Source: Oceanitalea stevensii (GTDB taxonomy: Bacteria > Actinomycetota > Actinomycetes > Actinomycetales > Actinomycetaceae). From it: 64,000 nt of DNA. Every line of letters starts with the position of its first letter. Positions within the stretch are counted from its first letter, which is position 1. The stretch is taken from the NCBI RefSeq assembly GCF_014837105.1, contig NZ_JACSPO010000001.1, positions 935,662 to 999,661 of the forward strand, given 5' to 3'. The notes below the pieces were generated by a model. It was not told where the DNA came from, searched no databases, and worked only from the letters and a program-made list of their open reading frames with translations. Positions 1-64,000 of the stretch are shown here, piece by piece. Position numbers and translations under genes: made by a program.

Positions 1-375
1 CCGCGCACGGCGGAGGAGGCGGAGGGCGGCTACTCGCTCGTCGCCGGCCAGCTCGTCGTCGACCTCACCGAGCTCGACGAGGACGCGACCCTCCCCGTCA
101 GCGTGACCTTCGGCAACCTCACCCTCGTCGTCCCCGAGGACGCCGACGTCACGGTCAACGCCGAGGTCACGGCCGGGGAGATCGTCGGCCCGCTCGACGA
201 CGACTGGTCCGGCCCCGGAGCGCCGTGGTGGGGCTCGACCCGCAGCGACGACTCCATCACCAACGGCGCGGGCATCAGCACGACCCTCGTCCAGGAGGGC
301 GACGGCCGCGGCCCGGAGATCGTCGTCGACGCGGCGGTCACCTTCGGCCAGCTCTACATCGAGGAGACGTCATGA
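1..375 (+). CDS. C-terminal fragment of a PspC/LiaF-like membrane-stress protein
   Basis: Reading frame 1 is open from the first base to a TGA at 373-375, so only the last 124 codons are present and the start lies outside the window. The visible part is soluble and beta-rich; GQLVVDLTEL followed by FGNLTLVVPEDADVTV resembles the C-terminal domain of LiaF/DUF4097-type proteins and of actinobacterial PspC-domain proteins, which sense cell-envelope damage. The downstream small membrane protein starts inside its stop codon (ATGA at 372-375), so the two are translationally coupled. The family call is from the repeated strand pattern only and is moderately sure; the N-terminal membrane part cannot be seen. 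Confidence 0.6.
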   Translation, partial: PRTAEEAEGGYSLVAGQLVVDLTELDEDATLPVSVTFGNLTLVVPEDADVTVNAEVTAGEIVGPLDDDWSGPGAPWWGSTRSDDSITNGAGISTTLVQEGDGRGPEIVVDAAVTFGQLYIEETS

Positions 376-587
376 CCGACACCGACAGCTACACCGACCC
401 CTCACCCGTGCGCCGCGGGCCCCGCGTGGGGACCGTCGTCTGGGGGATCATCCTGCTCCTGCTCGGGCTGGGGGTGCTGGGCGTCGGCGCCGGCCTCACC
501 GTGGACCTGCAGGCCGCGCTCATCGCGCTCCTCGCCCTCGCCGGGGTGGGCCTGCTCGTGAAGGCCCTCCTCACCCGCTCCGACTGA
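372..587 (+). CDS. Small two-helix membrane protein coupled to the LiaF-like gene
   Basis: Encodes 71 residues. After a short Asp/Thr-rich N-terminus and an RRGPR basic patch come two hydrophobic segments (about residues 19-39 and 44-64) separated by a short turn, ending in a Ser-Asp tail. Such LiaI-like small membrane partners commonly accompany LiaF/PspC-type proteins, and the ATGA overlap with the preceding stop shows co-translation. I chose the ATG at 372 because it matches the overlap and because the longer frame upstream is Arg/His-rich shadow sequence. Function is inferred only from the neighbour; a partner or anchor for the upstream stress protein is the simplest reading. Confidence 0.65.
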   Translation: MTDTDSYTDPSPVRRGPRVGTVVWGIILLLLGLGVLGVGAGLTVDLQAALIALLALAGVGLLVKALLTRSD

Positions 588-601
588 CCTGCCAAAACAC
601 A

Positions 602-644
602 CGCCGAGAGCCGGATTCCTCGTCGAGGAATCCGGCTCTCGGCG
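602..644. terminator. Long perfect palindrome between convergent genes
   Basis: Arms 602-622 and 624-644 are exact reverse complements (21 bp, one base between them). It sits between the stop at 587 (+) and the stop at 657 (-), so it probably ends transcription from both sides. There is no T tract on either side. Confidence 0.7.
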
Positions 645-656
645 CGTGCGGGAGTG

Positions 657-1175
657 CTAGGCGACGGGCTCGCGGACCGGCTCACGGGCCGGCTCGATGG
701 CCGCGGGGACCTTGGCGAGCTGGTTCATGCCCAGGCCGATGACGACGAGGAGGGCACCGAGGCCGATGACGAGGGCGGCGACGCCGTAGGAGACGACCGA
801 GGTGAAGAGCGAGGCGCGGAGGAAGGAGGCGTTCATGATCGTCTCGCGCTGCGCCTGGAACTCGGCGGCGGCCTCGGTGTCACCGGCGGCCTCGGCCTCA
901 CCGGCGAGGGCGCCGAGCTCGGCGTAGGTGGCGCCGTTCGTGGCGTGCAGCGCGTGGGTGTTGATGATGTCGGCCTGGGCGTAGGCGCTGAACGGGCCCT
1001 GGACCTCGGCGCCGGCGAGGAATGCGGCGTCCTCGGGGACGGTGATGTTCTCCGCCTTGAGCTGGCTGGTAACCATGCCCCAGGTGACGCCGCCGGCGAT
1101 GACGAAGATGGCTCCGGCAACGATGGCGAGGAGGCCTGCGATGCGGGCGATACCGGTGCGGCGGGTCGTGCTCAT
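657..1175 (-). CDS. Two-helix membrane protein of unknown function
   Basis: Encodes 172 residues with one N-terminal transmembrane helix (about 10-35), a mainly helical acidic/Ala-rich segment of roughly 85 residues, and a second helix (about 125-150) before a repetitive REPVREPVA tail. The architecture (helix, extracytoplasmic loop, helix) resembles a family that databases often label aromatic ring-opening dioxygenase LigA; no dioxygenase active-site residues are visible and that label should not be trusted. The ATG at 1175 is the first good start and is preceded by a GAAAGGA ribosome-binding site. The gene stands alone, convergent with the small membrane gene to its left. Confidence 0.7.
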   Translation of the reverse strand: MSTTRRTGIARIAGLLAIVAGAIFVIAGGVTWGMVTSQLKAENITVPEDAAFLAGAEVQGPFSAYAQADIINTHALHATNGATYAELGALAGEAEAAGDTEAAAEFQAQRETIMNASFLRASLFTSVVSYGVAALVIGLGALLVVIGLGMNQLAKVPAAIEPAREPVREPVA

Positions 1176-1317
1176 GGTGTGGTCCTTTCACAGTGGCTCA
1201 GTTGCCGTGAGGCCCGTGCTGGGCTTCTGAGGACAATTCTGGCGTTCCGGATTGTCCGATTCCGGGCCCATGGTCCCAGGCCGGCCCCGCGGAGCCGGGA
1301 GCGCGCCGTGACCCGCG

Positions 1318-1740
1318 TCACTCTTCCGCGTCGGGCCGGACCGGCACGTCGCTGCGCCCCGGCCCCGCGGTGAGGGTCAGCGTCACCGTCACCGCGAACG
1401 CCAGCCACGTCGTCACGCTCCCCAGCCCGACGCTGAACGTCGCCGGGACGGAGAACATCAGCCCGGCCCCACCGGCAGGGAGCTGACCCTCGACCAGGCC
1501 GAGGAGGAGGCAGACGCCGAGCGCCGCACCGACACCCAGGCCCCACCGACGCCCCCATGCCCGGAACCCGAGGACGCACAGCGAGGTGACGACCACCGCG
1601 GCGACCGTCGCGAGCCACGACGACCGCCCGTGCACCACCGCTTCGTGTTGCTGGTGGACGACTGCCGCGGAGAGCGTGAGGAACCACACCAGCCCTGCGG
1701 CGACCCCGACGGCGGTGACGAGTGCCGGCCTGGTCCTCAT
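1318..1740 (-). CDS. Four-helix integral membrane protein, unknown
   Basis: The 140-residue product is almost entirely hydrophobic, with about four transmembrane segments (near 7-28, 41-60, 68-86 and 103-125) and a polar, acidic C-terminus. The ATG at 1740 starts the hydrophobic pattern; the longer open frame upstream is Arg/Ala-rich shadow of the neighbouring glycosyltransferase. No family motif is recognised. It lies downstream of the glycosyltransferase gene on the same strand with a gap of about 125 bases, so it may be its own unit. Confidence 0.6.
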   Translation of the reverse strand: MRTRPALVTAVGVAAGLVWFLTLSAAVVHQQHEAVVHGRSSWLATVAAVVVTSLCVLGFRAWGRRWGLGVGAALGVCLLLGLVEGQLPAGGAGLMFSVPATFSVGLGSVTTWLAFAVTVTLTLTAGPGRSDVPVRPDAEE

Positions 1741-1865
1741 GAGCACACCTACATCTTCGGAGGTTCTCCCGGACGGGCCCAGGATGGCAACGATCGGCAC
1801 CGCGATCAAGACGTCCCGGGAGCTCCTGCCTCGTGGCGCCGCCCCGTCCCGTGAGCCGTGGGCGG

Positions 1866-4636
<2,771 letters not shown>

Positions 4637-4638
4637 GC

Positions 4639-5058
4639 TCACCTCGCCAGAGTAGCCGCGCGTCGGGACACCACGCCCGGGAGGTCCGTCTCGAACCAGC
4701 CCTTGGCGCGGTGCTCCATGACGAAGGACAGCACCGGAACGACACCGGCGACGACGAGCGCCGCCATCCGGCCCAGGCCCCAGCGCATCGCGGACCACAG
4801 GTTGAGGACGCTGACGAGGTAGACGACGTAGATCCAGCCGTGCGCGAAGGGGATCCACCCGATCCACGCCTCGACCTCCGGCCCCACCCCGACGAGGTAG
4901 ACCAGGACCATCTCCACGCACAGGAGCAGCAGCATGACGCCTGTGACAAATGCCATGGCCCGGTAGAACGTCCAGGCCCCGCGCGCCTTGCGCTCGCGCT
5001 CCGCCCGCAGGGCCGCACCCGGTGCGGTGCCCGGTGCGGCGGTGGTGTCCTCGCTCAT
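4639..5058 (-). CDS. DUF3817 integral membrane protein
   Basis: A 139-residue protein with a charged N-terminus (about 30 residues) and three hydrophobic segments, including [20 protein letters not shown] and [13 protein letters not shown], the pattern of the DUF3817 family. It is a small membrane protein that lies just upstream of guaA in many actinobacteria; no biochemical role is established that I know of. It stops 2 bases before the guaA start, so it is the first gene of a guaA operon. The ATG at 5058 is preceded by AAGGAGGACGC, a strong ribosome-binding site. Confidence 0.85.
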
Positions 5059-5166
5059 GCGTCCTCCTTGCGCCCGCCCCTGCGAGCTCCTCCCCAGTGT
5101 CTCAGGCGCCGCCGACGGCGGAAAACAGGCTGCCCGGTGTCGTCGGCGACACCTAGGCTCAGGCTC

Positions 5167-6939
5167 GTGCTCGACGTCCCGACCGGCCACCCCGGTCATC
5201 CGCCTCTCGGCGCGCCCACGGCCTTCCTCGCCTGGGCCGCCCGCGGGGCCTGGCCCACCCTCCTCCTCGGCTGCCTCCTCGCCTCCGTCGTCTCCCTCGC
5301 GGGAGCCGCGGTGCCGCTCGTCCTGGGCACCGCCCTGGACAGCGGGCTCGCCGACGGCGTCTCCACCCGCCTCCTGTGGCTGGCCCTCGCGCTCGTGGGG
5401 ATCGGGCTCCTCAGCGCGGTCGCGACGAGCGTCGGCCACGCCGCCGAGGTCGGCGGCTGGCTGCACGGCGCCTTCAGCGCCTCGCGCCTCGTGGGGCACC
5501 ACGTGACGCGGACCGGCCCCGCGATCGGCGAGGAGCTGCCCACCGGGGAGGTCGTCAGCGCCGTCGCCAACGACTCCTTCCAGGTCGGCAACGTCCTGGA
5601 GCTGCTGCCCGCCTTCGTCGGCGGGCTCGTCGGCTACCTCGCCGTCGCCGTCTACATGCTCCAGCAGTCCCCCACGCTCGGGGTCGTCGTCGCGCTGGGG
5701 CTGCCCGTCGTCACCGTCGTCGTCTCCTTCCTCATCAAGCCGCTCCAGGCCCGCCAGAAGGAGCAGCGCGACGCCGCCGGACGGCTCGCGACGCTCGCGA
5801 CCGACACCGTCTCCGGCCTGCGGATCCTGCGCGGCATCGGCGGCGAGGACGTCTTCGCCGAGCGCTACCGTGCGCAGTCGCAGCGGGTGCGGCGGGCCGG
5901 GGTGCGGGTCGCCGGGCTGTCCTCGGTGCTCGAGGCGCTCCAGATCCTCCTGCCCGGCCTCTTCGTCGCCTGCGTCGTGTGGCTCGGGGCCCGGCTCGCG
6001 ATCACCGGTGAGATCTCCCCCGGGCAGCTCGTCACCTTCTACGGCTTCACCGCCTACCTGTCCGAGCCGCTGCGCTGGGTCACCCAGTTCATCAACTTCC
6101 TCACCCGGGGACGCGTCGCCGCCCGCAAGATCACCGGCGTGCTGTCGGTGACCCCGGAGGCCGGGACGCTGGCGGAGTCCGAGGCGGCCGACTCGCTGCC
6201 CCGCCCCGCCGTCCCGTCCACGCCCGGCGCGCTCGTCGACACGCTCACCGGGCTCTCGCCGCGCCCGGGTGCGCTCACCGCCGTCGTCACCCCGCGGCCC
6301 GGGGAGGCCGAGGCGGTGGCCGGCCGGCTCGGGCGCCTGGACGACCGCAGCAGCACGGAGGTCCTGCTCGACGGCGTGCCGCTGCGCGAGCTGCCCCTCG
6401 CCGAGGTCCGTCACCGCGTCGTCGTCGCCTCCTCCACCCCGCAGCTGTTCACCGGCCCGCTGCGCGCGGCGCTCGACGCCCGCGAGGACGGCCTGGACGA
6501 CGCGACCCTCCTGCGCGCCCTCCACACGGCCGACGCGCACGACGTCCTCGAGTCGCTGCCCGAGGGCCTGGACGGGGAGATCACCGAGAAGGGCCGCTCC
6601 CTGTCCGGTGGCCAGCGCCAGCGGGTCGCGCTCGCCCGCGCGCTCCTCACCGAGCCGCAGGTGCTCGTCCTCGTCGAGCCGACCAGCGCCGTCGACGCCC
6701 ACACCGAGGCGCGGATCGCCGCGCGTCTCGCCGAGTACCGCCGCGGGCGGACCACCGTCGTCCTCACCGCCTCCCCGCTCGTCCTCGAGCACGCCGACGA
6801 CGTCGTCCTCCTCGACGACGGCGTCGTCCACGCCCACGGCCGCCACCGCGAGCTCCTCGCGCGCGCCGCGGCCGGTGAGCCGGACGCGCAGGCCTACCAC
6901 GCCGTCGTCGGCCGGTCCCTCACCACGGAGGTGGTCTGA
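5167..6939 (+). CDS. ABC exporter half-transporter with degenerate Walker motifs
   Basis: A 590-residue membrane-domain plus ATPase protein (about six helices to residue 330, then NBD). The NBD is asymmetric: the Walker A position reads VVTPRPGEAEA with no GxxxxGKS/T, and Walker B reads VLVLVEPTSAVD with Val in place of the usual Asp, while the signature LSGGQRQRVALARAL is intact. It therefore cannot bind ATP normally itself but can supply the signature half of a composite site to its partner, which starts in its stop codon (TGATG). I chose GTG 5167, preceded by TAGGCT at 5154-5159 as a possible -10 for a near-leaderless message. Substrate is unknown; multidrug or lipid-type export is the family norm. 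Confidence 0.9.
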   Translation: MLDVPTGHPGHPPLGAPTAFLAWAARGAWPTLLLGCLLASVVSLAGAAVPLVLGTALDSGLADGVSTRLLWLALALVGIGLLSAVATSVGHAAEVGGWLHGAFSASRLVGHHVTRTGPAIGEELPTGEVVSAVANDSFQVGNVLELLPAFVGGLVGYLAVAVYMLQQSPTLGVVVALGLPVVTVVVSFLIKPLQARQKEQRDAAGRLATLATDTVSGLRILRGIGGEDVFAERYRAQSQRVRRAGVRVAGLSSVLEALQILLPGLFVACVVWLGARLAITGEISPGQLVTFYGFTAYLSEPLRWVTQFINFLTRGRVAARKITGVLSVTPEAGTLAESEAADSLPRPAVPSTPGALVDTLTGLSPRPGALTAVVTPRPGEAEAVAGRLGRLDDRSSTEVLLDGVPLRELPLAEVRHRVVVASSTPQLFTGPLRAALDAREDGLDDATLLRALHTADAHDVLESLPEGLDGEITEKGRSLSGGQRQRVALARALLTEPQVLVLVEPTSAVDAHTEARIAARLAEYRRGRTTVVLTASPLVLEHADDVVLLDDGVVHAHGRHRELLARAAAGEPDAQAYHAVVGRSLTTEVV

Positions 6940-8672
6940 TGCAGCTCCCCGTCGCCGACTCCCGGCGCGTGCGCGCCTTCGCCGGGCGGCTGCTGCGCTC
7001 CTACCGTCGCCCGCTCGCCACCGTCGTCGTCCTCCAGGGCCTGGCGGCGGTCGCCGCGCTCGCCCTGCCGTGGCTGCTCGGCGGGCTCGTCGACGCCGTC
7101 GTCGACGGGACCACGCGCCGCTACGTCGACACCGTCGCGCTGTGGCTCGTGGGGGTCGTCGTCCTCCAGGCGCTCGTCACCCGCTACGCCCAGCGCAGCG
7201 CGATGGTCCTCGGTGAGGAGGTCTTCGCCGAGCTGCGTGAGCGATTCCTCTCCGGCGTCACGCACCTGCCGCTGTCGACCGTCGAGCGCGCCGGCACCGG
7301 TGACCTCCTCGGGCGGACCACCAACGACATCGACCGCGTGCAGTGGGCGGTGCGCTTCGGCGTCCCGCGGGTCCTCGTCACGACGACGACGATCGTCCTC
7401 ACCTTCGGGGCGGCACTGCTCGCCTCCCCGCTCGTGGCGCTGGCGATGCTCGTCGGCCTGCCGGTGCTCGCGCTCGCCACCCGCCGCTACCTGCGCCGCT
7501 CGGCTCCCGCCTACCGGGAGAACGCCGCCGCCTACGCCGACCTCAACGGGGTGCTCACCGAGTCGGTCGAGCACGCCGCGACGGTCGACGCGCTCGCCCT
7601 GGGCCACCAGCGCCGCCGCCGGTCCGACGCCGTCGTCGCCGCGGCGTGGAACACCGAGAAGGTGACGCTGCGGCTGCGGATGTCGGTGTTCTTCTGGCTC
7701 GTCACGTCCTTCGCGCTGCCGGTGGCTGCCGTCGTGCTGTGGGGCGCGCACCTCGTGGGTGCGGGCCTCGTCACCCTCGGCGCCGTCACCACGGTCGCGC
7801 TGTACGTCATCCAGATCCGCGGCCCGCTCTTCGAGCTGCTCATGTGGGTGGACGAGATCCAGGTGGCGACGGCGAGCCTCGCGCGCATCGTCGGCATCGA
7901 GCTCGTGCCGCCGGACCGCGAGGCCGGACCCGCGCGGCCCGAGCGCGAGGACGTGCGCGCCCGCGAGGTGCGCTACGCCTACCGCGACGGCGAGGACGTC
8001 CTCCACGGCATCGACCTCACCCTCGCCCCGGGGGAGCGGCTGGCGATCGTCGGTCCGTCCGGGGCCGGGAAGTCGACCTTCGGGCGCATGCTCGCCGGCA
8101 TCCACCCGCCCACCGGTGGGCGGGTGACGATCGACGGCGTCCCGCTCGTCGACCTGCCCGAGGAGGAGCTGCGCCGGCACGTCGCGCTCGTCACGCAGGA
8201 GCACCACGTCTTCGTCGGCTCCGTCGCGGACAACCTGCGGCTGGCCAAGCACGACGCCGACGACGCCGAGCTCGCCCGCGCCCTCGAGGCCGTCGACGCC
8301 CACGACTGGGTGGCGGCGCTGCCCGAGGGCATGGCGACGGCGGTCGGCTCGGGAGGTGCGACGCTCACGCCGGCGCAGGCCCAGCAGCTCGCGCTCGCCC
8401 GGCTCGTCCTGCTCGACCCGCACACCCTCGTCCTCGACGAGGCGACCTCGCTGCTCGACCCGCGCGCGGCCCGGCACCTGGAGCGCTCGCTGTCCGCGCT
8501 GCTCACCGGCCGGACGGTGGTGGCGATCGCCCACCGCCTGCACACCGCGCACGACGCCGACCGGGTCGCCGTCATGGAGGCCGGCCGCATCGCCGAGATC
8601 GGCCCCCACGAGGAGCTTGTCGCCGCCGGCGGCGAGTACGCCTCCCTGTGGCAGTCCTGGCAGCAGGACTGA
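6939..8672 (+). CDS. ABC exporter half-transporter with degenerate signature motif
   Basis: A 577-residue partner of the preceding gene, with six helices in the first 300 residues and an NBD carrying an intact Walker A (GPSGAGKST) and Walker B (TLVLDEATSLLD). Its signature is replaced by LTPAQAQQLALARL instead of LSGGQ. Combined with the partner, one composite ATP site has all consensus motifs (this Walker A/B with the partner signature) and the other has none, so the pair should be an obligate heterodimer with a single hydrolytic site. The ATG at 6939 overlaps the upstream TGA. A minisatellite begins 1 base after its stop. Confidence 0.92.
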   Translation: MQLPVADSRRVRAFAGRLLRSYRRPLATVVVLQGLAAVAALALPWLLGGLVDAVVDGTTRRYVDTVALWLVGVVVLQALVTRYAQRSAMVLGEEVFAELRERFLSGVTHLPLSTVERAGTGDLLGRTTNDIDRVQWAVRFGVPRVLVTTTTIVLTFGAALLASPLVALAMLVGLPVLALATRRYLRRSAPAYRENAAAYADLNGVLTESVEHAATVDALALGHQRRRRSDAVVAAAWNTEKVTLRLRMSVFFWLVTSFALPVAAVVLWGAHLVGAGLVTLGAVTTVALYVIQIRGPLFELLMWVDEIQVATASLARIVGIELVPPDREAGPARPEREDVRAREVRYAYRDGEDVLHGIDLTLAPGERLAIVGPSGAGKSTFGRMLAGIHPPTGGRVTIDGVPLVDLPEEELRRHVALVTQEHHVFVGSVADNLRLAKHDADDAELARALEAVDAHDWVAALPEGMATAVGSGGATLTPAQAQQLALARLVLLDPHTLVLDEATSLLDPRAARHLERSLSALLTGRTVVAIAHRLHTAHDADRVAVMEAGRIAEIGPHEELVAAGGEYASLWQSWQQD

Positions 8673-8673
8673 G

Positions 8674-8900
8674 GAACAACTCAGCTGTCGCCGCGGGGGT
8701 ATCCCCGCCCCCCTTCGCCGCGGGGGTATCCCCGCCCCCCTTCGCCGCGGGGGTATCTCCGCCCCCCTTCGCCGCGGGGGTATCCCCGCCCCCCTTCGCC
8801 GCGGGGGTATCTCCGCCCCCCTTCGCCGCGCGGGGGTATCCCCGAACCCCTCGCCGCGCGGGGGTATCCCCAACCCCCTTCGCCGACAGCTGAGTTGTTC
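8674..8900. repeat. 17-bp inverted repeat bracketing a 7-copy minisatellite
   Basis: Arms 8674-8690 (gaacaactcagctgtcg) and 8884-8900 are perfect reverse complements. Between them are seven tandem units: five of 27 bp (8689-8715, 8716-8742, 8743-8769, 8770-8796, 8797-8823), one of 28 bp (8824-8851) and one of 29 bp (8852-8880). Each unit has cgggggtatccccg, able to form a small G/C hairpin, followed by a pyrimidine run. Units 3 and 5 share tatctcc; units 6 and 7 share an extra cg and an aa. The block fills the gap between convergent genes; both DNA strands carry regular G runs. The same 17-bp motif occurs again at 39885-39960. Confidence 0.95.
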
Positions 8901-8905
8901 ATTTC

Positions 8906-9388
8906 TCAGCCGGCCAGCTCCTCCGCCAGCTCCCGCTCGTCCGCCTCGGAGAGCGAGGTCTTGAGGACCGTCCCACCGAAGTCGCCCATCGCTGCGGCGA
9001 ACTTGTCCTCCGTCACCTTCCGCGCCATGACGACGACGGCTGCCTTGCCGGGCTCGAGCAGGCCCTGCACGCGGTCCTGGAAGCTCCGGTTGATCCCGGA
9101 CCTGCCGAGCCTGCCCGTCAGCGCACCGAGCGCGCCGCCGACGAGCAGCCCGAAGGCCGGGACGAGGAACAGGAGGCCGAAGATCGCCCCCCACAGGGCC
9201 CCCGAGGCGGTGGACGCCCCGACGACGTTCGACGGCGTGTCGACGTGCTTCTCGCCGTCGTCGTCGACGCGCACGAGCGCGAGCCCGGCGAGCTCGACGA
9301 TGAAGTCCCGCTGCAGGTCCAGGACCTTGTCGTAGGCATGTCGGGCCGTGACGTGGTCGTCGTACCCGAGGATGATCAGCTCTGACAT
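8906..9388 (-). CDS. DUF1269-type membrane protein
   Basis: A 160-residue protein beginning SELIILGYDD, with an alpha/beta N-terminal part, a Gly-rich central hydrophobic stretch (about residues 62-95, LWGAIFGLLFLVPAFGLLVG) and a C-terminal part rich in charged residues. This is the pattern of DUF1269 proteins, whose role is unknown; some are linked to stress or to potassium and copper homeostasis contexts. The ATG at 9388 is preceded by GAAGGAGCG. It is a single gene whose 3' end abuts the minisatellite arm. Confidence 0.8.
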   Translation of the reverse strand: MSELIILGYDDHVTARHAYDKVLDLQRDFIVELAGLALVRVDDDGEKHVDTPSNVVGASTASGALWGAIFGLLFLVPAFGLLVGGALGALTGRLGRSGINRSFQDRVQGLLEPGKAAVVVMARKVTEDKFAAAMGDFGGTVLKTSLSEADERELAEELAG

Positions 9389-9526
9389 CTCAACGCTCCT
9401 TCTCCGGAACCCGGTCAGTCCCCACCCTTCCACCAGGCACGGCGGGGACGGTACCCCCGGGAAGGGGGAGCACCGGGTGACCGCAGCCCCGAAGGGTTCG
9501 CCAGAGCCCGGCAGGACGGAGGCACG

Positions 9527-9583
9527 ATGACTGCGCAGCGTGTGGTCGCACCGGTGCCCGGCGCGTCCGGCGCCGGGCCATGA
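9527..9583 (+). CDS. 18-codon upstream ORF coupled to the GDPD gene
   Basis: ATG at 9527 is preceded at good distance by GGAGG (9518-9522) and reads MTAQRVVAPVPGASGAGP before a TGA at 9581-9583 that overlaps the GDPD start as ATGA. The GDPD start itself has no comparable ribosome-binding site. This looks like a translational-coupling leader rather than a functional peptide; real translation is unproven. Confidence 0.45.
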   Translation: MTAQRVVAPVPGASGAGP

Positions 9584-11376
9584 CCGGTGACGTGCCGGTC
9601 CCCGGCGGTCGTGGGCTCGCTGTCGGCACCGCTCTGCGTGTCCTCTCTGCGCACTGGCGGACCTGGCTGCGGGTCTCCGTACCCCTCCAGCTCCTCACCG
9701 CCCTCGTCGCTGGGCCGGTGGTCGGCCTGCTCCTCGCGGCCGCGCTGCGAGCCGCCGGTGTGCCCACGCTGACCGAGGCCAGCCTGGGCCAGGTGCTGCG
9801 TCACCCCGCAGCGGTCCTGCTCCTCACCGTGCTCACCGTCGTCGCCACGTCGGCGGCGCTGCTCCAGCACGCGGCCTTCGTCCTGTTCGCCCGCGGGCTG
9901 ACCCACGGACGGGTGCCGCGCCTGCCGGAGCTCGCCCGCCAGGGCGCTGCCGTCCTCGTCCGCTCCGCCGGACCACAGCTCGGGCTGCTCGCGCTCTACC
10001 TGCTCGTCCTCGCTCCCCTCGGTGGCTTCGCGGTGGGCGCCTCGTTCGTCCGACCGCTCGAGGTCCCTGCCTTCATCGGCGGCGAGCTCCGGAAGACGCC
10101 CCTCGGGACGGCGGCCTGGCTCGGCGCCATCGCCCTCCTCGGGTACACCAACCTCCGCCTGCTGCTCGTCCCGACCTTCGTGCTCACCGCCGGCCTCACC
10201 CCCGCCGGCGCCTACGCCGCGAGCTGGCGGGCCACCCGTGGACGGGTCACCCGCCTCGCACTCGTCGTGGCAGGACTCTGGCTCGTCGCCGCCGTCGGCC
10301 TCGCGGCACTCGTCACCGCGGCCGTCGCCGTCACACGCCTGTCGGACGCCCTCTGGCCTGCCGTGTCACCGGTCGTCGCCGGAGCAGCCCTCGTCGTCGC
10401 CCAGGTGGTCCTCCTCGGCGGCGGCGGCCTGCTCGCGGCCTTCGTCGCGCTCCTGCTGCTCGGCATGGTCCCCGGCCGCCCGCCGGCGCCTGCGGGCCCG
10501 GTGCGTCCCGGTCGCGCGAGGCCCCACCGGGCGCTCGCGGCTTTCGCACTGGTGGTGCTCGCCACCGGGACGGGGGTCGCCGGCGCGGCGAGCCTCCGCT
10601 CCCCTGACCCCGGGCAGGCCACCCTCGTCATCGCGCACCGCGGTGCGACCTACGGCGCCGTGGAAAACACCCTCGAGTCGCTGCAGGCGGCAGCCCGGCT
10701 CGGCGCGGACGTCGTCGAGCTCGACGTCCTCCAGGCGGCGGACGGGGGCCTGGTGGTGGTCCACGACACCAACCTGCGCCGGGTCGCGGGAGTCAACCGG
10801 GACGTCGCCGACCTCACCACCGAGGAGCTCACCGCCACGACCGTCCGGCAGGCCGGTCACGAGTCGACCATCCCGACCTTCGCCGCCTTCGCCGAGCGGG
10901 CCGCCGAGCTGGGCGTCCCCCTGCTCGTGGAGATCAAGGAGCACGGGCGGGAGCGCGGCGACATGGTCGGTGACGTCGTCGCCGTCCTCGAGGCCCACGA
11001 CCTCGTCGGCACGTCCCTGGTCCAGGCCTTCGACCCGGCGGTCGTGGCCGAGATCGAGAGCCGCTTCCCGCACGTCACCACCGGGGGCGTCGTCGCCTTC
11101 TCCCGTGGCCGCCTCGACCCCGGGGCCGCCGACTTCCTCACCCTGGAGCAGAGCTCCTACACCCCTGACCTCCTGCGCCAGGCCCACACCGCCGGTGTGC
11201 AGCTGTTCCTGTGGACCGTGACGGAGCCGCGGCGGATGCGGGCCTTCGTCCGGGAGGGCGTCGACGGCGTCATCACCCCCTCCCCGAGCGTCGCCCTGGA
11301 GCAGCGCGGGGCCGTCGCCGCGGAGACCGGCGTGTCGGACCGCCTCGCCGACCTCATCCGCTCGCTCGTCAGCTAA
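9580..11376 (+). CDS. Membrane-anchored glycerophosphodiester phosphodiesterase
   Basis: A 598-residue protein. The first ~335 residues form a GPDPase membrane domain with about eight hydrophobic helices; the rest is a GDPD TIM barrel with the catalytic HRGATYGAVENT, ELDVLQAADGG and VVHD motifs and a later LVEIKE. GDPD enzymes hydrolyse glycerophosphodiesters to glycerol 3-phosphate and an alcohol; the fused membrane domain suggests action on membrane lipid or teichoic-acid-like substrates. The start overlaps a short upstream ORF (ATGA). An in-frame alternative start was not seen. It is convergent with SURF1, 12 bases apart. Confidence 0.9.
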   Translation: MTGDVPVPGGRGLAVGTALRVLSAHWRTWLRVSVPLQLLTALVAGPVVGLLLAAALRAAGVPTLTEASLGQVLRHPAAVLLLTVLTVVATSAALLQHAAFVLFARGLTHGRVPRLPELARQGAAVLVRSAGPQLGLLALYLLVLAPLGGFAVGASFVRPLEVPAFIGGELRKTPLGTAAWLGAIALLGYTNLRLLLVPTFVLTAGLTPAGAYAASWRATRGRVTRLALVVAGLWLVAAVGLAALVTAAVAVTRLSDALWPAVSPVVAGAALVVAQVVLLGGGGLLAAFVALLLLGMVPGRPPAPAGPVRPGRARPHRALAAFALVVLATGTGVAGAASLRSPDPGQATLVIAHRGATYGAVENTLESLQAAARLGADVVELDVLQAADGGLVVVHDTNLRRVAGVNRDVADLTTEELTATTVRQAGHESTIPTFAAFAERAAELGVPLLVEIKEHGRERGDMVGDVVAVLEAHDLVGTSLVQAFDPAVVAEIESRFPHVTTGGVVAFSRGRLDPGAADFLTLEQSSYTPDLLRQAHTAGVQLFLWTVTEPRRMRAFVREGVDGVITPSPSVALEQRGAVAAETGVSDRLADLIRSLVS

Positions 11377-11388
11377 GGCCGCCCGCCC

Positions 11389-12219
11389 CTACCGGCCGGC
11401 GGCGGCCAGGCGCGACTCCCGGACGTCGTCGCGCAGCACCTTGAGCCAGAAGACCACCGCGAAGAGGGCGAAGGCCCACCACTCGACCGCGTAGGCGAGG
11501 CTCTGGACGTTGGGGTCGGCGTCGAGCTCCTCGACGGGTGAGGGCGCCGGGGACAGCCCGCCGGGCTGCGCGGGCTCCTCGAGGACGAGGTAGGCGCTGT
11601 ACATCGGGGTGCCCCACACCTGGGCGAGCTCGCCGGCACTGATGCCGCCGGCGACGCCCTCGGGCAGGCCGGACTCCCCCGCGGCCTCCGAGTCGCTGAG
11701 CACCCCGACGATCTCCAGCCGCGCCGTCGGAGGCGGCGGCGCGGTCACTTCCGCCCCCGCGCCGCCGGCCTCGAGGCGGTCGGCGATCCCGTCGGGGAGC
11801 CAGCCGCGCAGGACCGGCATGATCGCGCCGCCGTGCGGGCCGCCGTCGACGTGGAACGCGGTGACGACCATGAGGGCGTCCTGCCCGCCGACGTTGCGGC
11901 CGGGCACGAGCACCTGCTGCCCGGGGTCGAAGGACCCCTCGAGGCTGACCCGCCGTCCGAAGTGCTCGACGGTGAAGGCGCTCTGCGGTGCGAGCACCTC
12001 GGTGACCGGGACGGCCGGCGCCGCCATGAGCTCCTCGCGCTCGATGCGCGCGGCCTCCTGCCCGCGGATGCCGGCCCGGTCCAGCTGCCAGAAGCCCAGG
12101 CGCGTGCACACCGACGCCACGACGACGACGAGCAGCAGGAGGACGAGCATCCGCCGTGTCGTCGCTGCCCGCAGCCAGTCTCGGGCGTCGGCCCGGGGAC
12201 GCTGGGCGGTGGTGGACAC
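11389..12219 (-). CDS. SURF1 family cytochrome oxidase assembly protein
   Basis: A 276-residue protein with an N-terminal transmembrane helix (about 24-43), then the conserved LGFWQLDRA motif just after it, a large extracytoplasmic domain with [20 protein letters not shown] and PVLRGWLP, and a C-terminal helix (about 240-262) with [24 protein letters not shown]1 proteins help insert haem a into aa3-type cytochrome oxidases, so the host is likely to respire aerobically. No oxidase gene is next to it. It is transcribed divergently from the phosphoketolase gene. Confidence 0.92.
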
Positions 12220-12332
12220 GCCTCCAGGGTAGTTCGCCGTGCCGGGGGTCCCGGCCTAGGACCTTCTCCGGTGGCTGCGGCCCCCGGGAACCGCGAGGCT
12301 GGGACGTGACCACCGACACAGGGAGTATCCGC

Positions 12333-14822
12333 ATGAGCACTGCCTCCGTCCCCGCCACCACCAGCGCCTGGCGCCGCCGGGCCCGTCCGGCCCCGGACGA
12401 CGCGACCCTCGGCCGGATCGACGCCTGGTGGCGAGCGGCGAACTACCTGTCCGTCGGCCAGATCTACCTGCTCGACAACCCGCTGCTGCGCGAGCCGCTG
12501 CGCACCGAGCACGTCAAGCCGCGCCTCCTCGGCCACTGGGGCACCACCCCGGGCCTCAACTTCCTCTACGCGCACGCCAACCGCGCGATCCAGGAGCGCG
12601 AGCAGCCGACGATGTACCTCACCGGCCCCGGCCACGGCGGGCCGGGCCTCGTCGCCAACACCTACCTCGAGGGCACCTACTCCGAGGTGTACTCCGACAT
12701 CACCCAGGACGCCGAGGGCCTGCGGCGGCTCTTCCGCCAGTTCTCCTTCCCCGGCGGCATCCCCTCGCACGTCGCCCCCGAGACGCCCGGCTCCATCCAC
12801 GAGGGCGGGGAGCTCGGCTACGCCCTGTCCCACGCCTACGGCGCCGCCTTCGACAACCCCGACCTCCTCGTCCTCGCCGTCGTCGGCGACGGCGAGGCGG
12901 AGACCGGCCCGCTCGCCACGAGCTGGCACTCCAACAAGTTCGTCAACCCGCGCACCGACGGCGTCGTCCTGCCGGTCCTCCACCTCAACGGGTACAAGAT
13001 CGCCAACCCGACGGTGCTGGCCCGCATCGGGGAGGACGAGCTCACCAACCTCATGCGCGGCTACGGCCACCGGCCCTACGTCTTCACCGCCGGCTTCGAC
13101 GACGAGGAGCCGGCCTCCGTCCACGGCCGCTTCGCCGCGCTGCTCGACGAGGTCCTCGACGAGATCGCCGAGATCAAGCAGCGGGCCGCGCAGACCGACC
13201 CGGAGGAGGTCGAGCGACCGCAGTGGCCGATGATCGTCATGCGCACCCCCAAGGGCTGGACCTGCCCGGAGGTCATCGACGGTCAGCAGGTCGAGGGCTC
13301 GTGGCGCTCCCACCAGGTGCCGCTGTCCAGCGCCCGCGACACCCCCGAGCACATGGAGGTCCTCGAGGGCTGGATGCGCAGCTACCGCCCGGAGGAGCTC
13401 TTCGACGACGACGGCCGCCTCGTCGACGACGTCGCCGCCCTCGCCCCCGCCGGCCAGCTGCGGATGAGCGACAACCCGAGCACGAACGGCGGCCTGCTTC
13501 TCAAGGACCTGCGCCTTCCGGACCTCCGGGACTTCGCCGTCGACGTCCCCGCGCCCGGCGGCGCCGTCACCGAGGCCACCCGCGTCCTCGGCCAGTGGCT
13601 CACCGAGGTCATCCGCCGCAACCCGGACAACTTCCGCCTCTTCGGGCCGGACGAGGTGGCCTCCAACCGGCTCCAGGCGGTCTACGACGTCACTGCCAAG
13701 CAGTGGAACGCCGAGATGGTGCCCGCGGACCACGAGGAGCACCTCGCGCGCGCCGGCCGGGTCATGGAGGTGCTCTCCGAGCACCAGTGCCAGGGCTGGC
13801 TCGAGGGCTACCTCCTCACCGGCCGCCACGGCCTGTTCACCTCCTACGAGGCCTTCATCCACATCGTCGACTCGATGGTCAACCAGCACGCGAAGTGGCT
13901 CAAGGTCACCGACGAGCTCGAGTGGCGCCGGCCCATCGCCTCGCTCAACTACCTCCTGTCCTCCCACGTGTGGCGCCAGGACCACAACGGCTTCTCCCAC
14001 CAGGACCCGGGCTTCATCGACCACGTCGTCAACAAGGGCGCCGACATCGTCCGTGTCTACCTGCCGCCGGACACGAACACGCTGCTCGCGACCTACGACC
14101 ACGTCCTGCGCACGCGCCAGTACGTCAACGTCGTCGTCGCCGGCAAGCAGCCTGGCCCGGACTTCCTCACCATCGAGGAGGCGCAGGACCACTGCCACCG
14201 CGGCGTGGGCATCTGGGAGTGGGCCGGCACGGAGGAGGAGGGCCAGGAGCCCGACGTCGTCCTCGTCTGCGCCGGTGACATCCCCACCATCGAGGTGCTC
14301 GCCGCCGCCGACCTCCTGCGCCGGCACCTGCCGGAGCTGCGGGTGCGGGTGGTCAACGTCGTCGACCTCATGCGCCTGCAGGACGAGAAGGAGCACCCGC
14401 ACGGGATGAGCGACCGCGACTACGACACCGTCTTCACCACCGACCGGCCGGTGATCTTCGCCTACCACGGCTACCCGTGGCTCATCCACCGCCTCACCTA
14501 CCGGCGCTCCGGCCACGCCAACCTCCACGTCCGCGGCTACAAGGAGGAGGGCACGACGACGACGCCCTTCGACATGGTCATGCTCAACGACCTCGACCGC
14601 TACCACCTCGTCATGGACGTCATCGACCGAGTGCCGGGCCTGGGCTCGCGGTACGCGGGCCTGCGCCAGCGGATGGCCGACGCCCGCCTGGCCGCGCGCC
14701 GCTACACCCGGGAGCACGGCACCGACATCCCCGAGGTCGCCGAGTGGCAGTGGCCCGACGTCGGGGAGACGGCCACCGCCTCCGGCGGCCCGCAGTACGA
14801 CACCGGCGGTGACAACGCGTGA
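12333..14822 (+). CDS. xfp: Xylulose-5-phosphate/fructose-6-phosphate phosphoketolase
   Basis: An 829-residue thiamine-diphosphate enzyme that cleaves xylulose 5-phosphate or fructose 6-phosphate with phosphate to give acetyl phosphate. Motifs include [30 protein letters not shown], the TPP-binding [30 protein letters not shown] and [19 protein letters not shown], all typical of the family; the C-terminal [12 protein letters not shown] is also present. I chose ATG 12333 (GGGAG 8 bases upstream); GTG 12306 is a possible earlier in-frame start. The acetyl phosphate made here is the substrate of the next two genes, Pta and AckA. Confidence 0.96.
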
Positions 14823-14951
14823 GCCCGGGACGTGGCCGGGCACACACGACCAACCGGGACAAAGTCCCGGGTGCTCCCGCGGCCACCGGGGGAGACTGAC
14901 GTGTGGCCGCGAGCCTGGTGGCCGCCCGAAGCAGCACTGAGAGGAGACGTC

Positions 14952-17024
14952 GTGGCGCGCAGCATCTACATCGCCTCACCGGAGGGTGACACCGGGAAGT
15001 CGACCATCGCGCTGGGTCTGGTCGACCTGTTCGTGAGGCGGGTGGAGCGCGTGGGCATCTTCCGGCCGGTGGTCCACGCCGGTGAGGAGCCCGACAACGT
15101 CCTGGAGCTGCTCCTGTCCCACGACGGCGTCGACCTCGCCTACGAGGACTGCGTCGGCGTCACCTACGACGACGTCCACGCCGACGAGACGGCCGCCCTC
15201 ACCCGGATCGTCGAGCGCTTCCACGCCGTCGAGCAGCGCAGCGACATCGTCGTCATCGTCGGCTCGGACTACACCGACGTCGCCGGCCCGGCCGAGCTCT
15301 CCTTCAACGGGCGCGCGGCCGCGAACCTCGGCGCCCCGGTCCTCCTCACCGTGAGCGCCCTGGGCCGCACGACCGAGGAGATCCAGCAGGTCGTCGACAT
15401 CGCCGCCGCCGAGCTGCGCTCGGACCACGCGACCGTCGCCGCCGTCGCCGTCAACCGCTGCGAGACCGAGCGCATCGAGGAGGTGCGCGCCGCCGTCGCC
15501 GTCGCCGACGTGCCCGTGTGGACCTTCCCCGAGATCCCGCTCCTGTCGGCCGCGACCATCGCTGACCTCGTCGAGGCGCTGGGCGGCACCGTCATCGCCG
15601 GCGACGAGGACCTCCTCACCCGCGAGGCGGAGTCGATCCTCGTGTGCGGGATGAACGTCGAGCACATCCTCGAGCGGCTCAAGGACGGCCAGCTCGCGAT
15701 CGCGGCCAGCGACCGGTCGGAGGTGCTCATCACCCTCGCCGCCGCGCACGCCTCGCAGAACTTCCCCTCCCTCGCCGGGATCGTCCTCAACGGCGGCTAC
15801 GAGCCCAACGCCGAGGTCCGCACGCTCGTCGAGGGCCTGGGCCGCTCGCTGCCGATCGTCACCACCGAGCACAACACCTACGAGACGGCGCGGATCGCCT
15901 CGACCACCCGGGGCCTCATCTCCCGCGGCAGCCAGCGCAAGCGGGACCTCGCGCTCAGCGCCTTCGAGCGCAACGTCGACGGCGACGCCGTCCTCGCCGC
16001 CCTCGACGTGCCGCGCAGCTCGGTCGTCACCCCGCTGATGTTCGAGTCCGAGCTCCTCGAGCGGGCGCGCGGGGACCGCAAGCACATCGTCCTGCCCGAG
16101 GGCACCGACGACCGCATCCTGCGGGCCGCGAGCACGCTCCTCTCCCGCGGCGTCGCCGACCTCACGCTCCTCGGCAACGAGAGCGCCGTGCGTGACCGGG
16201 CCAGCGACCTCGGCCTGGACATCGAGGCCGCCCAGATCATCGAGCCGCGCACGAGCGAGTGGCTGCAGCCCTTCGCCGAGGAGTACACGCGCCTGCGCGC
16301 CCACCGCGGCATGACGATGGAGCGGGCGCTGGAGGTGCTGCCGAGCGTCTCGTACTTCGGCACGATGATGGTCCACCTCGGCTACGCGGACGGCATGGTC
16401 TCCGGCGCCCAGCACACGACCGCGCACACCATCAAGCCCTCCTTCGAGATCATCAAGACGCGGCCGGGCACGTCGATCGTGTCCTCGGTCTTCCTCATGT
16501 GCCTGGCCGACCGGGTCCTCGTCTACGGCGACTGCGCCGTCAACCCCGACCCCGACGCCGAGCAGCTCGCCGACATCGCGATCTCCTCCGCCGAGACCTC
16601 CGCCCAGTTCGGCATCGACCCGCGCATCGCGATGCTGTCCTACTCCACGGGCACCTCGGGCAGCGGCGCGGACGTCGACAAGGTGCGCGCGGCCACCGAG
16701 CTCGTCCGCGAGCGCCGGCCGGACCTCTTCGTCGAGGGCCCCATCCAGTACGACGCCGCCGTGGACGCCTCAGTCGCGCAGACCAAGCTGCCGGAGTCCG
16801 ACGTCGCCGGCAAGGCCACCGTCTTCGTCTTCCCCGACCTCAACACGGGCAACAACACCTACAAGGCCGTGCAGCGCTCGGCGGGTGCCGTGGCGATCGG
16901 GCCGGTCCTCCAGGGCCTCAACAAGCCGGTCAACGACCTCTCCCGGGGCGCCCTGGTCCAGGACATCGTCAACACCGTGGCCATCACCGCCATCCAGGCG
17001 CAGGCCAGCGAGGAGCAGCAGTGA
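14952..17024 (+). CDS. pta: Phosphate acetyltransferase, long DRTGG-domain form
   Basis: Interconverts acetyl phosphate and acetyl-CoA. The 690-residue protein is of the long class: an N-terminal P-loop domain with SPEGDTGKST near residues 9-18, a central regulatory DRTGG domain (about 210-320), and the C-terminal catalytic acetyl/butyryl transferase domain (about 365-690) with LPEGTDDRILRA and SYSTGTSGSGADVDKV. GTG 14952 is preceded by GAGAGGAG and gives the expected N-terminus; the longer upstream open frame lacks family similarity. ackA starts inside its stop codon. It is 129 bases downstream of xfp, possibly with its own promoter. Confidence 0.96.
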   Translation: MARSIYIASPEGDTGKSTIALGLVDLFVRRVERVGIFRPVVHAGEEPDNVLELLLSHDGVDLAYEDCVGVTYDDVHADETAALTRIVERFHAVEQRSDIVVIVGSDYTDVAGPAELSFNGRAAANLGAPVLLTVSALGRTTEEIQQVVDIAAAELRSDHATVAAVAVNRCETERIEEVRAAVAVADVPVWTFPEIPLLSAATIADLVEALGGTVIAGDEDLLTREAESILVCGMNVEHILERLKDGQLAIAASDRSEVLITLAAAHASQNFPSLAGIVLNGGYEPNAEVRTLVEGLGRSLPIVTTEHNTYETARIASTTRGLISRGSQRKRDLALSAFERNVDGDAVLAALDVPRSSVVTPLMFESELLERARGDRKHIVLPEGTDDRILRAASTLLSRGVADLTLLGNESAVRDRASDLGLDIEAAQIIEPRTSEWLQPFAEEYTRLRAHRGMTMERALEVLPSVSYFGTMMVHLGYADGMVSGAQHTTAHTIKPSFEIIKTRPGTSIVSSVFLMCLADRVLVYGDCAVNPDPDAEQLADIAISSAETSAQFGIDPRIAMLSYSTGTSGSGADVDKVRAATELVRERRPDLFVEGPIQYDAAVDASVAQTKLPESDVAGKATVFVFPDLNTGNNTYKAVQRSAGAVAIGPVLQGLNKPVNDLSRGALVQDIVNTVAITAIQAQASEEQQ

Positions 17025-18208
17025 GCACCACCGTCCTTGTCATCAACTCCGGCTCGTCCTCGATCAAGTACCAGCTGATCGAGCCGGAGGAGGGCGTCGT
17101 CGTCGCCTCCGGGCTCGTCGAGCGCATCGGGGAGGATGAGGGGCTGCTGCGGCACACCTTCGAGGGCGTCGACACGCGCCTCACCGAGCCGGTCCCCGAC
17201 CACGGGGCGGGCCTGCGCCGCGTCCTGGAGCTCTTCGCCGAGGTGGGCCCGGACCTCGGCGCCGCCGGGATCGTCGCCGTCGGGCACCGCGTCGTCCAGG
17301 GCGGGGCCCGCTACTCCGGCCCGGCCCTCGTCGACGACCACGTCCTCGCCGACATCGAGGAGCTCATCCCGCTCGCCCCGCTCCACAACCCCCCGAACCT
17401 GCGCGGGATCCAGGTGGCGCGTGACCTCCTCCCCGACGTCCCGCACGTCGCGGTCTTCGACACCGCGTTCTTCTCCGACCTGCCCGACGCCGCCGCGACC
17501 TACGCCCTGGACCGCGAGGTGGCCACCCGCTACCGGGTGCGCCGCTACGGCGCCCACGGCACCTCCCACCAGTACGTCTCCCGCACGGCCGCGACGGTCG
17601 TCGGCCGGCCGCTGGAGGAGCTGCGCCAGGTGGTCCTCCACCTCGGCAACGGCGCCTCGGCCTCCGCCGTCGCGGGCGGGCGCGCCGTGGACACCTCGAT
17701 GGGGATGACGCCGCTGGAGGGCCTGGTCATGGGCACCCGCACCGGTGACATCGACCCGGCGGTCATCTTCCACCTCAGCCGCAACGCGGGCTTCACGATC
17801 GACGAGATCGACGACCTGTTCAACCGGCGCTCGGGCCTCAAGGGCCTGTCGGGCAAGAACGACATGCGCGAGGTCCACGGGCTCGTCGCGGCCGGCGACG
17901 CCGGGGCCCGGCTCGCGCTCGACGTCTACGCCCACCGGCTGCGCAAGTACGTCGGGGGCTACGCCGCCGTCATGGGCGGCCTGGACGTCCTGTCCTTCAC
18001 CGCCGGGATCGGGGAGAACGACGAGATCGTGCGCGCCGAGGCGCTGAGCGGGCTGGAGTTCCTCGGCATCGAGCTCGACCCCGCGCGCAACGCCGGCCGG
18101 ATGAGCGAGCCGAAGGTCATCTCCACCGACCGCTCCCGCGTGACGGTCCTCGTCGTCCCCACGAAGGAGGAGCAGGAGATCGCCCGCCAGGTCATCGACC
18201 TCGTCTGA
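17021..18208 (+). CDS. ackA: Acetate kinase
   Basis: Transfers the phosphate of acetyl phosphate to ADP, giving acetate and ATP. The 395-residue protein starts VLVINSGSSSIKY (first ASKHA signature), carries HRVVQGGARYSGP, DTAFFSDLP, the nucleotide-binding HLGNGASASAV and the DTSMGMTPLEGLVMGTRTGD signature, and FTAGIGEND near the C-terminus. GTG 17021 overlaps the pta stop (GTGA), so the two are co-translated. With xfp this forms a phosphoketolase-acetate pathway giving one ATP per acetyl phosphate. Confidence 0.97.
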   Translation: MSTTVLVINSGSSSIKYQLIEPEEGVVVASGLVERIGEDEGLLRHTFEGVDTRLTEPVPDHGAGLRRVLELFAEVGPDLGAAGIVAVGHRVVQGGARYSGPALVDDHVLADIEELIPLAPLHNPPNLRGIQVARDLLPDVPHVAVFDTAFFSDLPDAAATYALDREVATRYRVRRYGAHGTSHQYVSRTAATVVGRPLEELRQVVLHLGNGASASAVAGGRAVDTSMGMTPLEGLVMGTRTGDIDPAVIFHLSRNAGFTIDEIDDLFNRRSGLKGLSGKNDMREVHGLVAAGDAGARLALDVYAHRLRKYVGGYAAVMGGLDVLSFTAGIGENDEIVRAEALSGLEFLGIELDPARNAGRMSEPKVISTDRSRVTVLVVPTKEEQEIARQVIDLV

Positions 18209-18234
18209 CCCCGCTCGCGTCTCCCGCCCTCCTC

Positions 18235-18307
18235 GCCGAGTACGCACATCCGGTCCACCTGGACGGCCCGTAAGGGGCTCGCAGGTGACCGGATGTGCGT
18301 ACTCGGC
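18235..18307. terminator. Long imperfect palindrome between ackA and aspA
   Basis: Arms 18235-18261 and 18282-18307 are reverse complements with a single unpaired base (about 26 paired bases, 20-nt loop). It sits in the 118-base gap between convergent genes and likely terminates both. No T tract is present. Confidence 0.7.
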
Positions 18308-18326
18308 GGGGGTGAACGCGACCGCC

Positions 18327-19843
<1,517 letters not shown>

Positions 19844-19844
<1 letters not shown>

Positions 19845-21241
19845 CAGTTCGGGCGGGTCATCGAGACGACGTCGAGGGCCGCGTCGAGCTGCTCGGGCGT
19901 GATCTCCCCACGCTCGACGTAGCCCAGCTCCTCGACGGCCTCGCGGATCGTCGTCCCGTTCTTCACGGCGTGCTTGGCGATCGCCGCGGCGGCCTCGTAG
20001 CCGATGACCCGGTTGAGGGGCGTGACGATGGACGGGGAGGACTCCGCCAGGGCGCGGGCCCGGTCGACGTTCGCGGTGATGCCGTCGACCGTGCGGGTGG
20101 CGAGGGCGACGCTCGCGTTGCCCAGCAGGGTGATCGACTCGAGGAGGTTGCGCGCGATGACCGGCAGCATGACGTTGAGCTCGAAGGTGCCCGAGGCGCC
20201 GGCGAAGGCGATCGTCGCGTCGTTGCCGATCACCTGGGCGCACACCATGAGCGTGGCCTCGGGGATGACCGGGTTGACCTTGCCGGGCATGATCGAGGAG
20301 CCCGGCTGGAGGTCGGGGATGGCGATCTCGCCCAGCCCGGTGTTGGGGCCCGAGCCCATCCACCGCAGGTCGTTGCAGATCTTGACGAGCGAGACGGCGA
20401 CGGTCCGCAGCGCGCCGGACATCTCGACCGCGCTGTCCTGGGCGCTCTGCGCCTCGAAGTGGTTGGTCGCCTCGGTGAGGGGCAGGCCGGTGTTCTCGGC
20501 GATCTTCGCGATGGCCGACGGCGCGAAGCCGGCCGGCGTGTTGATCCCGGTCCCGACGGCGGTGCCGCCGAGCGCGAGCTCGGCCAGGCGCGGCAGGGCG
20601 GACTCGACGCGGGCGATGCCGTAGCGCAGCTGGGTGGCGTAGCCGGCGAACTCCTGGCCCAGGGTCACCGGCGTGGCGTCCATGAGGTGGGTGCGGCCGG
20701 ACTTGACGACCTCGGCGAGCTCCTCGGCCTTGCGCTCCAGGGACGTCGCGAGGGTGTCGAGCGCGGGGAGCAGGTCGTGGACGACGGCGGCCGTGGCGGC
20801 GATGTGGATCGAGGACGGGAACACGTCGTTGGAGGACTGCGAGGCGTTGACGTGGTCGTTGGGGTGGACGCTGCGCCCGAGCAGCGTGCTCGCGATGTTC
20901 GCGACGACCTCGTTGGTGTTCATGTTCGACGACGTGCCCGAGCCGGTCTGGAAGACGTCGACCGGGAAGTGCTCGTCGTGCTCGCCGGCGATGACCTGCT
21001 CGGCGGCCTCGGCGATGGCCCGCGCGAGGTCCTCCTCGAGGACCCCGAGCTCGGCGTTGGCGAGCGCGGCGGCGCGCTTGACCTGCGCGAGGGCAGCGAT
21101 GTGGTGCCGCGACAGGCGCGTGCCGGAGATGGCGAAGTTCTCTACCGCGCGCTGCGTCTGGGCGCTGTAGAGGGCGCCGCGCGGGACCCGCACCTCCCCC
21201 ATGGTGTCGTGCTCGATGCGGAAGGCTTCGTCCTGCGTCAC
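19844..21241 (-). CDS. fumC: Class II fumarate hydratase
   Basis: Interconverts fumarate and malate. The 465-residue protein shows the superfamily motifs [31 protein letters not shown], and [15 protein letters not shown] with [18 protein letters not shown], as in actinobacterial FumC. The GTG at 21241 yields the standard N-terminus [15 protein letters not shown] short lyase of another specificity cannot be fully excluded, but the neighbouring aspartase makes fumarase the natural partner. It is followed by aspA with a stop-start overlap. Confidence 0.9.
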
Positions 21242-21285
21242 TGCTGCTCCAAAGCTTGGTTGGCGGGTACGGGTTGCGGTGGGTG

Positions 21286-21555
21286 CTACTTCTCGTCCAG
21301 GTCCTTGCTCAGCAGCTCGGCGAGGGAGTCGAGGACCTCCTCGGCGCGCTCGCCCTCGGCGGTGAGGACGACGTTCTCCTGGTACTTCGCGCCCAGGGTC
21401 ATGACCCCGAGGATGCTGGCGGCGTCGACGGGCGCGCCGCCCTCCTTGGCGATCTTCACCGGGATGCCGGACTCCCCGGCCGCCTTGACGAAGAGGGAGG
21501 CCGGGCGGGCGTGCAGGCCCACCTTCGAGCCGATGGTCACGGTGCGCTCTGCCAT
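21286..21555 (-). CDS. ptsH: Phosphocarrier protein HPr
   Basis: An 89-residue HPr of the sugar phosphotransferase system. The phosphoryl-accepting His15 is in GLHARPAS, and Ser47 in AASILGVM is at the regulatory-serine position. No enzyme I or sugar permease gene is in the window. It begins 8 bases after the guaB3 stop, so it may be read from the guaB3 transcript. The HPr-kinase-like protein at 53367-54323 belongs to a different, RiPP-associated branch and is not evidence that this HPr is serine-phosphorylated. Confidence 0.93.
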
Positions 21556-21563
21556 GGGAACTC

Positions 21564-22697
21564 CTACCGGTTGTTGTTGGGCGTGTAGGGGGAGACGACG
21601 ACCTCGACCCGCTGGAACTCCTTGAGGTCGGAGTAGCCGGTCGTGGCCATCGCCCGACGCAGGGCGCCGATGAGGTTGACGGTGCCGTCGGGCGTGTCGC
21701 TGGGGCCGTGGAGGATCTGCTCGAGGGAGCCGACCGTGCCCACGCGCACGCGCTCACCGCGCGGCAGCTGCGGGTGGTGGGCCTCCGAGCCCCAGTGCCA
21801 GCCGCGCCCGGGCGCCTCCTGGGCGCGGGCGAGGGAGGAGCCGAGCATGACGGCGTCGGCCCCGCACGCGACGGCCTTGACGAGGTCGCCGGAGCGGCCC
21901 ACCCCGCCGTCGGCGATGACGTGGACGTAGCGGCCGCCCGACTCGTCGAGGTAGTCGCGGCGCGCGGCGGCGACGTCGGCGACGGCGGTGGCCATCGGGG
22001 TGTGGATCCCCAGCGAGGTGCGGGTCGTGTGGGCGGCGCCGCCGCCGAAGCCGACGAGGACCCCGGCCGCGCCCGTGCGCATGAGGTGGAGCGCCGCGGT
22101 GTAGGTGCCGGCGCCGCCGACGACGACGGGCACGTCGAGCTCGTAGATGAAGCGCTTGAGGTTGAGCGGCTCGGCCGTGGAGGAGACGTGCTCGGCGGAG
22201 ACGGTGGTCCCGCGGATGACGAAGAGGTCCACGCCCGCCTCGACGACGGTGCGCCAGTGCTGCTGGGTGCTCTGCGGGGAGAGCTTGCCGGCCACGGTGA
22301 CGCCGGCGGCGCGGATCTCGTGGAGGCGCTGGGTGATGAGCTCGGGGACGATCGGCTGGGAGTAGATCTCCTGCATGCGCCGGGTGACCTCGGCGCCCTC
22401 GAGGGTCGCGATCTCCTCGAAGAGGGGCTCGGGGTCCTCGTAGCGGGTCCACAGGCCCTCGAGGTCGAGGACCCCGATGCCGCCGAGCTTGCCGAGGAGG
22501 ATCGCCGTGGCCGGGCTCATCACGGAGTCCATCGGCGCGGCGAGGACGGGGATGTCGACGTAGTAGGCGTCGATCTGCCAGCCGACCGACACGTCCTGGG
22601 GGTCGCGGGTGCGACGCGAGGGCACCACCGCGACGTCGTCGAAGGAGTAGGCCCGTCGTCCCCGCTTGCCGCGGCCGATCTCGATCTCGTTGCTCAC
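21564..22697 (-). CDS. guaB3: GuaB3 family IMP dehydrogenase-related protein
   Basis: A 377-residue TIM-barrel protein starting [19 protein letters not shown], the hallmark of the actinobacterial GuaB3 subfamily. It has the phosphate-binding [10 protein letters not shown] region and AVMLGSSLA but no CBS domains. The loop that carries the catalytic Cys in GuaB reads [14 protein letters not shown] here, with no Cys, so normal IMP dehydrogenase chemistry is doubtful. The true GuaB is encoded nearby at 25607-27115. The gene is divergent from the Rieske gene and is followed closely by ptsH. Confidence 0.92.
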
Positions 22698-22735
22698 GCA
22701 CGCCAGGTTACCCGGCGGTCGGTAGATTGCGGCTC

Positions 22736-23155
22736 ATGGTCTGCGCGCACCCTCACGGTCCCTCCCGCCGGCAGGTCCTCACCTGGGCCGGCGCCGGCGC
22801 GGCGGCGCTGACGCTCGCCGCGTGCTCGGGCGAGGAGGACGCGCCGCCGCCGCCCGAGGCCGGGGAGCGTCTGGTGGGGCTCGAGGAGATCCCGGTCGGC
22901 GAGTCGGTCGGCGTCCGCACGAGCGAGGGCGCCGAGGTGGTCGTCACGCGCGTGGCCGAGGACGAGGTCGTCGCGCTCAGCGCCGTGTGCACCCACCAGG
23001 GCTGCACGGTCGTGCGGGAGGCCGAGGACCTCAGCTGCCCGTGCCACGGCTCGCGCTTCGCGGTCGCCGACGGCGCGGTGATCCAGGGCCCTGCCGACGA
23101 GCCCCTCCCCCGGATCGAGGTCCGCATCGAGTCCGGCGCCGTCGTCACCGCCTGA
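22736..23155 (+). CDS. Tat-exported Rieske [2Fe-2S] lipoprotein
   Basis: A 139-residue protein with an N-terminal twin-arginine motif (SRRQVL, Arg11-Arg12), a hydrophobic stretch and a lipobox LTLAAC with Cys30 as the likely lipidated residue. The rest is a Rieske domain with the cluster ligands in CTHQGCTV and CPCHGSRF. It should be an extracytoplasmic electron carrier; similar proteins occur without a cytochrome b. ATG 22736 is 7 bases after TAGATT (22723-22728), which could be a -10 box of a leaderless message; TTG 22727 is an alternative start. Confidence 0.88.
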   Translation: MVCAHPHGPSRRQVLTWAGAGAAALTLAACSGEEDAPPPPEAGERLVGLEEIPVGESVGVRTSEGAEVVVTRVAEDEVVALSAVCTHQGCTVVREAEDLSCPCHGSRFAVADGAVIQGPADEPLPRIEVRIESGAVVTA

Positions 23156-23224
23156 CCGCACCCTTGCCGCCGGCAGCTGACGGGCGACGGAGGAACGGCT
23201 CAGCGCTCGGCGCGGAGGGGGACG

Positions 23225-23953
23225 CTAGACGGGCAGGGTCCGGACCGCCGCCGGCTCCGCGGACGGCAGCCACTCGAGGTCGACGCCGGGTAGCCCCTCC
23301 TCGGCGCGCCGGGCGTTGAACGCCGTGGCCCAGTCGCGGTGGCAGCCCCGCTGCCACTCGTGGAGCTCTGCGAGGGAGCGGGCGGGCAGCTCGGGGAAGG
23401 CGCCCAGCAGGCACTCGAGCAGCTGGAGCGTGGCGAGGACGTCCACCTCGGCCGTGTGGAGGCTCTCGAGGACCTCCACCCGGTAGTGGCCGCACAGGTC
23501 GCCGAGCTTGCGCGTGCCGACCCGGTCGTGGTCGAGGGCACGGTCGATGACGAGCGGGTCGAGCACCGGGGACGGCGCACGGCCGAGCCGGTCCGCGAGG
23601 GTGGGCAGCGCCCAGCGCGCGAGCTCGTGCTCGAGCAGCGTGAGGTCGAAGCACGCGTTGTAGGCGACGACGGGCACGCCGTCCTCGACGGCCCGCACGA
23701 GCGCGGCCGCGATCTCCTCGAGGGCCTCACGCGGGGCGGCCCCCTCGGCGCGGGCGCGGTCGGTCGTCACGCCGTGGATGGCGCTGGCCGGCTCGGGGAT
23801 CTCGACGCCGGGATCGATGAGCCAGGTGCGCTGCCGGGTGCCGCGGGCGTCGCGCGTGACGAGGGCGGCCGTGACGATCCGGTCGGTGTGCGGGTCGACG
23901 CCGGTGGTCTCGGTGTCGAAGCCGAGGAAGGGCCCCGCCGTCCACGTGTGCAT
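23225..23953 (-). CDS. DnaQ-like 3'-5' exonuclease (DEDDh)
   Basis: A 242-residue exonuclease. The DEDDh residues are visible: Asp and Glu in GFDTETTGVD, Asp in YNACFDLTLLEHE, and the His and Asp in HTAEVDVLATLQLL. It resembles stand-alone DNA polymerase III epsilon-like proteins used in repair or RNA maturation rather than a polymerase-fused domain. ATG 23953 places the first motif 10 residues in, as usual; an in-frame start about 25 codons upstream would add a non-conserved extension. It is the last gene of a minus-strand pair with the aldehyde dehydrogenase. Confidence 0.88.
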   Translation of the reverse strand: MHTWTAGPFLGFDTETTGVDPHTDRIVTAALVTRDARGTRQRTWLIDPGVEIPEPASAIHGVTTDRARAEGAAPREALEEIAAALVRAVEDGVPVVAYNACFDLTLLEHELARWALPTLADRLGRAPSPVLDPLVIDRALDHDRVGTRKLGDLCGHYRVEVLESLHTAEVDVLATLQLLECLLGAFPELPARSLAELHEWQRGCHRDWATAFNARRAEEGLPGVDLEWLPSAEPAAVRTLPV

Positions 23954-24051
23954 GTCCGCTCCTCCCGGGGTGCCGTGCTCCCGCGCGGCGTCGTCGATGT
24001 CCTCCACGGTGCCAGAGACCACCGACATCCCGGGACGAGCCACGCGGCCGC

Positions 24052-25518
24052 TCACACCGGCAGGGCGACGTAGACGGTCTCGAGGTACTCCTCGATGCCC
24101 TCGACACCGCCCTCGCGGCCGAGGCCCGAGTGCTTGACCCCGCCGAAGGGTGCGGCCGCGTTGGAGATGAGGCCGGTGTTGACGCCCACCATGCCGACCT
24201 CGAGGCGCTCGCTGAGCCGCAGCACCCGAGAGAGGTCCGCGGTGTACACGTAGGCGGCCAGCCCGACGTCGGAGTCGTTGGCGAGGCGGACGGCCTCGTC
24301 CTCGTCGCGGAAGGTCGTCACCGGGGCGACCGGGCCGAAGATCTCGTTGACCATGACCGGACTGTCGGGGGCGACGCCGGTGAGCACGGTGGGCCGGTAG
24401 AAGTACCCCGGCCCGTCGACCGGCTCCCCGCCGGTGAGCACGCGGGCGCCGCCGTCGCGGGCGGCGGTGACGAGGCGGTGCACGCCGTCGCGCTGGTCCT
24501 CCGACACGAGCGGGCCGAGGTCGGTGCCCTCCTCGAGGCCCGGTCCGACCGTGAGGCCGGCGAAGTCCTCGGCGAGCCGGCGCGAGAACTCCTCCGCGAC
24601 GTCCTCGTGCACGAGGAATCGGTTGGCCGCCGTGCAGGCCTCGCCCATGTTGCGCAGCTTCGCCTGGCGGGCACCGGCGAGGGCGGCGTCGAGGTCGGCG
24701 TCCGCGAAGACGACGAACGGCGCGCTGCCGCCGAGCTCCATCGAGGTGCGCAGCACGTTGCCCGCGGCCTCCTTGAGCAGTGCCCGGCCCACCTCGGTGG
24801 AGCCGGTGAAGGAGAGCTTGCGCAGCCGCCGGTCCTGGAGCAGCGGGCCGGTGACGGTACGCGCGCTGGACGTCGGGACGATGTTGACGACGCCGTCGGG
24901 AACGCCGGCGTCCAGGAGGATCTGGCCGAGGGCCAGGGCGGTCAGGGGCGTGAGGGCGGCCGGCTTGAGGACGACCGTGCAGCCGGCGGCGAGCGCCGGG
25001 GCGATCTTGCGCGTCGCCATCGCGAGCGGGAAGTTCCACGGGGTGATGAACAGGCAGGGTCCCACCGGGCGCGTGGTGGTGAGGATGCGCAGGGTGCCCT
25101 CGGGCGCCGTCTGGTAGCGCCCGTTGACGTGCGCGGCCTCCTCGGAGAACCACCGGAGGAACTCCCCGCCGTAGGTGACCTCGCCGCGCGACTCAGCGAG
25201 CGGCTTGCCCATCTCCAGCGTCATGAGGGTGGCGAGCTCCTCGGCGCGCTCGGTCACGAGGTCGAAGGCCCGGCGCAGGACCTCCGCGCGCTCACGCGTC
25301 GGCGTCGCCGCCCAGGCGTCCTGGGCGGCCGCGGCGGCGTCCATCGCGGCGGCCCCGTCCGCGGCCGACGCGTCCGCGACCGCGGCGATCACCTCGCCGG
25401 TGGCCGGGTCGTGCACGTCGAAGGTCGCGCCGCCCTCGGCGTCCCGCCAGGCGCCCCCGACGAGCAGCGTCGTCGGGGTCGCCTGCAGGAGCTCGGCAAC
25501 CGCGCTGGGGAGCGTCAT
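24052..25518 (-). CDS. NAD(P)-dependent succinate-semialdehyde dehydrogenase family protein
   Basis: A 488-residue aldehyde dehydrogenase. The cofactor site FITPWNFPLAMATRK, the Gly motif FTGSTEVGR, the catalytic Glu in MELGGSAPFVVF and the catalytic Cys in GEACTAANRF are all present, with NEIFGPVAPV near the C-terminus. The combination is closest to the GabD/succinate-semialdehyde group, which feeds succinate into the TCA cycle, but substrate cannot be fixed by motifs. ATG 25518 is the first start; no GABA transaminase gene is beside it. Confidence 0.88.
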   Translation of the reverse strand: MTLPSAVAELLQATPTTLLVGGAWRDAEGGATFDVHDPATGEVIAAVADASAADGAAAMDAAAAAQDAWAATPTRERAEVLRRAFDLVTERAEELATLMTLEMGKPLAESRGEVTYGGEFLRWFSEEAAHVNGRYQTAPEGTLRILTTTRPVGPCLFITPWNFPLAMATRKIAPALAAGCTVVLKPAALTPLTALALGQILLDAGVPDGVVNIVPTSSARTVTGPLLQDRRLRKLSFTGSTEVGRALLKEAAGNVLRTSMELGGSAPFVVFADADLDAALAGARQAKLRNMGEACTAANRFLVHEDVAEEFSRRLAEDFAGLTVGPGLEEGTDLGPLVSEDQRDGVHRLVTAARDGGARVLTGGEPVDGPGYFYRPTVLTGVAPDSPVMVNEIFGPVAPVTTFRDEDEAVRLANDSDVGLAAYVYTADLSRVLRLSERLEVGMVGVNTGLISNAAAPFGGVKHSGLGREGGVEGIEEYLETVYVALPV

Positions 25519-25606
25519 CGGGGCACCTCGTCGTCGATGGGGACCGGGTCGGGCCCTCATCGTAGGTCGGCGGCCCCCGACGAGGCCCCGCGGGGAGCGC
25601 GGCGCC

Positions 25607-28038
<2,432 letters not shown>

Positions 28039-28229
28039 CCGGGAGTCCCCGCCCGATCCGGGGGTCGCTCGAGCCACCAGTCCTCCTTCGTCGGCCTCGA
28101 TTCTGCACCCCGGCGGCGGCGCGGGCACGTCCGGCGCGCCAGGAACGCGCCGACCGGCACCGCTGCCCCGCTCACGGCGCGGTCGATGCCCGTTCGCGGA
28201 TCGTTTCCTGAACTACTTTCGCGAGGGGC

Positions 28230-28259
28230 TTGAACAATGCCTGCATCGGTTGCTAGGTT
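28230..28259 (+). promoter_or_regulatory. Promoter of whiB
   Basis: TTGAAC at 28230-28235, an 18-base spacer and TAGGTT at 28254-28259 fit a vegetative sigma-factor promoter. Transcription would start near 28266, giving a leader of about 50 bases before the whiB ATG at 28319. Confidence 0.65.
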
Positions 28260-28318
28260 CTTCCTCATTGGCCCCGCGGCACCGAGGTCGCGCACCACGG
28301 ATGTGAAGGAGTACGACG

Positions 28319-28609
28319 ATGGCAGAGCTCAGCAGGCTTCCCGGACCGGTCATGGACCTCTGGGAGTGGCAGTACCAGGGCAAGTGCCGCGAGGCCGACC
28401 CCAACCTCTTCTTCCACCCCGAGGGCGAGCGGGGCGGCACCCGGCGCCGCCGCGACGAGGCGGCCAAGGCCGTGTGCGCCGAGTGCCCCGTCATCCAGCA
28501 GTGCCGCGAGCACGCGCTCAAGGTGCGCGAGCCCTACGGCGTCTGGGGCGGCCTGTCCGAGGACGACCGCCAGCAGATCCTCACCACCCCCCTGCGCCGC
28601 GCCAGCTGA
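28319..28609 (+). CDS. whiB: WhiB-family iron-sulfur regulator, WhiB3/WhiD-like
   Basis: A 96-residue transcription factor. The four cluster-ligand Cys are at 23, 53, 56 and 62 (CxxC plus two), followed by the GVWGG turn at 74-78 and a basic C-terminus. The N-terminal LPGPVMDLWEWQYQGKCRE with FFHPEGERG closely resembles mycobacterial WhiB3 and streptomycete WhiD, which respond to redox state and contact the primary sigma factor. ATG 28319 follows GAAGGA by 8 bases. It is convergent with groES and shares its terminator. Confidence 0.93.
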   Translation: MAELSRLPGPVMDLWEWQYQGKCREADPNLFFHPEGERGGTRRRRDEAAKAVCAECPVIQQCREHALKVREPYGVWGGLSEDDRQQILTTPLRRAS

Positions 28610-28633
28610 CGACGCACATCCACCGTCGTACGA

Positions 28634-28667
28634 CGAAGGGCCCCGGTCTTGCGACCGGGGCCCTTCG
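28634..28667. terminator. Bidirectional terminator of whiB and groES
   Basis: Arms 28634-28648 and 28653-28667 are perfect 15-bp complements around a TTGC loop, between the two convergent stops. Confidence 0.85.
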
Positions 28668-28686
28668 CTGTCGTCCTAGAAGGACG

Positions 28687-28983
28687 TCACTTCTCGACGA
28701 CGGCGAGGACGTCGCGCGCGGAGAGGATGAGGTACTCCTCGCCGGCGTACTTCACCTCGGTGCCGCCGTACTTGCTGTAGATGACGACGTCACCCACGGC
28801 CACGTCCACGGGGACGCGGTTGCCCTTGTCGTCCACGCGGCCGGGGCCGACGGCGACGACGGAGCCCTCCTGGGGCTTCTCCTGGGCGGTGTCCGGGATG
28901 ACGAGGCCAGACGCGGTGGTCTGCTCGGCCTCGAGGGTCTGCACGACGATGCGGTCCTCGAGGGGCTTGATGGAGACCGACAC
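28687..28983 (-). CDS. groES: Co-chaperonin GroES
   Basis: A 98-residue Gro[12 protein letters not shown] at the N-terminus, the mobile loop [18 protein letters not shown] that contacts GroEL, and the C-terminal [20 protein letters not shown]. It forms the heptameric lid for GroEL in folding. No groEL follows; the next gene is whiB on the other strand, so groES is a single-gene unit with groEL elsewhere. A CIRCE operator and a promoter are visible upstream (29115-29155), so heat-shock control through HrcA is likely. Confidence 0.97.
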
Positions 28984-29114
28984 TGCGGACCTCCCCTTCG
29001 CTTAGGTGAGTAACGGAACAAGGTCAGGTCGCACCGTCGCCGGCGGGCCGCCGTCGCGGGGGTCGGCCCGTGGTTCTGGTGCAGTCGCGGGGCCCGAGGG
29101 CCGTCGCACGCCCA

Positions 29115-29143
29115 AATCTATGCCCGCGTTAGCACTCGGTCAA
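29115..29143 (-). promoter_or_regulatory. groES: Promoter of groES
   Basis: On the minus strand TTGACC (29143-29138), a 17-base spacer and TAGATT (29120-29115) form a near-consensus promoter pointing to groES. The -35 box lies inside the CIRCE element. Confidence 0.7.
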
Positions 29144-29155
29144 GGTGAGTGCCAA
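29129..29155. promoter_or_regulatory. CIRCE operator (HrcA binding site)
   Basis: Left arm ttagcactc (29129-29137) and right arm gagtgccaa (29147-29155) with a 9-base spacer match the CIRCE consensus, one mismatch in the right arm. It overlaps the -35 box of the groES promoter, as expected for repression by HrcA. It also lies just upstream of the divergent methyltransferase gene and overlaps that gene's possible upstream GTG at 29145. Confidence 0.9.
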
Positions 29156-29180
29156 CGAGTCGGGCGCCTACGATCGTCGG

Positions 29181-30389
29181 GTGGACGCCAGTGCGCTGAG
29201 CAAGCTGCTCTCCCCCGAGGGCTGGGCCCTGCTCGGCCAGCTGCCGCCCTACGACGAGGCGACCGCGCTCACGCTCTCGACGGCGCTGCGCGACCGGGGC
29301 CTGGACCCCGAGCTCGTCGCCGCCGCGATGACCCAGTCGCGGCTGCGCGCCAAGGGGCGGGCCAAGTTCGGGGAGTTCGCCGAGGGGATGATCTTCACCC
29401 AGGCGGGCCTCGAGCAGTCCACCCGGCTGACCGTCGCCGCGCACCACGCCGCACGCTTCGCTGCGGCGGGCTCGACGAGGGTCGCCGACCTCGGCTGCGG
29501 CATCGGCGGCGACGCGATGGCACTGGGCGCCCTGGGGCTGCCCGTGCTCGCCGTCGAGCTCGACGAGCTCACCGCGGCCGTCGCGACCGTCAACCTGCGC
29601 CACTTCCCCGAGGTCACGGTCGTCCACGGCGACGCGCTTGCCACCGACCTCGACGGCGTCGACGCCGTCTTCGCCGACCCCGCCCGGCGCACCCGCGGCG
29701 GCCGGCGCATCTTCGACCCGAGCGCCTACTCCCCGTCGCTCGACGCCGTCCTGGCGCTGCGCGACCGGGTGCCGGCGCTCGGCCTCAAGGTCGCCCCCGG
29801 CATCCCGCACACCGGCCTGCCCGCCGACGCGCACGCCCAGTGGGTGAGCGTGGCGGGGGACGTCGTCGAGGCGGGCCTGTGGTTCGGACCGCTCGCTCCC
29901 GAGGGGCCGGGGCGCAGCGCCCTCGTCCTCGACCGCGAGGGCCGCGCGCACCGCCTCACCTCGGAGGTCGCGGCCGCCGACGCCCCGCTGCGGGCCGGAC
30001 AGGTGCGGGACCTGGACCACTACCTCTACGAGCCCGACGGCGCGGTCATCCGGGCCGGGCTCGTCGCCCTCGCCGGGGACGAGGTGGGCGCGGGCCTGGT
30101 GGCCGAGTCCATCGCCTACCTCACCGGGCCGCGGCTCGTGCGCTCCCCCTTCCTCACCGCCTACCGGGTGCTCGACTCCTTCCCCTTCGCCCTCAAGACG
30201 CTGCGGGCCTACCTGCGCGACCGGCAGGTGGGGACGGTGACGATCAAGAAGCGCGGCACCGCCGTCGAGCCCGGGCAGCTGCGCCGCCAGCTCTCCCCCA
30301 GCGGCCCCAACGCGGCGACGGTCGTCCTCACCCGGCTCGCGGGCCGGCAGAGCGTCATCGTCGTCGAGCCGGTCACCGCCCCCGAGTAG
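29181..30389 (+). CDS. Class I SAM methyltransferase with THUMP-like C-terminal domain
   Basis: A 402-residue protein. SAM-binding motif I is VADLGCGIGGDAMALG, followed by the acidic end of strand 2 (AVELDELTA) and FADPARRTRGGRRIFDP. The C-terminal ~90 residues, with QVGTVTIKKRGTAVEPGQLR, resemble the THUMP-like domain family, suggesting an RNA or small-molecule methyltransferase; the substrate is unknown. I chose GTG 29181, 6 bases after TACGAT (29169-29174), as a probable leaderless start; GTG 29145 in the same frame would put the start inside the CIRCE operator. Confidence 0.82.
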   Translation: MDASALSKLLSPEGWALLGQLPPYDEATALTLSTALRDRGLDPELVAAAMTQSRLRAKGRAKFGEFAEGMIFTQAGLEQSTRLTVAAHHAARFAAAGSTRVADLGCGIGGDAMALGALGLPVLAVELDELTAAVATVNLRHFPEVTVVHGDALATDLDGVDAVFADPARRTRGGRRIFDPSAYSPSLDAVLALRDRVPALGLKVAPGIPHTGLPADAHAQWVSVAGDVVEAGLWFGPLAPEGPGRSALVLDREGRAHRLTSEVAAADAPLRAGQVRDLDHYLYEPDGAVIRAGLVALAGDEVGAGLVAESIAYLTGPRLVRSPFLTAYRVLDSFPFALKTLRAYLRDRQVGTVTIKKRGTAVEPGQLRRQLSPSGPNAATVVLTRLAGRQSVIVVEPVTAPE

Positions 30390-30447
30390 CCGGCGGCGGT
30401 GGCCCGCCGTGGCGGCGCATCGGGCCCGCGGACGGCATCATGTCCCC

Positions 30448-31584
30448 ATGGAGATCGACTTCGCCCCGTCGGCGCGATCGACGGTGGGGATCGAGTGGGA
30501 GCTCGCCCTCGTCGACGTCGACTCCGGCGACCTGCGACAGGTGGCCCCCACCGTGCTCGAGGCGGTGCGCCCGCAGGGCGCGGACGCGCACCCCCACATC
30601 CACCCCGAGCTCCTCCTCAACACCATCGAGGTCGTCTCCGGCGTCGCGACGACGGTGCGCGGGGCGGGCGCGGACCTCGCGCGCACCGTCGACGAGCTGC
30701 GCGCCGTGCTCGACCCGCTCCGCGTTGACCTCATGTGCGCCGGCACGCACCCCTTCGCCCGCTACGACTTCCAGCGGGTGACGAACAAGGAGCGCTACGC
30801 GACCCTCATCGAGCGGACGCAGTGGTGGGGCCGCCAGATGGTCATCTACGGCGTCCACGTGCATGTCGGCATCGAGGACCGGCGCAAGGTCCTGCCGATC
30901 CTGCGGGCGGTGCTGTGCTACCTGCCCCACCTCCAGTCCCTCGCCTCCTCCTCCCCGTTCTGGGCCGGACGTGACACGGGCTACGCCTCCAACCGCGCCC
31001 TCCTCTTCCAGCAGCTGCCCACGGCCGGGCTGCCGCAGGTCTTCGACGAGTGGCACGAGCTCGAGGCCTACGCCGGGGACATGCTCCACACCGGCGTCAT
31101 CGACTCCCTGGGCGAGATCCGCTGGGACATCCGGCCGGCCCCGCACCTGGGCACCCTGGAGATGCGCGTGTTCGACGGCGCCTCCAACCTCACCGAGGTC
31201 CTCGCCCTCGCCGCACTCGTCCACTGCCTCGTCGAGCACTTCTCCACCATGCTCGACAACGGGGAGGAGCTGCCCCGGATGCCGCAGTGGTTCCTCCAGG
31301 AGAACAAGTGGCGCTCGGCGCGCTACGGCATGGACGCGATCGTCATCCTCGACGCCGCCGGCAACGAGCAGCTCGTCAGCGAGGCCGTCACCGAGCTGCT
31401 CCCCCGGCTGGAGCCGGTCGCGGAGCGCCTGGGCTGCCTCGAGGAGCTCGACGGCATCCGCACGATCCTCGCCAAGGGCGCGTCCTACCAGCGCCAGCGC
31501 CGGGTGGCGCGCCGCCACGACGGTGACCTCGACGCCGTCGTCGCCTCGCTCGTCGCGGAGATGAGGGCGGGCCGCCCCCTCTGA
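30448..31584 (+). CDS. YbdK-type carboxylate-amine ligase (glutamate-cysteine ligase family 2)
   Basis: A 378-residue GCS2-family protein: VGIEWELALVD at the N-terminus binds substrate and metal, then HPELLLNTIEVVSGV, GVHVHVGIED and EIRWDIRPAPHLGTLEMRVFD. Members of this family join glutamate and cysteine weakly or act on other amines; the host would more probably make mycothiol than glutathione, so the real substrate is uncertain. ATG 30448 begins the conserved region. It follows the methyltransferase by 58 bases on the same strand. Confidence 0.88.
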   Translation: MEIDFAPSARSTVGIEWELALVDVDSGDLRQVAPTVLEAVRPQGADAHPHIHPELLLNTIEVVSGVATTVRGAGADLARTVDELRAVLDPLRVDLMCAGTHPFARYDFQRVTNKERYATLIERTQWWGRQMVIYGVHVHVGIEDRRKVLPILRAVLCYLPHLQSLASSSPFWAGRDTGYASNRALLFQQLPTAGLPQVFDEWHELEAYAGDMLHTGVIDSLGEIRWDIRPAPHLGTLEMRVFDGASNLTEVLALAALVHCLVEHFSTMLDNGEELPRMPQWFLQENKWRSARYGMDAIVILDAAGNEQLVSEAVTELLPRLEPVAERLGCLEELDGIRTILAKGASYQRQRRVARRHDGDLDAVVASLVAEMRAGRPL

Positions 31585-31631
31585 GGAGCACGCGGCCCGC
31601 CCGCCGCCCCTTGCGTCGCCCTTCCCGCTCA

Positions 31632-31678
31632 TGCGTCGCACTTTCTCTCACCCTCCGAGGAGCCGAAAGTACGACGCA
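31632..31678. terminator. Inverted repeat between convergent genes
   Basis: Arms 31632-31645 (tgcgtcgcactttc) and 31665-31678 are complementary with one mismatch. A related sequence ttgcgtcg at 31611-31618 can pair with cgacgcaa at 31672-31679, so the structure may have been partly duplicated. The 119-base gap holds no gene. Confidence 0.6.
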
Positions 31679-31703
31679 ACGGGTCAAGTGCGCCGGCGTG
31701 GAG

Positions 31704-32744
31704 TCAGGGTGCGGGGCTCAGCGCGGGCTTCGTGCCGCTGAGGGCCGGGCGCCGCCTGCGCACGGGGGGCAGCGTGTAGAGCCCGGGCACCTGACGTGTC
31801 ACCCTGTGCACGCCGAGACTGACGAGGATCGCCCCGACCGTCAGCACGGGTGGGAGCAACGGAGCCGCCCAGCCGAGCCGGTCGGCGACGGGCTCGAGCA
31901 GCGCGGCCAGGACGACGATCGGGTAGAAGTGCAGGACGTAGATCGGGAGCGTCCGCGTCCCGAGGAACTCCAGCCACCGCATCGTGGGTCGCCCGCTGAG
32001 CACCACGGCGAGCGTGACACCGAAGACGACCGCCAGGCAGCTGACGCCGAGGCGGATGCCGGGAATGCTCATCGCATCCGCCGCGGACACCGCTACCGAG
32101 ACCGCGAGGTAGCCGGCTGCGGCCATGACCGCGTGGCGCGGGCGCACCCGCGACGCGAGGTCCCGGAACCTCGGCCCGAGGAGCGCGGCGGCCAGGAAGA
32201 AGACGAAGTACTCCGTCATCTTGTTCAGCGTCATGCTCCCCGTGTCGAGGACGCCGGCCCCGAAGGCGAGGGAGACCAGCGTCGCCAGCGCGAGCTGCGC
32301 CCACACCGGTAGCCGGCGGATGGACCACGCCGCGAGGAAGTACAGCGCCAGGGAGTAGATGAACCAGGTACTGGTGCTCGCGTGCGGCCACACGAGGACG
32401 AGAGCGAGCTCCGACCAGGTCGGCTCGTGGTTGAGGTTGGGCAGCACCTGGAACGCGAGGGTCCAGATGAAGGACCACAGGACGTAGAGCCACAGCAGCA
32501 GGAGGACCCGCCGGGCGAACATGTGGCGCAGGTCCAACGACAGTGCCTTCGCGGCGAAGATCCCGGCGGTGAAGAAGAACAGGGGCATCCGGAAGGTGGT
32601 CAGCGCCCCGCCGGCGTCCGACCAGAACCAGGCAAGGCCGACGTCGTCGAGGAAGAACGCCGCGTGGTAGAGCACGACGAGGACGATCGCGCCGCCCTTG
32701 GCGACGTCCACCCAGCTCTCACGGGGCTTGGAGCCTGTAGTCAT
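31704..32744 (-). CDS. Acyltransferase 3 family membrane protein
   Basis: A 346-residue protein with about ten transmembrane helices. It starts with the family motif WVDVAKGGAIVLVVLYHAAF, in which the Asp and His are conserved, and has PLFFFTAGIFAAK after the second helix. Such OafB/NodX-type enzymes move acyl groups onto extracellular glycans or lipids. The C-terminus is basic and Pro-rich (VRRRRPAL). It is a lone gene downstream of tsaD; what it acylates is not shown by the context. Confidence 0.88.
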   Translation of the reverse strand: MTTGSKPRESWVDVAKGGAIVLVVLYHAAFFLDDVGLAWFWSDAGGALTTFRMPLFFFTAGIFAAKALSLDLRHMFARRVLLLLWLYVLWSFIWTLAFQVLPNLNHEPTWSELALVLVWPHASTSTWFIYSLALYFLAAWSIRRLPVWAQLALATLVSLAFGAGVLDTGSMTLNKMTEYFVFFLAAALLGPRFRDLASRVRPRHAVMAAAGYLAVSVAVSAADAMSIPGIRLGVSCLAVVFGVTLAVVLSGRPTMRWLEFLGTRTLPIYVLHFYPIVVLAALLEPVADRLGWAAPLLPPVLTVGAILVSLGVHRVTRQVPGLYTLPPVRRRRPALSGTKPALSPAP

Positions 32745-32835
32745 GGCGGTGACGTTAAGCGACCGTCTCCTCGGCCGGTGGGGTGACCGGCGGACCGAGG
32801 AGAATCGGGAGTGGGGTGAGCCCCGGGGTGACCCG

Positions 32836-33879
32836 TCAGGCGCGGACGGTGGTGAGCGGCATGCCGGAGTCGGCGGGGATGTCCCACGCGGAGGGACCGA
32901 CGCCCGAACGGAGCATCGCGGAGCCGAGGGCCGCGATCATCGCGCCGTTGTCCGTGCAGTAGCGGATCGGCGGGATGCGCACCTCGATGCCGTGCTCCGC
33001 GCCGCGCTCGGCGGCCAGCTCGCGCAGCCGCGAGTTCGCGGAGAACCCGCCGCCGATGACGACCGTCTGCGTGCCCGTCCGCTGGCACGCGGCAAGGGTC
33101 TTGCTCACGAGCACGTCGGCGACCGCCTCGGAGAAGGAGGCGGCGACGTCGGACGCGGGGAGCTCCTCGCCGGCGTCCTCGACGCCCTCGACGTACCGGG
33201 CGACGGCCGTCTTGAGACCGGAGAAGGAGAAGTCGTAGGGGTGGCGGGCCACGTCCTTGCCCTTGGACAGGCCGCGGGGGAAGCGGATCGCGGCGCGGTT
33301 GCCCTGCTGGGAGAGGCGGTCGACGTGCGGGCCGCCGGGGTAGGGCAGGCCGAGCAGGCGGCCGACCTTGTCGAAGGCCTCACCGGCGGCGTCGTCGAGG
33401 GTCTGCCCCAGCTCGACGACGTCGGTCGCGATGTCGCGCACCTCGAGGAGGCTGGTGTGGCCGCCGGAGACGACGAGCCCGACGAAGTGCTCGGGGAAGG
33501 CGCCGTGGACGAGCTCGTCGACGGCGATGTGCCCGATGACGTGGTTGACGCCGTACAGCGGCCGCTCGAGCGCCAGCGCCAGCGACTTCGCCGCCGCGAG
33601 CCCCACGGTGAGGGAGCCGACGAGCCCCGGGCCCGCGGTGACGGCGACGGCGTCGACGTCCTCCAGGCGGCAGCCCGCGGCGTCGAGCGCGGCGTCGAGC
33701 GTGGGGACGAAGGCCTCGAGGTGGGCGCGGCTGGCGACCTCGGGGACGATGCCGCCGAAGCGGGCGTGCTCGTCCATGGAGGAGGCCGTCACGTCGGCGA
33801 GCAGCTCGCGGCCCCTCACCAGCGCGAAGCCGGTCTCGTCGCAGCTCGTCTCGATGCCGAGGACCAGGGGTTCGCTCAC
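32836..33879 (-). CDS. tsaD: tRNA N6-threonylcarbamoyladenosine transferase TsaD
   Basis: Transfers threonylcarbamoyl to A37 of ANN-decoding tRNAs, in complex with TsaB and TsaE. The 347-residue protein shows [12 protein letters not shown], the metal-binding HVIGH motif in [22 protein letters not shown], and [12 protein letters not shown] chose GTG 33879 because it starts at the family's usual position. The partner genes tsaB and tsaE lie upstream at 35-37 kb, separated from tsaD by a nitroreductase gene on the opposite strand. Confidence 0.95.
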
Positions 33880-33975
33880 CCCCACAGGGTAGTGCGCCCA
33901 CCACCGGCACCACCTGTGGCTGACCTCACAGCGCCCGGGCGGATGGTTCCCCGCGCCCGGGAGGTTGCCGTCGAC

Positions 33976-34584
33976 ATGACCACCGACGTGATTCCCGCGA
34001 CCGACCTGCAGCGCGCGATCTTCCACGACGCGCGCACGACCAACTCCTTCACCCCGGAGCCGGTCGACGTGCAGGTCGTGCGCGAGGTCTACGAGGCGGT
34101 GCGCTGGGCGCCGACGGCGATGAACGGGCAGCCGCTGCGCCTCGCGGTGGTGGAGTCCCCCGCCGCCCGCGAGCGCCTCGTGGCGCATCTCAGCGAGGGC
34201 AACAAGGCCAAGACGCTGGCGGCGCCGCTCACCATCGTCGCCGCCTACGACCCCGCCTTCCACGAGCACCTCGAGCTCCTCGCCCCGCACCGCACCGGGG
34301 CCCGCGAGAAGATGGCCGGCGATCTGGAGTTCCGCGAGTCCTTCGCCCGCACCAACGGGCTCATCCAGCTCGGCTACCTCATCCTCGGCCTGCGCGCGGC
34401 CGGCCTGGCCGTGGGCCCGATGACCGGCCTCAGCGCCGCCGGTGTGGACGCCGAGCTCTTCGCCGAGTCGGGCTGGCGCACCCTCGCGGTCCTCAACGTC
34501 GGCCACGGCGCGAGCGAGGAGCCCGGTGCCGTGCGCCCGCGCGCCGGCCGCCTCGAGTTCGAGACCGCCGCCGTCGTCCTCTGA
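33976..34584 (+). CDS. Nitroreductase family protein, RutE-like
   Basis: A 202-residue flavoprotein of the nitroreductase fold. [35 protein letters not shown] matches the small malonic-semialdehyde-reductase/RutE-like group (fragment shown in parts: [17 protein letters not shown]), and [11 protein letters not shown] fits the FMN pocket. The reaction is probably NAD(P)H-dependent reduction of an enal or semialdehyde. It is inserted between tsaD and rimI on the opposite strand and has no Rut pathway neighbours. ATG 33976 is used; an upstream GTG would add a short tail. Confidence 0.82.
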
Positions 34585-34587
34585 GGG

Positions 34588-35049
34588 CTACGGGGCGGCC
34601 GTGAGGTCGCCCCGGCCCGAGCGCAGCGTGAGCCGCATGACGACGGCGTCCTCGTCGCCGTAGTAGCGCGGCCGCGTCCCGATCGACTCGAAGCCGGCGC
34701 GCTCGTAGAGCCGCTGCGCGCCCAGGTTCCCCGCCCGCACCTCGAGGAAGACGTGACGGGCCCGGGCGGCGCGCGCCCGCTCGACGAGGTCGGCGAGCAG
34801 GGCGGCGCCGGTGCCGCGGCCGCGGTGGGCGGTGGCCACCCCCACCGTCATGACCTCGCTGTCCTCCCCGAGCGCGATACCCGCGTAGCCGACGACGACG
34901 CCGTCACTCTCCGCCGCGACGTAGTACCGGCCCGCCTGGGCCAGCTCCTCCCGGTAGGCCGCCCGCGACCACGCTCCCGGCCCGAAGAGCTCCCGCTCGA
35001 GCTCCATGACCCGGTCGAGGTCGTGCTCGCGCAGCGGCCGCAGGATCAC
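34588..35049 (-). CDS. rimI: Ribosomal-protein-alanine N-acetyltransferase RimI
   Basis: A 153-residue GNAT acetyltransferase. The acetyl-CoA pyrophosphate loop is VGVATAHRGRGTGAALL, and VFLEVRAGNLGAQRLYERAGF is the typical RimI C-terminal half. RimI acetylates the N-terminus of ribosomal protein S18 in E. coli; in actinobacteria the target may be broader. GTG 35049 overlaps the tsaB stop (GTGA), the classic tsaB-rimI pair. Confidence 0.92.
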   Translation of the reverse strand: MILRPLREHDLDRVMELERELFGPGAWSRAAYREELAQAGRYYVAAESDGVVVGYAGIALGEDSEVMTVGVATAHRGRGTGAALLADLVERARAARARHVFLEVRAGNLGAQRLYERAGFESIGTRPRYYGDEDAVVMRLTLRSGRGDLTAAP

Positions 35050-35750
35050 GAGGCGCGCTTGCGCGCGGCCGCCGGGGTGACGTCGGGGCGCCGCAGGTAC
35101 AGCGGCTCGGTGCCGAGCGCGACCTCCTCCCCCGCCTCCGCGCGCGCCAGCCGGGCGCGCACGACGCGGGCCAGCACGGCGGCGTCGACCTCGTCCGGCG
35201 CGCCGGGGGTGGGCGGCAGGACGTCGGCGTACAGGAGGGCACCGGGGCCGGCGACGACGACGGGCCCCTCGTCCACCGCCGCGTCCAGCGGGTCCTCGGC
35301 GAGCTCGGCGGCGGGCCCCACGCGCGGCCCGGACAGGACCTCGACGTCGTCGTCCCCGAGCGCGCGGTAGCGGGCGGAGTACACCTCCTTGCGCCGTGCG
35401 TCCCCGAGGACGAGGACGGTGGAGCCGGGTCGGACGTCGAGGACCTGACGCGCGAGGACGTCGAGGCTGCTGACGCCGTGGACCGGGATCCCGCGCGCAC
35501 GGGCGAAGGTGAGGGCGGTGACGAGACCGACCCGCAGGCCGGTGTAGGGCGCCGGGCCGGTGCCGACGGCCACGCGGTCGACGGCGGAGGCGCTCAGCCC
35601 CGCGGTCTGGAGGACCTCGGCGACGAGCGCGGAGAGGCGCTCGGCATGGCCGCGGTGGTCGGCGCTGCGGGCGCGGGCCAGCACGCCGGCGTCGTCGTCG
35701 TGGAGGGCGACCGCACTGCCGGCGGAGGTGTCGATGCACAGGGTTCGCAC
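35046..35750 (-). CDS. tsaB: TsaB, tRNA threonylcarbamoyladenosine biosynthesis partner
   Basis: A 234-residue ASKHA-fold protein needed for t6A formation. It starts VRTLCIDTSAGSAVAL, has the interface GTGPAPYTGLRVGL and the region VVVAGPGALLYADVL. GTG 35750 starts the family N-terminus. It is 31 bases after the stop of the membrane protein gene and overlaps rimI downstream. TsaB, TsaD and TsaE act together on tRNA A37. Confidence 0.92.
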   Translation of the reverse strand: MRTLCIDTSAGSAVALHDDDAGVLARARSADHRGHAERLSALVAEVLQTAGLSASAVDRVAVGTGPAPYTGLRVGLVTALTFARARGIPVHGVSSLDVLARQVLDVRPGSTVLVLGDARRKEVYSARYRALGDDDVEVLSGPRVGPAAELAEDPLDAAVDEGPVVVAGPGALLYADVLPPTPGAPDEVDAAVLARVVRARLARAEAGEEVALGTEPLYLRRPDVTPAAARKRAS

Positions 35751-35781
35751 GACACCCAGGGTAGTCCGCCGTCGGCGGCGG

Positions 35782-36588
35782 TCACCCGCCGGGCTGCTCC
35801 GGGCGCGGGCCGTCGGCGTCGGCGTCCTCGGGCGGCGGCGCCATCCCGGCGTGGACGTCGGCCACGATCCGAGAGTCCGCCTGGCGGTACTGGCGTACCA
35901 GAAGGATCGCGACGCCCGCGCCGGCGAGCACGATGACACCGATCGGGATGAGCGGGGACAGGGTGCCGCCCTCCCCCTCCGACGTGCTCGGCACGGCCGC
36001 GGGCGGCGACTCCCCGCGCCACGCGGCGAGGAAGTCCTGGAAGACCTCGGCGGGCAGGGCGCCCTGGAGGACGGTGCGCGCCCCCTCGGTGAGCGGCCAC
36101 ACCTCCCCCTCGAGCAGGCCGAACCAGCCCTCGACGGTGTCGTCGCGGATGAGGACCGTGCCGGAGGGGATCTCCTGGAGGGCCGCGGCGAGCTCGGTGT
36201 CCTCAGTGACGTCGAGCAGCTCGAGCGAGTCGCCCTCCGCGCCCGCGCGGACGACCCCCACGGGCTCGGGCGTCTCGGGGGTGCGTCGGACGACGGTGGC
36301 GACCCACTCGTCGACGGGGGCGGCGGGGACGTCGGGCTCCTCACCGGAGACGTACGCGTCGTTCCACGTCGCGACCCGGCGCGGGGCACCGAGGGTGAGG
36401 TCCTCACCGAGGTCGGCGACGGCGTCGTCGCCCTCCTCGGCGAACCAGGCCGAGACCTCGGCGGGCACGTCGGTGGCCGGGGCGCTGGGCGTCGGCTCGC
36501 TCGGCGCGTCGGTCGCGGCGGTGGCCGCGGCCGGGTGGAGCAGGACCGTGGCCGCGAGGAGCAGCCCGGCCAGCCGACGCCTGGTCAC
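35782..36588 (-). CDS. Secreted or membrane-anchored protein of unknown function inside the tsa operon
   Basis: A 268-residue protein with an N-terminal signal peptide (RRRLAGLLLAATVLLHPAAATA), an acidic extracytoplasmic domain of about 180 residues with an EVWPL motif, and a C-terminal transmembrane helix (IPIGVIVLAGAGVAILLV) followed by a Pro/Asp-rich cytoplasmic tail. No family is recognised. GTG 36588 overlaps the tsaE stop (GTGA) and tsaB follows after 31 bases, so it is co-transcribed with the t6A genes. A topology predictor would confirm a type I membrane protein. Confidence 0.75.
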   Translation of the reverse strand: MTRRRLAGLLLAATVLLHPAAATAATDAPSEPTPSAPATDVPAEVSAWFAEEGDDAVADLGEDLTLGAPRRVATWNDAYVSGEEPDVPAAPVDEWVATVVRRTPETPEPVGVVRAGAEGDSLELLDVTEDTELAAALQEIPSGTVLIRDDTVEGWFGLLEGEVWPLTEGARTVLQGALPAEVFQDFLAAWRGESPPAAVPSTSEGEGGTLSPLIPIGVIVLAGAGVAILLVRQYRQADSRIVADVHAGMAPPPEDADADGPRPEQPGG

Positions 36589-37106
36589 CGGACGGTCCCG
36601 GCCGGGTCCGCCCCGAGGGCGGCGGCGAGGTCGACACCCTCCCACCGCGGCCCGTGGGCGTGGATCGTCACGGTGCGGGCACCGGCGTCGGCGACCTCGT
36701 CGGCGTCCCGCAGGCCTCCGCGCGGCCGGCCGACCATGACCTCGAGGCGGTCCTCGGCCAGCCCCTCGACCATGCCCTCGCCCCACTCGACGACGGTGAC
36801 GGAGTCCTCCAGGGAGCTGTCGAGGTCGAGCGCGTCGACCTCGGCGAGGGACTGGAGACGGTAGGCGTCGACGTGGACGAGGTCGGGCCCCTCCCCCAGG
36901 CTCGGGTGGGCGCGGGCGATGATGAAGGTGGGCGAGGCGACCTGGCCGCGCACGCCGAGCCCGGCGCCGATGCCCTGGGTGAGGGTGGTCTTCCCGGCGC
37001 CGAGGTCCCCGGTGAGGACGACGAGGTCGCCGGCGCGCAGGATGCCGGCGAGGCGGCGCCCGAGCTCGCGGGTGGCCTCGGGGTCGGCGGGCTGCCAGGT
37101 GGTCAT
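36585..37106 (-). CDS. tsaE: TsaE, tRNA threonylcarbamoyladenosine biosynthesis ATPase
   Basis: A 173-residue P-loop ATPase. Walker A is GDLGAGKTTLTQGI at about residues 33-46; SPTFIIARAH and VHVDAYRL follow as in the family, and VVEWGE is Walker-B-like. It drives the t6A catalytic cycle with TsaB and TsaD. The ATG at 37106 overlaps the alr stop (ATGA); the C-terminal 40 residues form an extension seen in some actinobacteria. Confidence 0.94.
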   Translation of the reverse strand: MTTWQPADPEATRELGRRLAGILRAGDLVVLTGDLGAGKTTLTQGIGAGLGVRGQVASPTFIIARAHPSLGEGPDLVHVDAYRLQSLAEVDALDLDSSLEDSVTVVEWGEGMVEGLAEDRLEVMVGRPRGGLRDADEVADAGARTVTIHAHGPRWEGVDLAAALGADPAGTVR

Positions 37107-38251
37107 GAGGGGTCCTCCTGCGAGACGTGGGTGCGGGGGATGCGGCTGCCGAGCCGGGTGACGATCTCGTAGCTGATGGTGCCGGCGGCGTCGGCCCAGT
37201 CCTGCGCCGTCGGGTCGCCGTCGCGGGCGTCACCGAGGAGCACCGCGAGGTCACCGACCGACACGTCCGCGCCGTCGGGGCCGAGGTCGACGACCACCTG
37301 GTCCATGCTCACCCGTCCGGTGACCCGGCCGCGGTGCCGGCCGACGCGCACCGGCCCGGCGTTGCCGGCGTGGCGGGGGATGCCGTCGCCGTAGCCGAGG
37401 GGGACGAGCGCGAGCCGCCCGGCCGACGGCGTCGTGTAGGTGTGGCCGTAGCCGACGGGGGTGCCGGCGGGGACGTCCTTGACGTGGATGACCTCCGCCT
37501 CCAGCCGCATGGCGGCACGCAGGCCGAGGGCGACGGCGTCGGCGACGTCCGGGGCGGGTGAGAGCCCGTAGAGCGCCAGGCCCGGCCGGACGAGGTCGAG
37601 GCGGGTGTCGGGGTGGAAGAGGGTGCCGGAGGAGGCGGCGAGGTGGCGGACGGTGGGCCGCAGCCCCGCCCGCTCGGCCGTCGCGACGGCGTCACGGAAG
37701 GCCGCGAGCTGCGCGGAGGTCGTCGGCTCGGCCGGCTCGTCACCGCGGGCGAGGTGGGACCACACGCCGACGACGTCGACCGTGCCCTCCGCCGCGAGCC
37801 GGGCCGCGTGGTCGACGAGCTCGGCCCACTGCGCGGGCCGGGCGCCGCCGCGGGCCATGCCGGTGTCGGACTTGAGGTGGACGCGGGCGGCGCGGCCGGT
37901 GAGGCGCGCGGCGGCGGCGAGCTCGTCCAGGGCCCAGGGCGCCGACGCCGAGAGGTCGAGGTCCGCGGCCAGCGCCTCGGCGAACGGCGCCCCGGGGCCG
38001 TAGATCCAGGTGAGGAGGGGCGCGTGGACGCCCGCGGCGCGCAGCTCGAGGGCCTCGCCGAGCTGGGCCACCCCCAGCCAGGTCGCACCGGCGGCCAGCG
38101 CCGTGCGCGAGACGGGGACGATCCCGTGCCCGTAGGCGTCCGCCTTGACCACGGCCATGACCTCCGCGGCGCCCGCGACGGCCCGCAGCCGCTCGACGTT
38201 CGCGCGGATGGCGGCATGGTCGACGACCGCCCGTGCCGGGTAGTAGCTCAC
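37103..38251 (-). CDS. alr: Alanine racemase
   Basis: Supplies D-alanine for peptidoglycan. The 382-residue PLP enzyme has its cofactor lysine in AVVKADAYGHG (Lys36), the PLP-phosphate segment VWSHLARGD, and RVSMDQVVVDLG in the C-terminal domain, with GYGHTY near the substrate site. GTG 38251 gives the standard N-terminus SYYPARAVVDHAAI. It leads the alr-tsaE-x-tsaB-rimI operon. Confidence 0.95.
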   Translation of the reverse strand: MSYYPARAVVDHAAIRANVERLRAVAGAAEVMAVVKADAYGHGIVPVSRTALAAGATWLGVAQLGEALELRAAGVHAPLLTWIYGPGAPFAEALAADLDLSASAPWALDELAAAARLTGRAARVHLKSDTGMARGGARPAQWAELVDHAARLAAEGTVDVVGVWSHLARGDEPAEPTTSAQLAAFRDAVATAERAGLRPTVRHLAASSGTLFHPDTRLDLVRPGLALYGLSPAPDVADAVALGLRAAMRLEAEVIHVKDVPAGTPVGYGHTYTTPSAGRLALVPLGYGDGIPRHAGNAGPVRVGRHRGRVTGRVSMDQVVVDLGPDGADVSVGDLAVLLGDARDGDPTAQDWADAAGTISYEIVTRLGSRIPRTHVSQEDPS

Positions 38252-38282
38252 GGTGCCGAGTCTGCCACGGTGCCGCGCGACC

Positions 38283-39824
38283 TCAGCGGTCCGCGAGCAG
38301 CGCGGCGACGACGCCGGGGACCGCGTCGGCGACCTGCAGGGCGGTGACGGGCCCGCCGTCCGAGGCGCGCGCGCCGGCGCGGCCGTGGACGAGGGCCGCG
38401 GCGGCGGCGAGCTCGGCCGTGAGGAGGCCCTCGGGGTCCTGGCCGCCGGCGAGGTCCTCCCCGCGGACGGCGAGGAGGGCGCCGAGGACCCCGGCGAGGA
38501 CGTCACCCGTGCCGGCGGTGGCGAGCCAGGGCGTGCCGTCCGCCTGGCTGAGCGTGGCTCCGCCCGGGGCGGCGACGACGGTGGTCGGTCCCTTGAGGAG
38601 GACGACGGCGCCGGTGAGGGCGGCGGCGCGGCGGGCCAGCTCGAGGGGCGCGGCCTCGACGGCGGCGCGGCCTGTCTCCTCCCCGCGGGCGATGAGCAGC
38701 CTGGCCAGCTCCCCGGCGTGCGGGGTGAGGACGGTGGTGGGGGCGAGCCGCTCGGGCGCGAGGGCCAGGGCGCCGGCGTCGAGCACGGCGGGGACGCCGT
38801 CGTCGAGGGCGCGGCGGAGGGCGTCGCGCACGTCGTCGGCGCGGGCGTCGTCGTCGGGGTCGATGCCGCTGCCCAGGGCCCAGGCCTGGACCCGTCCGCT
38901 GCCGACGACGACCTCGGGGAAGCGCGCGTGGATCATCCGGGCGACGGCGTCGGGGCCGAGGTAGCGGACCATGCCGAGCCCGGTGCGCAGCGCGCCGGCG
39001 GCGGCGAGGACGGCGGCGCCCGGGTAGGTGGTCGAGCCGGCGACGAGCCCGAGCACCCCGCGGGTGTACTTGTGGTCGGTGGCGACGGGCGCGGGGAGGA
39101 GGTCGGCGACGTCGGCCGGGGTGAGGCGGCGCAGCGCCGGCTCACCGAGGTGGGGGGCCAGGCCGATGTCGACGACGACGACGCGTCCCGCCAGCGCCTC
39201 CGCGGGCTGGACGAGCAGGCCGGGCTTGGCGGCGCCCATCGTCACGGTGACGTCGGCGCGCAGGACCGGGCCGGGGACGGTGCCGTCGTCGACGCCGATG
39301 CCCGAGGGGACGTCGACGGCGACGACGGTGGGCTCGTCCGGCATGAGCGCACGCTGGTCCGCGAGCGCGGTGACGATGCCGGCGAGGGGCTCCCGCAGGC
39401 CCCCGCGCGCGCCGATGCCGGTGAGCCCGTCGACCCACACGCCGGCGCGGTCGGCGAGGACGGCGAGCTCCTCGCCGCGGGGGCGGCCGTCGTCGTCGAG
39501 GACGGGGCGGACGCGCACGCCGGCGCTGCGGGCCGCGGCGAGACCACGCTCGTGCGGCCGGTCCGTGCACAGCGCGGCGACGACCTGCAGCCCGCGCCGG
39601 GCGAGATAGCCGCCGGCGTACAGGGCGTCCCCGCCGTTGTTGCCGCCGCCCACGAGGAGGAGGACCGTGCTCCCGCTGCGGCGCGCCCCGAGACGGCGCA
39701 GCTCGCGCAGCACCTCGGTGGCGACCGCGAAGGCGGCCTGCGTCATCAGCTCGTCGGTCGCGGTGGAGGCGAGCAGCGGCGCCTCGGCCGCCCGCACCGC
39801 CTCGGCCTCGTGCGCACGGATCAT
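38283..39824 (-). CDS. nnr: Bifunctional NAD(P)HX repair enzyme
   Basis: Repairs hydrated NAD(P)H: the N-terminal YjeF domain (about 1-215) is the NAD(P)HX epimerase with LLVGGGNNGGDALYAGGYL, and the C-terminal ribokinase-like domain (about 230-510) is the ADP-dependent dehydratase with HKYTRGVLGLVAGS and AGTGDVLAGVLGALLA. The 513-residue length fits the fusion. ATG 39824 starts IRAHEAEAV; a longer frame upstream runs into repeat sequence. It is 31 bases upstream of alr. Confidence 0.95.
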   Translation of the reverse strand: MIRAHEAEAVRAAEAPLLASTATDELMTQAAFAVATEVLRELRRLGARRSGSTVLLLVGGGNNGGDALYAGGYLARRGLQVVAALCTDRPHERGLAAARSAGVRVRPVLDDDGRPRGEELAVLADRAGVWVDGLTGIGARGGLREPLAGIVTALADQRALMPDEPTVVAVDVPSGIGVDDGTVPGPVLRADVTVTMGAAKPGLLVQPAEALAGRVVVVDIGLAPHLGEPALRRLTPADVADLLPAPVATDHKYTRGVLGLVAGSTTYPGAAVLAAAGALRTGLGMVRYLGPDAVARMIHARFPEVVVGSGRVQAWALGSGIDPDDDARADDVRDALRRALDDGVPAVLDAGALALAPERLAPTTVLTPHAGELARLLIARGEETGRAAVEAAPLELARRAAALTGAVVLLKGPTTVVAAPGGATLSQADGTPWLATAGTGDVLAGVLGALLAVRGEDLAGGQDPEGLLTAELAAAAALVHGRAGARASDGGPVTALQVADAVPGVVAALLADR

Positions 39825-39884
39825 GCCCTCATTGTGTCCCGTGCCCCCGGACCCCGCCGCCGAGCCAGGCCCCCCTCCCACCGC

Positions 39885-40022
39885 CGACAGCTGAGTTGTT
39901 ACCCGCGGCAACCAGCGCGGACGGAGTGAGCTCCCACTACCAGGAACAACTCAGCTGTCGGCGGAGAGACGGGGCGGCGACTCAGCTGTCGGCGGAGGGA
40001 CGGGGCGGCGGCTCAGCTCTCG
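39885..40022. repeat. Second copy of the 17-bp motif plus two 31-bp direct repeats
   Basis: cgacagctgagttgtt at 39885-39900 and its reverse complement gaacaactcagctgtcg at 39944-39960 are the same motif (16 and 17 of 17 bases) that brackets the minisatellite at 8674-8900. They flank 43 bases here. Two 31-bp direct repeats follow, 39961-39991 and 39992-40022, three mismatches apart, both carrying ctcagctgtcg or a near copy. The second contains the acpS stop codon. The gap between nnr and acpS holds no gene. Confidence 0.9.
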
Positions 40023-40366
40023 GCGAGGACCATGGCGGAGGCGATCCCGGCGTCGTGGGAGATCGACAGGTGCCAGGTCCGGACCCCCAGCTCCTCGGCC
40101 CGCACGAGGACCGAGCCGCGCACGTGGACCACGGGCGCCCCGCCGACCACCCGCTCCACCGTGCAGTCCTGCCACGACATCCCGCCCGGCGCGCCGAGCG
40201 CCTTGGCGATGGCCTCCTTGGCCGCGAACCGCGCGGCGAGCGAGGCGGGCGGCAGCTCACGCTCCTCGGGGGTGAAGAGCTTCTCCCGCAGCCGCGGGGT
40301 GCGCTCCAGCGCCCCCATGAAGCGCTCGACGTCGACGACGTCGATGCCCACCCCGACGATGCTCAC
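40013..40366 (-). CDS. acpS: Holo-[acyl-carrier-protein] synthase
   Basis: Transfers the 4'-phosphopantetheine arm of CoA to acyl carrier protein. The 117-residue protein has Asp9 in [10 protein letters not shown] and the Glu of [12 protein letters not shown] that bind Mg and CoA, plus [19 protein letters not shown] 40366 overlaps the glmS stop (GTGA). Its last three codons and stop lie in the downstream 31-bp repeat, so the C-terminus could have been altered by the repeat. Confidence 0.95.
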
Positions 40367-42213
40367 TCGACGGTGACGGACTTCGCGAGGTTGCGCGGCT
40401 GGTCGACGTCGTAGCCCTTGGCTCGGGCCAGCTCGCCGGCGAAGATCTGCAGCGGGACGACGGAGACGAGCGGGGTCATGAGCGTGGGCGTCGGCGGGTA
40501 GCGGAAGACGACGTCGGCGAAGGGCGTGACGTCGTCGTCGCCGTCCTCGGCGATGACGAGGGTGCGCGCGCCGCGGGCCCGGATCTCCTGGATGTTGGAG
40601 ATGACCTTGGCGTGCAGGGTGGGGCGGCGCGGGGTCGGCACGACGACGAAGACCGGCTGGCCCTCCTCGATGAGCGCGATCGGGCCGTGCTTGAGCTCGC
40701 CCGCCGCGAAGCCCTCCGCGTGGATGTAGGCGAGCTCCTTGAGCTTGAGCGCACCCTCGAGGGCCACCGGGAAGCCGACGTGGCGCCCGAGGAAGAGCAC
40801 CGAGGTCGTGTCCTTCATCGCGCGGGCGACCTCGCGGACCTGCTCCTGGCGGGCGAGGACCTCCTCGATCTTCCCGGGGATGCGACCGAGCTCGGTGAGG
40901 TAGTCGGCGACCTCGTCGATGTACTTGTTGCCGCGCAGCTGGGCGAGGTACAGGCCCAGGAGGTAGGTCGCGGTGATCTGGGCGATGAAGGCCTTCGTCG
41001 AGGCGACGGCGACCTCCGGCCCGGCGTGCGTGTAGAGGACGGCGTCGGACTCCCGGGCGATGGTCGAGCCGTAGGTGTTGACGACGGCGAGCACCTTGGA
41101 GCCCTGCTCGCGGGCGTGGCGCACCGCCATGATCGTGTCCATCGTCTCCCCCGACTGGGAGATGGCCACGACGAGGGTCTTCTCGTTGACGACGGGGTCG
41201 CGGTAGCGGAACTCGTGGGCGAGCTCGACCTCGACGGGGATGCGGCACCAGTGCTCGACGGCGTACTTCGCCACGTGCCCCGCGTAGGCGGCGGTGCCGC
41301 ACGCGACGACGATGATCTTGTCGATGCTGCGCAGGATCGTCTCGTCGATGCGCAGCTCGTCGAGCTTGAGACGCCCCAGCTCGTCGGTGCGCCCGAGCAG
41401 CGTGTCGGCCACGGCCTGCGGCTGGTCGTGGATCTCCTTGTCCATGAAGGAGTCGAAGCCGCCCTTGACGGCCGCCGCGGCGTCCCACTCGACGGTGAAG
41501 GCGCGCGGCTCGACCGGCTGCCCGGCGGCGTCGACGACGCTGACGGAGTCCCCGGTGATGGTGACGACCTGGTCCTGGTCGACCTCGAGCGCGGACTTCG
41601 TCTGCGAGACGAAGGCAGCGACGTCGGAGCCGAGGTAGTTCGCGCCGTCGCCCAGCCCGATGACGAGCGGGGAGTTGCGGCGGGCGGCGACGATCGTGCC
41701 CGGGTGGTCGGCGTGCACCGCGAGCAGGGTGAAGGCGCCCTCGAGGCGCTTGGTCACCTCGAGCATCGCGGCGGTGAGGTCACCCGCGTAGGTGCGGCCC
41801 AGGAGGTGGGCCACGACCTCGGTGTCGGTCTGCGAGGCGAAGGTCGCGCCGTCGGCGAGGAGCTCGTTCCTCAGCTTGGCGAAGTTCTCGATGATGCCGT
41901 TGTGGATGAGCGCCAGGCGCCCGTCGCCGGACAGGTGGGGGTGGGCGTTCTCGTCGGTCGGCGCGCCGTGGGTGGCCCAGCGCGTGTGCCCGATCGCGGC
42001 CTGCGTCCCAGGCAGCGGCTCGCGCTCGAGCTCGTCGAGCAGCCCCTGGAGCTTGCCGGCCTTCTTCCGCGCCGCGAGGGCGCCGTCGGCGACGACGGCG
42101 ATGCCCGCGGAGTCGTAGCCCCGGTACTCGAGACGGGCGAGCCCGTCGAGGACGACGTCGACAGGCGGGGTGCCCTCGGCCGAGACGGACACTGCTCCCA
42201 CGATTCCGCACAT
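40363..42213 (-). CDS. glmS: Glutamine-fructose-6-phosphate transaminase (isomerising)
   Basis: Makes glucosamine 6-phosphate, the first step toward UDP-GlcNAc for cell wall. The 616-residue protein begins MCGIVGAV with the nucleophile Cys2 exposed after Met removal, has the N-terminal glutaminase domain (to about 230), two SIS isomerase domains with [12 protein letters not shown] and [12 protein letters not shown], and ends AKSVTVE. It is coupled to acpS. No glmS ribozyme was seen upstream. Confidence 0.97.
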
Positions 42214-42305
42214 GGGTTCCAGCGTACTTGCCGGTGGCCGGCCTCACGCACGCGCCGGGCCGACGGCGGTGCGCACCACCCGCCGCCGTGCGCCAGACTG
42301 GTGCC

Positions 42306-43277
42306 GTGACGTCCCCGCAGGCAGCGACGTCGGCGACGCAGCCGGCCACCTCACCCTTCCTCGAGTTCGACCGCGCGGCGTGGAGCCGGCTGTCGGCCGC
42401 GACCCCCCAGCCGCTCACCTCCGCGGACATCGACCGCCTCCGCGGTCTGGGCGACCCCGTGGACCTCACCGAGGTCGACACCGTCTACCGGCCGCTGTCA
42501 CGCCTGCTGTCCCTGTACGTCGCCTCCTCCCGCCGCCTCGGCTCGGTGACCTCGACCTTCCTCGGGGAACGGATGGGCCGCACGCCCTTCGTCATCGGGG
42601 TGGCCGGCTCGGTCGCCGTCGGGAAGTCGACGACGTCGCGGCTGCTGCGGGAGATGCTGCGCCGTTGGTCGGGGATGCCGCGGGTGGACCTCGTGACGAC
42701 GGACGGCTTCCTCCACCCCAACGCCGAGCTCGAGCGCCGGGGCCTCATGTCCCGCAAGGGCTTCCCCGAGTCCTACGACCAGCGCGCGCTGCTCCGCTTC
42801 CTCAGCGCGGTGAAGTCCGGCGTCCCCGAGGTCACCGCCCCGGTCTACGACCACCTCACCTACGACATCGTCCCGGGCCGGGAGATCACCGTGCACCGCC
42901 CCGACGTCCTCATCGTCGAGGGCCTCAACGTCCTGCAGCCCGCCCGCACGACGTCCGACGGCGCGCCCAGCCTCGCGGTGAGCGACTTCTTCGACTTCTC
43001 GATCTACGTCGACGCCCGGACGAGCGACGTCCGCCGCTGGTACGTCAACCGCTTCCTGTCGCTGCGCGAGACGGCCTTCGCCGACCCCCGCTCCTACTTC
43101 CACCGGTACGCGGCGCTGAGCGACGAGGAGGCCGTCGACACGGCCACGCGCATCTGGGGCTCGATCAACGAGCCGAACCTCGAGGAGAACATCCTGCCCA
43201 CGCGTGGGCGCGCCTCCCTCGTCCTCACCAAGTCCGGCGACCACCGGATGCACCGGATGCGCCTGCGCAAGCTCTAG
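42306..43277 (+). CDS. coaA: Pantothenate kinase, type I
   Basis: Phosphorylates pantothenate, the first step of CoA synthesis. The 323-residue protein has Walker A in [17 protein letters not shown] and the CoaA residues of [22 protein letters not shown] and YDIVPG. GTG 42306 is 7 bases after CAGACT (42293-42298), a possible -10 of a leaderless message. It is divergent from glmS. Its 3' end overlaps that of the DedA gene by 4 bases. Confidence 0.95.
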
Positions 43278-43981
43278 GGCGTGCTCGTGAACTCGTCCCG
43301 GCTGGGCTCGGTCGCCTCGTCCGGGGCCACGTAGTCCGGGGCGAGCACCTCGAGGCTCTCCGGCAGCTTGCTGCCGAAGCGGCGGTGCACCCACTGCAGG
43401 CCCGCGTCGACGACGAACCCGATGACGACCCCGCCGGCGACGCCGACGGCGATCGCCACGAGCGGGTGGTCGTGGAGGAACACACCGGCGCCGATCCCCA
43501 GGAGCGTGGAGTACCCGCCCCACACGACGGCGGCGATCGCGGCGATGAGGATGAACCGCGCGCGGGGGAAGTGGACCGCACCGGCCGTCATGTTGACCGC
43601 CACCCGCCCGATCGGGATGAACCGCGCGGAGAGGATGAGCACGGTGCCCCGCTGCGCCAGGGCGCGCCTGGCCCAGCCGAGGCTGGCCCTGCCGCGTCTG
43701 CCCTGGAAGATCCGCAGCCGGTCGATGGGCACCCGGGTGCCGATCGTGTAGGCGATGAGGTCCCCCGCGAAGGCGCCCACCGCCGCGACGAGGACGAGCA
43801 GCCAGAGGCTGGGGCCGTCGCCCGTCATCGCGAGCACCGCGACGCCAATGACGATCGACTCGCTCGGCACCGGCGGGAAGAACCCGTCGACGGTCGCGAG
43901 GACGAGGACCGCGACGAGCAGCCACGGGGAGTCGGCCATGCCGAGCACCCAGGCCTCGATCGCCGCCATGGCCGCCGTCAT
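43274..43981 (-). CDS. DedA/SNARE-associated-type membrane protein
   Basis: A 235-residue membrane protein with about five helices. The conserved [10 protein letters not shown] after the first helix, GDLIAYTIG, and the re-entrant [16 protein letters not shown] are DedA motifs. DedA proteins are undecaprenyl-phosphate or lipid flippases important for envelope homeostasis. It ends in an acidic-polar tail. It converges with coaA, sharing 4 bases, and is downstream of glmM by 84 bases on the same strand. Confidence 0.9.
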
Positions 43982-44065
43982 CGGGCACCGGTTCGTGTCA
44001 CCGGACCATTACACCGTGCCGGGCACCCCGGTGTCACCGGGGATCCCCCTGACGGACCCCTGAGG

Positions 44066-45418
44066 TCAGCGGAGCGCGAGCCGCGCGCGGACGACGTCGG
44101 CGAGCTCCCCCGCGACGGCGTCGGCCTCCTCCTGGGTGGCTGCCTCGACCATGACGCGCACGAGCGCCTCGGTGCCCGACGGGCGGAGCAGGACGCGGCC
44201 GGTGTCGCCCAGGCGCTGCTCGGCGGCGGCGACGGCGTCGCGCAGCCCCTCGTCGGTGCCGGCGCGGGCCTTGTCGACGTCGGGGACGTTGACGAGTGTC
44301 TGCGGGAGGCGGGTGACGATCGAGCCGAGGTCCGCGAGCGAGCGCCCGGTCTCGACGACGCGCGCGGCGAGGAGCAGCGCGGTGAGGAGGCCGTCGCCGG
44401 TGGTCGCGTGGTCGCTGGCGATGATGTGGCCGGACTGCTCACCGCCGAGGCTGAAGCCGCCGGCGCGCATCGCCTCGAGGACGTAGCGGTCACCGACCGC
44501 CGTCTGGACGGTGCGGATCCCGGCCTCGCGCATGGCGAGGATGAGCCCGAGGTTGCTCATGACCGTGACGACGAGGGTGTCCTCCGCGAGCCGCCCCTGC
44601 TCCTTGAACGCGGTGGCGAGGATGCCCATGATCTGGTCGCCGTCGACGATCGTGCCCTCGTGGTCGACGGCGATGCAGCGGTCGGCGTCGCCGTCGAAGG
44701 CGACACCGAAGGCAGCGCCGGAGGCGACCGTGACGGCCTGCAGCTGCTCGGGGTGGGTGGAGCCGCAGTCGTCGTTGATGTTGCGGCCGTCGGGCGAGGC
44801 GTTGATGACGACGACGTCGGCGCCTGCCTCCCGCAGCGCGAGCGGGGCGATGTCGCTGGCCGCGCCGTTGGCGCAGTCGATGGCGATCCGCAGCCCCTCG
44901 AGCGGCCGGCCGGTCGCGGCGACGAGGTGGTCGATGTAGGTGCGGTCCGCGGCCCGCGCGTCCTCCTCGATGCGGCCGACGCCGTCGGCGATCGGGCGGT
45001 CCCAGTCGGCGCCGAGGCTCGCCTCGATGGCGTCCTCGATGGCGTCCTCGAGCTTGAAGCCGCCGTGGGCGAAGAACTTGATGCCGTTGTCGGGCATCGG
45101 GTTGTGCGAGGCGGAGATGACGACGCCGAGGTCGACGTCGGTCGTCGCCGTCAGGTGGGCCACGCCCGGGGTGGGCAGGACGCCGACCTCGACGACGTCG
45201 ACGCCCGCGCTCGTGAGCCCGGCGGCCAGGGCCGCGGAGAGGAAGTCCCCGGAGATGCGGGTGTCGCGGCCGATGACCGCGCGGGGGCGGCGTCCCTCCG
45301 CGCCGGCGGTGGCGGTGAGGACCCGTGCCGCTGCGGCTCCGAGGCCGAGGGCGAGCTCCGCGGAGATGTCGCGGTTGGCGAGCCCGCGCACGCCGTCGGT
45401 TCCGAACATTCTGGGCAT
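44066..45418 (-). CDS. glmM: Phosphoglucosamine mutase
   Basis: Converts glucosamine 6-phosphate to the 1-phosphate, between GlmS and GlmU. The 450-residue protein starts [13 protein letters not shown], has the phospho-Ser loop [13 protein letters not shown], the metal site [10 protein letters not shown] and the phosphate-binding [13 protein letters not shown]. The ATG at 45418 is used; the ATG at 45409 would remove three residues. It is in the same region as glmS. Confidence 0.96.
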
Positions 45419-45534
45419 GGGGCGTTCCTTCGTCTCGAGGCCAGGGAGCCCATCGGGCACCGACTCATGGTGCCAGAGGACCACACCTCCGCCACCCGCC
45501 CGCGGCGTGACGTGGGCGACGTCCCGGGAAACGC

Positions 45535-45566
45535 GGAACGGCCCCGCCTGACGACGGGGCCGTTCC
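45535..45566. terminator. Terminator of rplM-rpsI
   Basis: 12-bp perfect arms (45535-45546 and 45555-45566) around an 8-base loop directly after the rpsI stop, between rpsI and the distant glmM start. Confidence 0.8.
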
Positions 45567-45579
45567 TTCGAGCGCTGGA

Positions 45580-46071
45580 TCAGCGCTTGGAGTACTGCGG
45601 GGCCTTACGGGCCTTCTTGAGGCCGGCCTTCTTGCGCTCGACCGCGCGGGCGTCGCGGGTGAGGAACCCGGCCTTCTTGAGCGCCGGGCGGTTCGACTCC
45701 TCGTCGATCAGGTTGAGGGCGCGCGCCACGCCGAGGCGCAGCGCACCGGCCTGGCCGGAGATGCCGCCGCCGTGGATGCGGGCGACGACGTCGAAGCGGC
45801 CCTCGATGTCGAGCAGCGAGAACGGCGAGCTCACGAGCTGCTGGTGGAGCTTGTTGGGGAAGTAGTCCTCGAGCGAGCGACCGTTGATGGTCCACTGACC
45901 CGACCCGGGGACGAGTCGGACGCGCGCAACCGCTTCCTTGCGGCGGCCGAGCGCCTGCCCGGGGGCGGTGAGGCTCTGACCGGCGCCCGCGGCGGGTGCG
46001 TCGGTCTCGGTGGTGTAGCTGCTGGGGACGTTCTCGTCGTCCAGCTCGATCTCGGGAGTGGTCTCAGCCAC
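45580..46071 (-). CDS. rpsI: Ribosomal protein S9
   Basis: A 163-residue S9. The N-terminal ~35 residues are an acidic, Ala-rich extension common in actinobacteria, after which [15 protein letters not shown] begins the conserved fold; the C-terminus ends RKAPQYSKR, which reaches the P-site tRNA. It follows rplM by 44 bases in the standard L13-S9 operon and is followed by a strong terminator. Confidence 0.97.
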
Positions 46072-46115
46072 AGTTCTCCTCGTGTCCTGGTGAGAGGGTG
46101 CCGAGTCCTTGCGGA

Positions 46116-46559
46116 CTACTGGGCAACCTGGGTGATCTCGAAGGCCTGCGGCTGCTGCGCGGCGTGGGGGTGCTCCGGGCCTGCGTAGACCTTGAGCTTC
46201 TTGAGCTGCTCGCGACCGAGGGTCGTCTTGGGAACCATGCCGCGGACGGCCTTCTCGATCGCGCGCTCCGGGAAGCGCTCGAGGAGCTGGGCATAGCTCG
46301 TGGCCTTGAGGCCGCCCGGGTAACCCGAGTGGCGGTAGGCCATCTTGTCGTCGAGCTTGCTGCCGGTGAGGGCGACCTTCTCCGCGTTGATGACGATGAC
46401 GAAGTCACCGTTGTCGACGTGCGGTGCGAAGCTCGGCTTGTGCTTCCCACGGAGCAGGGTGGCGACGTGGGTCGCCAGTCGGCCGAGGACGACGTCGGTA
46501 GCGTCGATGACGTACCAGTTCTTCTCGACGTCGCCGGGCTTCGGTGTGTACGTGCGCAC
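46116..46559 (-). CDS. rplM: Ribosomal protein L13
   Basis: A 147-residue L13, starting [19 protein letters not shown] with conserved [16 protein letters not shown] and GYPGGLK. GTG 46559 gives the normal family length; the frame upstream is Arg-rich shadow. It is the first gene of the L13-S9 operon, with a promoter visible at 46713-46742. Confidence 0.97.
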
Positions 46560-46712
46560 GGGCGTAGCCTTCGTTTCTCTGTCGTCGGGCGGCGTCGTGC
46601 GCGTTGGCGCATGGGCCGTCCATGGTCTGGTGGTGCTCGCTGCGCGCATCCGCGCCGCTGCGCCGGCGAGTGGGAGCACCGGGGAGCGCAAAGGGATGCA
46701 CAACGACATCCA

Positions 46713-46742
46713 AGAGTACCGCCGGCCGCCGCGCTGGGTCAA
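46713..46742 (-). promoter_or_regulatory. Promoter of rplM-rpsI
   Basis: Minus-strand TTGACC (46742-46737), an 18-base spacer and TACTCT (46718-46713) make a good vegetative promoter. Transcription would start near 46706, leaving a leader of about 147 bases before rplM. The wider gap 46560-46783 contains no gene. Confidence 0.65.
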
Positions 46743-46783
46743 ACGGCGGCGGACGGCGATATGAGTGAGACGTGCCACCCGGG

Positions 46784-47248
46784 TCAGCCGGGCGTGCCGC
46801 CCTCACCGGTGAGCCCGATGGGGTCGTCCTCCTCGCGGATGCGCACGGCGGCCTCCTCGGCCGTGGCGGCACCGCCGGCGACGCCGACGTCCTGGGCCAT
46901 CATGTCCTGCTCGCGCTCACCCAGCGGGCCGACGGCCTCCTCGGAGACGGCCTCGATGCGGCCGGCACGGTCCGGCTCACGGTGCGCCTCCGGCTGCTGC
47001 GGCTCCTCCCAGACCTCCGGCTCCTCCTGGTCGAGCCGCTCGGCGATCGTGTCGCCCTCGATCTGCTCCGCCTGGGTGAGGTTCTTGCCCCGGAGCGGGT
47101 CGCGGTCCAGCGGGACGTAGCCCTCGTCCATGACGTCGTCGACGCCTCGCTGCTCGAGGGTGTCCTCCTGGGGCAGCTTGTCCGTGTCGCCCTCACCGGG
47201 GAGGGACGGGTCTGGGCTGGTTGCTGGGGTGTCTCCTGGCTCGGTCAT
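46784..47248 (-). CDS. DUF5709 family acidic protein
   Basis: A 154-residue, very acidic, hydrophilic protein without membrane segments. [10 protein letters not shown]-like text here reads [20 protein letters not shown], then [13 protein letters not shown], the pattern of DUF5709 proteins seen in many actinobacteria near rplM/truA. The function is unknown. ATG 47248 begins the protein. It sits 50 bases downstream of truA on the same strand. Confidence 0.8.
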
Positions 47249-47298
47249 GCCTCCCAATCTGCCACCGGCCTCCCGGGCCCGCACGGGGAGAGGAACGC

Positions 47299-48189
47299 CT
47301 ACCGGGTGGGGAGGGTGCGGACGTTGCGCGCCTGTGCAGCCCGGGTGGCGAGCTCCTCGTCGGCGGGGTAGCCGACCTCCTCGAGGGTGAGCCCGTGGGC
47401 CGCGACGACGGTGACCCCGGGGTCCCGGCGCCCGGCGGCGAGGACCGCGGCGGGCCAGTCGACGGGCCGGCGTCCCTCCCCCACCGCGAGGCTCGCGCCG
47501 ACGAGCGCCCGCACCATGGAGTGGCAGAAGGCGTCCGCGCGGACCGTCGCGACGACCAGCCCGTCGGCCCGCCGCTCCCAGCGCAGCTCCTCGAGGGTGC
47601 GGATCGTCGTGGCCCCCTCGCGGGGCTTGCAGTACGCGGCGAAGTCGTGCTCCCCGCGCAGCCACTGGGCGGCGACGTCCATGGCCGCGACGTCGAGCGG
47701 GCGCCCGTGCCACAGGACGTCACGGCGCCGCATCGGGTCGCGGGCCGCGGGGGTGTCCGCCACGCGGTAGGCGTAGCGGCGCCACACCGCGGAGAAGCGG
47801 GCGTCGAAGCCGGGCGGCGCGATCCGCACGCGGTGGACGACGACGTCACCCGCCCCGCGGGGGCGGGCGTCCCGGGCGAGGACGCCGGCGAGACGGGAGA
47901 CGAGGGCCTCCTCGGGCGGGCGCTCGCTGCGCCCGGGCGCCGCCCGCCACGCGGCGAGGGGCACGTCGAGGTGGGCGACCTGGCCGCGCGCGTGGACCCC
48001 CGCGTCGGTGCGCCCGGCGACCGTCAGCCGCGCGGGCGCCGCCAGGCGCAGGACCGTGGTCAGTGCCTCCTCCAGGGTCCCCTGGACGGTCCGCAGGCCG
48101 GGCTGGGTGGCCCACCCGGCGAAGTCCGTGCCGTCGTAGCGGAGGTCCAGCCGCAGCCGGACCGTCTCGTCCTCGGGGGCAGCGCTCAC
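47299..48189 (-). CDS. truA: tRNA pseudouridine synthase A
   Basis: Makes pseudouridine at positions 38-40 of tRNA anticodon stems. The 296-residue protein has [14 protein letters not shown], the catalytic Asp in [16 protein letters not shown], and [11 protein letters not shown] with the final [13 protein letters not shown] 48189 is the chosen start. In many actinobacteria truA follows rplQ directly; here about 8.5 kb with the RiPP cluster separates them. Confidence 0.95.
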
Positions 48190-48216
48190 GCCTTGCAGGC
48201 TAGTACCGTCCCCGGG

Positions 48217-49014
48217 GTGGACCCACTGAGCACCGCACGCCGCGGACCGACCACCCTCGCCGTCGACTGCGGGGGCGGCGGGATCAAGGCCTCGGTGCTC
48301 GACGCGGCCGGCACGATGCATGCCCAGCCGGTCCGGGCGGCCACGCCCTACCCCCTGCCGCCGCAGCGGCTCGTCGACACGATCCGGTCCCTGGCCGACC
48401 AGCTGCCGCCCGCCGAGCGCGCCACCGTGGGGATCCCGGGGATGATCCGGCACGGCGTGGTCGTCACGACCCCGCACTACGTCACGCGCGGCGGCCCCCG
48501 GACCAAGGTGCTGCCCGACCTCGTCGAGGCGTGGGAGAACCTGGACCTCCAGGAGGCGCTGAGCGCCGAGCTCGGCGTGCCCGTGCTCCTCCTCAACGAC
48601 GCCGAGGTCCACGGCGCGGGCGTCGTCGCCGGGGCCGGGCTCGAGCTCGTCGTCACCCTCGGCACGGGCCTGGGCAACGCCCTGTTCGACGGCGGCCGGC
48701 TGGCCCCGCACCTCGAGCTCTCCCGGGCGCAGGCCCGGTGGGGCCTCACCTACGACGAGTACATCGGCGAGCACGAACGGCTGCGCCTGGGGGACGCGAT
48801 GTGGTCGCGGCGGGTGCGGCAGGTCGTCGACTCCCTGCGTCCGGTCGTCCTGTGGGACCGGCTCTACCTCGGCGGCGGCAACTCGCGCCGCATCACCGGC
48901 CCGACCCTCGACCGGCTGGGCGACGACGTCGTCATCGTCCCCAACAGCGCGGGCATCGTCGGCGGGGTGCGGGCCTGGGAGCTGGGCGGGATCACGCCGA
49001 GCGGGCGGTCCTGA
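48217..49014 (+). CDS. ppgK: ROK-family polyphosphate glucokinase-like protein
   Basis: A 265-residue sugar kinase of the ROK fold. [20 protein letters not shown] is the phosphate-1 motif, [14 protein letters not shown] carries the catalytic Asp, and [16 protein letters not shown] is the second phosphate motif; the sequence resembles polyphosphate glucokinases, which phosphorylate glucose with polyphosphate or ATP. GTG 48217 is used; TAGTAC at 48201-48206 may be a leaderless -10. Its 3' end overlaps the convergent hydrolase by 23 bases. Confidence 0.85.
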
Positions 49015-49729
49015 CCGAGCCGGGTGCGACCTCCTCGACGAGGTCGAGCACGATCCGGCTGAACGCCTCGGGGCGCACGAGGGAGACGAGGTGGGTGGCC
49101 CCCGGCACGATCTCCAGGCGCCCGTCCCGGCAGGCGGCGAGGAAGCGCCGCTCCTGGGTGCGGAAGTGGTCCCAGCGGCCGTTGACGAGCCGCACGGGCG
49201 CGTCGATGGCGCGCAGGTCGGCGATCGGGTCGAGACCGCCGACGGCGGCGAGCGCCGCGTCCATCACCCCGAGCTCCATGCCGCCCTCGTGGAGGTCCGC
49301 GAGCGCCGCGGGCGGCAGCGCCACCCGTGCGAGGGTGTCGTTGAGCCACCGGCCGCCGTCGGGCAGGCGCGCGATGAGCGCGGCGACCCGCCGGTAGGCG
49401 GCCAGTCCGGGACCGCGCGGCCGCGTGGAGCACCCCGCCGCCACCACGCCCACCACCCGCTGCTGGGTCCGCGCCGCCCAGTCCAGGGTGAGGTAGCCGC
49501 CGAGCGAGAGGCCCACGACGACGACGGCGCCCCCGGCCGCGCGGGCCGCCTCCTCGACCGCCGCGCGCGCGCCGTCGACGGTGAAGGGCTCCCCCGCGCG
49601 CTCCCCGTGGCCGGGCAGGTCCGGGGCGAGGGCCGGCACGCCGGCCTCCTCGAGCGCGGCGAGCTGGGGGCGCCACATCGTGCGGGAGGCACGGATGCCG
49701 TGGACGAGGACGACCGAGACGCGGCTCAC
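48992..49729 (-). CDS. Alpha/beta-hydrolase
   Basis: A 245-residue hydrolase of the alpha/beta fold. The oxyanion region is VLVHGIRAS, the nucleophile elbow is GLSLGG with Ser75, and the Asp (GRWDHF) and His (GATHLVS) complete the triad. No lid domain is obvious. Its substrate is unknown. It is transcribed away from the RiPP precursor A1 and is the left boundary of the inserted block. Confidence 0.88.
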
Positions 49730-49904
49730 GGCCCCACCCTGCCACGCGCGGCGGGGGTGACGTTCGGCCGTCGGCGCGAATCACCCAGGGACCCCCCGCC
49801 CCGCCCCGCCCGCCAACCTTCGGGTGCCCGTAGCGTCCCCCTCACACCGGCGCCCGGGCCTCCACCCAGCCGGGCGTCACCCGTCACCCAGGAGAGGAGG
49901 ACGC

Positions 49905-50069
49905 ATGGCCTACACAGCACCTCGGCTCGACGAGGTCGGCACCGTCCACGGGCTCACGCTCGGTCGCCAGACACCGGGTCCGAAGAAGGACAACTCGGTC
50001 TGGTCCGGCTACGCCGGGCCGCCGGACAAGCCACCGGCCGGCCCGCACCCGCCGGTCGGCTCCCGCTGA
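49905..50069 (+). CDS. Lasso-type RiPP precursor peptide 1
   Basis: A 54-residue precursor. Residues 1-19 form a lasso leader: Y3xxP6 (the RRE recognition motif YxxP), EVGTV and Thr18 at the penultimate position of TL. The putative core starts at Gly20 (GRQTPGPKKDN...) and ends PHPPVGSR. Asp29 is the only acidic residue near the start, at core position 10, outside the usual 7-9 ring size. It shares MxYxAPRxxEVGxVxxLTLG, GPKKDN and the C-terminus with precursor 2. A strong GGAGAGGAGG ribosome-binding site precedes ATG 49905. Confidence 0.9.
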   Translation: MAYTAPRLDEVGTVHGLTLGRQTPGPKKDNSVWSGYAGPPDKPPAGPHPPVGSR

Positions 50070-50072
50070 CGG

Positions 50073-50108
50073 ACGGGGGCCTCACCGGGAGACCGGTGAG
50101 GCCCCCGT
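50073..50108. terminator. Bidirectional terminator after precursor 1
   Basis: Perfect 16-bp arms (50073-50088 and 50093-50108) with a GAGA loop. It begins 3 bases after the precursor 1 stop and contains the stop codon of the opposite-strand nucleotidyltransferase (50082-50084). Confidence 0.85.
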
Positions 50109-51221
50109 TCCTGCACTGTCCTCCACCGCCCGGAGGTAGATTTCCAGGGCCTCCTCCCCCGCCGTCACCCTCGCGACGGTGGCACCCTCGCGCGGCGCGA
50201 GCCGGTCGACGACCCCCTGGCCCGCGTTCCGCGCCACCTGGGCGACGGTGCGCAGCGCGCCGGGACGGACCGCGCGGGCCACGAGGCGCGAGGGCGAGGC
50301 GTCGCGGCGCTGCCGCTCCACCGGGACGAGCCGGTCGACGGCGTCGAGGACCACGCGCAGCGGCAGGGACGTCCCCAGCATCCGGTAGACGTCCGCCGGC
50401 ACCGGGGTGCCGAGGGTCGCCGTGGCCCGCCGCAGCGCGAGCGCCAGCTGCGCCTGGGCGCCCCACTCGGTGGCGCGCGCCGCGACCACCCGCCAGCTGC
50501 CGACCTGACGGCTGAGCTGGTCGACGTCGACCATCCAGGCGAGCCGGTTGCCACCCGCGAGGGCGGCGTGCAGCGCGACGTGGACGAGGGCGTCCGCCTC
50601 GTCCAGCGCCCACGCCTGGCCCAGGCCGATGCGCACCCGGCGGCGCCGCGCGAGCAGCGCGTCGGTGTCGATCCGGAAGAGGCGGCGCCGCGAGCCCATG
50701 TTGATCATCGCCCAGTGGAGGTCGACCTGGATGCCCGCGGGGGTGAACCAGTGCATCTCGCCCGGGGTCTGGGGGTTGCGGAGCATGTCCTCGTAGTCGC
50801 CCACCTCCCACCCGGCCGCGAGCAGTGCGCGACTGACCGCTCGCAGGTCCTGCGGTGCGACGAGCAGGTCGAGGTCGCCGTAGGGCCGCACGCCGGGCAC
50901 GGGGTGGGCGAGCTCGGACAGGACCGGCCCCTTGAAGACGACCCAGGGGACGTCGGCGAGCACCTCGGACACGTGGGCCAGGAGCATCCCGGCGCGGATG
51001 TGGAGCGACTTCGCGGCGTCCCGGTCCGCCCGCAGCGCCTCGGCCACCGCCGGGGCCGTCTCCCGCAGACGGACGTGGGCGAGCGGCGAGACCCGGTGGT
51101 GGCGGGCGGCCGCCACCACGGCATCGGCCGGCAGGGAGGCGGCGGCCGTGACGTCGCCGTCGTCGCGGCACACGGCGCGGAGGAGCTCGCCGACCGCCCG
51201 GTCGTGGTTCGTGCGCGTCAT
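50082..51221 (-). CDS. Lasso-cluster nucleotidyltransferase
   Basis: A 379-residue protein of the NTP_transf_5 nucleotidyltransferase fold: the central motif is FKGPVLSELAHP, then GDLDLLV at residues 115-121 carrying the metal-binding Asp pair; the rest is helical and Arg-rich. PadeN-type nucleotidyltransferases are found in kinase-bearing lasso clusters such as paeninodin, where they may add a group onto the phosphorylated peptide; this role is not established. ATG 51221 is used. It is divergent from precursor 2 and convergent with precursor 1, sharing a terminator. Confidence 0.82.
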   Translation of the reverse strand: MTRTNHDRAVGELLRAVCRDDGDVTAAASLPADAVVAAARHHRVSPLAHVRLRETAPAVAEALRADRDAAKSLHIRAGMLLAHVSEVLADVPWVVFKGPVLSELAHPVPGVRPYGDLDLLVAPQDLRAVSRALLAAGWEVGDYEDMLRNPQTPGEMHWFTPAGIQVDLHWAMINMGSRRRLFRIDTDALLARRRRVRIGLGQAWALDEADALVHVALHAALAGGNRLAWMVDVDQLSRQVGSWRVVAARATEWGAQAQLALALRRATATLGTPVPADVYRMLGTSLPLRVVLDAVDRLVPVERQRRDASPSRLVARAVRPGALRTVAQVARNAGQGVVDRLAPREGATVARVTAGEEALEIYLRAVEDSAGTGASPVSR

Positions 51222-51510
51222 GCCGTTCCCGTCCTCGCCCGCCGTCGGTTCCGGCGCTACCGGGAGCGTAGCGACGGCACGGGTGCGGGACGGCGTGATT
51301 GCCGGACGCTCGCCGGGGCGCCCGGGGTGAGCGTCCGGGTGAGCGCGGCGCCCCGGGAGCGTCATCCGGGGGTCATCCACGTTCTCGCGCGACAACCGTC
51401 GTCAAGGACGGGGCCCGTCCCTAGGCTCGGTCCCAGTCGGCGGCACCCCCGTTCGCCGACCACACGGCCCCTCCGGGCGTCATGGCTCATCGCTCACGAA
51501 GGAGAAGGAC
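51222..51510. promoter_or_regulatory. Divergent control region for the cluster
   Basis: A 289-base gap between the nucleotidyltransferase (-) and precursor 2 (+). TAGGCT at 51422-51427 could be a -10 box toward precursor 2, giving a leader of about 75 bases; no clear -35 was found. The region otherwise holds no gene. Both divergent transcription units of the cluster must start here. Confidence 0.4.
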
Positions 51511-51663
51511 ATGAAGTACGACGCACCCCGTATGACCGAGGTCGGCAGCGTCCGCGACCTCACGCTCGGCAAGCTCGCCTCCGGTCCGAAGAAGGACAAC
51601 AACATCTGGTGGGACATCTGGGGCGACCCGGCCGACCCGCACCCGCCCGTCGGCTCCCGCTGA
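51511..51663 (+). CDS. Lasso-type RiPP precursor peptide 2
   Basis: A 50-residue precursor with the same leader as precursor 1 (Y3xxP6, EVGSV, Thr18-Leu19) and a core from Gly20: GKLASGPKKDN, then WWDIWGDPADPHPPVGSR. Trp33 aligns with Trp33 of peptide 1. Asp29 is again at core position 10; further Asp occur at 35, 39 and 42. GAAGGAGAAGGAC precedes ATG 51511. It is directly upstream of the cyclase gene with a hairpin between. Confidence 0.9.
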   Translation: MKYDAPRMTEVGSVRDLTLGKLASGPKKDNNIWWDIWGDPADPHPPVGSR

Positions 51664-51671
51664 GCAGGCCA

Positions 51672-51713
51672 GCTGCGGGTCGGACGGTCCACGTGGACCG
51701 TCCGGCCCGCAGC
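51672..51713. terminator. 42-bp palindrome between precursor 2 and the cyclase gene
   Basis: Arms 51672-51692 and 51693-51713 are complementary with one G-T pair and no loop bases by sequence, so a small loop must open. It starts 9 bases after the precursor stop. It resembles the attenuators between precursor and enzyme genes of other lasso clusters, which keep precursor transcripts in excess. Confidence 0.7.
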
Positions 51714-51745
51714 ACGTCCCCCCGTCCCGAGGAGAGGTCCCCCGC

Positions 51746-52924
51746 GTGAGCGCACCGACGGCGCAGGCCACCTTCACCGGCCTCACCCGGGCCGAGACCC
51801 TCCTGGCACTGCCCGAGGCCACCACCGTGCCGGTGCCCGTCGAGCGCACCGGGCTCGGCGCGCGGGCCACCCTCGAGGCGATCCTGCTCGACGCCCTGTC
51901 CACGCCACCGTGCCGCGTCCTCTTCTCCGGGGGCCGGGACTCCTCCGCCCTCCTCGCCCTCGCTGCCCATGTGGCCCGGCGGCACGGCCTGCCCGCGCCC
52001 GTGCCGGTGACGGTCCGCCACCCGACGGCGCCTGAGGCGGACGAGACCGCCTGGCAGGAGCTCGTCCTCGACCATCTCGGTCTTCCCGACCACCTCGTGC
52101 TCGAGTTCGACGGCGAGCAGCGTCTCCTCGGCGAGGTCGCCACCGCGGCGCTGCACCGGCACGGCCCGGTGTGGCCCGAGGCCGTCCAGCTCCACGGGGC
52201 CGTCTACCGCCACCTCGACCCCGGCGTCGTCATCTCCGGGGAGGGGGGCGACGCCATCCTCGACGGGCAGCGGATGGGCGCGGTGCGCGACGCCCTGGCC
52301 CTCACCCGTCCCCGCCGGCGCCACCTGCGCCAGGGACTCCGGGCGGCCCGTCCGAACATCCTGCGCCGCCGCGACATCCGCGCCCAGGGTGCGTCGATCA
52401 GCCCTCCGTGGCTCCGCCCCGCCGCCGCGGACGAGTACCTCGGCCGCGTGACGACGCTGGCGCAGGAGCCGCTGCGCTGGGACCGCGCGACCCGGGAGGC
52501 CCTGCGCTCCCGCCCCATGGCCGTGGCCATGGCGAACTTCGACGCCGGGATCGCCGAGTACGGCTCCCGGCCGGTCAACCCCTTCGCCGACCTCCGGTTC
52601 GCCGACGCCCTCGCGGCGGAGGCCGGCCCGCTCGGCTGGGGGGACCGCACGGCGGTCTTCCGGCGTCTGTTCCACGACGTCCTGCCGGACCGCGTGCTCA
52701 GCCGCCGCTCCAAGGCCTCCTTCAACTCCACCCGGTGGGGCCCGGAGGAGCGCGCGTTCGCCCGGGCCTGGGACGGCACCGGCCTCGACCCCGACTGGGT
52801 CGACCCCGTCGCGCTGCGGTCCGCGTGGCTGGAGGAGGACCCTCACCCGGCGGCCGACTACCTCCTCCACGTCGCCTGGTGCCAGTCCCGGGGCATCCCG
52901 ACGCCGCTCGAGGACGCGCCGTGA
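51746..52924 (+). CDS. Lasso macrolactam synthetase-like protein without a glutaminase domain
   Basis: A 392-residue protein of the asparagine-synthetase fold. The ATP-pyrophosphatase loop is SGGRDSSALL (residues 61-70) and a second ATP contact SGEGGDAIL is at 164-172. Lasso cyclases adenylate the ring acid and close the amide on the leader-free N-terminus. Most have about 600 residues with an N-terminal glutaminase-like domain; here the first motif is 60 residues in, so that domain is absent. GTG 51746 has GAGGAGAGG upstream. It is 82 bases after precursor 2. Confidence 0.85.
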   Translation: MSAPTAQATFTGLTRAETLLALPEATTVPVPVERTGLGARATLEAILLDALSTPPCRVLFSGGRDSSALLALAAHVARRHGLPAPVPVTVRHPTAPEADETAWQELVLDHLGLPDHLVLEFDGEQRLLGEVATAALHRHGPVWPEAVQLHGAVYRHLDPGVVISGEGGDAILDGQRMGAVRDALALTRPRRRHLRQGLRAARPNILRRRDIRAQGASISPPWLRPAAADEYLGRVTTLAQEPLRWDRATREALRSRPMAVAMANFDAGIAEYGSRPVNPFADLRFADALAAEAGPLGWGDRTAVFRRLFHDVLPDRVLSRRSKASFNSTRWGPEERAFARAWDGTGLDPDWVDPVALRSAWLEEDPHPAADYLLHVAWCQSRGIPTPLEDAP

Positions 52925-53370
52925 GCCGGCCCGTCCGCACGCTGCTGCGCCGCCACCCCCGCACCTGGGTCCGCGCGGTCCGGACGGCGGCCCTCGCGGC
53001 GGCCGTCGAGCTCGGCCTGCGCGTCCTGCCGCTGCCCCGGCTCGCCCGGCTGCTGCGGGTGCGGCTCGTCCTCGACGGCACCGCCGGCCGGCGGACCGAC
53101 CCGCGGCTCATCCGGCTGACCGAGGACGAGCGTGAGCGGCTCGACGTCACGTGGCGGGTGCTGCGGCACCGCCCCTTCAACGGGACCTGCCTGCGCCGCG
53201 CCCTGCTCGGCGCGCACGCGCTGCGGTACCGCGACCACGCGGTCCGCATCGGCGTGCAGAAGGTCGCCGGCGAGGTCAAGGCGCACGCCTGGCTGGAGGT
53301 CGACGGGATCGTCGTCGACCCGGACGGCGTCGAGAGCTTCCGTACCCTCACGACCGGAGTCCCCGCATGA
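52921..53370 (+). CDS. Lasso leader peptidase B2 (transglutaminase-like)
   Basis: A 149-residue cysteine protease domain of the lasso B2 family. Catalytic Cys90 is in GTCLRRALL, His122 in KAHAWLEVDG and Asp133 in VVDPDG, the conserved triad. The N-terminal 50 residues are basic and partly hydrophobic. With the RRE protein it should cut the precursor after Leu19. GTG 52921 overlaps the cyclase stop (GTGA). The His-Asp segment matches transglutaminase-like folds. Confidence 0.9.
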   Translation: MSRPVRTLLRRHPRTWVRAVRTAALAAAVELGLRVLPLPRLARLLRVRLVLDGTAGRRTDPRLIRLTEDERERLDVTWRVLRHRPFNGTCLRRALLGAHALRYRDHAVRIGVQKVAGEVKAHAWLEVDGIVVDPDGVESFRTLTTGVPA

Positions 53371-54323
53371 GCCCCGAACCGCCCCAGCGCCTCTACGGCC
53401 TCACCGTCGCGGCCGGCTTCGCCCTCCACCAGCACCGCCCCGCCCCCGCGGGGTCGCGGGTGGACGTCACGGTCGTCGACGGGGCGCCCATGGAGGAGGA
53501 CCGGCGGACCCCCCCGGGCACCGTCCTCCTCGACTTCGGGACCGACCCCGACCGCTGGTACACGGTGACCCGCGACGACGACGGCTCGGTCCTCCTGCGC
53601 GTCCACGGCGTCTGCGACTTCGCCATCAGCCCCGACCTGTCCGAGGTCACCCTCCACCTCGTCCACGGGGCCGCGCCGGGCATGCGGGCGATCATGACGA
53701 CCGGGACCCTGCTCGCCCTCCAGCTCTACCTGCGCGGCCACGCCGTCCTCCACGCGAGCGCCGTCGAGCGGGACGGGACCGCCGTCGCCTTCCTCGGGCA
53801 CTCCGGGATGGGCAAGAGCACCCTCGCCGCACTCCTGTGCGCGCAGGGTGCCCGCGTCGTGAGCGACGACGTCGTGCCGGTGACGACGGGCGACGTCCCC
53901 CTCGTCCCCCTCGGGGCGACCGAGCTGCGGCTGCGCGCGGGCGCCGAGGCGGTGACGGCGGGACTGAGCGACCTCCGGTCACGGGTCAGCGCCGACGACC
54001 GGACCGTCGTGGGGCTGCCCTCGCCCGGCACCGACGCGGTCCCGCTCGGCGCCGTCGTCATCCCTCGGCCCAACCGGGAGGGGCGGCTCGAGCTGGAGCC
54101 CCTCGACGCGAAGTCGGCACTCTTCGCGCTCATGAGCTTCCCCCGGCTCATGGGCTGGCAGGACCCCACCGTCCTCGCCCAGGTGTTCACCCACGCGTCC
54201 TGGCTCGCCCGCAGCGTGCCCGTCCTCGTGGGGCACGTGCCGTGGGGGCCGCCGTTCCGCGAGGACATCGCGCCGGCGATCTGGGCGGCGGTCGACCGCC
54301 TGTCCCCCGCCTACCGCGCCTGA
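53367..54323 (+). CDS. HPr-kinase-like protein of the RiPP cluster
   Basis: A 318-residue P-loop kinase. LHASAVERDG is followed by Walker A GHSGMGKST (residues 144-152) and VVSDDVVPV, the HprK pattern. In the paeninodin cluster, the homologue phosphorylates the C-terminal Ser of the precursor. Here both precursors end in a Gly-Ser-Arg, so Ser53 (peptide 1) and Ser49 (peptide 2) are candidate sites one residue from the end. ATG 53367 overlaps the B2 stop (ATGA). The 3' end overlaps the exporter by 13 bases, in opposite directions. Confidence 0.85.
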   Translation: MSPEPPQRLYGLTVAAGFALHQHRPAPAGSRVDVTVVDGAPMEEDRRTPPGTVLLDFGTDPDRWYTVTRDDDGSVLLRVHGVCDFAISPDLSEVTLHLVHGAAPGMRAIMTTGTLLALQLYLRGHAVLHASAVERDGTAVAFLGHSGMGKSTLAALLCAQGARVVSDDVVPVTTGDVPLVPLGATELRLRAGAEAVTAGLSDLRSRVSADDRTVVGLPSPGTDAVPLGAVVIPRPNREGRLELEPLDAKSALFALMSFPRLMGWQDPTVLAQVFTHASWLARSVPVLVGHVPWGPPFREDIAPAIWAAVDRLSPAYRA

Positions 54324-56185
54324 GGGACTCCCGGGTCGCCGAGGTAGGCGGCGGCCTGGAGACGGAACAGCTCGGCGTACATGCCCTCCCGGGCCATGAG
54401 CTCGTCGTGGGAGCCCGCCTCGACGACCTGTCCCTGGTCGAGGACGTAGATGACGTCGGCGGCACGCACCGAGGAGAAGCGGTGCGAGATGAACACGGCG
54501 GTTCGTCCGGCGAGCACGGAGCGCAGCGAGTCGTACAGGGCGCTCTCCGCGCGGGGGTCGAGGGCCGCGGTGGGCTCGTCGAGGATCATCAGCTGCGCGT
54601 CGCGGTAGAAGGCGCGGGCGATCGCCACCCGCTGCCACTGGCCGCCCGAGAGGTCGCGTCCGCCCTTGAACATCCGGGACAGGATGGTGTCGTAGCCGGC
54701 AGGGAGCGCCTCGAGGAAGTCGGCGGCGCCGGCGCGGCGCGCGGCCTCGTCCACGCGCCCGCCGTCGGGGTCGGCCGTGGCGCGGCCGAAGGCGATGTTC
54801 TCGCGGGCCGTGAAGGCGTACCGGACGAAGTCCTGGAAGATCACGGCGACGCGGTCGCGCACCGAGACCCGCGAGTACGCGCGGGTGTCGCGGCCGTCCC
54901 ACCGCACGGCCCCGGCGCTGGGGTCGTACAGGCCGGCGAGGATCTTGGCGAGCGTCGTCTTGCCCGAGCCGTTCTCCCCCACGAGGGCGACGACCTGCCC
55001 GCGGCGGATGCGCAGGTCCACGCCCCGCAGTGCCTCGGTGGCGCTGCCCGGGTAGCTGAAGCGGACGTCCTCGACCGTGATCTCCCCGAAGGTCGGGGGC
55101 GCCGGGTCCCCCTCCTCCTCGTCGCGCGCCGTGGCCGCGAGGTCCATGAACTGGTCGACGTCGGAGAGGAAGAGCCCGGCCTCGAAGATCGACTGCATGC
55201 CGCGCAGCAGGGCCTGGACCTGTCCCTGGAGCATCCTGATCGCGACGATGGCGGCGCCGGCCTGGGCCACGGACACTGCGCCGCGGCCGATGAGCGTGAC
55301 GAGCACGAGGAGGGTGCCGGTGAGGACAGCGGCGGACCCGAGGTTCCCGACGGTGCTCAGGGCCAGCCGTCGCCGCAGGTGACGCGCGAGGTCGGCGAGG
55401 TACCGGGCGTAGAGCTCGTCGAAGCGTGACCGGAACGGCCCGCCGAGGTCGAAGGCGCGGACCTCCTTGGCCTCGTCCCGCGTGGTGAGGAGGTAGCTGA
55501 GGTAGTAGCGCTGCCGCTGGCGCGGCGTCTGCGCGACCATGAACTGGAACTCGCGCCGGCTCTCGCGCCGGTTGGTGAGGATCATCGGCAGCCCGCCGAG
55601 CAGGAGCAGCGGCAGCAGCACCGGGTGGATGCCCGCGAGGACGGCGCCCACGCCGACCGTCGCGGCCAGGCCGCCGACGATCCCGAGCAGAGCCTGGGTC
55701 ACCTGGAAGGGTCGGCTCGTCGCGCTCGCCTCGACCCGCTGTAGCCGGTCGTAGAAGGAGGCCGACTCGAAGTGGCGCAGGGAGACGGCGGTGGCCGCGT
55801 CCAGGACGTCCTGGTAGGTGCGCCGGGCCACGGACTCACCGAGGAAGCGGCTCATGCTCCCGCGCACCGAGTCGAGCAGCGCGGCCGCGGCCATGAGTCC
55901 CGCGAGGCCGAGCGTCGCGGCGACGAGCACGGTCGGCACGCCGCCGCCCGGACCCAGCTCGAGCACGGCCGAGAGGAAGGACTCGACGACGAGCACCTGG
56001 CCCGCCAGGACGAGCGCCGCGATCACCTGGACGACGAGGAGCCCGACGAACAGCAGCCGTCCGGAGCCCCAGACGAGGCGCGTCGAGCGGCGGACCAGCT
56101 GCCACAGGCGGCCGGCGGAGCGACGCTGGTTGCGGCTCTCGATCTGGAGGTCGAGGGGGTCGAGCGGCTCGGACTCCTCGGTCAT
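54311..56185 (-). CDS. ABC exporter of the lasso cluster
   Basis: A 624-residue half-transporter expected to work as a homodimer, with six helices in the first ~320 residues and an NBD with intact Walker A (GENGSGKTT), signature (LSGGQWQRVAIARAF) and Walker B (LMILDEPTAALD). Lasso clusters usually have such an exporter that also gives immunity. There is no peptidase C39 domain, consistent with separate B2 protease. The ATG at 56185 is 19 bases after the RRE gene's stop, so the two form a minus-strand operon. Confidence 0.9.
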   Translation of the reverse strand: MTEESEPLDPLDLQIESRNQRRSAGRLWQLVRRSTRLVWGSGRLLFVGLLVVQVIAALVLAGQVLVVESFLSAVLELGPGGGVPTVLVAATLGLAGLMAAAALLDSVRGSMSRFLGESVARRTYQDVLDAATAVSLRHFESASFYDRLQRVEASATSRPFQVTQALLGIVGGLAATVGVGAVLAGIHPVLLPLLLLGGLPMILTNRRESRREFQFMVAQTPRQRQRYYLSYLLTTRDEAKEVRAFDLGGPFRSRFDELYARYLADLARHLRRRLALSTVGNLGSAAVLTGTLLVLVTLIGRGAVSVAQAGAAIVAIRMLQGQVQALLRGMQSIFEAGLFLSDVDQFMDLAATARDEEEGDPAPPTFGEITVEDVRFSYPGSATEALRGVDLRIRRGQVVALVGENGSGKTTLAKILAGLYDPSAGAVRWDGRDTRAYSRVSVRDRVAVIFQDFVRYAFTARENIAFGRATADPDGGRVDEAARRAGAADFLEALPAGYDTILSRMFKGGRDLSGGQWQRVAIARAFYRDAQLMILDEPTAALDPRAESALYDSLRSVLAGRTAVFISHRFSSVRAADVIYVLDQGQVVEAGSHDELMAREGMYAELFRLQAAAYLGDPGVPQAR

Positions 56186-56204
56186 CGCCCGGCCTCGCGG
56201 CTGG

Positions 56205-56456
56205 TCACCGCAGCAGCCCCTTGGCGGCGAGGTCGGCGGCGAAGGCCGCCGCGTCCGCCTCGGCCGTCGCACGGTCGATCCCGTACTCCGCGACGAGCGC
56301 GTCGGCGAGGTCCTCGACGGACCGCTCCTCGGTGAGCAGCTTGGCCAGGTGGGCGCCGGCCACGTTCGTCGTGAGGTAGACCGAGCGCGCGGTGTCGAGG
56401 ATGACCAGCTCGTCGTCGATCTCCTGCCAGGTGATGCCCTCGCTGCGCAGCTGCAC
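56205..56456 (-). CDS. PqqD-like RRE protein (lasso B1)
   Basis: An 83-residue protein of the PqqD/RiPP recognition element fold: a beta-rich N-terminus with WQEIDDELVILDTARSVYL, then helices with LAKLLTEE and DLADALVAEYG. It binds the YxxP leader and brings precursor to B2 and the cyclase. GTG 56456 is 5 bases after AGGGAG; GTG 56462 in the same frame is an alternative with poor spacing. It heads the minus-strand pair with the exporter. Confidence 0.85.
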   Translation of the reverse strand: MQLRSEGITWQEIDDELVILDTARSVYLTTNVAGAHLAKLLTEERSVEDLADALVAEYGIDRATAEADAAAFAADLAAKGLLR

Positions 56457-56596
56457 GTGCACTCCCTCTCGAGTCCTCCGGCCGCTGTCGCGCGCCCGGG
56501 ACCGCGCGGGCGCGGCGACGCGGCCCGGCAGTCGTGGTGAGCGTACTGCCGGGGTCGGCCGCGTCACGGGGGCGGGGCGGACGATCGTGGGTGCAC

Positions 56597-56634
56597 GCGA
56601 GGCCCCACACCCGGGTGAGGGTGAGGGGCCTCGC
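56597..56634. terminator. Terminator at the rplQ side of the cluster
   Basis: 10-bp perfect arms (56597-56606 and 56625-56634) with an 18-base loop, in the 240-base gap between the B1 start and the rplQ stop. It should insulate the ribosomal operon from the cluster. No gene is in the rest of the gap. Confidence 0.75.
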
Positions 56635-56696
56635 GACTCGTCGGGGTGACCTTGTGGGTTCCCCGAGCAGGTGGACCGGCTCGCGCCGGTCGTCAG

Positions 56697-57314
56697 TCAG
56701 CCGCGCGGGTTGGCGTGCCCCGTGGGGGACTCGTCGGCCCGCGCGTCGGTGGCGGCGTCGGTGGCAGCCTGGGCGGAGGACTCGGCGGCGGCCTGCTGGG
56801 CCTCCTGCGTCTCCTCGGCCTTGGCGTCCTCGACGGCGTCGGCGGCCTCGTCGGAGACCGTGGTCTCGGGGGCCTCGACGGCGGGCGTCGTGGCCTCCTT
56901 CGCGGCGCGCTCGACGGCCTTCTCGGCCTCACGGACGGTGGCCTGCTTGGGGCTCACCGGCTCCATGACGAGCTCGATGACGGCCATGGGGGCGTTGTCG
57001 CCCTTGCGGGGGGCCGTCTTGGTGATCCGGGTGTAGCCACCCTGACGCTCGGCCATGGCCGGCGCGATCTCCGCGAACAGGTCGTGCACGACGCCCTTGT
57101 CACGGATCGTGGCCATCACCTTGCGGCGGGCGTGCAGGTCGCCACGCTTGCCGAGGGTGATGAGCTTCTCGACGACCGGGCGCAGGCGCTTGGCGCGGTG
57201 CTCCGTCGTCGTGATCGAGCGGTGCTCGAGCAGCGCCGTGGCGAGGTTCGCAAGCATGTGACGCTCGTGGGCGGGGCTGCCACCAAGACGGGGGCCCTTA
57301 GCGGGAGTGGGCAT
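56697..57314 (-). CDS. rplQ: Ribosomal protein L17
   Basis: A 205-residue L17: [43 protein letters not shown] is the conserved core (quoted in parts, [14 protein letters not shown] and [11 protein letters not shown]), and the last ~80 residues form an Ala/Glu/Asp-rich tail longer than in most bacteria. It is the last gene of the infA-rplQ operon, directly before the cluster. Confidence 0.96.
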
Positions 57315-57344
57315 GATCTCTCCTGTTGTGAATCGTTGGTGGCG

Positions 57345-58361
57345 TCAGTCGCGCGCGTCGTCGCTGAACTCGACGTCGCCCTCGTAGTCCGACTCGTCGT
57401 CGACCTGCGAGATGTCGAAGTCGACCGGGCTGTCCTTGAGACCGAGACCGAGAGCAGCAAGCTTCTCGCGGATCTCGCCGATCGACTTGGAACCGAAGTT
57501 ACGGATGTCGAGCAGGTCGGCCTCGCTGCGGGCCACGAGCTCGCCCACCGAGTGGATGCCCTCGCGCTTGAGGCAGTTGTACGAGCGCGACTGCAGCCCG
57601 AGCTCCTCGATCGGGAGTGCGAGGTCCGCGGCCAGGGCGGCGTCGGTCGGCGAGGGGCCGATCTCGATGCCCTCGGCCTCGACGTTGAGCTCCCGGGCCA
57701 GGCCGAAGAGCTCGACGAGCGTCTTGCCGGCGGAGGCGAGCGCGTCGCGCGGGGTGATCGCGTTCTTCGTCTCGACGTCGACGACGAGGCGGTCGAAGTC
57801 GGTGCGCTGCTCCACACGGGTGGCCTCGACCTTGTAGGTCACCTTGAGGACCGGGGAGTAGATCGAGTCGACCGGCACGCGGCCGATCTCCGAGTCGAAG
57901 CTCTTGTTCTGGCTCGCCGAGACGTAGCCGCGGCCACGCTCGACGGTCAGCTCGACCTCGAGCTTGCCCTTGGCGTTGATGGTCGCCAGGTGCAGGTCGG
58001 GGTTGTGGACCTCGACGCCGGCCGGCGGGGTGATGTCACCGGCGGTGACGACGCCCGGGCCCTGCTTGCGCAGGTACATGACCACGGGCTCGTCGTGCTC
58101 CGAGGAGACGACGATGCCCTTGACGTTGAGGATGATCTCGGTGACGTCCTCCTTCACGCCCGGGACGGTCGTGAACTCGTGGAGGACACCATCGATCCGG
58201 ATGCTCGTGACGGCAGCACCGGGGATCGAGGAGAGCAGGGTGCGACGCAGGGAGTTGCCGAGGGTGTAGCCGAAGCCGGGCTCGAGCGGCTCGATGGCGA
58301 ACCGGGAGCGCTGAGGGCTGACGACCTCTTCGGTCAGGGTGGGGCGCTGTGCGATGAGCAC
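57345..58361 (-). CDS. rpoA: RNA polymerase alpha subunit
   Basis: A 338-residue alpha subunit: the N-terminal dimer domain starts [13 protein letters not shown]-like with [22 protein letters not shown], and the C-terminal DNA-contact domain has [19 protein letters not shown] and [15 protein letters not shown]. The C-terminus is an acidic tail. It is preceded by GAAAGGAAC and separated from rpsK by 140 bases that contain a hairpin; rpsD is not between them. Confidence 0.97.
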
Positions 58362-58462
58362 GATGTGTTCCTTTCAGCAGGCATCCGCTATATGACGCCG
58401 TGCAGGGCACCCGCCGGGCATCGGTCCGGCCGGCGGGAGGGTGAGACGGAGCCTCACGTGCT

Positions 58463-58495
58463 GCCGCACGCCGCCCCGTGGGGGCGGCGTGCGGC
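58463..58495. terminator. Hairpin between rpsK and rpoA
   Basis: Perfect 15-bp arms (58463-58477 and 58481-58495) with a 3-base loop, 8 bases past the rpsK stop. It may stop or attenuate the ribosomal transcript before rpoA. Confidence 0.7.
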
Positions 58496-58502
58496 GTGAG
58501 AC

Positions 58503-58910
58503 TCAGACGCGGCGGCGCTTGGGCGGACGGCAGCCGTTGTGGGCCTGGGGGGTGACGTCCTGGATCGAGCCCACCTCGAGGCCGGCGGCCGTGAGGGAGC
58601 GGATCGCGGTCTCACGGCCGGAGCCGGGACCCTTGACGAAGACGTCGACCTTCTTCATGCCGTGCTCCTGGGCGCGGCGAGCCGCGGCCTCGGCAGCCAT
58701 CTGGGCGGCGAAGGGCGTCGACTTGCGCGAGCCCTTGAAGCCGACCTGGCCCGAGGAGGCCCAGGCGATGACGGCGCCGTTGGGGTCGGTGAGCGTGACG
58801 ATCGTGTTGTTGAACGTGCTCTTGATGTACGCGTGACCGTGCGTGACGTTCTTGCGCTGATTCCGGCGCGGCTTGCGGGCCGTGGACGCCGAGCGGGTCT
58901 TGGGGGGCAT
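58503..58910 (-). CDS. rpsK: Ribosomal protein S11
   Basis: A 135-residue S11 with a basic N-terminus, [40 protein letters not shown] and [13 protein letters not shown]; it ends [11 protein letters not shown], the usual C-terminus near mRNA. The neighbour order rpsM-rpsK is standard. Confidence 0.97.
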
Positions 58911-58983
58911 GCGGTGCTTCTCTCCTGGTCGTCGGACCGGTGGCAGTCGGCGCGGTGAGCGCCGGGACGTGCGACCGGACTAC

Positions 58984-59358
58984 TTAGCGGGCCTTCTTCT
59001 TGCCGGCCACGGTGCGCTTGGGGCCCTTGCGGGTACGCGCGTTGGTCTTCGTGCGCTGGCCGCGGACGGGCAGTCCACGACGGTGACGCAGGCCCTGGTA
59101 GGAACCGATCTCCACCTTGCGGCGGATGTCGGCCTGGACCTCACGGCGCAGGTCTCCTTCGACCTTGAAGCTGCCCTCGATGTAGTCACGGAGAGCGACC
59201 AGGTCGCTGTCGGTCATGTCCTTGACGCGAAGGTCGGGGCTGACGCCCGTCGCCTCGAGCGCCTGCTTGGCGCGGGTGCGCCCGACGCCGTAGATGTAGG
59301 TGAGCGCGATCTCGAGCCGCTTTTCGCGGGGGAGGTCGACGCCGACGAGTCGTGCCAA
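58984..59358 (-). CDS. rpsM: Ribosomal protein S13
   Basis: A 124-residue S13 that starts at TTG 59358 with [16 protein letters not shown], the family N-terminus; AAGGAGC lies at the right distance. The longer frame to 59397 is upstream leader. C-terminus is basic ([13 protein letters not shown]). The 137 bases before it contain three short successive hairpins (from 59401 to about 59455) that may regulate it. Confidence 0.96.
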
Positions 59359-59495
59359 CTTGTGCTCCTTGTGCTGCTCGGAGGTCTCCCGCACCACCCT
59401 CCCGTCCGAGCTGGACGGGCCTCGGCCTCCGAGCCGAGGGTTGCTCCCGTGGGAGCTAGCGGTGCGTTTGGCGGCAGGACGCCGCCGTCGTCAGA

Positions 59496-59609
59496 TCAGC
59501 CCTGACGCTGCTTGTGACGAAGGTTGGTGCAGATCACCATCACGCGGCCGTGACGACGGATGACCTTGCAGTTGTCGCAGATCTTCTTGACGCTGGGCTT
59601 GACCTTCAT
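59496..59609 (-). CDS. rpmJ: Ribosomal protein L36
   Basis: A 37-residue L36, [20 protein letters not shown] followed by [17 protein letters not shown]. Cys11 and Cys14 (CDNC), with Cys27 and His32, are the zinc ligands of the four-ligand form. ATG 59609 follows AGGAATGCC. It is placed between infA and rpsM as usual. Confidence 0.97.
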
Positions 59610-59667
59610 GGCATTCCTCCGCCGCCGCGCCGGCGCACTGGGCACCGCGACGGCGATTGTCGAGTGG

Positions 59668-59889
59668 TTACTTGTAGCGGTAGACGATGCGACCCCGGGT
59701 GAGGTCGTACGGGCTCAGCTCAACGACGACCCGGTCCTCAGGGAGGATCCGGATGTAGTTCTGACGCATCTTGCCCGAGATGTGTGCGAGCACCTTGTGG
59801 CCGTTGCTCAGCTCCACCCGGAACATCGCGTTGGGCAGCGCTTCGACAACGCTGCCCTCGATCTCGATGACGCCGTCCTTCTTCGCCAT
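59668..59889 (-). CDS. infA: Translation initiation factor IF-1
   Basis: A 73-residue OB-fold factor: [39 protein letters not shown] and the end GRIVYRYK. It blocks the A site during initiation. It is the first gene of the infA-rpmJ-rpsM-rpsK-rpoA-rplQ unit; GAAGAGTTAGCGGAGGATAT precedes it. A possible -10 TATGAT is at 60023-60018 on the minus strand. Confidence 0.97.
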
Positions 59890-60219
59890 ATCCTCCGCTA
59901 ACTCTTCTCTCCTGCATGGCCGCCGACGTCTCGCGACGCCGGCGGGGCGTACCGTGGAACACGCCCGTCCCCCAAGTTCCAGGCAGGGAAGTGGCAGGCA
60001 CGCTCGTCCAGCGCTCCATCATACGACATCGCGCCTGCACCCGCGTGCATGACCTCCCTCACAGGGGGTGCACGGGCGGGGCCGTCCGAGGACGGCCCCG
60101 CCCGGCTGGGGAGGTGTGTCGCGCGGCTCGCCCCCGGGACCGATCACAAGCACCGGGGATTCGCGCGACCCTGCCTCACCCTGGACCCCGGCCGGCCGGG
60201 CAGAGCCGGCCGGGGTGGT
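59890..60219. other. Intergenic region upstream of infA
   Basis: 330 bases without a gene. It holds a possible infA -10 box (60018-60023), a 15-bp inverted repeat (60073-60087 and 60090-60104), and an 11-bp-stem terminator for the surface-protein operon (60186-60196 and 60205-60215, 8-base loop). The ORFs drawn across it are Arg/Pro-rich shadows. Confidence 0.6.
60186..60215. terminator. Terminator of the surface-protein operon
   Basis: Perfect 11-bp arms 60186-60196 and 60205-60215 directly after the last stop of the operon (minus strand). Confidence 0.75.
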
Positions 60220-60984
60220 CTAGTGGCCGGGTGGCTGCCCGGCGGCTGCGGTCCGGCGGCGGGCGAGGAGCGCGAGGCCCGCACCGAGGGCGGCGGCGAG
60301 TCCGGCGAGGGCGACGATCCGCCCGACGTCGGCACCCGTGTCCTGCAGCCGCCCCGTGCTCGAGCCGGCCGCCGGCGGTACGTCGACCTCGGACAGGCCG
60401 TGGGTCTCGGTCGGGACCGGCAGCGGCTCCACCCCGGACTCCGGGGGGAGCTCGGCGCCGATCTCGAGGAGGACGTCGAAGGAGGCGCTGCGCGGGGCGA
60501 CGTTGGCACGGTTCCCCGAGGTCGCCCCGACGGGCAGCTCGTAGCCCACCGTGAGGGGCACCTCCCGGCCCTTGGCCAGCTCGACCTCCAGGACGGGGGT
60601 CGTGCCGTTGGCGTCGAGCTCGGCGAAGGACGCCGAGCCGCCGGGCCAGCGCAGGACGAGGTCGTCGTAGAAGCTGCCCTCGTCCTCCCCGCTCGCGTGG
60701 TGCACGTCGGGCGCCGCGGGGTCGAGGACGTCGACGTTGACGATGCTGGCACGCAGCGTGCCCGTCGCCGGGCCGTCGTTGCGCACGAGCACGGTCCGGC
60801 TGGCGGAGTCGCCCGGCACCGTGACCGGCGTCCCGAGGAAGCTCTCGGTCGTCACGCCGGTGTACGTGGTGCCGTCCCACGACAGGTGGATGGACTCGTC
60901 GTAGGGCACGGCTGCGTGCGCGCTGCCCGCGCCGAGCCCGACGGCGACTGCTGCCGCGGCGACGGTGCTGAGTACTCGGCTCAC
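60220..60984 (-). CDS. Exported protein with an LQDTG sorting signal
   Basis: A 254-residue secreted protein: N-terminal signal peptide ending SAHAAV, a beta-rich domain of about 190 residues with VLVRNDGPATGTL, and a C-terminal sorting-like signal LQDTG (residues 213-217), a hydrophobic helix IVALAGLAAALGAGLALLA and an RRR tail. LQDTG is an LPxTG variant, so sortase anchoring is likely; no sortase is in the window. GTG 60984 overlaps the preceding gene's stop (GTGA). Confidence 0.82.
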   Translation of the reverse strand: MSRVLSTVAAAAVAVGLGAGSAHAAVPYDESIHLSWDGTTYTGVTTESFLGTPVTVPGDSASRTVLVRNDGPATGTLRASIVNVDVLDPAAPDVHHASGEDEGSFYDDLVLRWPGGSASFAELDANGTTPVLEVELAKGREVPLTVGYELPVGATSGNRANVAPRSASFDVLLEIGAELPPESGVEPLPVPTETHGLSEVDVPPAAGSSTGRLQDTGADVGRIVALAGLAAALGAGLALLARRRTAAAGQPPGH

Positions 60985-61682
60985 GGCTGCTCCCCGGGAC
61001 GGAAGGTGGTGGAGGTGAAGGTGATGGTGTGGACGGGCTCGGCGGCCGGGTCGTGCCGGGCGACGACGGTGGCGTCCCACGTGTCCTCCGCCCGGACCTC
61101 GGTACCTTCGGGCGCACGTGCCGTGACGCCGGCGGTGTTGGCGTACTCGCCGACCTCCGGGGCGCCGTCGTAGGCGGCGTACAGGCACCAGAACTCGGCA
61201 ACCGGGTCGGTGCTCTCGGAGTACGTGCTCGGGACGGGGGTGGACTCGTAGCCGCTCGGCTCGGGGACGCTCTCCGGGGAGAGCACCTCGATGCGGCAGT
61301 CACCCGGCGAGTCGACGGCGAAGAGCGTCGGGCGCGCGGCGCCGAACACACCGCTCCCCCAGTCCGCCGGCGGGGTGACGACGTAGTGCAGGCCCTTGTT
61401 GCCCTGGCTGAGGGAGTCGACCTGGACGGCGACGGCGATCTCGCCGTCGCTGACGAGCCGGGCGGCCTCCTGCGGGCCGACCGAGTACACCGCGCTGCCG
61501 GTCGGCGCCGGCTCGGTGGCGCCGGGGGCCCCGACGGCGAAGGACTGGTAGCCGGCGGCGACGCTGCCGCCGAGCTCGGCCGAGTCGCTCCACAGGGCGA
61601 GGGAGACCCCGCCGATGCCGAGGCAGGCACCGGTGAGGCCGGCGACAGCGGCGGTGACCGTCGTGCGGCGTGTCGTGGTCAT
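60981..61682 (-). CDS. SipW-type signal peptide protein (larger subunit-like)
   Basis: A 233-residue protein with a SipW-type signal region: TTTRRTTVTAAVAGLTG then LGIGGVSLALWSDSAELGG, the pattern found in TasA/camelysin-type exported proteins. The rest is beta-rich with two Cys and no anchor. It may be a fibre-like or surface structural subunit. ATG 61682 overlaps the upstream stop (ATGA). Confidence 0.8.
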   Translation of the reverse strand: MTTTRRTTVTAAVAGLTGACLGIGGVSLALWSDSAELGGSVAAGYQSFAVGAPGATEPAPTGSAVYSVGPQEAARLVSDGEIAVAVQVDSLSQGNKGLHYVVTPPADWGSGVFGAARPTLFAVDSPGDCRIEVLSPESVPEPSGYESTPVPSTYSESTDPVAEFWCLYAAYDGAPEVGEYANTAGVTARAPEGTEVRAEDTWDATVVARHDPAAEPVHTITFTSTTFRPGEQP

Positions 61683-62296
61683 GAGGTGAAGCCCTCTCCG
61701 GTGCGGACCTGCTCGAGGTCGACGACGACGGTTCCCAGGTCCGTGAGCTGGGCGGCCGCGTCCGCCCCGACGCGGTCGCCCGTGCCCCGGCCCAGGGTGA
61801 GGGCGACCTCGACGGTGAGGACGCGACCGTCGTCGTCGAGGGTGACCAGCCGCTCCTCACCGAGCGGGACGCCCGAGACGAGGGGGTCGCCCGCCTCGTC
61901 CAGCACCGCGTAGGTGGCGGTGACGCCGTCGGGAAGGGCGGGTTCCCGCTCCCAGCCGACGGTGAGCCGGCCGCGCAGGTTGTCACCCTCGAGCTCGGTG
62001 CTGAGCTGCTGGCTCATGAGGAGCGAGTCACCGGGGCGGGCGAGGAAGGTGTCCGGGTCGACGCGCCGCGGCGTGCCGGGCACGTCCACCGAGGTCTCGT
62101 GCCACACCGTCCCACCGACCGTGTCGATGTGGAGGTTGCCGGCGGTGATGGTGCCCAGGGGCATGTCTGCGGCAGCGTGCCAGAGGGCGACGGTGCCGCC
62201 CGCGCCGGTGGCGCCCGCGAGGAGCGCGGCACCGGCGACGAGAGGAAGGGACCCGCGGCGCCGGCGAGCCCGGCGGGGGGTGGGACGAGTGGTCAC
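61679..62296 (-). CDS. SipW-type signal peptide protein
   Basis: A 205-residue protein with a basic N-terminus (RRARRRR), a hydrophobic segment and GGTVALWHAAADMP, a SipW-type cleavage region with the typical GxLxxxxxG of the following strand (GTITAGNLHID). The rest is a beta-sandwich-like domain similar in length to TasA homologues. Translationally coupled to the signal peptidase (ATGA) and to the next gene. Confidence 0.8.
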   Translation of the reverse strand: MTTRPTPRRARRRRGSLPLVAGAALLAGATGAGGTVALWHAAADMPLGTITAGNLHIDTVGGTVWHETSVDVPGTPRRVDPDTFLARPGDSLLMSQQLSTELEGDNLRGRLTVGWEREPALPDGVTATYAVLDEAGDPLVSGVPLGEERLVTLDDDGRVLTVEVALTLGRGTGDRVGADAAAQLTDLGTVVVDLEQVRTGEGFTS

Positions 62297-62880
62297 GACT
62301 CTCCTGTGGTGATCTGCCCGGGGCCGCGACGGCGGCCGGCACGGGAGTCTGCGATGACGAGGTAGCTGCCGTACCCGATGAGGAGGCAGGCGACGGCGGT
62401 GACGACGATGCCGCGGTTGGGTCCGACCGCGTCGGAGAGGTGACCGACGTAGGGGACGTGGTAGACGACCCGTCCCATGACCTGCTCGGCCGCGACGGGG
62501 TCGTCGTCGGCACCGTTCGCGTCGCCGCGGGTGATGTAGGCGGTCTCGGCGCCCAGGCTGACGCCGACGACGCGGTGGGTGATCAGCGTGGGGTCCCCGG
62601 TGACGGGCTGGAAGGTGACGACGTCACCGACCTCGTACCGCTCCTGCGGGACCGACACGACCATGTCGCCCGGCGAGTAGGTCGGCTCCATGGAGCCGGT
62701 GAGCACCGTCAGCGCCGCACCGCCCAGCACGCGGGGGACGACGGCGACGGCGGCAGCGAGGAGGAGCAGTGCAACGAGCAGGACGGCGGTCGTCCCGGTG
62801 AGGACCGCCCGCCAGAAGGTGCCCGTGGGCGCCTCGGCAGGTGCCGGCGTCGTGCCGGGGGCTGCGACGGTCGTGGCCAT
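62293..62880 (-). CDS. SipW/ER-type signal peptidase I
   Basis: A 195-residue S26B signal peptidase with two transmembrane segments (about 25-50 and 160-180). The active-site Ser63 is in TGSMEPTYSPGD, and the general-base position holds His102 in ITHRVVGV, with Asp120 in RGDANGADDD, as in the SipW and eukaryotic type rather than the Ser-Lys type. It is expected to process the three proteins of this operon that have alternative signals. It overlaps the next gene by 4 bases. Confidence 0.9.
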   Translation of the reverse strand: MATTVAAPGTTPAPAEAPTGTFWRAVLTGTTAVLLVALLLLAAAVAVVPRVLGGAALTVLTGSMEPTYSPGDMVVSVPQERYEVGDVVTFQPVTGDPTLITHRVVGVSLGAETAYITRGDANGADDDPVAAEQVMGRVVYHVPYVGHLSDAVGPNRGIVVTAVACLLIGYGSYLVIADSRAGRRRGPGQITTGES

Positions 62881-62957
62881 GGTGCTCCTTCCTCTGCTGG
62901 TCGGGTGGGGGTGGGTGGGGGCCCGCCGGGGGGTGCGTGCCCCCACCCGGGGGGCGC

Positions 62958-63593
62958 TCAGAAGCCGCCGACGCCTCCGTCACGCACCTGCGTGAGGGTC
63001 ACGTCGAAGGCCTCGAGCGCGGCCTGGGCCTCGACGAGGTCGCGCTCGGCGACGTCCTCGTCGAAGGTCACGCTGAGGACGACCTCGAGGTTCGGGGTGC
63101 CGGTGAGCGCGGCGGGCAGCGTGTGGAGCGGGGCCACGTTCTGCGAGTTGTCCGCGGAGGCGAAGCGCAGGGGCTGCGCCGCGGCGAGCGGGGTCGCGTC
63201 GACGATGGTCTCGCCGTCGAGACGGACCTCGTAGGTGGCGTGCTCGGCGAGCTCGGCGAGGAGCTCGCCGTCGCCGGTGACGCCGAGGCGGTCGAGGGAG
63301 AGCTCGGCGACGAGGTTGTCGCCCTGGAGCGCCGCGCTCAGGGGCAGGGTGCCCTCGACGGTGTCCCCGGGGACGATGCGGAAGGTGTCGAGGGTGATCT
63401 CGTGGTCGCCCTGGGTGCGGTCCGCCGAGACGTCCTTCCACGACACCTCGCCGGCCTCGACGTCGAGGTTGCCGGAGGTGATGACCCCGCCGGCGACCTC
63501 GGCGCTGTCGTTCCACAGCGCGAAGGTCGCGCCGCCCATGAGGAGGGCCGCGCCAGCGGCTCCGGCGACGAGGCCCGTGGTCTTCTTGTTCAT
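62958..63593 (-). CDS. SipW-type signal peptide protein (smaller)
   Basis: A 211-residue protein beginning MNKKTTGLVAGAAGAALLMG then GGATFALWNDSAEVAG, the clearest SipW-type signal in the region; the cleavage would be close to ALWNDSA. A beta-rich domain with TSGNLDVEAGEVSW follows and there is no anchor. Such proteins form cell-surface fibres or matrices with a SipW-class peptidase. It is upstream of the peptidase gene by 77 bases. Confidence 0.82.
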   Translation of the reverse strand: MNKKTTGLVAGAAGAALLMGGATFALWNDSAEVAGGVITSGNLDVEAGEVSWKDVSADRTQGDHEITLDTFRIVPGDTVEGTLPLSAALQGDNLVAELSLDRLGVTGDGELLAELAEHATYEVRLDGETIVDATPLAAAQPLRFASADNSQNVAPLHTLPAALTGTPNLEVVLSVTFDEDVAERDLVEAQAALEAFDVTLTQVRDGGVGGF

Positions 63594-63683
63594 GTTCGTG
63601 TCCTTAGCTGGTGTGATCGGTGACGGCGCGTGCGCGCCTCACCTGACCGAGCGGAGGGGCTCGGGCAGTCTTGGGGGTGAGGG

Positions 63684-64000
63684 TCAGGGGCGTGCGGTGA
63701 CGGGCCCTGAGCCCGTGCAGACCATGTGGTCGCCGACGGCGAGGTCTGTTCGTGGGCACCGGACGTCCACGCCCTGGTCGTCGGTGACGACGACGTCGGA
63801 GAGGGCGGTCTGACCGGTGTTGCGGACCGTGTAGGTCCAGGTGATGGTCGAGCCGGTCGTCACGGCGGAGCCGGCGCTCAGCTCGCGGGCGCCGTCGAGC
63901 TGCGCGGCGGACGGGACGTCCCACGCCCGCTTGACGATCTCGACGCCGGGCTCACGGGTCTGGGTGTTGGTGAAGGTGCACGTGACGTCGTCGCCGACGG
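63684..64000 (-). CDS. C-terminal fragment of a repeat-type surface protein
   Basis: The last 105 codons of a gene that starts beyond the window. GDDVTCTFTNTQTREPGVEI and TTGSTITWTYTVRNTGQTAL, then VVVTDDQGVDVRC, are typical of DUF11/SpaA-like repeats of secreted surface proteins. It has no sorting signal in the visible end, which finishes TARP. It is first in the minus-strand surface operon. The frame has no start in view. Confidence 0.7.
   Translation of the reverse strand, partial: VGDDVTCTFTNTQTREPGVEIVKRAWDVPSAAQLDGARELSAGSAVTTGSTITWTYTVRNTGQTALSDVVVTDDQGVDVRCPRTDLAVGDHMVCTGSGPVTARP

Follow-up and report, generated by a model that had tools for sequence, protein, structure and literature searches.

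Gene content and conservation of the locus

By its gene content, the segment at 49905-56459 of the window (the whole 64,000-nucleotide stretch of DNA analysed) is a lasso-type RiPP cluster carrying a kinase and a nucleotidyltransferase, with eight genes that are open frames throughout (Table 1). The initial annotation had proposed such a cluster with a split, divergent organisation, and both points were borne out: every part was recovered at its coordinates with domain matches in Pfam or NCBIfam, and the layout was confirmed gene by gene as P1(+), NTase(-), P2-C-B2-K(+), exporter-RRE(-). The B2 and RRE (B1) matches to NF033537 and PF05402 were both over the model cut-offs, and each was the sole match of its kind in the genome (B2 and PqqD, respectively). 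The exporter matched the NCBIfam MsbA model at E 1e-77 (262 bits, under the cut-off of 602). The 18-bp hairpin is terminator-like and may act as such, while the 19-bp hairpin is probably an attenuator raising precursor over enzyme.

Table 1. Features of the cluster, with positions in the window.
Feature	Length	Position	Strand	Evidence
Precursor 1 (P1)	54 aa	49905..50069	+	leader MAYTAPRLDEVGTVHGLTL, core GRQTPGPKKDNSVWSGYAGPPDKPPAGPHPPVGSR; NF033521 17.3 bits (just under the cut-off of 19)
18-bp hairpin		50071..50110		between converging ends of precursor 1 and NTase gene; z -6.67
NTP_transf_5 nucleotidyltransferase-like protein (NTase), PsmN-type by domain	379 aa	50082..51221	-	PF14907 E 2.5e-41; KG...R..GDLD motif
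Precursor 2 (P2)	50 aa	51511..51663	+	leader MKYDAPRMTEVGSVRDLTL, core GKLASGPKKDNNIWWDIWGDPADPHPPVGSR; NF033521 26.9 bits (over the cut-off of 19)
19-bp hairpin		51672..51713	+	between precursor 2 and cyclase; z -4.53
AsnB-like macrolactam cyclase (C), synthetase half only	392 aa	51746..52924	+	PF00733 Asn_synthase 2.2e-17
B2 leader protease	149 aa	52921..53370	+	NF033537 lasso_biosyn_B2 58.5 bits (cut-off 33); Transglut_core3 1.1e-13
HprK-like kinase (K)	318 aa	53367..54323	+	motif H129...GHSGMGKS...DD167; TIGR04352 42.6 bits (cut-off 200)
MsbA-type ABC exporter	624 aa	54311..56185	-	PF00005 ABC_tran E 9.3e-35; PF00664 E 9.8e-4
Discrete RRE, PqqD-like B1	84 aa	56205..56459	-	PF05402 57.6 bits, 1.7e-15

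The cluster occupied a constant position in all five near-complete Georgenia genomes (that of the window and four others), flanked on one side by genes for an alpha/beta hydrolase and a tRNA pseudouridine synthase and on the other by rplQ-rpoA, and its six enzyme, pump and RRE proteins were 70-95% identical across them. The same neighbours and high identity in the four other genomes argue that the cluster is more than a chance assembly. The cyclase was found in five of the six genomes of the genus, the sixth being only 57% complete, and the main-locus cyclases shared 71-90% identity with that of the window. The two precursors initially annotated are both present in the window, but this arrangement proved to be a local variant within the genus: two genomes had a single precursor at the locus, and two more had a pair with one member decayed (precursor 1 of G065, with the start codon absent, the leader Tyr lost and the end altered) or fused (G041, where a deletion joined precursor 2 to the cyclase). 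Homologues of precursor 2 occurred in all four other near-complete genomes, one of them as this cyclase fusion, and at least one sound precursor was retained in each of the five genomes. In genome G008 of the genus, B2 was missing from the main locus.

The kinase also matched Pfam Hpr_kinase_C (PF07475; 3.3e-6, 27.2 bits) under the cut-off of 33.3, and its solved relatives by sequence were weak, the best being an HPr kinase at E 0.023. Solved relatives of the nucleotidyltransferase included one MurT chain at E 1; matches of its C-terminal third to 28 TAL-repeat chains were taken as composition, as single stretches never passed alone. Lasso kinases have been reported from Firmicutes, Proteobacteria and Bradymonadales, and the kinase plus nucleotidyltransferase from Bacillota (PMC9266682, PMC13381572, PMC10368454, PMC8498205, PMC7533575). 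The pair had been singled out as special in an actinobacterium, a view that the relatives contradict: among 34 actinobacterial relatives with full flanks (at least 20 kb), the kinase was present in 33, the nucleotidyltransferase in 30 and both in 30. The pair is routine in these relatives.

Precursors, cleavage site and ring acid

Precursors 1 and 2 matched in leader register and in the residues Gly1 and Asp10, with a YxxP motif and Thr at -2, corresponding to Tyr+15 in both. In relatives, hmmsearch gave no match to the leader; the position-specific leader score used in its place recovered 51 distinct cores, all of them on a hand-kept list, and missed 20 listed ones. This list comprised 90 peptides (including small ORFs kept by eye for a plausible leader), giving 88 distinct cores without one beside a full-length cyclase and one duplicate core. 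Absent from it were G041 precursor 1, L092 and L093 (near-copies), the decayed G065 precursor 1, the fused G041 precursor 2, L099, L101 and L104, and none was kept for L063. When Thr was left out of the leader score, it still stood at Tyr+15 in 52 of the 53 hits in relatives. A weak precursor match in another genome (G137) was rejected, having no cluster around it.

Given Thr at -2, neither window core had an acid other than Asp10 up to residue 14. The Asp or Glu expected at position 7-9 of lasso cores was thus lacking from both, and would be gained only with the cut shifted by one. A ring-closing residue one position past the known lasso range suggests either that the ring is enlarged or that the cut is shifted. 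Sixteen precursors were grouped by Gly1 and Asp10, two features that are thus given by the grouping. Their residue after Thr was Leu or Arg, and aromatics occupied Asp+3 to +5 in 16/16 of these cores versus 22/26 Gly/Ala1-Asp9 cores (44% in shuffled tails). Both window cores ended in GSR, with Ser penultimate; the set of 16 ended in GSR (10/16) or Ser (6/16), and Ser ends were found in 60/74 other precursors. Other acids in the set were located at position 7 (8/16), 8 (1/16) or 9 (3/16). The 11 set precursors from outside the GTDB genus of the window each had a further acid at 7, 8 or 9, which counts against a ten-residue ring, as do three further Gly1/Asp10 cores lying outside the set.

A ring of ten residues is favoured because the leader register is fixed and Asp10 is the only acid available in the window cores, because the aromatic-to-Asp spacing is that of the Asp9 sister clades, and because G008 possessed one B2 and one PqqD-like RRE, yet two cyclases and two precursors (TLG..D10 and TLA..D8/D9), so that a single B2 and RRE would serve both core types; this last argument presupposes that both sets are still functional. 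On the other hand, lasso rings in the literature span 7-9 residues (PMC8498205), and yields usually drop when the ring size is changed by one residue (PMC13352647). Moreover, an ordinary ring would result if the cut lay one residue further on: B2 would cleave after TLG, leaving Thr at -3, and the new residue 1 (Arg for core 1 and Lys for core 2) would be joined to what becomes Asp9. This would preserve a known ring size (nine residues, 28 atoms; PMC13352647) and an Asp-to-plug spacing equal to that of Asp9 relatives, with Gly, invariant in the set by virtue of its grouping, at the would-be -1. However, residue 1 would then be any of K, R, S, A, D, W, Q, L or G across the 16 sequences, nine kinds in all, the canonical pattern is T-x-G, and in both G008 and Georgenia subflava the only B2 of the genome would have to process Asp9 precursors at TL|A or TL|G as well. 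A shifted cut is considered unlikely, although a serious contender.

A half-length cyclase and its relatives

GATase_7 was absent from the window cyclase in the Pfam scan, and the N-terminal glutaminase-like domain was lacking in 63 of the 64 cyclases scanned. The window cyclase scored 18.4 bits against NF033535 (cut-off 525), and S61, G62, G63, D65, S66, E100, R320 and K323 were invariant across the 64 rows. A separate gene for the missing domain was sought and rejected, as GATase_7 occurred at two genome sites and at none in the cluster; one is a GlmS-like protein (window 40363-42213; SIS and GATase_6) and the other lies about 240 kb outside the window. The statement that all lasso parts are present was too generous, as two usual lasso features, the GATase-like domain of the cyclase and an acid at core 7-9, were lacking. 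Neither the half length of the cyclase nor the ring acid at position 10 had been noted in the initial annotation.

No solved structure was related to the cyclase by sequence at E 0.01. Its AF2 model (pLDDT 94.3) gave 1jgt, 7ylz and 8sue as best Foldseek matches, the closest fold being beta-lactam synthetase; the 18 best matches had 14-19% identity and TM-scores by query of 0.39-0.54. Beta-lactam synthetase forms an intramolecular amide, and this proximity of the modelled fold supports ring formation. Beta-lactam and asparagine synthetases share the fold of the synthetase half with the window cyclase and, unlike it, carry an additional N-terminal domain.

The Gly1/Asp10 pattern matched the cyclase phylogeny. 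The 16 cyclases labelled Gly1/Asp10 formed one clade (support 97/89), which is not given by the grouping and favours the ten-residue ring, with labels set by hand from core type, several Lys-type assignments being a matter of judgement; L051b and L052 also fit Gly1/Asp10 but were labelled Lys type, and relabelling them would break the single clade. Among the three Gly1/Asp10 cores outside the set, two were assigned to the Lys type for a Lys lying 6 or 7 residues ahead of the Asp, and their cyclases fell outside the clade, while the third had a cyclase fragment only and was not in the tree. The tree omits the cyclase fragments L074, L078, L081 and a second one in L054.

In many sister clusters, a Lys was located six residues before the Asp at a variable distance to the cut, and this constant spacing suggests Lys-Asp side-chain rings. 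A K-x5-D ring would have 26 atoms, close to the size of lasso rings with eight or nine residues (25-28 atoms). It is possible, if somewhat doubtful, that the half-length AsnB-like enzymes constitute a separate Actinomycetota RiPP cyclase family in which the ring is freed from the N-terminus and from the 7-9 rule, with the leader, RRE and B2 unchanged: the window clade would make ten-residue head-to-side-chain rings (31 atoms), and the sister clades would join a Lys side chain to the Asp six residues on, leaving an N-terminal overhang free. Across the phylum, the K-type cyclase profile matched only three genomes out of 396 at E 1e-40, including that of the window, and so provided no large independent K-x5-D sample. 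G626 possessed two K-type cyclases, and both nearby precursors were Gly-first with Asp9 and without the motif, evidence against a close coupling of cyclase type and motif. G661 yielded no precursor, and its cyclase frame was interrupted by a stop. In one family, 4/12 genomes gave further matches, closely related to sequences that the set contained already, and the family of G626 gave no further match (1/21 genomes).

Proposed maturation and comparison with known systems

The chemical steps, threading and phosphate cargo described here are inferred from the genes and their conservation. The RRE would bind YxxP on either precursor and recruit B2, which would cleave two residues past the conserved Thr (TL|G). 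The half-length cyclase would then adenylate Asp10 and couple it to the Gly1 amine, closing a ten-residue (31-atom) macrolactam whose tail could be held by the aromatics three to five positions past the Asp as plugs. The kinase would phosphorylate a Ser, for which the penultimate residue of the conserved GSR end is the likeliest candidate. A sugar or nucleotide would be added to this phosphate by the NTP_transf_5 protein, and the MsbA-type pump would export the final product. The two peptides are probably phosphorylated and further tagged, and the co-occurrence of kinase and nucleotidyltransferase in relatives supports the reading. Against it, the kinase scores under the curated cut-offs of the named HprK families, and known lasso kinases modify a C-terminal Ser or Ser3 rather than a penultimate Ser. 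Taken as a whole, this maturation scheme with a ten-residue Gly1-Asp10 ring is about evenly balanced between right and wrong.

A less probable outcome, regarded as improbable overall, is an unthreaded macrolactam, or no ring at all, in which case the product would be linear, (poly)phosphorylated and sugar-tagged, resembling the linear polyphosphorylated peptides (LPPs) of Bacillota. LPP clusters share with the window an RRE, an HprK kinase, an NTP transferase and an MsbA-like pump (PMC13381572); the cyclase is short of one domain, and a bigger ring would presumably be harder to plug. However, as described in the same source, they use an SpI-like peptidase and a different leader (YxxPxVLxHQxIxFETxxS), and most are without cyclase and B2, which are tied to about one third of SpIs (PMC13381572). 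The window cluster has B2 and a cyclase with its conserved residues intact, its leader differs, and no signal-peptidase domain was detected in the cluster proteins scanned. That the cluster is a decaying remnant without product, as the damaged precursors of G065 and G041 and the G008 locus without B2 might suggest, is very improbable given the eight open frames, the sound precursors kept in all five genomes and the high identity of the main-locus cyclases.

Lasso genome mining expects an acid at core position 8 or 9 counted from Thr at -2 (PMC7533575), and Asp10-type cores would be scored down or mis-cut by it. The open-licence literature searched showed no lasso ring of ten residues, no lasso cyclase of half length and no AsnB-like enzyme making a Lys-Asp ring. 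With this cluster, the group that the NTP_transf_5 protein places on the phosphate could be studied in an actinobacterium, a question still asked of PsmN (PMC9266682). If the ten-residue ring or the use of Lys side chains is true, a class-defining rule changes, and a compact single-domain cyclase would become usable for making macrolactams.

Paeninodin-type clusters have a YxxP leader, a discrete RRE and B2, as in the window, and the paeninodin ring has nine residues. Their HprK-like kinases PadeK, ThcoK and SyanK phosphorylate the C-terminal Ser and carry a conserved His-Lys-Asp-Asp motif (PMC9266682), which the window kinase shares, while the window cores end in GSR and have Asp10. The RRE motif is described in PMC13381572. 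The bsf cluster of Bradymonadales likewise holds a kinase, BsfK, and its RRE aids both kinase and protease; it differs in having Ile at -2, Ser3 as the phosphorylated residue and a host that is not an actinobacterium (PMC10368454). In pseudomycoidin (psm) of Bacillus pseudomycoides, PsmK phosphorylates the C-terminal Ser and PsmN adds one or two hexoses to the phosphate (PMC9266682, PMC8498205). The window has the gene pair of this phospho-glyco type, an HprK-like kinase (under curated cut-offs) and an NTP_transf_5 protein, but not its C-terminal Ser acceptor, as Ser is penultimate in both cores. Both are lasso-type clusters with a kinase and a nucleotidyltransferase; psm is from a Firmicute, whereas the window cluster is set apart from the published descriptions by its half-length cyclase, an acid at position 10, a penultimate Ser before Arg and two precursors.

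Gene content of the cluster and its relatives

The lasso-type cluster began with precursor 1 (+) and the gene of an NTP_transf_5 nucleotidyltransferase (-), continued with precursor 2, an AsnB-like cyclase, the B2 leader protease and an HprK-like kinase (all +), and ended with an MsbA-type exporter and a PqqD-like RRE (both -). The consecutive cyclase, B2 and kinase genes overlapped by 4 bases, and of two hairpins in the cluster, the one ahead of the cyclase gene is a probable attenuator. Genes for an alpha/beta hydrolase and a tRNA pseudouridine synthase lay on the left, and those for ribosomal protein L17 and the RNA polymerase alpha chain on the right. Weak sequence matches to TAL-effector repeats in the C-terminal third of the nucleotidyltransferase probably reflect composition only.

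Coordinates of features in the window and at related loci
Feature	Locus	Position	Strand
Lasso-type gene cluster	window	49905-56459	
NTP_transf_5 gene	window	50085-51221	-
Hairpin, 18 bp, between the converging precursor 1 and NTP_transf_5 genes	window		
Hairpin, 19 bp, between precursor 2 and the cyclase gene	window	51672-51713	
Precursor 2-cyclase region with deletion, genus genome G041	L015	8185-9519	
Precursor 1 remnant, genus genome G065	L014	7670-7850	
Second biosynthetic set, genus genome G008	L016	3679-6433	
GATase_7 cyclase, Phytoactinopolyspora	L056	3184-5109	
Long Isoptericola/Cellulosimicrobium precursor	L032	9664	
Long Isoptericola/Cellulosimicrobium precursor	L033	9661	
Long Isoptericola/Cellulosimicrobium precursor	L034	8263	
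Long Isoptericola/Cellulosimicrobium precursor	L074	3309	

Species genomes were scanned with the cyclase alignment, which gave 60 related loci, all actinobacterial by title; gene content was counted with protein profiles in the 34 with at least 20 kb of sequence. The kinase and B2 were each present in 33 of them, the RRE in 31, the nucleotidyltransferase in 30, the exporter in 28, and all six proteins together in 25. The initial annotation had regarded the pairing of kinase and nucleotidyltransferase as special here, which was not borne out: both occurred in 30/34 actinobacterial relatives, so the combination is the normal set of this family. Excerpts of published work (PMC9266682, PMC8498205, PMC7533575, PMC10368454, PMC13381572) place the lasso-cluster kinase in Firmicutes, Proteobacteria and Bradymonadales; for the kinase together with a nucleotidyltransferase they name Bacillota.

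Within the genus (Georgenia), the cyclase was present in five of six genomes, that of the window included, the sixth being 57% complete. The four other near-complete genomes all carried the cluster in the same genomic place (in G008 the right flank was checked too) and all possessed a type-2 precursor. Both the window and G041 had an intact precursor 1; it was not found at the cluster in G084 and G008, and in G065 it had decayed to a remnant with an altered end, lacking the leader Tyr and a start codon. A deletion in G041 had removed the end of precursor 2, its stop and the hairpin, and the frame continued into the cyclase. At least one sound precursor was thus kept in every genome. At E 0.01, precursor 2 matched 7 of 151 genomes of the wider family (own counted), the match in genome G137 being spurious; a precursor profile matched 22 of 396 genomes of the order (own counted).

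The window cyclase is half length, with 392 residues. On TIGR01536 its match was confined to positions 250-517, and on the lasso cyclase model of 668 positions the best stretch started at 255, with a score far under the cut-off. Asn_synthase was detected in all 64 cyclases scanned, including that of the window, and GATase_7 in a single one, a 642-residue Phytoactinopolyspora protein; a separate GATase_7 gene was not found inside the cluster. Ser61, Gly62, Gly63, Asp65, Ser66, Glu100, Arg320 and Lys323 were invariant in all 64 rows. The AlphaFold2 model (pLDDT 94.3) was closest to the solved folds of beta-lactam synthetase, a hydroxyamidotransferase and asparagine synthetase. The Phytoactinopolyspora GATase_7 cyclase has its own divergent precursor (SRCNPNLSGPPPKD...) and lies near a half-length cyclase.

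Leader register and position of the ring acid

In all 90 collected precursors, a Thr stood exactly 15 residues past the leader Tyr. Because these had been picked by eye, the search was repeated with a leader score that ignored the Thr. It gave 53 hits, spread over 45 of the 60 loci, 52 with Thr at +15 and one not precursor-like; as a control, one shuffled ORF reached an equal score. The register is therefore fixed, and the lasso rule then starts the core two residues after the Thr. Asp10 is thus the sole acid within the first 14 residues of both window cores.

Sixteen precursors were grouped by Gly1 and Asp10, two residues therefore given by the grouping. Other acids occurred at position 7 in eight of them, position 8 in one and position 9 in three, and at none of these in the five Georgenia precursors. 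Three further Gly1/Asp10 cores fell outside the group (L051b, L052a, L078), two labelled Lys type (Lys seven or six before the Asp) and the third adjoining a cyclase fragment. In Jiangella and others, the core combined Ala1 or Gly1 with Asp9. An aromatic residue at Asp+3 to +5 was found in 16/16 group precursors and 22/26 Asp9 cores, compared with 44% of shuffled tails; this shared spacing indicates that Asp10 is probably equivalent to Asp9 of the relatives, with one residue inserted between cut and Asp. Cyclases labelled Gly1/Asp10, also 16 in number but not paired one to one with the precursors (two of which belong to the window, and L026 carries the label with its precursors unlisted), formed one clade (bootstrap 97, SH-aLRT 89; 97% of 200 bootstrap trees), supported at 86 in a quick tree with the first 13. 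Precursors of the ten-row subclade holding the window, starred in the quick tree, ended in GSR, and the other six listed group precursors in Ser.

Either a ten-residue ring or a shifted cut breaks a rule. The ten-residue ring, about evenly poised in our judgement, is favoured by genomes in which one protease meets two spacings. G008 (G. satyanarayanai CGMCC 1.10826) offers the best natural test: its whole genome has one B2, one PqqD-like RRE and two cyclases, with precursors LTL-GSQFLAAYTDN and LTL-ALTGHGRDDQ. Its second set (precursor-cyclase-B2-kinase) lies ~8 kb away from the main one; the main cluster has no B2, so the single B2 and RRE must serve both. G. subflava likewise has a single B2 and a single RRE; its precursors are LTL-GLDSWKEWKDE and, at a site where a cyclase stands alone, LTL-GETLQGNADW. 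Cellulosimicrobium arenosum combines one B2 with precursors LTL-GWDTWREYQDE and LTL-GYPQNCKYGHGADN. Differing ring size is the simplest account of one protease and one register with two cyclases and two spacings. Against it, no ring of more than nine residues was found in the open-licence lasso literature searched, as far as partial texts go. A shifted cut, judged rather unlikely, would leave K, R, S, A, D, W, Q, L or G as first residue. The arrangement of Thr, a variable residue and Gly agrees with TL|G.

A Lys-Asp motif in sister clusters

Among 33 distinct cores not starting with Gly or Ala, Lys stood exactly six before an Asp in 25 (shuffles 3.2 ± 1.6; 0/500 reached this); allowing a spacing of six or seven raised this to 30 (0/2000). 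The motif was also enriched, weakly, in Gly/Ala cores, at six in 8/55 (7/500 shuffles) and at six or seven in 14/55 (2/2000). In the automated set, K-x5-D occurred in 16/20 non-Gly/Ala cores (19/20 with either spacing), 17 of these 20 having no acid at 7-9, and in 8/31 Gly/Ala cores (10/31). The 24 K-x5-D cores of this set had the Lys at core position 2 to 8, once 15, so the Lys-Asp distance is fixed and the Lys-cut distance is not. With the Lys so decoupled from the cut, Lys-Asp side-chain macrolactams are suggested; they would be 26-membered (atoms counted by hand), compared with 25, 28 and 31 for lasso rings of 8, 9 and 10 residues. The Lys-type label needs at least six changes on the cyclase tree and is therefore not one recent family. 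Arguing against a close tie of the motif to this type of cyclase, two cyclases found by the Lys-type profile in genome G626 have Asp9 precursors without the motif; in other readings, the Lys is needed for recognition or the N-terminus is trimmed to it.

The window cores lack K-x5-D, with Ala or Thr six before Asp10. K-x5-D, sometimes K-x6-D, was present in most cores of loci L044, L052-L055, L057-L059, L061, L062, L064, L065, L070, L072, L073, L076, L079, L082, L084 and others. The long Isoptericola/Cellulosimicrobium precursors have Asp13 with Lys six before, and two Cys each, for which a disulfide is possible; three end in CFVS.

Tailoring and relation to lasso systems

The kinase retains His, GxSGxGKS and Asp-Asp, the residue set named for lasso kinases, which are known to phosphorylate a C-terminal Ser or Ser3 (excerpts of PMC9266682, PMC10368454). 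Given the GSR end, phosphorylation likely falls on the penultimate Ser; a further Ser, Ser5, is present in core 2. If it acts as PsmN does, the NTP_transf_5 protein would put a hexose on the phosphate; the true cargo of PsmN, sugar or nucleotide, is also left open in PMC9266682. The cluster would work like a phospho-glyco lasso system. With the core counted by the lasso rule, it departs from the known lasso class in the ring acid of the window cores, which is out of range (Asp10, not 7-9), and its cyclase scores far under the lasso cyclase cut-off.
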